NCBI GenBank assembly: GCA_003209955.1
Contig: QCOD01000011.1
Span: 1-37,853, forward strand
Direction: 5' to 3'
From: OCS116 cluster bacterium AG-430-B22
Lineage (GTDB): Bacteria > Pseudomonadota > Alphaproteobacteria > MED-G09
DNA length: 37,853 nucleotides
Shown here: piece by piece, positions 1-37,853 of the stretch
How the letters are laid out: each line of letters starts with the position of its first letter
Numbering within the stretch: the stretch's first letter is position 1
The notes under the pieces: generated by a model
Database searches by the model: none
Seen by the model: the letters and a program-made list of their open reading frames with translations, nothing else
What the model was told of the DNA's origin: nothing
Program-made: the position numbers and the translations under genes

Positions 1-801
1 GCTGCAACTCAGTTCTTATTTAAAAGAAATGCTTTTATGACAGAGGTTTCCTCATTCAGTGATAATGATACTAAAAAGTTTTTCAGTAGGATTGCTTTTG
101 AGAATGAAGATGGTTCAGGTTTTAATATTAATGATTTGGAAAAAGAATTTTCTATAGAATTAAAAGAATTTAATATTGAAGGAAGATTTTTCGATGCTGA
201 ACAGCCATGTAAAGCAATTATTGCAGTGAGCAAGGTTGGTCATTGCTTAAATGATCTTCTTCATAGGTGGAAAATTGGATCTCTTCCTATAGATATTAAA
301 GGTGTAATATCTAATCATGAAACTTCTAAAGATATTGTTGAATGGAACAATATTCCCTTTCATTATTTACCAATTTCACCAGATACTAAATCAGAACAAG
401 AGCAATTATTTAAAGAAATATATCAAAATAGTGGTTCAGAATTATTAGTTTTGGCGCGTTACATGCAAATCTTATCTTCAGACTTTCTAAATGAATTGGA
501 TGGTCAGTGCATTAATATTCACCATTCTTTTTTACCGGGGTTTAAAGGCGCAAAACCCTATCATCAAGCACATGAAAGAGGTGTGAAAATAATTGGTGCA
601 ACAGCCCATTATGTTACAGATGATTTAGATGAAGGCCCTATTATTGAGCAAGATATTTTGAGAGTAGATCACGGAGCATCCCCTGAAAGTATGCAAGAGA
701 GTGGATATGATATTGAATCTGCTGTTTTATTGAGGGCTGTAAGACTATATGCTGAAAGAAGAATTCTTCTTAATGGATTAAAGACAGTGGTATTTAGCTA
801 A
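1..801 (+). CDS. purU: Formyltetrahydrofolate deformylase PurU (5'-truncated by window edge)
   Basis: Hydrolyses 10-formyl-tetrahydrofolate to formate and tetrahydrofolate, in cytosolic one-carbon metabolism. The frame is open from base 1, and the residues before the first ATG (AATQFLFKRNAF) align with the N-terminal ACT domain of PurU, so the true start lies outside the window and about 20 residues are missing. The catalytic formyltransferase-like domain shows the Asn-x-His pair in NIHHSFLPGFKGAKPYHQA (near 514-570) and the downstream D-x-L-D-E-G-P-I-I-x-Q block that carries the catalytic Asp. RYMQILS before it is also typical. The 266 residues seen fit a protein of about 285. The next gene starts two bases after the stop. 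Identity is secure; the left end is not the gene start. Confidence 0.95.
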   Translation, partial: AATQFLFKRNAFMTEVSSFSDNDTKKFFSRIAFENEDGSGFNINDLEKEFSIELKEFNIEGRFFDAEQPCKAIIAVSKVGHCLNDLLHRWKIGSLPIDIKGVISNHETSKDIVEWNNIPFHYLPISPDTKSEQEQLFKEIYQNSGSELLVLARYMQILSSDFLNELDGQCINIHHSFLPGFKGAKPYHQAHERGVKIIGATAHYVTDDLDEGPIIEQDILRVDHGASPESMQESGYDIESAVLLRAVRLYAERRILLNGLKTVVFS

Positions 802-803
802 TA

Positions 804-2480
804 ATGAGTAAAGAACCTGAAATAATTTCCCAAAACTCTTCTCAAAGTGTCCTTAAAATGCATGAGCATCAATATGGTCAGACACTTCTTGATTTGACAT
901 TTCTTAATATTGATGAAGGCACAATAGAATTTACTACTCTTGTTCAAGACGGAACAACTTATAGTTATGGAAATGAAGAGCAATACAAAAGATTTTCTGC
1001 AGATAAGGACTCTCTTAGATTACAAGAAGACTCTGTGTTCGTTGGAAGAGATGTCTCTTTTACTTATGTTCCAGATGACGGAGATCCTTTTACAACCAAT
1101 GCCTATATAACATCCTTTTCCTTTATATATAAATCTAATGGGACAGAAAAAGAACATACTGTAATAATTGATGAAATTATAGACGATATCGACCGATCTG
1201 GTTCATTTGCTGAGAATAAATATACTATCGACATCTATGGAAAAGAAATAAGTAAATTAAGTGATGAAACAAAAACTCTTATTTTAGATAACACTGAGTA
1301 TGTTATTAAAGATTTATCCACCAAAATGTCCTGGAAAGGCACAATGGATTTTGGAATTAATGTAAATACAGATTCCAATAAACCTACAGGAGTTGTTAGT
1401 GCTATTGCATTTAATATGGCAACAAATTCATCTGGAGAAAGAGTTCATTCAGCAACGCATGAACAAGAAACTGGAGAAGATTTAAATGGTATAACAGTCG
1501 ATTTGGGTATGAATATTTCCCTGCAAGACAGTTATGATCCTGAAATTGGGCAATTAACGGTTTATAGCGCTAATCTATGGTTTGATCCAAATCCAAATCC
1601 TAATTCTTTTTCCAATAAACCTAGTAATGATGGATCGACTGATTCACCCATTGATTATTTTGATTTTATTTCTATTGTCTATCATGAAGTTTTTCATTCT
1701 ATGGGGATTGCTTATGATCCAAACAATTCAAACAATTCAAATAGATATTCAGATAATGTTTTACCCGCTGACTCGGAAGGAAATATTTATTACTCGTCCG
1801 ATAGAGCTAATGCAATTCTAGAGGGCGGCATTCTTCTTGATGATGAATTATTAGATCATTGGGATTTAGGACCACCTGTTAATGGCAAGGTAGTGACAAT
1901 TATGAATAGTGCTGGTTATTATGATTTTAGCTGGAGAGAACCAGCTGATATTGATTGGGCTGTAATTCAAGATATTGGTTGGATAAAGAAAAATGAGGGA
2001 ATTTTATCGAAGACTATCGATCCTAATAAAAATACTTTAGAGGCATTCTCTGAGTCATCAAAGGCAGGTACTTTAAATTTTTCTTCGGGTAATAATATTA
2101 TTGTTGCTGATGGTCAGGCTAAAACATTAAGAGGTTTGGATGGAGATGATACCTATTTCATTTCTAATCTTCTTTCTAAAGACAGTTCTATAGAAATAAT
2201 TGATACAAGCGGTATAAATACTATTCAAATTGCTGCAAATACTAAAGTTATTAAAACATTATGGACACAAGATGCTGCTCGCCTGACTTTTGAGGATGAT
2301 AGAGTAATAACAATTAATGGCGCAGATAAGTTCACCTTTAATTTGGGTGGAAATATTACTAATGGAGAAGAAGGTTTAGATGTAACTTTTTCAGAATTTG
2401 CATTTTATTTTGGTATTAATGACATCACCAGTATATCTGGCGCAGAGACTAGCGTTGTTACAGATTTGTATATTGTATAA
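804..2480 (+). CDS. Predicted secreted zinc-metalloprotease-like protein with RTX-type C-terminus
   Basis: A protein of 558 residues with no N-terminal signal peptide. Residues 294-301 read HEVFHSMG, matching HExxHxxG of metzincin-type peptidases. The expected third zinc ligand three residues after the Gly is Tyr304, with Asp305 next to it, so zinc binding is not certain. IMN at 366-368 resembles a Met-turn and is followed by a D-x-A-x-x-D-I-G-W block usual near the end of such catalytic domains. A C-terminal part after residue 410 has one RTX-like nonapeptide (GLDGDDTYF, 444-452), then a beta-rich segment with INGADKFTFN and a final FAFYFGI. I recognise this as the kind of tail found on alphaproteobacterial type I secretion substrates, which lack Sec signals. 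Residues 1-250 match nothing I recognise. There are two Asn-rich stretches, DPNPNPN and DPNNSNNSN. No T1SS transporter is in view. Its position two bases after purU suggests co-transcription, which is functionally odd. Confidence 0.75.
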   Translation: MSKEPEIISQNSSQSVLKMHEHQYGQTLLDLTFLNIDEGTIEFTTLVQDGTTYSYGNEEQYKRFSADKDSLRLQEDSVFVGRDVSFTYVPDDGDPFTTNAYITSFSFIYKSNGTEKEHTVIIDEIIDDIDRSGSFAENKYTIDIYGKEISKLSDETKTLILDNTEYVIKDLSTKMSWKGTMDFGINVNTDSNKPTGVVSAIAFNMATNSSGERVHSATHEQETGEDLNGITVDLGMNISLQDSYDPEIGQLTVYSANLWFDPNPNPNSFSNKPSNDGSTDSPIDYFDFISIVYHEVFHSMGIAYDPNNSNNSNRYSDNVLPADSEGNIYYSSDRANAILEGGILLDDELLDHWDLGPPVNGKVVTIMNSAGYYDFSWREPADIDWAVIQDIGWIKKNEGILSKTIDPNKNTLEAFSESSKAGTLNFSSGNNIIVADGQAKTLRGLDGDDTYFISNLLSKDSSIEIIDTSGINTIQIAANTKVIKTLWTQDAARLTFEDDRVITINGADKFTFNLGGNITNGEEGLDVTFSEFAFYFGINDITSISGAETSVVTDLYIV

Positions 2481-2483
2481 AGA

Positions 2484-2512
2484 TTATTTACTTTTTTTTA
2501 TAATAGTATAAT
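2484..2512 (+). promoter_or_regulatory. Possible promoter for the flavin monooxygenase gene
   Basis: The 64-bp gap before the gene contains two TATAAT hexamers (2499-2504 and 2507-2512). A weak -35-like TTATTT lies at 2484-2489, 17 bases before the second hexamer. Such hexamers occur by chance in AT-rich DNA, so only the position directly upstream of a gene preceded by an unrelated one supports this. Confidence 0.35.
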
Positions 2513-2544
2513 TTCAAATACATTCATAATTTAAGAGGTTAATG

Positions 2545-3774
2545 ATGGATAAACAAGTTCAAGAAGTATATGCAAATGATGATGTTAGAAATATTCCACT
2601 TTTAGACAGAGTTAATGAACTCAAAGAAGATATTTTAGCGGGTGGAGATGAAGCTCAAAATCTTAGAAGATTACCTGATGAAACGGTTAAAACCCTTGTA
2701 GATAAAGGATTATTTCGATTTGCTCTTCCAAAAGAATTAGGTGGAGATGACGCAACTATTTGTGAGACTATTGAAGTATTAGAAGCTGTTGCAGCAATAG
2801 ATGGATCTGTTGCTTGGAATGTTATGATTGGTTCAGAAATTAACGCAATGGTTGCAGGTGGTATGGATCCAGAACTTGCAAAAGAAGTTTATCTTGAAAA
2901 TCCCGGTGTAATTATGTGTGGCGGTGGCGGTCCAGGAAGTACTCCACCAAAAGCTGTTAAGCAAGACGATGGAAGTTATAGAATTTGGGGCGAAACTACC
3001 TTTCAAAGTGGATGTCATCAGGCTGAATGGTGTTTAATGGCTGCGCCAATTTATGAAAATGATGAACCAGTTTTAGATGAAAATGGAATACCTAATGTTC
3101 GTTTATGGTTTCTAAATAAAAGTGAATGGACGATAAGAGATACTTGGGATGTTGCTGGTATGAGAGGTTCAGGAAGTCACAATGTAGTAGCAGAGGGTGC
3201 TCTTGTGCCTGAGAGATTTGTTCCTGTGCAACTTTTAACAATGCCTGCACATTATCCGAATCCTGTTTACAGAGTTCCTACTGCTTTAAGGTTGGCCTAT
3301 AATAAAGCAGCTGTTGCAATAGGAGTTGCAAGGGGTGCAATTGATACTTTTGTTGATTTAGCTCAGAATAAAATTCCAATGCTCTCTGTAACAACAACTC
3401 GCGAGAAACCAATCGCACAATATCGTATTGGTGAAGCTGAAGCTAAATTAAGAGCTGCAAGAGCTTTTCTAATGGAGTCTATGCGAGCCGTTGAAGACGA
3501 ACTTGAAACAGGTCTAGAAAAACCTTCACCATCTGTAACTCATATAGGAAGACTTGCATGTACATATGCTGCAAATGCATCAATGGAAGTTACTGATGCT
3601 ATTCATATAACTGCTGGAACTAGTGGTATGCGTATGCACAGTCCTTTAGAAAGAAAATTAAGAGACTCGCATGCATGTGCTACACATCGTTGGGTTGCAC
3701 ATCCTTTATATGAAGATCTCGGTAAGATTTTCTTAGGTGTTGAAGCTTCTCCTGAATTTACTGGTGAAGACTAA
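2545..3774 (+). CDS. Acyl-CoA-dehydrogenase-fold flavin-dependent monooxygenase
   Basis: A 409-residue protein of the acyl-CoA dehydrogenase superfamily, of the branch that includes two-component (group D) flavin monooxygenases such as HsaA, DszC and the HpaH-type hydroxylase. Visible features are the N-terminal helical domain (LRRLPDETVKTLVDKGLFRFALPKELGG), the beta-domain GGGGPGSTPPKAV and WGETTFQSGCHQAEWCLMAA, the DTWDVAGMRGSGSHNV block that packs on flavin, and the C-terminal bundle with TAGTSGM and LRDSHACATHRW. The Arg-Asp-x-x-x-x-x-x-H end is typical of the monooxygenase branch and lacks the acyl-CoA dehydrogenase catalytic Glu context. Substrate is unknown. No obvious reductase is adjacent unless the PNPOx-fold protein at 3791-4345 plays that part. 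Two ATGs stand in tandem; AAGAGG at 2533-2538 is six bases from the second and three from the first, so I start at the second. Confidence 0.8.
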   Translation: MDKQVQEVYANDDVRNIPLLDRVNELKEDILAGGDEAQNLRRLPDETVKTLVDKGLFRFALPKELGGDDATICETIEVLEAVAAIDGSVAWNVMIGSEINAMVAGGMDPELAKEVYLENPGVIMCGGGGPGSTPPKAVKQDDGSYRIWGETTFQSGCHQAEWCLMAAPIYENDEPVLDENGIPNVRLWFLNKSEWTIRDTWDVAGMRGSGSHNVVAEGALVPERFVPVQLLTMPAHYPNPVYRVPTALRLAYNKAAVAIGVARGAIDTFVDLAQNKIPMLSVTTTREKPIAQYRIGEAEAKLRAARAFLMESMRAVEDELETGLEKPSPSVTHIGRLACTYAANASMEVTDAIHITAGTSGMRMHSPLERKLRDSHACATHRWVAHPLYEDLGKIFLGVEASPEFTGED

Positions 3775-3790
3775 AAGCTAAATAACTAAC

Positions 3791-4345
3791 TTATTTACCT
3801 ATATTTTTTTCGATTATGTTGGTCTTTAAGCCATCTAGTGATTTTGTATTGCTTGATTCCCAATATGCTCTAATACCTTTTTCTCCTGCAACCTTATTTG
3901 ATTTATCTAAGATATCTCTTTCTTTTTTAAATTCATATTCAGGAACAGCCCATCCGCAAGATGTTTGAACTAGCTCTATAGAGAGATCAAATATTTGTCT
4001 TGATCCTTCAGAGTAAGGAAATAAATTAATAAATTCTCTCCATTCTTGATCTAAGTGATGAATAACTTTTGCTTGCCCATAAATTCTAAGAATTAGTGGT
4101 TTACCTTCAAAAGCATTCATCATGAGTGTCATTCTTGGGTTTTCTTGAACATGTGCTGCTGTTTCATTACCGCTACCAGTTAGATTCATCCATAAAATTC
4201 TATCGCTTTCAATAACTCTCAAGCTATCTAATCCTTTAGGCGAAAGATTTATAGTGCCTTCTGCAACTCCAGTAGCAACAAAAAATACTTTCTGATCTTT
4301 AATAAAATCTATGTGTTCTTCAGTTAATTTATCAAATAATTCCAT
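3791..4345 (-). CDS. Pyridoxamine-5'-phosphate-oxidase-fold flavoprotein
   Basis: A 184-residue protein of the split-barrel PNPOx-like family. The core reads VFFVATGVAEGTINLSPKG, then ILWMNLTGSGNETAAHVQENPRMTLMMNAFEGKPLILRIYGQAKV, the barrel that binds FMN (or F420/haem in relatives). The tail after residue 115 carries SIELVQTSCGWAVPEYEF, also seen in the subgroup of 'PNPOx-related FMN-binding' proteins. It is not PdxH itself: the PdxH C-terminal signature is absent and it is shorter than PdxH. It is the last gene of a minus-strand run, five bases after the amidase. It could supply reduced flavin to the convergent monooxygenase gene whose stop lies 16 bases away, but nothing in the sequence proves this. 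Confidence 0.8.
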   Translation of the reverse strand: MELFDKLTEEHIDFIKDQKVFFVATGVAEGTINLSPKGLDSLRVIESDRILWMNLTGSGNETAAHVQENPRMTLMMNAFEGKPLILRIYGQAKVIHHLDQEWREFINLFPYSEGSRQIFDLSIELVQTSCGWAVPEYEFKKERDILDKSNKVAGEKGIRAYWESSNTKSLDGLKTNIIEKNIGK

Positions 4346-4350
4346 AAATT

Positions 4351-5832
4351 TTAATCCGGATAAGTATTAGGAGCTTGAAATTTATAACCTTCTTGCTCCA
4401 GTAATTTTGCAAGCCCAATAGTTTTAAGATCTCCATATTGAGGACCTATTATTTGAATTCCAATTGGTAGTCCTTTTTCACTTAAGCCAGTTGGAATAAT
4501 CGTTGAGGGAAGGTAACTTGCTATAGCTAAACCGGCCCAGAAAATTTGTTCAAAATATGGTCTTTCATCATTATCTACCATTACTGTTCTATCACCGAAG
4601 GCACCATGATCATGTTCTATGGCATCTGTAGCCATTATAGGCGCAATAATTGCATCATATTCTTTGAAAAACTCATGCCAAGCCCATCTCAAATGCGTCC
4701 TTTTTTCATTGGCAATATTATAATCGCGAAGAGAAGAAAGCTGTTTTTTTAATGTATAGGCAGATTGACTATCATGGGTTGGATCTAATGTTGTTGATTT
4801 ATTATTGTCAGAAGAGTCTAACTCTTCAAATTTATCTAGTAATTTTTGATAATCTTCTTCTGAGCTTCTTGAGGCCATAGTAGGGTGAAGAAGTGATGCA
4901 TAAGTATCCATAGATTCTACAATATCAAAATCAGGTTTGGCTTCAAAATCTACGATACCTTTATTAGATGTTATTGTTTCTGCTACATTAGTTACACGAT
5001 TTTGAGTTTCTTGATTTACAGGAGCAAAATCTTCATTAACCCACGCTGCAATTTTATATTCTTTTAAAGATGTTTTATTAGGTTTCTCTAAATCCATTTT
5101 TAAGCCAGCTCCATCAATTTCATCTGGACCACCCATAACTAGAACGCCTGTTTCAAGATCTTGAGCGCTTCTACCCAAGGGGCCAATAACAGTTAAATCA
5201 GATTGAGCTAAAACATTTGGTGCCGCATGCCCTCTTGGTGGTAAGAGACCCCATGTTGGTTTATGGCCAAAGACTCCACAAAAATGTGCAGGATTTCTTA
5301 TTGATCCTCCAATATCAGAACCCGTCTCATAACCCGTCATTCCTGATGCTAATGCAGCCGCAGATCCACCAGATGATCCTCCAGGGCTTCTAGTTAAATC
5401 CCAAGGGTTATTTGTAGTACCATAAATTTCATTATAACTTTGAAAATCTGCGAGATTGTAAGGAACATTTGTTTTTCCAAAAATAACTGCACCCGCATTT
5501 TTTAGTCTTTCTACAGATAGAGCATCTTTGCTTGCAACATTATCTTTTAAGGCTGGATTACCTCTTGATGTAACTGTTCCAGCAAGATCATAAGAATCTT
5601 TAATTGTCATTGGAACGCCATGTAATGGACCTAAAGTATTACCCTTACTTAGTTCTTCATCAGCTTTTAAAGCTGCTTTCTTAGCTTTCTCATAATCTTT
5701 GACAATAATAGCATTAATATCTGAATTATATTTTTCAACTCGTGAAATATAATAATCCAATAACTCAACACAGCTTATTTCTTTATCTTTAATTAGCTTT
5801 GCTAGCTGATCTGCTGATTTATACGCTATCAT
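4351..5832 (-). CDS. Amidase of the amidase-signature family
   Basis: Hydrolyses an amide bond by the Ser-cisSer-Lys mechanism. All three catalytic positions are visible: Lys78 in GVPMTIKDS, the cis-Ser in PGGSSGGSAAA (about 153) and the nucleophile Ser177 in GSDIGGSIR. The 493-residue length and the C-terminal GLPIGIQIIGP segment are normal for the family. The family is broad (GatA, acetamidases, cyclic-dimer hydrolases). It is unlikely to be GatA because no gatC or gatB is next to it and the neighbours are metabolic. A TTG precedes the chosen ATG, but GGAG sits six bases from the ATG and only three from the TTG, so the ATG at 5832 is preferred. It lies in the run aceB - aceA - RraA-like - amidase - PNPOx, after a 59-base gap. 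Confidence 0.9.
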   Translation of the reverse strand: MIAYKSADQLAKLIKDKEISCVELLDYYISRVEKYNSDINAIIVKDYEKAKKAALKADEELSKGNTLGPLHGVPMTIKDSYDLAGTVTSRGNPALKDNVASKDALSVERLKNAGAVIFGKTNVPYNLADFQSYNEIYGTTNNPWDLTRSPGGSSGGSAAALASGMTGYETGSDIGGSIRNPAHFCGVFGHKPTWGLLPPRGHAAPNVLAQSDLTVIGPLGRSAQDLETGVLVMGGPDEIDGAGLKMDLEKPNKTSLKEYKIAAWVNEDFAPVNQETQNRVTNVAETITSNKGIVDFEAKPDFDIVESMDTYASLLHPTMASRSSEEDYQKLLDKFEELDSSDNNKSTTLDPTHDSQSAYTLKKQLSSLRDYNIANEKRTHLRWAWHEFFKEYDAIIAPIMATDAIEHDHGAFGDRTVMVDNDERPYFEQIFWAGLAIASYLPSTIIPTGLSEKGLPIGIQIIGPQYGDLKTIGLAKLLEQEGYKFQAPNTYPD

Positions 5833-5891
5833 CAAACTCTCCAGTATTTACTATAGTGAAAATAGCAAGCATCAGAAAGTAAATATTATGA

Positions 5892-6371
5892 TTAAATTTG
5901 AAGGTCTTCTTTAGATATAATTATTCCGTCTTCATCGGCATATATATAATCACCTTCAGATATATCCGTATCAGCGAAATTGAGATCAACACCGAATTCA
6001 CCACCATCATTTTTATTTGATTTTTTTGGATTTGAATTCAGGGCTTTTACACCAATTTTTTCTTCTTTAATTTCAAGTTGATCTCTAATGCAGCCGTTTA
6101 CAATTATTCCTGACCAGTTATTCTGACTAGCTAATGCTGCTAGGTTTCCACCCAGTAAAGCACAATTAAGAGATGCTTGACCATCAATAACCAGAACATC
6201 GCCATTGCCTTCAGATTCTAATGCTGATCTAACTTTAGTGTTATCATCTAAGGTTTTAATGGTCTTTACTTTGCCACTAAAAGACTTAACACCACCATAA
6301 TCTCTAAAAAGAGGTTTTAGAATTCTTATTGAGTCAGAATATTTATCACTTATATCAGCTGTTGGTAGCAT
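5892..6371 (-). CDS. RraA / HMG-CHA aldolase family protein
   Basis: A 159-residue protein very close in layout to RraA: TADISDKYSD start, LKPLFRDYGGVKSFSGKV, VLVIDGQASLNCALLGGNLAALA, then GIIVNGCIRDQLEI and the ending GDYIYADEDGIIIS. E. coli RraA binds and inhibits RNase E. Many relatives are instead Mg-dependent class II aldolases that cleave 4-hydroxy-4-methyl-2-oxoglutarate or similar 2-oxo acids and decarboxylate oxaloacetate. The Arg-Asp pair in CIRD, which those enzymes use, is present here, so an aldolase or decarboxylase role is possible. It sits nine bases after aceA in the glyoxylate-shunt operon, which favours a role in 2-oxo acid metabolism over RNase regulation. No Shine-Dalgarno is visible before its ATG, so it may be translated by coupling to aceA. 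Confidence 0.85.
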   Translation of the reverse strand: MLPTADISDKYSDSIRILKPLFRDYGGVKSFSGKVKTIKTLDDNTKVRSALESEGNGDVLVIDGQASLNCALLGGNLAALASQNNWSGIIVNGCIRDQLEIKEEKIGVKALNSNPKKSNKNDGGEFGVDLNFADTDISEGDYIYADEDGIIISKEDLQI

Positions 6372-6380
6372 AAATGCTAA

Positions 6381-7667
6381 TTATTCAGCTGCATCAAACT
6401 GATCTGCTTCTGTTGAGTCACCTAGTGCAGTTGTTGAAGACTCACCACCTGCTGAAGCTTCCGAAACTAGGTCAAAATAACCTGTACCAACTTCTCTTTG
6501 ATGCCTTGTAGCTGTGTAACCATCTTTTTCTGCAGCAAATTCAGCTTGTTGAAGTTCACTATAAGCACCCATACCTCTATCTCTAAAGTCAGAGGCCAAT
6601 TGGAACATTCCATAGTTAAGTTGATGAAAACCAGCTAATGTCACAAATTGATATTTGAAACCCATTTTACCAATTTCTTCTCTAAATTTAGCTATCGTTC
6701 CAAGATCTAAATTCGCATTCCAATTGAAACTAGGTGAACAATTATAAGCTAACATTTGATCAGGGAATTCTTTTTTTACTGCATCAGAAAATGCTTTTGC
6801 TACTTCGAGGCTAGGTATTGATGTTTCCATCCATATTAAATCTGCATAAGGTGCGTAAGCAATAGCCCTCTTAACACAGTTATCAAATCCACTGTCATCT
6901 TTTAATCTATAAAAACCTTCAGGAGTTCTGTCATCATAATCTATAAATTCATGATCTCTTTCATCAGCGTCTGAAGTAATAAGTTTAGCGCTCTCTGCAT
7001 CTGTTCTTGCAACAATTAATGTTGGAACTCCACATACATCAGCAGCTAATCTTGCTGCATTTAAATTTCTCACATGTTGTTTTGTTGGAATTAAAACTTT
7101 ACCTCCCATGTGACCACATTTTTTCTCAGATGCGAGCTGGTCTTCATAGTGAACACCTGATGCGCCAGCTTCAATATATGCTCTCATAATTTCGAAACAG
7201 TTTAATGGACCTCCAAAACCAGCCTCAGCGTCTGCCACAATTGGAGCAAACCATTCTCTTTGGGCACCGCCTTCAGAATGTTCAATTTGATCGGCTCTTT
7301 GCAAAGTTCTATTGATTTTTCTTGCTAATTCTGGACCAGAGTTAGCAGGATATAAGCTTTGGTCAGGATAAGTAGAACCAGCTGTGTTATTATCTGCAGC
7401 TACCTGCCATCCAGACAGATATATGGCCTTAAGACCTGCTTTAACCATCTGCATTGCCTGGTTACCTGAAAGTGCACCTAAAGAAGAAACCTGGTCCTCT
7501 GAATGAAGTAAATCCCATAATCTGTTTGCACCTCTTGTAGCTAGAGTATATTCGATAGGAAAGGAACCCCTTAATTGTTTAACATCATCTATTGAATAAG
7601 GTCTTTCAATACCATCATAACGACCTTTTGGTGCTGATGGGACTAAATCATAGAAACTTTTTGTCAT
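6381..7667 (-). CDS. aceA: Isocitrate lyase
   Basis: Cleaves isocitrate to glyoxylate and succinate, the first step of the glyoxylate shunt. The catalytic loop [13 protein letters not shown] is intact, as are [16 protein letters not shown] and [10 protein letters not shown]. The length (428 residues) matches the short proteobacterial enzyme, and the family ending (TALxxSTE-x-QF) is followed by a four-residue extra tail, DAAE. The frame is open up to a TTG five codons earlier, but that stretch contains the ribosome-binding site GAAAGGA seven bases before the ATG at 7667, so the ATG is the start. It lies 21 bases downstream of aceB and is surely co-transcribed. Confidence 0.97.
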
Positions 7668-7688
7668 ATTTTTTCCTTTCAAAAAATG

Positions 7689-9287
7689 CTAAGAAGACAC
7701 TATTTCTTCATAAGCAGGAAGTGTCAAGAATTCTTCGCAAACTGGAGATATAGACATTTTTTCAAATATTTCAACAGCTTTTTCATATTTACCTTTTGCC
7801 CAGACATCATCGCCAATGACATTTTTTAAATTATCTATTTCACTAGTTAAAATATCTTTAAATAATTCCTCATTAACCGTTCTTCCGTCATCAAGTTTTG
7901 TTGCATGTTTCAACCATTGCCATATTTGTGCTCTTGATATTTCTGCTGTCGCTGCGTCTTCCATTAAGTTATACAAAGGTACAGCTCCACGACCCGCTAA
8001 CCACGCTTCGATATATTGAACGCCGACCTTAATACATTCACGCATTCCTTCTTCAGTTCTTTGACCTTTATGCACTTCTAGTAAATCGTCTTGAGTAATT
8101 GTTACATTATCAAGAGAAACATCTAACTGATTATCACCAGATAATTGATTATCAAAAATTTCCATTGCCACAGGAACTAATCCTGGATGTGCTACCCATG
8201 TCCCGTCATGACCATTATTAACTTCTCGTTCCTTATCATTTCTTACTTTTTCAAATGCTTTGTCATTTTCTTCATCATTATTTTTTACAGGTATTTGAGC
8301 AGCCATACCTCCCATAGCGAAGGCACCTCTTTTGTGACAAGTTTTTATTAATAGTAACGAATAGGAGTTTAAAAAAGCATCCCCCATGATAACTTGTGAG
8401 CGGTCTGGGAGAATATAGTTCGGATTTAAAGCTAATCTCTTAATATAGCTAAATATATAATCCCAACGACCACAGTTTAAGCCAACTATGTGATCTTTTA
8501 ACTCATATAATATCTCATCCATTTGAAATGCTGCAGGTAATGTCTCAATTAAAATTGTTGCTTTACATGTGCCATTTTCAATACCTAGTTTTTCCTGAGC
8601 ATATACAAACACTTCATTCCATAATCTTGCTTCTAGATATGTTTCCATTTTTGGTAGATAGAAATAAGGACCTGTTCCATTCTCTTTTAATTTTTCATGA
8701 TTATGAAAAAGGTAAACAGCAAAATCAAATATACCACCTGAAATTCTTACGCCATCAATTTCAATATGAGCTTCCTCAAGATGCCAACCCCTTGGTCTGA
8801 CAATTAATACAGCAGGATCTGGATTCAATTTATATTCTTTTCCATTATTTGGATCGAGAAAATCAATTTGACCTCTCCAACGATCATATAGATTAATTTG
8901 GCCATTAATAACATTATTCCAAGTTGGCGACATAGAGTCTTCAAAATCAGTCATAAAGGTCTTTGCGCCTGAATTAAGAGCGTTAATAACCATTTTACGA
9001 TCAACTGGTCCTGTAATTTCTACTCTTCTATCCTGTAAATCCTTTGGTATTGGCGCTACTTTCCAATCTGAATTTCTTACTTCCTCAGTTTCAGAAGGAA
9101 AATCAGGTAATTTTCCAGCATCATATTCTTTTTGTTTTTCATCTCTTATTTTGAGTAATTCTTTTCTTTTGTGACCAAAGTTTTTTTCTAAATCATAAAT
9201 AAATTCAAGGCATTCTTCTGTAAGAACTTTTTCAATTCCAGTTACGCTGGTATCAAGAATTTCCATGCCTTCAGGTGTATTAATCAT
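7689..9287 (-). CDS. aceB: Malate synthase A
   Basis: Condenses glyoxylate with acetyl-CoA to malate, the second step of the glyoxylate shunt. The 532-residue length is that of the A isoform, not the longer G isoform. Diagnostic blocks are TFMTDFEDSMSPTWNNVI, VRPRGWHLEEAH (catalytic Arg region), ATILIETLPAAFQMDEI, GLNCGRWDYIFS, GMAAQIPVKNN and DGTWVAHPGLV. AAGGAAAA lies seven bases before the ATG. It heads a minus-strand operon with aceA and three further genes. The promoter region is shared with divergent hisS and holds a perfect inverted repeat. Confidence 0.97.
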   Translation of the reverse strand: MINTPEGMEILDTSVTGIEKVLTEECLEFIYDLEKNFGHKRKELLKIRDEKQKEYDAGKLPDFPSETEEVRNSDWKVAPIPKDLQDRRVEITGPVDRKMVINALNSGAKTFMTDFEDSMSPTWNNVINGQINLYDRWRGQIDFLDPNNGKEYKLNPDPAVLIVRPRGWHLEEAHIEIDGVRISGGIFDFAVYLFHNHEKLKENGTGPYFYLPKMETYLEARLWNEVFVYAQEKLGIENGTCKATILIETLPAAFQMDEILYELKDHIVGLNCGRWDYIFSYIKRLALNPNYILPDRSQVIMGDAFLNSYSLLLIKTCHKRGAFAMGGMAAQIPVKNNDEENDKAFEKVRNDKEREVNNGHDGTWVAHPGLVPVAMEIFDNQLSGDNQLDVSLDNVTITQDDLLEVHKGQRTEEGMRECIKVGVQYIEAWLAGRGAVPLYNLMEDAATAEISRAQIWQWLKHATKLDDGRTVNEELFKDILTSEIDNLKNVIGDDVWAKGKYEKAVEIFEKMSISPVCEEFLTLPAYEEIVSS

Positions 9288-9316
9288 ATTCTTTTCCTTA
9301 ATTTTTCCTATAGATT

Positions 9317-9347
9317 ATATAACATAGATAATTTGATGATGTTATAT
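9317..9347. promoter_or_regulatory. Perfect 9-bp inverted repeat between divergent aceB and hisS (candidate operator)
   Basis: ATATAACAT at 9317-9325 and its exact complement ATGTTATAT at 9339-9347 are separated by 13 bases, so the arm centres are 22 bp apart, about two helical turns. A TATAAT on the minus strand (9314-9319) that could serve aceB overlaps the left arm, and TATATT (9343-9348) that could serve hisS overlaps the right arm. The spacing fits a dimeric regulator binding on one face. Chance is possible in AT-rich DNA, and no regulator gene is adjacent. Confidence 0.5.
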
Positions 9348-9375
9348 TAATGAATCTATTTATAAAGGTATAGTG

Positions 9376-10863
9376 ATGACTTCAGATAATAAAAAAAAGA
9401 TAAAAGCTGAACGTCCTAGAGGATTTGAAGATCTTTCTGGAGAAGATCTTTTATTACTAGAAAAAATCACATCGACAATTGAGAAAACATATAAATTTTA
9501 TGGATTTGAAAAATTAGAAACTAGTATTGTTGAACTTTCAAATGTCATTGGCTCTTTTTTACCTGATCAGGATAGACCTAATGAAGGTGTTTTTTCTTTG
9601 GAGGATGATGATAGCAGATGGCTATCACTAAGGTATGATTTAACATCTGGTTTAGCTCGCTATGTGGCTGAAAATTATGATTCCTTGCCTAAACCTTATA
9701 GAAGATATCAATCTGGTTGGGTTTTTAGAAATGAAAAACCAGGTCCAGGTAGATTCCGTCAATTCATGCAAGTGGATGCTGATACAGTAGGAAGCAAAAA
9801 CCCATTAGCAGATGCTGAAATGTGCATGATGTTTTCAGATGTTTTTGAAAATATAGGAATTGAAAGAAATGACTATTTAATAAGATTGAATAATAGAAAC
9901 TTGCTGGACGCTCTATTAGATCAACTTGGATTAAATTCTATAAATGACTCTGATCAGTATTTAACTGTTATGCGTTCAATAGATAAACTTGATAGATTAG
10001 GCTTTTCTGCTGTTACAGAGCTACTTGGTAAGGGCAGAAAGGATAAATCAGGCGATTTCACAAAAGGCGCAGAGCTTAAGACTGAACAAATAGATAAAAT
10101 AATTAATTTCTTAAAGCAGGGCGATAAGAGTCAAAAGACAGATAGAAAATCTGCATTAGAAAAATTAGAAAAGGATTTTTGTGATAGTGATAAATTCTCT
10201 GATGCAGTTATTGAGCTATTGGCTATTTCAGATATCTTAGATGGCGCAGGGTACAATGAAGATAGAGTTGCTATAGACCCATCAGTAGTAAGAGGATTAG
10301 GATATTACACAGGGCCAGTTTATGAAGCAGATCTTATTTTCCCAAAAAATAATGATTTACAAAACTTTGGTGCTGTTGGAGGGGGAGGTCGTTACGACAG
10401 TCTCGTAGAAAGACTGAAAGGAGTAAAAGTTCCAGCTACAGGAATTTCAATAGGTGTGAGTAGATTAATGACAGCCCTAAAACTTTTGGATCAAAAAGTT
10501 AATAACAAAAGTGATATTGATGTTGTTGTTTTGTTAATGAACAAAGATGATCAAGTTTATTATTTTAACTTAGCATCAAAACTTAGAGATGAAGGTTTAT
10601 TAGCAGATTTATATGTTGGCGATGGAAGTATGAAAGCCCAATTAAAATATGCTGATAAAAGAAATGCCAAAATTGCTTTAATTATAGGTGATGATGAAAT
10701 AGAGAATAACACCGTAACAATAAAAGATTTAAATAAAGGCTCAGAATTATCTAAAGATATTAGTAAAAATGAAGAATGGCGATCAAACAAAGAAACTCAA
10801 GTGAATGTCCCTCAATCTGAAATGATTAAGATGATAAAATCTATTTTATCTAAAAGTTCATAA
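9376..10863 (+). CDS. hisS: Histidyl-tRNA synthetase (alphaproteobacterial divergent type)
   Basis: Charges tRNA-His with histidine. Class II features are present: LSLRYDLTSGLARYVAEN, motif 2 around RRYQSGWVFRNEKPGPGRFRQFMQVDADTVG (9700-9790), the histidine-binding loop VVRGLGYYTGPVYEAD, and motif 3 GAVGGGGRYDSLV, followed by an anticodon-binding domain. The FLPDQDRPNEGVF block and the motif-2 loop are of the type I associate with Caulobacterales, Rhodobacterales and Rhizobiales rather than E. coli. At 495 residues it is longer than E. coli HisS. The frame includes GTG immediately before ATG; AAAGG at 9364-9368 is seven bases from the ATG and four from the GTG, so the ATG is chosen. It lies directly upstream of hisZ, its enzymatically inactive paralogue. 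Confidence 0.95.
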   Translation: MTSDNKKKIKAERPRGFEDLSGEDLLLLEKITSTIEKTYKFYGFEKLETSIVELSNVIGSFLPDQDRPNEGVFSLEDDDSRWLSLRYDLTSGLARYVAENYDSLPKPYRRYQSGWVFRNEKPGPGRFRQFMQVDADTVGSKNPLADAEMCMMFSDVFENIGIERNDYLIRLNNRNLLDALLDQLGLNSINDSDQYLTVMRSIDKLDRLGFSAVTELLGKGRKDKSGDFTKGAELKTEQIDKIINFLKQGDKSQKTDRKSALEKLEKDFCDSDKFSDAVIELLAISDILDGAGYNEDRVAIDPSVVRGLGYYTGPVYEADLIFPKNNDLQNFGAVGGGGRYDSLVERLKGVKVPATGISIGVSRLMTALKLLDQKVNNKSDIDVVVLLMNKDDQVYYFNLASKLRDEGLLADLYVGDGSMKAQLKYADKRNAKIALIIGDDEIENNTVTIKDLNKGSELSKDISKNEEWRSNKETQVNVPQSEMIKMIKSILSKSS

Positions 10864-10879
10864 AATATGAAATAAAATA

Positions 10880-10912
10880 TTGATTTAATAAAATATTCAT
10901 ATTATATGAATA
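10880..10912. promoter_or_regulatory. Candidate hisZ promoter/operator: perfect 8-bp inverted repeat before the start codon
   Basis: TATTCATA at 10894-10901 and TATGAATA at 10905-10912 form a perfect inverted repeat around the 3-base spacer TTA, ending six bases before the hisZ ATG. A further half-site TATGAA lies at 10866-10871. TTGATT at 10880-10885 and TATATG at 10903-10908 have a 17-base spacer and could be -35 and -10 elements, which would put the transcript start within a few bases of the ATG (a nearly leaderless message). No Shine-Dalgarno is visible. The repeat would then cover the -10 element. There is no GC stem or T-run, so it is not a hisS terminator. The short, high-symmetry site suits a small Cro-like dimer, which the hisZ product itself appears to carry. 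Confidence 0.5.
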
Positions 10913-10918
10913 ATTCTT

Positions 10919-12274
10919 ATGAATAAGTCTGTAAATAACATAATTAATGCACTTGGAGGAACTACCAAACTAGCGAATTTACTTGGAGTTAATCCATCTG
11001 CTGTCTCTAATTATAGGCAAAAAGGTTTTCCTGCTAGATTGCATCTTAAAATCATTGCTTTATGTGAAGAATTTTCTATACCGATTGATAATGATTTCAT
11101 TGATAAATCTAAAATACCTCTCAAAGTTATAAAATCTAATTCCAATGAATTTCTTACCCATAAGTCAAATTCAATTATGTCATCGCTTTCCTCAGATGGA
11201 TATCAATTAATTGATCCACCTATATTGGTTCCTGCAGATAAAGTTATCGATAGGCTTGGTGAAACTATTGTTGATAGGTTGTTTATCTTTTCTCAAAAAG
11301 ATGGAATTAGATTATGCTTACGGCCTGATTTAACGATACCTACTTGTCTCTATTATTTGGATCAAGGTTTTGGTGGAGAAAAAAAACTATACTCATACTT
11401 TGGTAAAGTATTTCAATTTTACGATGAAGAAGAAAATGAACCTACTGAATTTACCCAAACAGGAATTGAGTCTATTGGTGATCAAGATTTGCTAAATGCT
11501 GATGTTGAAGTTTTTGTTAAAATTTATAATGCTTTAAAGAAAGAGGGCATAAGTAATTTTAAAACATACTTTGGAGATGTTTCACTATTTCAAGAATTTA
11601 TAAATGTTTTGGACATTCCTGAATTATGGAAAAAAAGCTTATTAGAAAAGTTCTGGAATGAAGATGAATTTAAAATTTTATTAGATGAGATAAGTAAAAA
11701 AAATATCAATAACGATAAATTTGCTGAAAGAGTATACTCCCTCGATATAGAGTCCGCATTAGAGTTGGTGAGAGGCACTATTAATTCATCAGATGGAAGT
11801 TTTTTTGCGGGACGAAGTTTAGAGGAAATAACAGATCGGTTAAGGAAAAAAGGTGAGTCATATTCTCTTAAGCCCCTCTCAGATTCAACAAAGAAATTAA
11901 TAACTGAATTTCTCTCAATAAAAGATACACCTTCATTGGCAATTAGTGGATTAAGAAAATTATGTAAATCTCTAGATGAATCATTATTAAGTAAGATTGA
12001 TGAAGCAGAGAAAAGATTTGAAATAATCGACAGTAATGGAGTTGATTTTAATAATGCTATTTTTGGTGCAGAAAAGGGTCGAGATGTAGAATATTACTCT
12101 GGTTTTTTATATGATTTTGCTTGGAGTAATAATAATGAGAGCATCTATATTGGGGGAGGCGGAAGATATGATGACTTAATAAAGTTATTAGGGTCAGAAA
12201 ATAGAATTCCAGCAGTTGGTGCAGCCCTAAATCTAAAAAAAGTTGAACGGATTTCACAAATAGAGAGTTTATAA
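10919..12274 (+). CDS. hisZ: ATP phosphoribosyltransferase regulatory subunit HisZ with N-terminal Cro-like HTH domain
   Basis: HisZ is a catalytically dead HisRS paralogue that binds short-form HisG and is needed for its activity and histidine feedback. The HisZ part runs from about residue 75 to 451: LCLRPDLTIPTCLYYL, YFGKVFQFY, EFTQTGIESIGDQD, GRDVEYYSGFLYDF and IGGGGRYDDLI. Residues 4-48 form an extra domain, INALGGTTKLANLLGVNPSA then VSNYRQKGFPARLHLKI. It reads as a compact helix-turn-helix like P22 Cro/YdaS or the small 'carph-isopro' domain, with helix 2 at about 15-23 and recognition helix at about 25-35. A polar linker follows (50-74). The frame is continuous, and the next in-frame ATG (residue 87) lies inside the HisZ fold with no ribosome-binding site, so the fusion looks real. 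The last base of its stop codon is the first base of the hisG start. DNA binding is inferred, not shown. Confidence 0.9.
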   Translation: MNKSVNNIINALGGTTKLANLLGVNPSAVSNYRQKGFPARLHLKIIALCEEFSIPIDNDFIDKSKIPLKVIKSNSNEFLTHKSNSIMSSLSSDGYQLIDPPILVPADKVIDRLGETIVDRLFIFSQKDGIRLCLRPDLTIPTCLYYLDQGFGGEKKLYSYFGKVFQFYDEEENEPTEFTQTGIESIGDQDLLNADVEVFVKIYNALKKEGISNFKTYFGDVSLFQEFINVLDIPELWKKSLLEKFWNEDEFKILLDEISKKNINNDKFAERVYSLDIESALELVRGTINSSDGSFFAGRSLEEITDRLRKKGESYSLKPLSDSTKKLITEFLSIKDTPSLAISGLRKLCKSLDESLLSKIDEAEKRFEIIDSNGVDFNNAIFGAEKGRDVEYYSGFLYDFAWSNNNESIYIGGGGRYDDLIKLLGSENRIPAVGAALNLKKVERISQIESL

Positions 12275-13245
12275 TGTCCAAAATCAAACTTGGTTTACCC
12301 TCAAAAGGAAGAATACAGGAAGAAATGAATAATTTTCTTACCTCTGCCGGTATTGATGTTAAGAAAGATGGAGGTCAAAGAACATATATAGGTAGTTTTA
12401 GTAATTTTGAAGGCTTTGAAATAAGGTTTCTATCGGCAAATGAAATCGCAAAAGAGTTAAATAGTGGTAATCTTCATCTTGGTTTAACCGGCTTAGATCT
12501 CATAAGAGAATTAGATAGTAAAGATTCTAGTAATGTAATCCCTCTTCTTGAATTAGGGTTTAGTAGAGCTGATGTCATTGCAGCAGTTCCTAATTCATGG
12601 ATTGATGTATCAAATATGAAGGATCTTGCCGAGGTATCTAGGGACTTTGTAAGACTTCATGACAGAAGATTGAGAGTGGCTACAAAATTTCAAAATTTAA
12701 CGAGAAACTTCTTTATTAAAAATAATGTAAATAACTTTAGAATATTAGAAAGCATTGGATCAACAGAAGGATCACCATCTGCAGGAACTGCGGAAATGAT
12801 TACCGATATTACCTCAAGCGGAAAGACCCTTGAGGAAAATAATTTAAAAATACTGGATGATGGAATTATCCTTAAAAGCGAAGCATGCATATTTGCTTCC
12901 ATAAATGAAAAATGGAATGAAATAGAATTAGAAAATATTCAAAAATTCTTGCGAGTTTTATCAGCAAAATCTATGGCGATTTCTCATAAAGAACTTACTT
13001 TTAATTGCCACAAAAAAATTGATAATCTTGAATTAAATATATTCCGAGAATATAAGGGATTTTTTCTTAACAACTTCTTTGAAGCTGGCGATAATTTATC
13101 TTTGATAGTTCCTAATAATAACTCTTCATTGTGTTCTGAGTATTTAATTTCACTTGGGTATGGGCCAATTAAGATAAATAAGCCTGAATTCATCTATCAA
13201 AATAATAATGATGCTTGGAACAGACTTGCTTCAGTAATTTTTTAA
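12274..13245 (+). CDS. hisG: ATP phosphoribosyltransferase, short form with C-terminal tail
   Basis: Catalyses the first step of histidine synthesis, joining ATP and PRPP. The catalytic core (about 1-232) shows LGLPSKGRIQEEM, LHLGLTGLDLIRE, the central RRLRVATKFQN, and the PRPP loop E-x-x-G-x-x-E-x-x-P-x-x-G-x-A (159-173). It lacks the ACT-type regulatory domain of long HisG and so needs HisZ, the preceding gene. A tail of about 90 residues ends GPIKINKPEFIYQ and follows the core. I recall a similar tail in alphaproteobacterial short HisG such as that of Caulobacter, so it is a lineage trait rather than a new fusion. The start overlaps the hisZ stop by one base (TAATG), indicating translational coupling and balanced subunit output. 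The remaining his genes are not in the window. Confidence 0.95.
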   Translation: MSKIKLGLPSKGRIQEEMNNFLTSAGIDVKKDGGQRTYIGSFSNFEGFEIRFLSANEIAKELNSGNLHLGLTGLDLIRELDSKDSSNVIPLLELGFSRADVIAAVPNSWIDVSNMKDLAEVSRDFVRLHDRRLRVATKFQNLTRNFFIKNNVNNFRILESIGSTEGSPSAGTAEMITDITSSGKTLEENNLKILDDGIILKSEACIFASINEKWNEIELENIQKFLRVLSAKSMAISHKELTFNCHKKIDNLELNIFREYKGFFLNNFFEAGDNLSLIVPNNNSSLCSEYLISLGYGPIKINKPEFIYQNNNDAWNRLASVIF

Positions 13246-13277
13246 TCAAAAAAAAGGCCACCAATATGGCGGCCTTT
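13246..13277 (-). terminator. Intrinsic terminator of groEL, possibly bidirectional
   Basis: AAAGGCC at 13253-13259 pairs with GGCCTTT at 13271-13277, with a further CC/GG pairing inside after one mismatch and a 5-base loop. Read on the minus strand, the stem is followed by an unbroken run of nine U, the textbook arrangement for terminating groEL. On the plus strand it lies seven bases after the hisG stop and is followed by TTTAATC, a weaker tail, so it may also serve hisG. Confidence 0.9.
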
Positions 13278-13299
13278 AATCATAATATTTGTTATGTAA

Positions 13300-14982
<1,683 letters not shown>

Positions 14983-15270
14983 TTAGCCGATTATTCCTAA
15001 AATATCGGACTCTTTCATGATTATTAAATCGTCACCATCAACTGTAACTTCAGTTCCTGACCATTTACCAAATAGAATTTTATCACCTTTTTTAACATCA
15101 AGAGCAGTTACCTTGCCATCTTCAGATTTAGTTCCACTACCAACAGCAACAACTTTTCCTTCAGAAGGTTTTTCTTTTGCAGTATCAGGTATAATGATAC
15201 CTCCAGGTGATTTCTCATCTTCATCTAATCTCTTAACTAATACACGATCGTGTAATGGACGAAATTTCAT
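14983..15270 (-). CDS. groES: 10-kDa co-chaperonin GroES
   Basis: Heptameric lid of the GroEL cavity. The start [33 protein letters not shown] (reading from residue 3) contains the mobile loop, and the end [15 protein letters not shown] is typical; 95 residues is the family length. TAGGAG sits seven bases before the ATG. It is the first gene of groES-groEL, with a long 5'-UTR of about 80 bases if the promoter at 15359-15387 is right. Confidence 0.98.
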
Positions 15271-15311
15271 ATTTTTTCTCCTAAATAAAAATAATTAAGT
15301 TTAAAACTCCC

Positions 15312-15350
15312 CCCAATTTTATTTCAAAACTTTATTAGGTTTAAATTGGG
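15312..15350 (-). promoter_or_regulatory. Stem-loop in the groESL 5'-UTR
   Basis: CCCAATTT (15312-15319) and AAATTGGG (15343-15350) are perfect 8-bp complements, with a smaller AAAC/GTTT stem (15327-15330 with 15339-15342) inside the loop. The element lies just downstream of the predicted promoter and about 40 bases before the groES start, where CIRCE would sit in many bacteria. It does not match CIRCE (TTAGCACTC-N9-GAGTGCTAA). It could act as RNA (5' stabiliser or thermosensor) or as a DNA operator. Confidence 0.5.
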
Positions 15351-15358
15351 TATAGCTT

Positions 15359-15387
15359 AGATAGTTATGATGATGACAAGTGTCAAG
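15359..15387 (-). promoter_or_regulatory. Promoter of groES-groEL
   Basis: On the minus strand CTTGAC (15387-15382) is followed after exactly 17 bases by CTATCT (15364-15359). This fits the alphaproteobacterial housekeeping consensus CTTGAC-N17-CTATAT, and the closely similar heat-shock sigma-32 consensus CTTGAA-N16/17-CTATAT. The -35 overlaps a small palindrome TGACA-AG-TGTCA (15374-15385). Which sigma factor uses it cannot be decided by eye. Confidence 0.7.
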
Positions 15388-15407
15388 TACTCATATAAGA
15401 AAAACAC

Positions 15408-15524
15408 AAATTTTTGATATTTTTTGATGAAATTTGATAAAAAAATACATAATTTTCATAGAATTTGTATAAAATATGGTAAAAAATCGATAAATTTTGT
15501 GAAATTTTGTATAAAATAGAAAAA
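15408..15524. other. Run of helically phased A/T tracts upstream of groESL (predicted curved DNA)
   Basis: Twelve A, T or AnTn tracts of four to eight bases have centres near 15411, 15422, 15432, 15442, 15453, 15464, 15472, 15483, 15495, 15505, 15514 and 15522, close to one per helical turn. Such phasing gives intrinsic curvature. The run begins about 20 bases upstream of the groESL -35. It also contains a 13-base direct repeat, TTTGTATAAAATA, at 15464-15476 and 15506-15518, 42 bases apart. The gap from groES to the next gene (290 bases) holds no further gene. Confidence 0.55.
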
Positions 15525-15560
15525 TATAGACGAATATACTAATACTTGTTAGTTATTCTT

Positions 15561-16475
15561 ATGTTCTTTTACATTTCAATAATTATTGGGATTATTTTAC
15601 TTTCTTTTGGAGGTGATTACCTAGTCAAAGGTTCTAGTGGTTTAGCAAGAAAGCTTAATATCTCTCCTATGATAATTGGAATAGTCATAATAGGTTTTGG
15701 GACTTCAGTCCCTGAAATCTTTGTTGCATCTAATGCTGTAATAAATAATTCATCGGATATAGCTCTTGGCAGTGTAGTAGGATCAAATATTGCTAATATA
15801 CTTTTAGTTTTTAGTTTTGGTCTTCTCATAGCAAAGGACAATATACTAAAAGTTGTTTCGATAGGTGATATGTTTGTTATGTTGGCAGTAACTTTGTTGC
15901 TTTCAATATTTTTAATCATAGGTTCAATTAAGACACCTTTATCTTTCCTTATGATTTTATTGCTACCAATATATTTTTATTGTTCTTATAATTTTTTCAA
16001 TAAAAACATTGAAATAGATGAAATTGATACCAGCGATAATTACTTAAAATTATCGATAAGTATTTTTGTTGGTTTTTTTCTTTTGTTCTTAGGCTCAGAT
16101 ATTTTTATAAAAGGCCTAAAAGATTTTGCTACTTATTATAATATTCCAGAAGCAGTTTTAGGGCTGACCCTTGCTGCAATTGGAACATCACTTCCAGAGT
16201 TAGCCGTTACTTTCGCTTCTGTTAAAAATAAAGCAGAAAAAGTTTTGTTAGGTAATATTTTGGGATCAAATATTATAAATGTTCTAGGCGCATTAGGAAT
16301 CTCCTCTTTATTTGGTGCGATCATTGTTCCTGAGAATTTTTCTTTTATAAGTTTATACTACTTAATTTTTTCAGCACTGTGGCTCTACTTACTAACAAGA
16401 ATTCAAACCAAGAAAATTTACCTTGGATCATTTGGGTTAGCTTTATATTTAATTTATATTATTTCTTTATATTAG
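15561..16475 (+). CDS. CaCA-family Na+/Ca2+ (or K+/Ca2+) exchanger
   Basis: Inner-membrane cation antiporter of the YrbG/NCX type. Both inverted alpha repeats are clear: GTSVPEIFVASNAV with LGSVVGSNIANILLV, and GTSLPELAVTFASV with LGNILGSNIINVLG; their acidic residues bind the cation. About ten hydrophobic segments fill the 304 residues. The frame opens at a TTG five codons upstream, but the ATG at 15561 (MFFYISII) is the better start. No strong Shine-Dalgarno precedes either. Its stop overlaps the stop of the convergent SDR gene in the four bases TTAG. The ion specificity is not deducible. Confidence 0.9.
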   Translation: MFFYISIIIGIILLSFGGDYLVKGSSGLARKLNISPMIIGIVIIGFGTSVPEIFVASNAVINNSSDIALGSVVGSNIANILLVFSFGLLIAKDNILKVVSIGDMFVMLAVTLLLSIFLIIGSIKTPLSFLMILLLPIYFYCSYNFFNKNIEIDEIDTSDNYLKLSISIFVGFFLLFLGSDIFIKGLKDFATYYNIPEAVLGLTLAAIGTSLPELAVTFASVKNKAEKVLLGNILGSNIINVLGALGISSLFGAIIVPENFSFISLYYLIFSALWLYLLTRIQTKKIYLGSFGLALYLIYIISLY

Positions 16476-17386
16476 AAAGGTTCATAAGGAAATACAGTTA
16501 CAGTAGCGCCTAAATCCTGACCGACTGACTCAAATGCAGGAAATGCAGAATCAAGAAGTTTTTTAGGTGTCCATCCTTCCTTATCAACTAGACTTTTTAT
16601 TGGCCTTGGTTGATTAAACAGAACTACTTCATTTCCTCTAACAGATAAAATTTGGCCTGTTAATTTACAATCAGGAGAACAGAGAGCGACAACAGTTTGA
16701 GCAACTTGATCAGCGCGCATAGCATTTTTCATTCTTTCAACTCTTTCCTTAGATGCCTCATCTTTGATTGGGATAGTTGCAATCATCCTTGTCCAAGCAA
16801 AAGGGGCAATAATATTTGACCTAACATTTTTTATTTCATTCTCCATGGCTATAATTCTAGATAATCCTGCAATACCTAGTTTTGCAGCTGCATAATTGGC
16901 TTGACCAATATTTCCAATTAATCCAGTAGTTGATGTAAATAATACAAAATTTCCTTCTTCATTATCTCTAAAATAATTAATAGCAGCTCTACAAATATTA
17001 TAACTTCCGTTTAGATGAACATCTATTACAGCATCCCAGTCTTGATCATCCATTTTATGAAACATTTTATCTCTAAGAATTCCAGCAGGATTAACAATAG
17101 AATGAAGGTTCCCATAAGTATCTAAAGCTTGCTGAATCATAAATTCAGTACCTTTTTTAGAGGTAACTGAGTCAGAATTAGTAACGACTTCACCTCCAAT
17201 TTTTTTAATTTCTTCAGCAACAAGTTCTATAGGGTTTTTATCGCCTTCATCTCCTCCGGCAACTGATCCCCCTAAATCATTTATAACTAAACTAGCTCCT
17301 TCTTTTGAAGCTAGAAGAGCGGTTTCTTTACCAATTCCATTAGCAGCACCAGTTACTAAAACAACTTTTCCGTCTAAAACACCCAT
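16472..17386 (-). CDS. Short-chain dehydrogenase/reductase, MFE-2 / 17-beta-HSD4-like
   Basis: NAD(P)-dependent oxidoreductase of 304 residues. It has the TGAANGIGKE dinucleotide loop, the NDLGG block followed by an insertion with ELVAEEIKKIGGEVVTNSDSV, the catalytic Ser in LFTSTTG, and Tyr-x-x-x-Lys in NYAAAKLG. The insertion after the second strand and the C-terminal extension resemble the dehydrogenase domain of peroxisomal multifunctional enzyme 2 and bacterial 3-hydroxyacyl-CoA or steroid dehydrogenases. No hydratase domain is fused. GAGG lies eight bases from the ATG. The substrate is probably an acyl-CoA or lipid alcohol, inferred from family only. Confidence 0.85.
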   Translation of the reverse strand: MGVLDGKVVLVTGAANGIGKETALLASKEGASLVINDLGGSVAGGDEGDKNPIELVAEEIKKIGGEVVTNSDSVTSKKGTEFMIQQALDTYGNLHSIVNPAGILRDKMFHKMDDQDWDAVIDVHLNGSYNICRAAINYFRDNEEGNFVLFTSTTGLIGNIGQANYAAAKLGIAGLSRIIAMENEIKNVRSNIIAPFAWTRMIATIPIKDEASKERVERMKNAMRADQVAQTVVALCSPDCKLTGQILSVRGNEVVLFNQPRPIKSLVDKEGWTPKKLLDSAFPAFESVGQDLGATVTVFPYEPF

Positions 17387-17421
17387 TGAAAAACCTCATA
17401 AAATAAAAAAATTAATAAAAT

Positions 17422-18030
17422 ATGGATAAGAAATCATATATATATCATCTTACTATGTCAGATTTAAGTAAAATTATTAAATTTGCAACTGAACTGAATG
17501 AGAAAAGCACAGATGGCCTTCCTCCAGTTGATCAATGGAATCCAGAGTATTGCGGTGATATCGGTATGGAAATTAAAAGAGATGGTACTTGGTATTATAT
17601 GGGCACCCCAATAGGTAGAAAAAGGATTGTAAAACTTTTTTCAAGAATTTTAAGAAAAGAAGATGATAACACTTATGTTTTAGTGACACCGGTAGAAAAA
17701 GTTTTAATAAATGTTGAGGATGCTCCTTTTATTGCAACATATGTTGAAATTATGGGAGAAGGTAAGGAATTAAATCTTAAATTTAATACTAATGTAGACG
17801 ATACAATTGTTGCTTCAAAAGATTATCCTATAAGAGTTGTTATAAATAAAAAAACAAATGAACCTTCGCCATATATTTTAATTAGAAGAAATCTTGAAGC
17901 AAAAATATCAAGATCTGTCTTTTATGAATTAATCGAAATTGCTGAACATTTTAATAATAAGTTTGGTGTTTGGTCAGGCGGGACCTTTTTTCCTTTTTCT
18001 AATTCAAAGGATGTTATTATTGATGAATAA
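17422..18030 (+). CDS. DUF1285 family protein
   Basis: A 202-residue protein with the family hallmarks PPVDQWNPEYCGDIGMEIKRDGTWYYMGTPIGR, LFSRILRKEDD and YVLVTPVEKVLINVEDAPF. The function is unknown. In alphaproteobacteria it commonly precedes a NUDIX hydrolase, DUF6111 and pcnB, exactly as here. No signal peptide or membrane segment is seen. The start is uncertain: the ATG used lacks a Shine-Dalgarno, and a second ATG at 17455 (MSDLSKII) would remove eleven residues, perhaps matching the family better. The following gene begins inside its last codons. Confidence 0.85.
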   Translation: MDKKSYIYHLTMSDLSKIIKFATELNEKSTDGLPPVDQWNPEYCGDIGMEIKRDGTWYYMGTPIGRKRIVKLFSRILRKEDDNTYVLVTPVEKVLINVEDAPFIATYVEIMGEGKELNLKFNTNVDDTIVASKDYPIRVVINKKTNEPSPYILIRRNLEAKISRSVFYELIEIAEHFNNKFGVWSGGTFFPFSNSKDVIIDE

Positions 18031-18658
18031 GAAAATATGGAAAAAAAATATTACTAACGCAATTGATCTTTTACCTCCATCAAAAGAAGAATTAAATTTC
18101 TATCCCGGCAAAAAAAGTGATTTCGATCTAATTGAAGAGCCAAACGATAGATTGGATCCAAAAAACTTGCGATTGGCATCAGTGTTAATTGCTATTACAA
18201 ACACAGATAACCCCAGGGTTGTACTTACTAAGCGTTCAATTCATTTAGAGCAACATTCTGGTCAAATTGCTTTTCCAGGAGGAAAGGTTGAGAAAGATGA
18301 AACTGTTACTGAGGCAGCAATAAGGGAAGCAGAAGAAGAGATAGGTATTTTAAGTAATGAGATTGAGGTTTGCGGATACTTAGATACTTATGAAACTGGT
18401 ACAGGTTATAGAATTTTACCAGTTGTAGCATTTGTAAAAGAAAAATTTACAGTAAATATCAATAAAAAAGAAGTAGATGAGTTATTTGAAGTCCCTTTAG
18501 AGTTTATTTTAGATTCAAAAAACCATGTTCTTAAAAGTGGTTTTTGGAATGGTGCTGTTAGACATTATTATACAATTAATTATTCTGATTATAATATTTG
18601 GGGAGCAACCGCAGGTATGTTAGTTAATCTTTTTGAGAGAATAAAAGCCAATGCTTAA
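18023..18658 (+). CDS. NUDIX hydrolase, CoA pyrophosphatase (NudL-like)
   Basis: Predicted to split CoA or related nucleotides into 3',5'-ADP and 4'-phosphopantetheine. The Nudix box is complete: GGKVEKDETVTEAAIREAEEEIGI. Just before it is LTKRSIHLEQHSGQIAFPGGK, which matches the NuCoA (UPF0035) signature and separates it from other Nudix enzymes. The length is 211 residues from the ATG at 18023, which overlaps the end of DUF1285 by eight bases; an in-frame ATG at 18011 is an alternative. The frame is open further upstream inside the previous gene, but that part is not plausible as protein. It overlaps the next gene too. Confidence 0.9.
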   Translation: MNKKIWKKNITNAIDLLPPSKEELNFYPGKKSDFDLIEEPNDRLDPKNLRLASVLIAITNTDNPRVVLTKRSIHLEQHSGQIAFPGGKVEKDETVTEAAIREAEEEIGILSNEIEVCGYLDTYETGTGYRILPVVAFVKEKFTVNINKKEVDELFEVPLEFILDSKNHVLKSGFWNGAVRHYYTINYSDYNIWGATAGMLVNLFERIKANA

Positions 18659-18905
18659 AATTTTATATCATTTATTATATTTTCTTACCCCATTTCTTGT
18701 TTACTTTTTATGGGTGATTTTATCAAATAGTAATTTTACAAATAAAAAAACTTTTTGGGTTACATTATTAGCAATTTTAATGTTTTTAATGAGTTTAGTT
18801 TTTTTTCGTCTTTCGGATACATCATCCAAAAATTTAGACTATATTCCACCGCAAGTTATTGATGGTGAATTGAATGATGGATATTTTAAGGAAATCGATA
18901 ATTAA
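18651..18905 (+). CDS. DUF6111 family small membrane protein
   Basis: An 84-residue protein with two hydrophobic segments (about 5-25 and 35-53), then a soluble tail with DYIPPQVIDGELNDGYF. The IPPxxxDGxxxxGxF ending is the mark of DUF6111, an alphaproteobacterial family of unknown function that sits between NUDIX and pcnB. It overlaps the NUDIX gene by eight bases and ends one base before the preferred pcnB start. The conserved order suggests co-expression with tRNA nucleotidyltransferase, but no function follows from the sequence. Confidence 0.8.
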   Translation: MLKILYHLLYFLTPFLVYFLWVILSNSNFTNKKTFWVTLLAILMFLMSLVFFRLSDTSSKNLDYIPPQVIDGELNDGYFKEIDN

Positions 18906-18906
18906 T

Positions 18907-20127
18907 ATGGATTTATCTAATTTCTATCAAAACAAAGATTGTCAAAAGATCCTTAAGATTCTTAATAATAATAATGAAACATCAAGGATAGTGGGGGGTT
19001 ATGTTAGAGATTATCTTAGAAATATCGAAACTAAAGATATTGATATTGCTACAAAATTAAATCCTGATGAAGTCGTTAAACTACTTTCTAAAGAAAAAAT
19101 TAAAACTGTCCCTACTGGTTTATCGCATGGAACAGTTAGTGCTTTTATAAATGATCAAATATTTGAAATTACCACTCTAAGAAAAGACAGCAATCATGAT
19201 GGACGTCATGCAAATATAGAATTTACAGAAGATTGGGAAGAAGATGCATCAAGAAGAGATTTTACCATTAATGCTATATACATGGATTACAATGGTGAAA
19301 TATATGATCCTTTTGACGGCATATCAGATTTAAGTAATGGTGTTGTAAAGTTTATTGGAGATCCAGAAAAGAGAATTAAAGAGGATTACTTAAGAATACT
19401 AAGATATTACAGATTTTTAACGATTTATAATTCTTCAATCGATAATAATACAAGAAAGTTAATACAAAAAAATGCAGATAAAATAATCAATTTATCTTCT
19501 GAAAGAGTTCATCAGGAATTTTTAAAGATTTTATCCAATGACCACTCTGGAAAAATAATAAATTTAATGAAAGATGACGGAATACTTGAGTTAATCTTTT
19601 CTAACTCAGTCAATTTAAAAACTTATAATCGAATTATTGATATTGATAATGAACTCTTCTTTGATCAAGATATTATAATCAAATTTGCTTCATTAGTTCC
19701 CAAAAAAATTCAAAAGATTAAGGATTTAAAGTTTTTTGCTTTTTCAAACAAAGAAAAGAAAATAATTGACCTGTTGATTAATCCCAATAATGAAATCAAA
19801 AGTTATCAATCTGTAAAAGAGGTCAGAGCAATTTTATATAATTTTGGAATTGATAATTTTACAAGGTTGACTCGACTATACTGGGCAAAAGATAAGAAAA
19901 TTTCTAATATTTCCCAATGGAGAGCTCTCCTTGCAATGGGGCAGTCTTGGAAAGCACCTAAATTTCCTGTAAGTGCAAAAGATATTTTACTTCTTGGCGT
20001 ACCTGAAGGCCCATTAGTAGGAGAAATTTTAAGCGAAGTAGAGGATTGGTGGATAGAGTCAGATTTTATAGATGATAAAGCTTCTTTATTTGAAAGAATC
20101 AAGGCAATTGTAGGTGCTAAAATTTGA
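18907..20127 (+). CDS. tRNA nucleotidyltransferase / poly(A) polymerase family protein
   Basis: Class II nucleotidyltransferase. It has RIVGGYVRDYL and the metal-binding DIDIA of the head domain, then RRDFTINAIYMD, YDPFDGISDL and RIKEDYLRILRYYRF of the neck. The 406-residue length and alphaproteobacterial context fit the protein annotated as CCA-adding enzyme or pcnB; choosing between CCA addition and polyadenylation by eye is unsafe. The start at 18907 is one base after the DUF6111 stop. AAGGA at 18888-18892 is 14 bases away, rather far, and an earlier in-frame ATG at 18874 overlaps DUF6111. It is the last gene before the bc1 operon. Confidence 0.9.
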   Translation: MDLSNFYQNKDCQKILKILNNNNETSRIVGGYVRDYLRNIETKDIDIATKLNPDEVVKLLSKEKIKTVPTGLSHGTVSAFINDQIFEITTLRKDSNHDGRHANIEFTEDWEEDASRRDFTINAIYMDYNGEIYDPFDGISDLSNGVVKFIGDPEKRIKEDYLRILRYYRFLTIYNSSIDNNTRKLIQKNADKIINLSSERVHQEFLKILSNDHSGKIINLMKDDGILELIFSNSVNLKTYNRIIDIDNELFFDQDIIIKFASLVPKKIQKIKDLKFFAFSNKEKKIIDLLINPNNEIKSYQSVKEVRAILYNFGIDNFTRLTRLYWAKDKKISNISQWRALLAMGQSWKAPKFPVSAKDILLLGVPEGPLVGEILSEVEDWWIESDFIDDKASLFERIKAIVGAKI

Positions 20128-20216
20128 TGTTAAAAATGTCGCACTTCTCAATATTTTCTTTACTTTCTTGTTGAGATATTAGATACATCAAACATCATTT
20201 ATTTAAGGGGCCCTTT

Positions 20217-20738
20217 ATGTCTGATACTTTAGACGATGATAAACCAACTAGACGCGATTTTTTGTACATAACTACCGGCGCTTTTGGCGTAGTTGGTGCT
20301 GCTTCTGTTGCATGGCCTTTAATTGATCAGCTAAATCCAGATGCCTCTGTTAAAGCTGTTTCAACGGTCGAAGTTGATATATCATCTATTGAGCCAGGCA
20401 GCTTTCTTAAAGTAGCCTGGAGAGGTAAACCTATATACATCAGAAGAAGAACTAATGAAGAGATTGCTGACGCAGAAAAAGATGACAATTTGAATTTACC
20501 GGATCCTCAAAAAGATATAGATAGAGTTCAAAAAAAGGAGTGGTTAGTTGTTGTAGGAGTTTGCACTCATTTGGGGTGTATACCTATAGCTAACCAAGGA
20601 GAATATGAAGGGTGGTTCTGCCCCTGTCATGGGTCTCATTACGATATTTCTGGTAGAATTAGGAAGGGCCCGGCTCCTACTAATCTTGAGGTTCCTCCTT
20701 ACGAATTTGTGAGTGATAGCTTAATAAAAATAGGATAA
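20217..20738 (+). CDS. petA: Ubiquinol-cytochrome c reductase, Rieske iron-sulfur subunit
   Basis: Carries the 2Fe-2S cluster that takes electrons from ubiquinol in the cytochrome bc1 complex. Residues 11-34 form a Tat-type membrane anchor: TRRDFL followed by a hydrophobic stretch. Cluster-binding boxes CTHLGCIP and CPCHGSHYD are intact, and [17 protein letters not shown] is typical of the end. The length of 173 is normal. AAGGGG lies nine bases before the ATG. It is the first of three genes (petABC) with gaps of two and nine bases. Confidence 0.98.
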
Positions 20739-20740
20739 TT

Positions 20741-21979
20741 ATGGATACTGATTACAAATATGAACCTAAAAATGGACTAACAAGATGGCTTGACTCAAGA
20801 CTGCCTTTAATGCGTTTTACGAGTGAGCATGTTCTCCAATTTCCGACGCCTAAAAACTTAAATTATTTTTGGACTTTTGGATTTATTCTTACGATGTGTC
20901 TTGTAACTCAGATTATCACAGGCATTATATTAGCGATGCACTATGCCCCATCTACACTTCTTGCTTTTGATAGTGTTGAACATATTATGCGTAATGTTAA
21001 TTATGGATGGCTAATTAGATATATTCATTCTAATGGAGCATCTATGTTTTTCTTAGCGGTTTTCATTCATATGTTTAGAGGTCTTTATTATGGTTCATAT
21101 AAAGAACCAAGAGAAGTTATATGGATACTAGGGTGTATTATATATCTTCTTATGATTGTAACCGCCTTTATGGGTTATGTGCTTCCTTGGGGACAAATGA
21201 GTTTTTGGGGAGCAACAGTGATTATTAATCTTGTAGGAACCTTACCATTGATAGGTGAATCACTTACCCAAATGTTACTTGGTGGTTTTGCTGTAGATAA
21301 TCCTACTTTGAATAGATTTTTTAGCCTTCATTATCTTCTACCTTTTATAATTTTTGGAGTAGTTCTGCTTCACATATGGGCTCTTCATGTTCCAGGCAAT
21401 AACAACCCTGTAGGACTTTCAGTTCAAGGAAAACAAGATACTGTAGCTTTTCATCCTTATTATACTGTAAAAGATTTTTTTGCTTATACAGTTTTCTTAC
21501 TGCTATTTTGTTATTTCATATTTTATAATCCTAATGCATTAGGCCATGCTGATAATTATATTGAAGCTGATGCAATGGTAACTCCCGCTCATATCGTACC
21601 AGAATGGTATTTATTACCTTTTTACGCAATTTTAAGAGCAGTTCCCGATAAATTGGCAGGAGTCCTTTTGATGTTTGGTGCTATAGCAGTTTTATTTTTC
21701 CTTCCTTGGCTAGATACTGCAAAAGTTAGATCAGGAAGATACCGCCCTATATTTAGATATTTTTATGTTCTTTTTGTTATTGATTGCCTGATCTTAGGGT
21801 ATCTTGGAGCACAAGTTCCTGAAGGAATATATCTTTTCCTATCAAGGGTCACTACAATTTATTATTTCGCTTTCTTTTTATTAGTACTTCCTATTTTAGG
21901 TAGAATTGAGAAAATGAAGCCAATGCCCATTGGTATATCTAATTCAGAATTAAGTAGAGACATGGTAGCAGCGGAGTAG
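20741..21979 (+). CDS. petB: Cytochrome b of the bc1 complex
   Basis: Membrane subunit that holds haems bL and bH and the quinol oxidation and reduction sites. Haem-ligand histidines are seen in the pairs [17 protein letters not shown] and [19 protein letters not shown]. The quinol-site PEWY motif is in [21 protein letters not shown]. The 412 residues contain the N-terminal and C-terminal halves in one chain, as in alphaproteobacteria. AGGAT five bases before the ATG overlaps the petA stop region. Confidence 0.98.
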
Positions 21980-21988
21980 GGAGATAAA

Positions 21989-22777
21989 TTGTTAAAGCTT
22001 ATAAAAATAAAATCCTTAATCTTAATATTTTCAGTTTTTTTTGTATTAAGTAATGAAGCTTACAGTGCTGGTAGTGAGGCCTATGATTTAATTAAACCTG
22101 GATTTTCATTTGAAGGTCCTACAGGCACTTATGATAGAGCGCAATTACGAAGAGGGTATCAAGTGTATAGGGAAGTTTGTGCGTCTTGTCATAGCATGAA
22201 ACAATTGGCTTTCCGTAATTTAAATCAAAAAGGTGGCCCTGAATATACAGAAGAAGATGCAAAACTATTTGCTTCAGAATATACAGTAATTGATGGATTT
22301 GACGATTATGGAGATCCAGTTGAAAGAACTAGAATTTTAAGCGATCGTTTCCCTAATCCATATGACAGCAAAGAAGCTGCAAAAGCTTCTAATAATGGCG
22401 CTTATCCTCCAGATTTATCATTGATAACTAAAGCTAGATCGGGTGGGTACAATTACATTTATTCTCTTCTTCAAGGATATGGTAAAGAAATTCCTGAGGG
22501 TATAGAAATAAGCGATACTCTTAGCTATAATCCTTGGTTTCCTGGTAATGGCATTGCAATGTATCAGCCTTTATATGAAGAATCTGTAGAATATGAAGAT
22601 GGAACCTTTGCTTCTATAGAACAAATGTCTGCAGATGTAACAGCTTTTCTCGCTTGGTCTGCTGAGCCAGAGATGGAAGAAAGAAAAAGGCTAGGATTTA
22701 TTGTTATGAGTTTTTTAATTATATTTGTTTTATTGATGTTCTTTACGACGACAAGATTGTGGAAAGATGTTCACTAA
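21989..22777 (+). CDS. petC: Cytochrome c1 of the bc1 complex
   Basis: Passes electrons from the Rieske protein to soluble cytochrome c on the periplasmic side. An N-terminal signal peptide (to about residue 27, ending AYSAG) is followed by the haem site VCASCHSMKQLAFRNL. A Met in GNGIAMYQPL is the probable axial ligand. One C-terminal membrane anchor spans about 236-255. The start codon is TTG, supported by GGGAG five bases upstream, which overlaps the petB stop. The stop codon directly abuts the stop of convergent ychF with no base between. Confidence 0.97.
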   Translation: MLKLIKIKSLILIFSVFFVLSNEAYSAGSEAYDLIKPGFSFEGPTGTYDRAQLRRGYQVYREVCASCHSMKQLAFRNLNQKGGPEYTEEDAKLFASEYTVIDGFDDYGDPVERTRILSDRFPNPYDSKEAAKASNNGAYPPDLSLITKARSGGYNYIYSLLQGYGKEIPEGIEISDTLSYNPWFPGNGIAMYQPLYEESVEYEDGTFASIEQMSADVTAFLAWSAEPEMEERKRLGFIVMSFLIIFVLLMFFTTTRLWKDVH

Positions 22778-23875
22778 TTAGACATTGAATCTAAAGTCCA
22801 TAATGTCGCCATCCTTTACAATGTATTCCTTACCTTCAGCTCTGAGTTTACCACTATCCTTTGCTTCAATGAAGTTACCAATTGAATTTAATTCATTGTA
22901 GCTGATTGTTTCGGCTCTAATGAATCCCTTTTCAAAGTCAGTATGAATTTTACCTGCCGCTTGTGGTGCAAGAGAGCCCTTTTTAATTGTCCAAGCTTTT
23001 GTTTCTTTTGGTCCAGAAGTAAAAAAAGTTATTAATTTAAGCGCTTTATAACCCTCAATAATAAGTTTATTTAAGCCAGGTTCTTCTAGCCCTATAGTGC
23101 TTAAAAATTCTTTTTGTTCTGATATTTCAAGAAGTGATAATTGACTTTCAATATCAGCAGAAATATTTATTTTTTTTAAGCCTTTATCTTTTAGGTAGCT
23201 TCCAACTAAATCAATATAACTATTTTGCTGAGTTATAGATTCTTCATCTGTATTACAAACATAAATTGTTTCTTTATTAGTTAATAATTGGAATTCTCTT
23301 ATATATTTCACCTCATCTTCATCAAATTCAGTTTCCTTAATTAAATTACCTAAATTTAAATTTTTAATAAGAGCATCAATTAATTTTAGTTTTTTTGAAG
23401 CATCCTTATCTCCACCTCGCTCTTTTTTTTCTAGATTAGCAATCCTGTTTTCTAAACTTTCTATATCAGATAAAAGTAATTCTGTATTTATTGTCTCTAT
23501 ATCTCTTATTGGATCGATACTTCCGTTTACATGTGTAATATTTTGGTCATCAAAACATCTAATGATATGCGCTAAAGCATCAACCTCTCTTATATTTCCT
23601 AAAAACTGATTACCTAGTCCCTCTCCCTTAGATGCGCCTTCAACTAATCCAGCTATATCAACAAAAGTGATCCTTGTTGGGATAGTTTTATCTGATGAAC
23701 TTATTTCAGTGAGTTTTGATAATCGTTCGTCAGGTACATCTACTTCTCCAACATTAGGTTCAATTGTGCAAAATGGATAATTCTCTGCTTGTGCCTGCGA
23801 TGTTTGTGTTAGAGCATTAAATAAGGTAGATTTGCCGACATTTGGAAGGCCGATTATACCACACTTAAAGCCCAT
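22778..23875 (-). CDS. ychF: Ribosome-binding ATPase YchF (Obg family)
   Basis: Conserved P-loop protein that binds ribosomes and hydrolyses ATP. The P-loop is GLPNVGKSTLFNALT, and the switch region DIAGLVEGASKGEGLGNQFLGNIREVDA is diagnostic. The G4 position reads VCNTDEE instead of NKxD, which underlies the ATP preference of YchF. The C-terminal TGS domain ends ADGKEYIVKDGDIMDFRF-like (here RAEGKEYIVKDGDIMDF). The ATG follows the pth stop with no gap. Confidence 0.97.
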   Translation of the reverse strand: MGFKCGIIGLPNVGKSTLFNALTQTSQAQAENYPFCTIEPNVGEVDVPDERLSKLTEISSSDKTIPTRITFVDIAGLVEGASKGEGLGNQFLGNIREVDALAHIIRCFDDQNITHVNGSIDPIRDIETINTELLLSDIESLENRIANLEKKERGGDKDASKKLKLIDALIKNLNLGNLIKETEFDEDEVKYIREFQLLTNKETIYVCNTDEESITQQNSYIDLVGSYLKDKGLKKINISADIESQLSLLEISEQKEFLSTIGLEEPGLNKLIIEGYKALKLITFFTSGPKETKAWTIKKGSLAPQAAGKIHTDFEKGFIRAETISYNELNSIGNFIEAKDSGKLRAEGKEYIVKDGDIMDFRFNV

Positions 23876-24448
23876 TTATTTCATGTTTGACTGAAATTTT
23901 TTGATATTAGTATCAATAAGAAAATCGAAATTCTTAACAATTTTCTTTAATATCTTTTCAAAATCTTCATTTTCTTCTTTTGAGAAATCTCCAAGAACAT
24001 GCCCGGTAACTTTTTCTTTATCACCTGGGTGATTAATTCCAATTCTTAAACGTATATAGTTGTTTCCAATATTTTCATCTATGGAGGCTAAGCCATTATG
24101 GCCCGCGTTACTTCCTCCTTTTTTTAGCTTTATATCACCAAAAGATAGATCGATGTCGTCATGAAAAACAAAAATTCTTTCAGGGTTTATTTTATAAAAA
24201 TTAGAAGCTTCTCTAACTGCTCTTCCAGATTCATTCATAAAAGTTTGAGGTTTAAAAGAGATAAGTTTAATATCTTCGTAGGATCCCATCGATGTTCTCC
24301 CTAGGAATTTTGTTCTACTTCTTCCAAATTTTAACTGATTAGTAATATAGTCTAGAACCATGAAACCAACATTATGACGATTATTTTTATACTTTTCACC
24401 AGGATTTCCTAGTCCTACAAGCAGCAATGTTTCCTCGGGCATAGACAA
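23876..24448 (-). CDS. pth: Peptidyl-tRNA hydrolase
   Basis: Frees tRNA from prematurely released peptidyl-tRNA. The active-site residues are visible: Asn in GNPGEKYKNNRHNVGF with the catalytic His, and Asp in FHDDIDL; GGSNAGHNGLASI is also typical. The 190-residue length is normal. The start is TTG at 24448, six bases after AGGA, or the ATG two codons later (twelve bases after it); the TTG is slightly favoured. It follows rplY by eight bases. Confidence 0.96.
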   Translation of the reverse strand: MSMPEETLLLVGLGNPGEKYKNNRHNVGFMVLDYITNQLKFGRSRTKFLGRTSMGSYEDIKLISFKPQTFMNESGRAVREASNFYKINPERIFVFHDDIDLSFGDIKLKKGGSNAGHNGLASIDENIGNNYIRLRIGINHPGDKEKVTGHVLGDFSKEENEDFEKILKKIVKNFDFLIDTNIKKFQSNMK

Positions 24449-24456
24449 AATTTATC

Positions 24457-25167
24457 CTATTCTTTGCTTTCTTCTGTTGAGTCTTCTGATGATTCTTCTG
24501 ATATTTCCTTTCCATCAGTGGTTTGAGCTTCTTCTCCATCTGCTAATTCTTCACTATCTTCTTCAGAGGTTTCTTCTATAATCTCTTCTTCAATTTCTTC
24601 AACTGGAGCTGTAACACTGGCAATAGTTATATCTCTGTCAGTAATAACGGGATTAACATCTTCTGGTAGCGAAACATCAGATAATTTAACACTTTCACCC
24701 ATTTCAAGCTTAGATATATCAACATTTATTGTTTCAGGAATATTCAAGGCCGGGCAATCTAATTCTACAGTATAACGAGTTACAGTTAATACTCCACCTG
24801 ATTTAATTCCCGGTGAATCATTTTCACCAACAAAATTTACTTGAATTTCAACTGAGACTCTTGAGTCACCAGATAGCCTTAGAAGATCAATATGAATTAT
24901 GCTATCTTTTACTGGATCAATTTGAATATCTTTAGGAATAACTTTCATTTTTTCACCATTTGATAATTCTAAATCAAGTAAAGTTGTTAGCATTCTACCT
25001 GTATTATATAACTTTAAAGCTGATATAGAATTAATATTAACTGGAATTGGATCTTTCTTATCACCATAAACTATACAAGGAATATTTCCTTCTTTTCGAG
25101 CTGATTTAGTGAATGATTTACCCGTATTTTCCCTTAATTCGCCTTTAAAAATATTAGCTTCAGACAT
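24457..25167 (-). CDS. rplY: 50S ribosomal protein L25/TL5 (Ctc form)
   Basis: Binds 5S rRNA in the large subunit. Residues 1-90 form the L25 domain (GKSFTKSARKEGNIPCIVYG, then IIHIDLLRL), followed by the TL5 beta-domain (PGIKSGGVLTVTRYTVELDCPALNIPE). The long C-terminal tail is almost purely acidic with Ser and Thr, as is common in Ctc-type proteins. At 236 residues it is the long form. It is followed by pth, a widespread pairing. The tail DNA is a simple GAA/TCT-rich stretch that could slip. Confidence 0.95.
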   Translation of the reverse strand: MSEANIFKGELRENTGKSFTKSARKEGNIPCIVYGDKKDPIPVNINSISALKLYNTGRMLTTLLDLELSNGEKMKVIPKDIQIDPVKDSIIHIDLLRLSGDSRVSVEIQVNFVGENDSPGIKSGGVLTVTRYTVELDCPALNIPETINVDISKLEMGESVKLSDVSLPEDVNPVITDRDITIASVTAPVEEIEEEIIEETSEEDSEELADGEEAQTTDGKEISEESSEDSTEESKE

Positions 25168-25215
25168 AATCTTTTATACCTTTTAAATAAACTTCATTGG
25201 GCTTATACCCTCACT

Positions 25216-25235
25216 TTAACTTCAAAGCAAGTTAA
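25216..25235. repeat. Perfect 7-bp inverted repeat at the prs-rplY junction
   Basis: TTAACTT at 25216-25222 and AAGTTAA at 25229-25235 flank a 6-base loop; the stem includes the prs stop codon. There is no U-run after it on the minus strand, so it is not a normal intrinsic terminator. It might be an mRNA processing or partial-attenuation structure between prs and rplY, or chance. Confidence 0.3.
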
Positions 25236-26164
25236 TCAAACAAACTTGATACAGATCTTTCTTCAGAAATTCTTCTAATTGCTTCCCCAAGAAGGTGAAC
25301 AACGCTTACTGTTTCTATTTTATTAGAGTTTTTAATATCATCAGTTTCATTAATGGTGTCTGTAATTACCAATTTTGTGAGGGAAGAGTTATTAACTCTT
25401 TTTATGGCCTCCCCAGATAAAACTCCATGTGTTACATGTGCGTAAACTTCTTTTGCCCCTGCGTTTAATAATGCTTCTGCGGCGTTACATAAAGTTCCAG
25501 CTGAGTCAACAATATCATCAATCATAAAACAGCTTCTATTAGATACATCGCCTATAATATTCATCACTTCAGATTCACCTGCTTTTTCACGTCTTTTATC
25601 AACAATTGCTAGATCAGAATTTATTCTGCTTGCAATTAATCTTGCTCTTACAACGCCTCCTACATCAGGAGATACCACAATAGCACTATTCGAACCTATC
25701 TTTTTTTCAACATCAGATAAAAGAACCGGTGCGGCAAACAGATTATCTGTTGGTATATCAAAAAAGCCTTGAATCTGACCAGCGTGTAAATCAATACTCA
25801 ATACTCTGTCCGCTCCAGATTTGGCAATAAGGTTAGCTACTAGTTTAGCTGTTATTGGAGTTCGTGGACCAGGTTTTCTGTCTTGTCTAGCATATCCGTA
25901 ATAGGGAATAACAGCTGTAATTCTTTTTGCTGAAGCTCTTCTTAAAGTATCAATTAAAATAAGAAGTTCCATTAAATTATCATTTGCAGGAAATGATGTT
26001 GACTGAATAATAAAAACATCTTCACCTCTACAATTTTCATTCATTTCAACAAAAATTTCCTTATCAGAGAATTTTTTGACAGTACAATTTGCTAGTGGTG
26101 TATTTAAATACTTACCAATGTTCTCAGCTAGATCTCTATTTGAATTTCCAGATACTAATTTCAT
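25232..26164 (-). CDS. prs: Ribose-phosphate pyrophosphokinase
   Basis: Makes PRPP from ribose-5-phosphate and ATP for purine, pyrimidine, histidine and NAD synthesis. Visible motifs are the flexible-loop [49 protein letters not shown] and the PRPP-binding [13 protein letters not shown]. The 310-residue length is right for class I. It supplies the substrate of the HisG encoded in the same window. GGGAAG precedes the ATG by about eight bases. rplY follows after 64 bases. Confidence 0.98.
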
Positions 26165-26204
26165 TTTAAACTTCCCTTGGCTTTATTTAGCAGGGGATTA
26201 GATA

Positions 26205-27257
26205 CTAATCAAATCCTTCTGGAATTAATTTTGTTTTTGGCGATATCGCACATACTTTAAAAAGCTCTCCCATTTGAGAATTTTCAATAATCCTATTTAA
26301 ACCTTTTTCTAAATCCTTTTTAATTTTTTCAGAATTTGTTGATTTTTTTAATATTTTTAATCTCTCTAGAGCACCCAATTTAATTAGAAAATTTCTTTGA
26401 GTAGTTGGTCCAAAAAAATTCATTCCTAAATTTTTTGTTTCATTAATTATATGAGAGAAATTAATGTGCGATGTTAAATCTGAAACGCCAGGAAAGCTCA
26501 AGGGGTTAACATATTTATGATTTTTTATTGCTTGTAAGGTATTTCCATAACCATCAGAATACCCGTAATCTATGAAAAGACATATTCCATTATTTCTTTT
26601 TAAAAAAAATGAAATATCAGTGATAACTTTCTTTATCATAGTATTCACTTCAAAAAAATCTACCTCATCAGGAAAATTCCTCTTATGTTCTTCAAATAGT
26701 ATTTTATCTTCAATATTATTATAGCAATAATGAAGTCGATTATTACTAGTTGTTATAAATACTTCTTGCCAGATTTTATTAATTTTTATGTATTGATTTA
26801 TTGGAAAAACATCTAAAAATTCATTTCCGATAAATATTGTTGGTGAGTTTGGAATATCTGAAATATTTTTATAATGACTTGCTTCAGGTAAAGCCTCCTT
26901 TTGATTAATCATTAGGTTTTTATTTATCTCAAGAAAACCAAAAGAAATATTATCATTTTTAATTACTCTCTTGATATCTTTTAAAAGAGTTCCTCTGCCA
27001 CCACCTAAATCAATAATTTGGAAAAGTGATTTAGACTTAATTTTATTTATAATATCTGCTGACCAAGCGCCGATAACTTCTCCAAATATTTGAGTCATAT
27101 CTGGTGCAGTAATAAAATCGCCAGCCTTACCAAGTGGTTTTTGATTAACATAATAACCCTCTTTTGGGTCGGATAAACTTATTTCCATAAATCTGGAAAT
27201 TGAGATATAACCTTTTTTTCTTATTTCTTCATTTAATATTGTTTTAATTTTTTCCAT
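26205..27257 (-). CDS. SAM-dependent methyltransferase, NDUFAF7/MidA family
   Basis: Class I methyltransferase of 350 residues related to mitochondrial NDUFAF7, which methylates an arginine of complex I subunit NDUFS2. It shows YISISRFMEISLSDPKEGYY and GDFITAPDMTQIFGEVIGAW, both signatures of the family, then the SAM loop IIDLGGGRGTLLKDI and IGNEFLDVFPINQY. Its start overlaps the end of lgt by 14 bases, the usual alphaproteobacterial pairing. The pgeF/yfiH gene that often follows is not present; prs is next upstream of the terminal part of the run. Confidence 0.9.
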   Translation of the reverse strand: MEKIKTILNEEIRKKGYISISRFMEISLSDPKEGYYVNQKPLGKAGDFITAPDMTQIFGEVIGAWSADIINKIKSKSLFQIIDLGGGRGTLLKDIKRVIKNDNISFGFLEINKNLMINQKEALPEASHYKNISDIPNSPTIFIGNEFLDVFPINQYIKINKIWQEVFITTSNNRLHYCYNNIEDKILFEEHKRNFPDEVDFFEVNTMIKKVITDISFFLKRNNGICLFIDYGYSDGYGNTLQAIKNHKYVNPLSFPGVSDLTSHINFSHIINETKNLGMNFFGPTTQRNFLIKLGALERLKILKKSTNSEKIKKDLEKGLNRIIENSQMGELFKVCAISPKTKLIPEGFD

Positions 27258-28050
27258 TTATTTTTAAGGCATAAAACATTAAACACATACCGGCAATCAT
27301 GAATGGAAATGATAATATCATACCTATTGTTATGAAATTATATATATATCCAATATGCATGTCTGGTTCTCTGAAATTTTCTACAAAAATTCTAAATAAA
27401 CCATAAAGAAATAGAAAAGAACCACTTATAAAGCCATTATAATAAAGTAAGTTCTTTTTTATCATTACAAATAATAATATGAAAATCACTAAGCCCTCTA
27501 AAATTGCTTCATATAGTTGACTTGGGTGTCTAGCTAAGTTACCTGCATTAGGAAAAATAACACCCCAGGATACTGTAGTGACTTTTCCCCATAACTCCGA
27601 ATTTATATAATTTGCAACTCTACCAAAAAATAATCCAATTGGAACAACTGAGCAAATAATATCTCCTAATTGTAATAATGATATTTTTTTTGCTAATGAG
27701 TAAAATGTAATTGCTAAAATAACTCCAGACGCACCACCATGAAATGACATACCTCCTTGCCATATAGCAAATATATTTAGTGGATTTTGTATCAAGGATG
27801 ATGGATTATAAAAAATTAAATAGCCAATTTTTGCACCAAATATTATTCCCAGAACCACCCATATAAATATCTCATCAATATTATTAGTTGATATTGATAA
27901 TTTATTTTTTTCCTTATAATTTCTTATAATCCATTTTGCGTAATTTAGACCCAAAAGGATTCCAGCAAGATATGCTAAACCATACCACCTTACCTCTAGC
28001 GGACCAATTTTAAAAGCTACTGGATCTATACTTAGTAAAAATTCTAACAC
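27244..28050 (-). CDS. lgt: Prolipoprotein diacylglyceryl transferase
   Basis: Inner-membrane enzyme that transfers diacylglyceryl from phosphatidylglycerol to the lipobox Cys, the first step of lipoprotein maturation. It has about seven membrane segments in 268 residues. The key blocks are GGMSFHGGASG, the Lgt signature RVANYINSELWGK and RHPSQLYEAILEG. FGPLEVRWYGL-type start (here IGPLEVRWYGLAYLAG) is standard. It opens the minus-strand run lgt - methyltransferase - prs - rplY - pth - ychF, with a 102-base divergent gap to the YbjN-like gene. Confidence 0.97.
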   Translation of the reverse strand: MLEFLLSIDPVAFKIGPLEVRWYGLAYLAGILLGLNYAKWIIRNYKEKNKLSISTNNIDEIFIWVVLGIIFGAKIGYLIFYNPSSLIQNPLNIFAIWQGGMSFHGGASGVILAITFYSLAKKISLLQLGDIICSVVPIGLFFGRVANYINSELWGKVTTVSWGVIFPNAGNLARHPSQLYEAILEGLVIFILLFVMIKKNLLYYNGFISGSFLFLYGLFRIFVENFREPDMHIGYIYNFITIGMILSFPFMIAGMCLMFYALKINGKN

Positions 28051-28152
28051 ACCGTATTTATAGCAAATTTTTTATTTATTTTATGTTTTTATATATAAAA
28101 ATTACACTAATTGTAGTATATTATTTTAATATAACCACTATATATAGATATT

Positions 28153-28644
28153 ATGAGTTTATTAGCCAAAAAAGATTTTTTAGATGATCCCTTAGATAAT
28201 GTTGAAATAGCGGCCAGCATTCAAAATTGGACTTTTGATAGATCTGATAACGAAGTTTCAATTATAGCAAACGGTAAATATAATAATTACCAATTATCTG
28301 TTTCTCTTCGTAATGACTCACAAGGTATAGATGTTGTTTGCGGATTTGATTTAAGATTTAATAAAAAAAATAAATTTCAAATATTAAAATTAGTTTCTTC
28401 AATTAATGCTCAAATTTGGTTAGGTCATTTTGATGTATGGGATAAAGAAGGACTTATTGTTTATCGTAATAGTTCAATTATTGATAGAAGTAATCTTAAT
28501 TTTGAAACTATAGAAACCTTATTGATGAATGCTGTAAGCTCTATAGATTTATATTTTCCAGCTTTTCAATATATCTTATGGGCAGGAAAAACTAGTGATG
28601 AAGCTCTAAGCACCGTTTTATTTGAAACTAGAGGTGAAGCTTAA
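28153..28644 (+). CDS. YbjN domain-containing protein
   Basis: A 163-residue YbjN-family protein with a type III secretion chaperone-like fold. The alphaproteobacterial form is recognised from DPLDNVEIAASIQNWTFDRS, INAQIWLGHFDVWDKEGLIVYRN and the ending FPAFQYILWAGKTSDEAL. The function is unclear; E. coli YbjN affects motility and stress when overexpressed. It lies nine bases before proC, a common order in the class. No Shine-Dalgarno is visible, so it may be leaderless. Confidence 0.85.
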   Translation: MSLLAKKDFLDDPLDNVEIAASIQNWTFDRSDNEVSIIANGKYNNYQLSVSLRNDSQGIDVVCGFDLRFNKKNKFQILKLVSSINAQIWLGHFDVWDKEGLIVYRNSSIIDRSNLNFETIETLLMNAVSSIDLYFPAFQYILWAGKTSDEALSTVLFETRGEA

Positions 28645-28653
28645 ATTTATATC

Positions 28654-29487
28654 ATGAAAGAACTAAAAATCTTATTAATAGGCTGCGGAAAGATGGGGAG
28701 TGGTCTCTTAAAAGGTATAGTTAAATCTGAAAAGTTTGAAAGTATAATCGATGTAATTGAGCCTAATTTAAAAGATTTTTCTAAAGAAGACATTAAGGAA
28801 AAAAAAGTTAATTTTTATTCTGATATTAGAGAAAAAAAAGACATTATAAATTACAATCTAATTATTGTAGCGACAAAGCCAAATATATGTGAAGAAATCT
28901 TTAATGATTTAAAAAATAATTCAATTATTAATGATAAAACCTTAATTATTTCAATTTTAGCTGGAATTAGAATTGGTAAAATTGAAGAGATAATAGGTTC
29001 TGTTTCAATTATTAGAGCTATGCCAAATATAGCTTCTTCAGTATTAGAGGGTATGACAGCCTTAATTGGAAATAAAACTATATCCCCTAATGATATTATG
29101 TTAGCTGATTTAATCTTTGAGTCTATAGGTGAAAAGATATGGTTAGAAAATGAAACACAAATGGATTCATTCACAGCAATTTCAGGTTCCGGACCTGCTT
29201 ATTTTTTCTATTTTACAGAATGTATAAAAAATATAGCTATTGAAGAGGGTTTTACAGAGGAAGTATCCAGTAAAATTTCAAAGCAAATAATAATCGGATC
29301 TGGAAAATTAATAAAAGAATCAGGTATTGATCCAAGTCAATTGAAAGAAAATGTTACTTCTCCAAATGGTACAACTGAAGCCGGTCTAAGGATCTTAGTT
29401 GATAATGAAACAGGTTTATTAAAAAAATTAAGACAAACAATTTTAGAAGCAAAGAAGAGAAGCATTGAAATATCGGATAATAATTAA
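28654..29487 (+). CDS. proC: Pyrroline-5-carboxylate reductase
   Basis: Last step of proline synthesis, NAD(P)H-dependent. The nucleotide loop is LIGCGKMGSGLLKG, and VATKPN, IRAMPNIASSVLEGMTAL and the signature ISGSGPAYFFYFTE follow, with a C-terminal SPNGTTEAGL block that lines the active site. The 277-residue length is normal. Its stop shares the bases TTAA with the stop of the convergent histidine kinase gene. Confidence 0.95.
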   Translation: MKELKILLIGCGKMGSGLLKGIVKSEKFESIIDVIEPNLKDFSKEDIKEKKVNFYSDIREKKDIINYNLIIVATKPNICEEIFNDLKNNSIINDKTLIISILAGIRIGKIEEIIGSVSIIRAMPNIASSVLEGMTALIGNKTISPNDIMLADLIFESIGEKIWLENETQMDSFTAISGSGPAYFFYFTECIKNIAIEEGFTEEVSSKISKQIIIGSGKLIKESGIDPSQLKENVTSPNGTTEAGLRILVDNETGLLKKLRQTILEAKKRSIEISDNN

Positions 29488-30806
29488 GTAGAAAACTTTA
29501 ATTGTACCTTAAGGCCCCCTAAATTACTTTTAGACATAATTAATTTTCCGCCATGGTTGCTTGTGATATCTTGCGAGATAGATAATCCCAAACCTGAACC
29601 AGGAATATTTTGATTTCTTGATGAGTCAAGTCTTATAAAAGGTTTTATTGCTTTATCATAATCAGACTTATCAATGCCAGGGCCATTATCTTCAATTGAA
29701 ATATCTATTGCATCTTTTTTTTTCTCTAAAGCTATTCTAATCCTATCTCCATATGAACAAGCATTATTTAAAAGATTGGTAATACATCTTTTCATAGCTA
29801 TTGTTCTGCATTCAAAAAATATTGGTTCGTCATTTTTTATATTAAATTCAATAGTTTTGCTTTTAGACGACTCAGAATCAATGATTTCATTTATCATTTT
29901 CTTTAGATCGGTTTTTGTTGCTTTCTCTCTTGTTACATCCTCTGCAAAATCAAGATAATTTTCCAGCATTTTTTGCATTTCATTTACATCAGATAACAAC
30001 TCAATATTTGTCTTATCATCTGATAGCATTTCTATTTGTAATTTTAATCTTGTTAGAGGTGTTCTTAAATCATGACTTACACCAGCCAACATTAATGTCC
30101 TTTGTTCAATAAATCTCTCTATTCTCTCCTGCATTTTTAAGTAAGCTTCCGCAGCCCTTCTTACCTCGGTTGCTCCTGAAGGCTTGAAGTTCTCCATCTT
30201 TTTACCTAATCCAAATTGTTGCGCAGCTTTTGATAACTTTTCTATGGGTTTTATTTGTTGTCGCATAAATATGACTGCAACAGAAACTAATAAAAGTGAA
30301 GAAATTACCATCCATACAAGAAAAATGTGACTATTTGTTGCATAAACATTTCTTCTAGGAATAATAAATTCATAAATTCCTTCTTTTTTTTCTATTTGGA
30401 CTATAACTCTTTTTTCATATGTATGAGCATCAACCCAAAAACTATTATTCATATTTTTAGAAAGCTCCTTGCTTAGAGTATTTTCAACAAGATTTATAGG
30501 TTTTGGAGGATTGCTAATAATTTTTTTATTTGGTATGTAATTTACTTCTGCGTCATAAAATCTTTCAGATAGTTCAATAACTTTATTTAGACCTAAAGAC
30601 GGAACAACATCAATAAATGTTGCAATCTCAGAAGCAACTGCAGATGACAATTTCCTTGTTACTAATTGCCAATGTCTATCTAAAAAAACAAAAGTTAATA
30701 TTCCTTGAAGAACTACAACAGGGATAATTATTATTAGTAATGATCTAGAATATAGACCTTTAGGTAAAACATCCTTAAATTTTCTTAAATTCTTCTTGAA
30801 AAACAT
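29484..30806 (-). CDS. EnvZ-like sensor histidine kinase
   Basis: Inner-membrane sensor kinase. Membrane segments are at about 22-42 and 161-181 with a periplasmic sensor of roughly 118 residues between, then HAMP (MRQQIKPIEKLSKAA) and the phospho-acceptor His245 in GVSHDLRTPLTRLKLQIEML. The ATP domain shows NNACSYGD (N box), DNGPGID (G1) and GSGLGLSI (G2). The H-box with DLRTPLTR is of the EnvZ subgroup. It overlaps the response regulator stop by one base. The stimulus is unknown; osmotic or envelope stress is inferred only from family. Confidence 0.92.
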   Translation of the reverse strand: MFFKKNLRKFKDVLPKGLYSRSLLIIIIPVVVLQGILTFVFLDRHWQLVTRKLSSAVASEIATFIDVVPSLGLNKVIELSERFYDAEVNYIPNKKIISNPPKPINLVENTLSKELSKNMNNSFWVDAHTYEKRVIVQIEKKEGIYEFIIPRRNVYATNSHIFLVWMVISSLLLVSVAVIFMRQQIKPIEKLSKAAQQFGLGKKMENFKPSGATEVRRAAEAYLKMQERIERFIEQRTLMLAGVSHDLRTPLTRLKLQIEMLSDDKTNIELLSDVNEMQKMLENYLDFAEDVTREKATKTDLKKMINEIIDSESSKSKTIEFNIKNDEPIFFECRTIAMKRCITNLLNNACSYGDRIRIALEKKKDAIDISIEDNGPGIDKSDYDKAIKPFIRLDSSRNQNIPGSGLGLSISQDITSNHGGKLIMSKSNLGGLKVQLKFST

Positions 30807-31483
30807 TATTTATCAGGCCTTAAAATATATCCTTCACCTCTAACAGTTTGTAACCAGAGAGGCATTCTAGGGTCTTTCTCAATTTTTCTTCTAAGTCTAT
30901 TAATCCCAACATCTACTGATCTTCCGGGCTCATCAATTCCAGCAAGTTTTTCTCTATTTAATGGTTGTCCAGGACTTTTTGCTAAGGCAATTAATAGATT
31001 CATTTCTCTATCGGTTAAATAAACTCTATCCTCTGCTTTTGTTAGTTCTCTTTTCTCAATATTAAGAATAAAGTCTCCAAAAAATATTTCATTATCAATA
31101 CTATCCTCACTTTTCGATCTTTTTAAAATAGATAAAATTCTTAATAATAATTCTTTAGGGTTAAATGGTTTTGTTAGATAATCATCAGCTCCAATCTCTA
31201 GGCCTTCAATTTTTGAATCCATTCCAGATTTAGCAGTTAATAATATAATTGGAATATCTGAATTATTTCTAATTTCTTTTGTGAGGGTTAATCCATCATC
31301 TCCTGGCATCATAATATCTAATATTATTAAATCAAATTTAATTAATTGAATCTTTTTTCTAGCTTCTTCTGCACCACTTGCAGTAGATACAATAAAGCCT
31401 TCTTTTATTAGATATTGACTTAATAAGTTTCTTATTCTCTCATCATCATCTACTACAAGTAAATTATATGTTATTTCAGACAC
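30806..31483 (-). CDS. OmpR-family response regulator
   Basis: DNA-binding partner of the adjoining kinase. The receiver domain has the acidic pocket (Asp12-Asp14), phospho-acceptor Asp56 in IILDIMMPG, Thr83 and Lys105 in DYLTKPF. The C-terminal winged helix ends VDVGINRLRRKIEKDPR...VRGEGY, very close to OmpR. The frame is open further upstream to an ATG at 31522, but those 13 residues are Lys-rich and contain the Shine-Dalgarno AAAGGA. GTG at 31483, nine bases after that site and giving MSEITYNLLVVDDD, is the better start (225 residues). Confidence 0.93.
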   Translation of the reverse strand: MSEITYNLLVVDDDERIRNLLSQYLIKEGFIVSTASGAEEARKKIQLIKFDLIILDIMMPGDDGLTLTKEIRNNSDIPIILLTAKSGMDSKIEGLEIGADDYLTKPFNPKELLLRILSILKRSKSEDSIDNEIFFGDFILNIEKRELTKAEDRVYLTDREMNLLIALAKSPGQPLNREKLAGIDEPGRSVDVGINRLRRKIEKDPRMPLWLQTVRGEGYILRPDK

Positions 31484-31616
31484 TTTTTTTTTCCTTTTTA
31501 TTATTTTAATATACAAATGCAATCTATCAAATAATTATGTTTACTTAATTTAGGCTATTGTATTAATTATGTGAGTTAATATTTGCTATTTGCAGTTACC
31601 TTTTTTGGAGATAATT

Positions 31617-32501
31617 TTGGATATAGAATCAATGGAGAATAAAGAAGGTTTAATTTGGTATAATGGAAACCTCATAGATTGGAAAGATGCTAAGTTACAT
31701 GTACTGACTCATGGACTACATTATGCCAGCTCTGTTTTCGAAGGAGAAAGATCATACTCTGGTCGAATTTTTAAACTTCATGAACATACCCAAAGATTAT
31801 TTTTTTCTGCAAGTGAATTAGATTTTGAGATTCCATATACTATAGACGAAATAAAAGAGGCTTGTTATTTGACTTTAGAAAAAAATAATCTAGTTGATGC
31901 TTACATTCGTCCCATTGCTTGGAGGGGAGCAGAAACAGTAGGTGTTTCTGCACAATCTACAAAAATACATTGTGCAATTGCAGTTTGGGAATGGCCCTCT
32001 TACTTCAGCCCAGAAGATAAATTGAAGGGCATAAGACTTACTCTGTCAAATTGGAAAAGACCTTCACCAGATACTATACCCTGTAAAGCTAAGGCTGCAG
32101 GCCTTTATATGATTTGTACGTTAGCCAAACATAAAGCAGAATCTCAGGGTTATGCTGATGCATTAATGCTTGATACAGATGATAAAGTTGCTGAGGCTAC
32201 GGGTGCAAATATTTTCTTTATCTCTGGTAAAGAAATTCATACACCAGTACCTGATAGTTTTTTAGATGGAATTACAAGAAGAACTGTTATTGGCCTTGCA
32301 AAGGATCACGGCTTAAAAATTATTGAAAGAAAAATTGAGTTAGATGAATTATCGAGCTTTGAGCAATGTTTTATAACTGGAACAGCTGCAGAGGTAACCC
32401 CAGTATCAGAAATAGATAATTTTAAATTTAGAGTTGGGGAAGAAATTAAAATTCTATCCGAGTCTTATATCAATTTAGTTAACAACTGGAAGGGTGATTA
32501 A
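31617..32501 (+). CDS. ilvE: Branched-chain amino acid aminotransferase
   Basis: PLP enzyme of fold type IV that makes leucine, isoleucine and valine from their 2-oxo acids. LIWYNGNLIDWKDAKLHVL and HYASSVFEGERSY open the protein; the Schiff-base Lys is about 159 in PCKAKAAGLY; EATGANIFFISG and DGITRRTVI bind the cofactor phosphate. The start is TTG at 31617, set by GGAG six bases upstream. An ATG five codons later is too far from it, and a longer reading lacks any ribosome-binding site. 294 residues. Its stop shares TTAA with convergent moaE. Confidence 0.95.
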   Translation: MDIESMENKEGLIWYNGNLIDWKDAKLHVLTHGLHYASSVFEGERSYSGRIFKLHEHTQRLFFSASELDFEIPYTIDEIKEACYLTLEKNNLVDAYIRPIAWRGAETVGVSAQSTKIHCAIAVWEWPSYFSPEDKLKGIRLTLSNWKRPSPDTIPCKAKAAGLYMICTLAKHKAESQGYADALMLDTDDKVAEATGANIFFISGKEIHTPVPDSFLDGITRRTVIGLAKDHGLKIIERKIELDELSSFEQCFITGTAAEVTPVSEIDNFKFRVGEEIKILSESYINLVNNWKGD

Positions 32502-32917
32502 AGAGTTTGTTCAACCCATTTTGATTTATTTTCAAAAATTTCTTTTTTCCAAAATGGCGCATTAATTTTTAGCCAATCAATTATATATTGGTTTGCAGCG
32601 TATGCTTCTTTTCTATGTTTTGAACAAGTTATTACCATTACTATGGACTCACCAGCCTTTAATGTTCCATATCTGTGTATTATATAACAATAATCAAGAT
32701 TCCATTTTTTTTCAGCATTTAAAGCGGTTTTATAAATAATTCTTTCAGCCATATTTTTGTAGTGTTCTATAAAAAGTTTTTTTACCTTACCGTTATTCGT
32801 TTCCTCCCTTACTGAACCGATAAAAGAAACTAAAGCGCCATATCTCTTGTCTTTTTCAGCACTTTTAAGAATCTTCTGAGGGCTGAATTTTTCCTTTTGA
32901 ATTTTTACTGTAATCAT
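32498..32917 (-). CDS. moaE: Molybdopterin synthase large subunit MoaE
   Basis: With MoaD, inserts sulfur into cyclic pyranopterin monophosphate to form molybdopterin. GALVSFIGSVREETN, LFIEHYKNMAE, IIHRYGTLKAGES and the catalytic-lysine end INAPFWKKEIFENKSKW are all present. 139 residues, slightly short but complete. It overlaps moaD by one base and is the last gene of uvrC - pgsA - moaD - moaE. No other molybdenum cofactor gene is in the window. Confidence 0.95.
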   Translation of the reverse strand: MITVKIQKEKFSPQKILKSAEKDKRYGALVSFIGSVREETNNGKVKKLFIEHYKNMAERIIYKTALNAEKKWNLDYCYIIHRYGTLKAGESIVMVITCSKHRKEAYAANQYIIDWLKINAPFWKKEIFENKSKWVEQTL

Positions 32918-33168
32918 TATCCGCCTGTAACTGGAGGAAATATAGCTATTTCTTTAGTGTTTTTTAAAATAAAATCTTTATCTACATGATTTTCATCACA
33001 AGCAATATGAATTGTTTCTTTATTGCTTAAAGCTAAATCATATTTATTTTCTTTCGAAATAAGATAGTCCAAAAAATCTTCAACGGTTTGTACATTTGAA
33101 GGTAAGTCTATATTTTCCTCAGGTAAACCAATAATTTCTCTCACTTTAGCAAAATATAGTACTCTCAT
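32917..33168 (-). CDS. moaD: Molybdopterin synthase sulfur carrier MoaD
   Basis: An 83-residue ubiquitin-fold protein ending in the required Gly-Gly (FPPVTGG), on which the thiocarboxylate forms. YFAKVREIIGLPEENIDLP at the start is typical. The start overlaps the end of pgsA by four bases, and its stop overlaps moaE by one. Confidence 0.94.
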   Translation of the reverse strand: MRVLYFAKVREIIGLPEENIDLPSNVQTVEDFLDYLISKENKYDLALSNKETIHIACDENHVDKDFILKNTKEIAIFPPVTGG

Positions 33169-33779
33169 CTTCTATCCTTTTCTTTCATAAAATTCTTAAT
33201 TAACTTCGCATATTCAAAGGCTGAAAGAATAGAAAGTAAAGAAGCAATTAGAATTAATAAATTACCAAATAAATATGAATATGTGTAAACCCACTGAGGA
33301 AATATTAATTCTTCGTATGAATTACTATAGGTTGAGATATTTAAAAGTAATAAAATAATTGAAGTTAATTGAGCTGCAGTTTTCCATTTTGATAATATAG
33401 TAACATTTAATGTTAGGCCACTTGATTTGGTAATTTCTCTTAGTCCAGAAATTAAGATCTCTCTGGAAATGATTACAATTGAAGAGAAAAATATTATTGG
33501 GTTTCCAGGGAATGATATTAATAAAATAATAAGCGATATTATTACTAGTAGTTTATCTGCGATAGGATCAAGTATTTTTCCAGTAACACTCTCTTGATTA
33601 TACTTTCTAGCAATAAATCCATCAAAGAAGTCTGAAACTGAGGCTAAAACAAATAAAATTAATAATAATAAAAAAAACTTTTCCTCATTATGCTTTGAAG
33701 CGAAATTAATTACTAACCAAAAACCTATAGGTATAATTAAAGAAATAATAATTCTTAAAAATGTCAAAATATTTGCCAT
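33165..33779 (-). CDS. pgsA: CDP-diacylglycerol--glycerol-3-phosphate 3-phosphatidyltransferase
   Basis: Inner-membrane enzyme that makes phosphatidylglycerophosphate, committing lipid to phosphatidylglycerol (the donor used by Lgt). The CDP-alcohol phosphotransferase motif D-G-x2-A-R-x8-G-x3-D-x3-D is complete in FDGFIARKYNQESVTGKILD and the following PIADK. About five membrane segments in 204 residues. It lies 13 bases after uvrC, a pairing found in many bacteria. Confidence 0.95.
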   Translation of the reverse strand: MANILTFLRIIISLIIPIGFWLVINFASKHNEEKFFLLLLILFVLASVSDFFDGFIARKYNQESVTGKILDPIADKLLVIISLIILLISFPGNPIIFFSSIVIISREILISGLREITKSSGLTLNVTILSKWKTAAQLTSIILLLLNISTYSNSYEELIFPQWVYTYSYLFGNLLILIASLLSILSAFEYAKLIKNFMKEKDRR

Positions 33780-33792
33780 AATTACTATTAGT

Positions 33793-35625
33793 TTAATTTA
33801 ATTCATTAAACCAGTTATAAATATTTTGAGCTAAATTTTTTGAAATACCATTAACCTCACTTAATTCTCTAATTTTTGCTTTGCTTACGCTTTTAGCTGA
33901 ACCAAAGGCATTTAATAAATCTTTTTTTCTTTTTGAACCAATACCAGGTATTTCATCTAAGGGGTTAAAGTGAATGTTTTTATCTCTTTTTTGTCTATGT
34001 GAGCCAATAGCAAATCTATGCGCTTCGTCTCTAAGTCGTTGAAGAAAAAATAATGAAGGGTCTGATTTTCTTAATACAATGCTTTCTTTACTTAATGTAT
34101 GAATAATTTCGTTTCCGTCATTCCGGTTTTCCCCTTTTGAAATACTAATAATTTCAATATTACTAATATTTGTTTTTTTCATAGCTTTAACCGCCATTGA
34201 TAATTGCCCTTTTCCGCCATCAATAATAATTAAATCAGGAAAATTTTCATCATTTTTGGATTTATTTTTCAGTCTTACGAACCGTCTATATAATACTTCA
34301 TACATCATACCAAAATCATCATTAGTTTTTGCTTCTTTAATATTAAACTTTCTATACTGATTTTTTATGAATCCTTCAGCTCCAGATACAATCATGGCTC
34401 CTGTAGAAAAAGCACCCTGTATATGACTGTTATCAAAAACTTCAATTCTTTGGGGGATTTGATTAAGTTGAAGTGTTTTTTGAAGATTCTTTAGGTTTAT
34501 TTTTTTACTCAACATATCTCTTGTGTATTTCTTTAAGGCATCTCTTGAGTTCTCAATTGCATGCTCAATAATTTCTTTTTTTTCTCCCCTCGAAGGAGTC
34601 ATTATTTTAACTTTTATCTTATTTTGTGAGGCTAAAAGATTTTGAATTATCTCTTTTTCATTAATTCTATTACTCGTAAGTATTAATTTTGGAGATGGTC
34701 GGTTGCTGTAAAATTGAGGTATAAATGACTCTAATATCTCTAACTCATTTAAACCTCTAATATTATTAATGAAAAAAGGTTTATTACCTAGATTTTTTCT
34801 TGATCGAAAAAAGAAGACCTGTATACATGCATATTTTTCATTTTTTGAAATAGAAAACACATCTGCATCAATTAAATTTTTTGGATTTATACTAAATGAG
34901 TTTGTTAAATTTGAAAGTGACTTAATTCTATCACGATAATAAGCTGCTTCTTCATATTTTTGATTTTTAGATGCCGCTTCCATTTTTTTTGCAAATTGTG
35001 ATTTTATTTGTTTAGAATCGCCTTTAAAAATCTTTTTTACATCATTTACAAGTTTACCATATTCTTCTTTACTAATTTTACCACCACAAGGACCACTGCA
35101 ACGCTTAAGATGATAATTAAAGCATGGTTTATTTCCAGCTTCGACCTCTTTATCACTACAAGTACGTAATAGAAATGCTTTTTGAATAGTTTTTATCGTC
35201 CTGTTTATAGCGCCTGCATTTGGAAAGGGACCATAGTAATCTCCAGGTCTTTTTCTTGCGCCTCGATGCTTTTCAAGGCGCGGAAAATCATGATCGTTTG
35301 AAATGAAAATATAAGGAAAAGATTTATCATCCCTCATTAATATATTGTATTTTGGTTTATGAAGTTTAATTAAATTTACTTCAAGTAAAAGAGCATTTTC
35401 TTCACTATCTGTTGTTGTAAATTCTATCTCATGAATCAAATTCACCATTTTTTCTATACGTTTGTTTTCAATATTTTTACTTGAGTAGCTTTTCACTCTT
35501 TTAGATAAGTTTTTTGCCTTTCCCACATAGATAATATTTTTATTTTTATCCAGCATTCGATATACACCTGGCTTATTCGGAATGGTTTTTACTGTATCTT
35601 TTATTATTTCTTTGCCAGTTTTCAT
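33793..35625 (-). CDS. uvrC: Excinuclease ABC subunit C
   Basis: Makes both incisions in nucleotide excision repair. The N-terminal GIY-YIG nuclease reads PGVYRMLDKNKNIIYVGKAKNL. A Cys cluster follows (LLRTCSDKEVEAGNKPCFNY, then CSGPCGG), then the UVR motif, and the RNase H-like nuclease with Asp in VFDNSHIQG and IIIDGGKGQL. The C-terminal helix-hairpin-helix pair is EIPGIGSKRKKDLLNAFGS and ELSEVNGISKNLAQNIYNWF. The length of 610 is normal. It is the first gene of its run, with a 304-base gap upstream. Confidence 0.97.
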   Translation of the reverse strand: MKTGKEIIKDTVKTIPNKPGVYRMLDKNKNIIYVGKAKNLSKRVKSYSSKNIENKRIEKMVNLIHEIEFTTTDSEENALLLEVNLIKLHKPKYNILMRDDKSFPYIFISNDHDFPRLEKHRGARKRPGDYYGPFPNAGAINRTIKTIQKAFLLRTCSDKEVEAGNKPCFNYHLKRCSGPCGGKISKEEYGKLVNDVKKIFKGDSKQIKSQFAKKMEAASKNQKYEEAAYYRDRIKSLSNLTNSFSINPKNLIDADVFSISKNEKYACIQVFFFRSRKNLGNKPFFINNIRGLNELEILESFIPQFYSNRPSPKLILTSNRINEKEIIQNLLASQNKIKVKIMTPSRGEKKEIIEHAIENSRDALKKYTRDMLSKKINLKNLQKTLQLNQIPQRIEVFDNSHIQGAFSTGAMIVSGAEGFIKNQYRKFNIKEAKTNDDFGMMYEVLYRRFVRLKNKSKNDENFPDLIIIDGGKGQLSMAVKAMKKTNISNIEIISISKGENRNDGNEIIHTLSKESIVLRKSDPSLFFLQRLRDEAHRFAIGSHRQKRDKNIHFNPLDEIPGIGSKRKKDLLNAFGSAKSVSKAKIRELSEVNGISKNLAQNIYNWFNELN

Positions 35626-35929
35626 GTGTTTATATTTTAATATTAAATTATATAATTTTATTACAAAAAAATGCTATTTAAAACCTGTGGATAACTTTGT
35701 TGAAAAGTAATGTTTTATCAAAATAAAATTACAAAAATTATACATAATATATATTTATTAATTTATCATATCCTATAAGTATTTGAATCTATTATATTAA
35801 AGAATAATTTATTTATACTATATAAATTTTTAATACAAGATTAAGCAATCAAGATCAAAAAAAATATGTTGTGAACAAATTAAAATTTTTTAGATAATAT
35901 TCTTAAGTTACTGATTCAACTTATTTTTA
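35626..35929. other. 304-bp gene-free, very AT-rich gap with DnaA-box-like sites
   Basis: No coding frame, tRNA or intrinsic terminator is visible here. It must carry the uvrC promoter and the 3' end of the SDR transcript. TGTGGATAA at 35686-35694 is a perfect DnaA box (TTATCCACA on the minus strand). TTATACATA at 35738-35746 and TGTGAACAA at 35870-35878 each match TTATNCACA at eight of nine positions. I see no GAAC-N7-GAAC or GTTC-N7-GTTC LexA site. Origin function is possible but not supported by flanking genes. Confidence 0.5.
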
Positions 35930-36688
35930 CTACTCAACGAATTTTTTATCCTTAGATTCTTCCCATTTAAGATGCTCTCCACCATCAAGAACTATCATTT
36001 GTCCAGTAAAAGAATTATTTTTGATAATAAAATTAATTGCATTATTAATTTCCTCTAAATCAGGCCCAATTCCTAATAGTGTAACTTTTTTTTGAGTTTC
36101 AAAATCTTTTTTTGTTTGTCTTTTCCCCTGCAATGTTGGTCCTGGTCCAATAGCGCATACTCTAATACGAGGGCTTAATGCTTGAGCTAATGATCTTGTA
36201 AGATACCATAATGAATTTTTTGAGACAGAATATGCGATAAAGTTCGGTCTATATGTTAATACGCTTTGATCGAGAAAGTTTATAATAATTCCACCTTTCC
36301 TTTTTGAAAACTGGTTTGCAAAATCTTTTGATAAAAATAAAGGGGCCTTAAGATTTACATCTATATGTTTATCCCATAATTCAGACGAAATCGATTTGAT
36401 GTTATCTTTTTCAAAAATTGATGCATTATTAATTAGCATTGATAGTTGACCATATTTTTTGTTAATTTTTGGAATTAAATTTCTAACCTGAATGGTTGAA
36501 GATAAATCTGCTTTAATTAAATTAGCTTTTCCATTGCTTTTTATAATTTCCTTAAGGGTTCTCTCAGCCTCTAATTTGCTGTTATTGTAATGAATAATAA
36601 CATGATAACCTTGAAGCGCTAAAAATTTACAGATGAAAGAGCCTACTCTTTTTCCTGCCCCCGTCACTAACGCATATTTTTTTTTCAT
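35930..36688 (-). CDS. Short-chain dehydrogenase/reductase, pteridine-reductase (FolM)-like
   Basis: A 252-residue classical SDR. The nucleotide loop is TGAGKRVGSFI; the Arg in the TGxxxRxG form signals NADPH preference and the pteridine/dihydrofolate reductase branch. LINNASIFEKD, the Tyr-x-x-x-Lys in AYSVSKNSL and a Gly-Pro-Gly block (IGPGPTL) follow, ending MIVLDGGEHLKW. The usual catalytic Ser position reads NFLDQSV (Asp instead of Ser in the normal place), as in some pteridine reductases. It lies between uvrB and uvrC; the same neighbour of uvrC is frequent in alphaproteobacteria. Its substrate is not proven. Confidence 0.82.
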   Translation of the reverse strand: MKKKYALVTGAGKRVGSFICKFLALQGYHVIIHYNNSKLEAERTLKEIIKSNGKANLIKADLSSTIQVRNLIPKINKKYGQLSMLINNASIFEKDNIKSISSELWDKHIDVNLKAPLFLSKDFANQFSKRKGGIIINFLDQSVLTYRPNFIAYSVSKNSLWYLTRSLAQALSPRIRVCAIGPGPTLQGKRQTKKDFETQKKVTLLGIGPDLEEINNAINFIIKNNSFTGQMIVLDGGEHLKWEESKDKKFVE

Positions 36689-36691
36689 TTC

Positions 36692-37853
36692 CTACCTTTT
36701 CCTATTTTTTCTTAATTTTTTTTGTTTAAACATTGGATCATCTGCATACTTAAGACTTGTTTCCTCAAGTCTTCGGATTTCATCTCTAATTTTTGCTGCA
36801 TTTTCAAAATCTAAATCTTCAGCAAATTTTAGCATTTTCTTATTAAGATCTTTTAAGTGTTTTTCAAAATTATCTCCAAACAAAACTCCATTCTCAAAAA
36901 ATTCCGGGGCTTCTATTTCAAGATGATCTCTTTCGTAGATACTTCCAAGAATATCTTTGATATTTTTTTTGATGCTTTCAGGTGTAATTCCATTTTCCTT
37001 ATTATATTTTTTTTGTTTTTCTCTTCTTCGTTCGGTTTCTCCTATAGCTCTATCCATAGAGCCCGTAATTTTATCGGCATATAAGATAACTTTTCCATCA
37101 ACATTTCTAGCGGCTCTTCCAATAGTTTGAATTAGAGATGTTTCTGATCTTAAAAAACCTTCTTTATCAGCATCTAAAATCGCAACAAGGGAACACTCAG
37201 GTATATCTAATCCTTCTCTAAGAAGGTTAATACCGACCAAGACATCGAATAATCCGGTTCTAAGATCTTTTAAAATTTCAATTCTTTCTAAAGTATCAAT
37301 ATCTGAATGAAGATATCTAACTTTAATTCCTTGTTCATTCATATATTCTGTTAAATCTTCGGCCATCTTCTTTGTTAAAACAGTTACAAGGACTCTTTGG
37401 TTTTTTTTAGCTATTTTCTTACATTCATATATAAGGTCATCAACTTGGCTTTTTGACGGCCTTACTTCACAAACTGGATCAATCAGACCAGTCGGACGAA
37501 TGATTTGCTCAACAAATACTCCATTTGTTTCACTAATCTCCCAATTTCCCGGAGTTGCTGAAACAAATACACTTAAAGGCCTCATAGAGTCCCATTCTTC
37601 AAATTTTAGTGGCCTGTTATCTATGCATGAAGGTAATCGAAACCCATGCTCTGCTAATGTTGATTTTCTATTGAAATCTCCTCGATACATACCGCCTAAT
37701 TGAGGAACAGTTACATGACTTTCATCGATAAAAACCAAGGCCTCACTGGGTAAATATTCAAATAGTGTTGGAGGTGGTTCACCAGGTTTCCTACCCGTTA
37801 AATATCTAGAATAATTTTCAATTCCTGCGCATATTCCTGTAACTTCCATCATT
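36692..37853 (-). CDS. uvrB: Excinuclease ABC subunit B (C-terminal part; cut by window edge)
   Basis: DNA-damage-verifying helicase of nucleotide excision repair. The window holds about 387 residues, from [20 protein letters not shown] onward. It contains the DEAD-like box [11 protein letters not shown], the SATPGNWE motif, helicase motifs V and VI ([26 protein letters not shown]) and the C-terminal UVR motif ([21 protein letters not shown]) that contacts UvrC. An ATG near the edge is internal; compared with the family about 300 N-terminal residues, with the P-loop, lie beyond base 37853. It ends three bases before the SDR start. Confidence 0.97.

Follow-up and report, generated by a model that had tools for sequence, protein, structure and literature searches.

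Results

Gene order at the hisZ-hisG locus

The window, by which we mean the whole stretch of 37,853 nucleotides that was analysed, is contig 11 of an incomplete genome (79.6% complete, 1.24 Mb) from a marine alphaproteobacterium of the PS1/OCS116 clade. The records of its relatives in the same genus carry the titles of both OCS116 cluster and PS1 clade bacteria. Three genes, hisS, HTH-hisZ and hisG, follow one another in this order on the + strand (Table 1). The start of hisG overlaps the hisZ stop in each of the 15 PS1 genomes with a complete hisZ, which indicates translational coupling; sites that control hisZ should therefore control both genes. On the other side of hisS, and divergent from it, lie an isocitrate lyase-like and a malate synthase-like gene (6381-9287, recognized by eye).

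Table 1. Features of the hisS-hisZ-hisG region, in positions of the window
Feature	Position	Strand	Remarks
hisS, histidyl-tRNA synthetase	9373..10863	+	GTG start; anticodon-binding domain (PF03129 match); true synthetase, upstream of HTH-hisZ
Operator 1, TTCATAAAATATGAA	10857..10871		Complete palindrome; left arm overlaps the last hisS codons and the stop
Putative -35, TTGATT	10880..10885	+	TTGAT conserved here in g1, g2 and g3, apart from one substitution in a single genome; promoter role proposed
Operator 2, TATTCATATTATATGAATA	10894..10912		9-bp arms without mismatch, 1 base between them; six bases separate it from the ATG
Putative -10, TATATG	10903..10908	+	Inside operator 2; 17 nt after TTGATT, 10 nt before the ATG; role proposed
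HTH-hisZ gene, 451 aa	10919..12274	+	Single open frame, ATG 10919 to stop 12274
Cro-type/carph-isopro-like HTH domain, residues 3-51	10925..11071	+	Recognition helix about residues 26-35, PSAVSNYRQK
Polar linker, residues 52-80	11072..11158	+	Residues 63-78 predicted disordered
HisZ (HisRS-like) domain, PRK12295 type	11159..12271	+	Profile and fold matches
hisG, 323 aa	12274..13245	+	PF01634 only (catalytic domain), without HisG_C (short form)

HisZ is fused to a predicted Cro-like domain

A first-pass annotation, made from the sequence alone, had read the hisZ frame as a Cro-like helix-turn-helix (HTH) followed by a linker and HisZ. This was confirmed by profile matches and by AlphaFold2. The structure prediction that it had proposed for the N-terminus returned helices at residues 3-11, 15-22, 26-35 and 39-51, ahead of the disordered part of the linker and a HisRS-like body. 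The predicted fold of the HTH alone was closest to Xfaso 1 Cro (3bd1, TM 0.70), then to N15 Cro on operator DNA, and a profile built from related HTHs matched 3bd1 with an E-value of 2e-8. The isolated N-terminus (residues 1-79) marginally matched the NCBIfam model NF046037 (carph-isopro; 39.0 bits for a cut-off of 38), while the whole protein (35.1) and the relatives in genus g2 scored under the curated cut-off. We take the name of this model to refer to the enzymes on which the domain has been noted, those of carbamoyl-phosphate and isopropylmalate. Matches of the N-terminus to Pfam YdaS and P22_Cro (E 8e-6 and 4e-5) were both under the Pfam curated cut-offs. The N-terminal domain is thus predicted to have a Cro/lambda-repressor-like helical fold with a recognition helix. 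No second copy of this HTH was found in the window's genome (79.6% complete).

The body of the protein matched Pfam tRNA-synt_His with 91.8 bits (cut-off 25), and its best fold match was 3od1, a HisZ-type protein. It has no anticodon-binding domain (no PF03129 match), and a separate, true hisS is present. HTH-HisZ missed the equivalog cut-offs of NCBIfam, scoring 278.7 with the best model, NF008953 (cut-off 384), and 121 with TIGR00443 (cut-off 272). We read this as sequence divergence rather than as membership of a rival family, because the hisS model scored even lower (98.7). Q180, E184, Y393 and GGRYD (414-418), which from knowledge of HisRS we take to be the histidine-pocket motifs, were invariant in the HisZ alignment (A2).

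The fusion is conserved across genera and recurs in another order

The search for other HisZ proteins with this extension, also suggested by the first-pass annotation, found the fusion in a second order as well as in the PS1 clade. Eighteen PS1-clade genomes were examined: 15 had a complete hisZ, two had no detected hisZ and in one the contig was truncated. All 15 complete genes encoded the fusion, in three genera (g1, g2 and g3) that differ at about half of the HisZ residues, and down to about 50% identity. In the second order (code f19), 24 of 28 genomes gave a HisZ match, and every match that reached the N-terminus included the HTH. An assembly or sequencing artefact is ruled out by the presence of the fusion in 15 genomes of the clade and in another order. 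In 73 open frames for unfused HisZ, taken from the closest alphaproteobacterial relatives, a profile of the HTH had no match. The HTH codons of g1 and g3 differ by 11, 8 and 27 substitutions at positions 1, 2 and 3, a pattern that points to purifying selection. This third-position bias in a conserved coding region also ruled out translation from a later start codon.

HisZ proteins with a distinct HTH were found in the Candidatus Phaeomarinobacter family (L022, L153, L154, L278-L281 and L083). Upstream of the genes for these proteins, TGTCCYG half-sites occurred 12 times in 0.57 kb as against 7 times in 17 kb elsewhere, a suggestive enrichment in a sample of four close relatives. TGTCCTG half-sites are present in this set, and one locus (L281) has a palindrome with 14-bp arms. 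A tree grouped, weakly (92/83), the PS1 and second-order proteins and placed the Phaeomarinobacter-type fusion apart; an AU test did not reject the grouping of the latter with PS1 (p 0.21). A single fusion event may underlie all HTH-HisZ proteins, or HisZ may perhaps have gained an HTH twice.

Two operators flank and overlap a putative hisZ promoter

The first-pass annotation had reported a perfect inverted repeat just before the hisZ start and a lone half-site, TATGAA, at 10866. The repeat is indeed perfect, though its arms had been described as 8 bp around three bases. TATGAA is present, though it proved to be the right arm of a complete palindrome, operator 1. The two operators, the arms of which are almost wholly A+T, are 39 bp apart from centre to centre, and this spacing is kept across the PS1 genomes of three genera; one of these genomes has a single mismatch in operator 1. 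In an alignment of the three genera (A4), the operators, the intervening TTGAT and the start region were conserved, while the other intergenic DNA varied.

TTGATT, 17 bases and TATATG plausibly fit a sigma-70 promoter whose -10 element lies in operator 2, and the spacing of the two elements is conserved in g1, g2 and g3. The earlier proposal of a -10 inside the palindrome remains plausible, although a consensus promoter scan did not report it. TATATG is a non-consensus -10. From this arrangement we infer a transcript start near the ATG, and so a near-leaderless hisZ mRNA. Such a start would also account for the missing Shine-Dalgarno sequence, on which we agree with the first-pass annotation.

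The site accompanies the HTH rather than the pathway

ATTCATA-N3-TATGAA preceded hisZ in every one of the 15 PS1 genomes with a complete gene and occurred at two other places across the 18 genomes, in which its reversed control had no match. The exact core, TTCATA-N3-TATGAA, occurred in the window's genome (79.6% complete) at operators 1 and 2 only and before no other gene, the other his genes included; a related genome (G005) had one further exact core site. The idea put forward earlier, that the protein represses hisZ-hisG and perhaps other his genes, gained support from the comparison as regards control of the coupled pair, the operators standing at the protein's own promoter, and gained none as regards other his genes. 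A his regulon is ruled out at the level of exact matches, the operator being nearly private to the hisZ promoter. With one mismatch allowed, site numbers in the window's genus were similar to those of the reversed control, and in g2 and g3 they were about twice the control (15-18 versus 7-9). HTH-HisZ may possibly have a few extra weak targets in these two genera.

A relaxed form of the site, TTCAYN5RTGAA, lay within 250 bp upstream of 15/15 PS1 and 14/18 second-order fused hisZ genes, and of none of the 73 unfused ones. The unfused set is higher in G+C, which lowers the chance rate of this motif; the rate in the fused loci themselves was also low (no match in 62 kb of other sequence from the PS1 loci, one in 70 kb of the f19 loci). 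The motif was first noticed in PS1 and then sought in the other groups. In the second order the promoter geometry differs from that of PS1: most loci show a single clear exact site, the site lies some 105-140 nt upstream of the probable start codon, and the four loci without a matching site had near-matches or, in one, Ns.

The HTH subfamily of HTH-HisZ, with its invariant S-N-Y in the recognition helix, was also found fused to CoaBC in a third order, where 87 of 101 genomes gave a match. All 29 coaBC upstream regions had at least two TTCAC/GTGAA half-sites, and paired sites numbered 21 in 4.1 kb upstream as against none in 124 kb elsewhere; the half-site pattern was written after viewing these regions, so that the enrichment is descriptive and not a blind test. 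In the HTH-CoaBC loci (L282-L311, order of G228) we noted TTCACA..TGTGAA palindromes before coaBC that are near-identical to the hisZ operators. HTH-CoaBC is likely a self-regulated coenzyme A enzyme. Since the site is present at fused hisZ and at HTH-coaBC and absent at unfused hisZ, it tracks the HTH and not the pathway. The clades were closely sampled and the counts are not numbers of independent events; the three genera of PS1 nevertheless agree with several genera of the second order and, in a third order, with another enzyme.

Discussion

A candidate autorepressor of the hisZ-hisG pair

The comparative evidence supports binding of HTH-HisZ at its own promoter, and very probably this protein itself controls its gene, with no separate regulator involved, most likely as an autorepressor. 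We hold with good confidence that it is a single-target trigger enzyme, the HTH dimers of which sit on the two operators and repress the hisZ-hisG promoter. The DNA itself shows the fusion and its conservation, two operators, their 39-bp spacing and near-uniqueness, and their co-occurrence with the HTH subfamily on another enzyme. Beyond this we infer binding by HTH-HisZ itself, repression over activation, and the signal; the comparison bears little on the sign of the control and not at all on the signal. In short-form ATP-PRT, a hetero-octamer, four HisZ subunits form the core, and the histidine pocket is on HisZ (PMC9734150). The HisZ part of the fusion would likewise assemble with HisG and bind histidine, and the Cro-type HTH, as dimers, would occupy the two operators, which stand on either side of the putative -35 and take in the putative -10 of this internal promoter. 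Occupancy would block the promoter, so that the sensor subunit would repress its own two-gene operon. We favour repression with histidine in the HisZ pocket, or with HisZ in excess of HisG or unengaged with it, because the HisZ core tetramer could supply an HTH dimer for each of the two sites.

We considered the possibility that the palindromes are bound by a free-standing regulator, the HTH of HisZ being a relic or a means of protein contact. The relationship of this HTH subfamily to a domain on membrane proteins, in which DNA binding is putative, would allow this. Yet none of the 73 unfused hisZ genes has the site, whereas fused hisZ has it in two orders. A coaBC that carries this HTH has almost the same site in front of it, which an outside regulator specific for his genes would not predict, and the window's genome (79.6% complete) yielded no other such HTH. 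We therefore regard a separate regulator as improbable. Slightly less improbable is activation by HTH-HisZ from the operators, alone or combined with repression. Operator 1 lies some 50 bp ahead of the presumed start of the transcript, with operator 2 over the -10, and two conserved sites at a fixed spacing surround a conserved -35. Phage Cro/CI switches likewise have paired sites around promoter elements. Against activation stand the overlap of operator 2 with the presumed -10 and the mostly single exact site of the second order.

The palindromes are inverted repeats between two genes and might instead work at the RNA level, by terminating hisS transcription or by attenuating the his genes; RNA attenuators govern his operons in other Proteobacteria (PMC9413887). 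Yet scans gave neither a terminator-like site nor an Rfam match above noise, the arms hold hardly any G or C, operator 2 lies so close to the ATG that there is no room for a leader peptide, and the sequence itself, beyond its pairing, is kept across orders. This makes an action in RNA very improbable indeed.

Relation to known systems

Autorepression by HTH-HisZ would place it beside the trigger enzymes BirA, PutA and NadR, in each of which a metabolic protein with a DNA-binding domain controls genes of its own pathway; like PutA, it would have a single target (PMC8249747). By its sequence it has the make-up of such an enzyme, a predicted DNA-binding domain joined to a metabolic protein. It differs from these three in that HisZ has no catalytic role but regulates and senses histidine, its HTH is of Cro type and the sole evident target is its own promoter. 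The five E. coli cases given in PMC8249747 do not include HTH-HisZ. A search of the open-access literature, which leaves out most subscription papers, found nothing on HTH-HisZ or on the carph-isopro domain; the first-pass annotation knew of no described fusion either. The HTH shares its profile, fold and a conserved recognition-helix region with phage Cro proteins (Xfaso 1 Cro, 3bd1; N15 Cro, 6on0; P22 Cro, 1rzs), whereas it is fused to an enzyme subunit and stands at a chromosomal biosynthetic promoter. HisZ of L. lactis (1z7m) and P. arcticus (5m8h) shares the HisRS-like fold, the profile and an adjacent hisG without regulatory domain, and lacks the roughly 80 extra N-terminal residues with the HTH. 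To our knowledge, these solved HisZ proteins are not reported to bind DNA. HisR, the Gram-positive histidine repressor of the TrpR family, also controls his genes at the DNA level, in contrast as a separate regulator of unrelated fold and lineage (PMC9413887).

Profile scans found the carph-isopro domain or a relative on CoaBC, ArgB, PyrB, CarA, GlmU, PdhA, PheA, NAD(P)HX repair enzymes, Ccr (crotonyl-CoA carboxylase/reductase) and many membrane proteins. The N-terminal fusions include ArgB (L155-L158, L160), PyrB (L161), CarA (L166, L170), GlmU (L162), PdhA (L159), NAD(P)HX repair (L140, L167, L199), Ccr (L144) and PheA (L203, with a different XRE HTH). Some of the fused genes have palindromes at their starts, for example TTGCGATTAACGCAA before pyrB (L161) and TTACTCAATTCGTAA before argB (L155). 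A close carph-isopro domain (FGGIRPMA..KL) is N-terminal on many proteins of Alphaproteobacteria that probably have a membrane segment (L116-L139, L141-L143, L145), and a Cro-like HTH stands at the N-terminus of proteins that by eye resemble TorD-type chaperones (L183, L187-L189, L191, L194, L202, L204).

We lean towards the view that this reflects an undescribed alphaproteobacterial style of regulation, in which small Cro/XRE-type HTHs have repeatedly been fused to biosynthetic enzymes, each a private autoregulator through its own palindrome, in place of separate transcription factors. If HTH-HisZ does control its own pair, the histidine sensor of the first enzyme of the pathway doubles as its transcription factor, and one molecule carries the feedback both on activity and on expression. 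This would explain how amino-acid synthesis is controlled in streamlined marine bacteria with few regulators. It would also open a recurrent route, the capture of a phage-type HTH by an enzyme together with its operator, to testing with about 60 bp of DNA and one protein.
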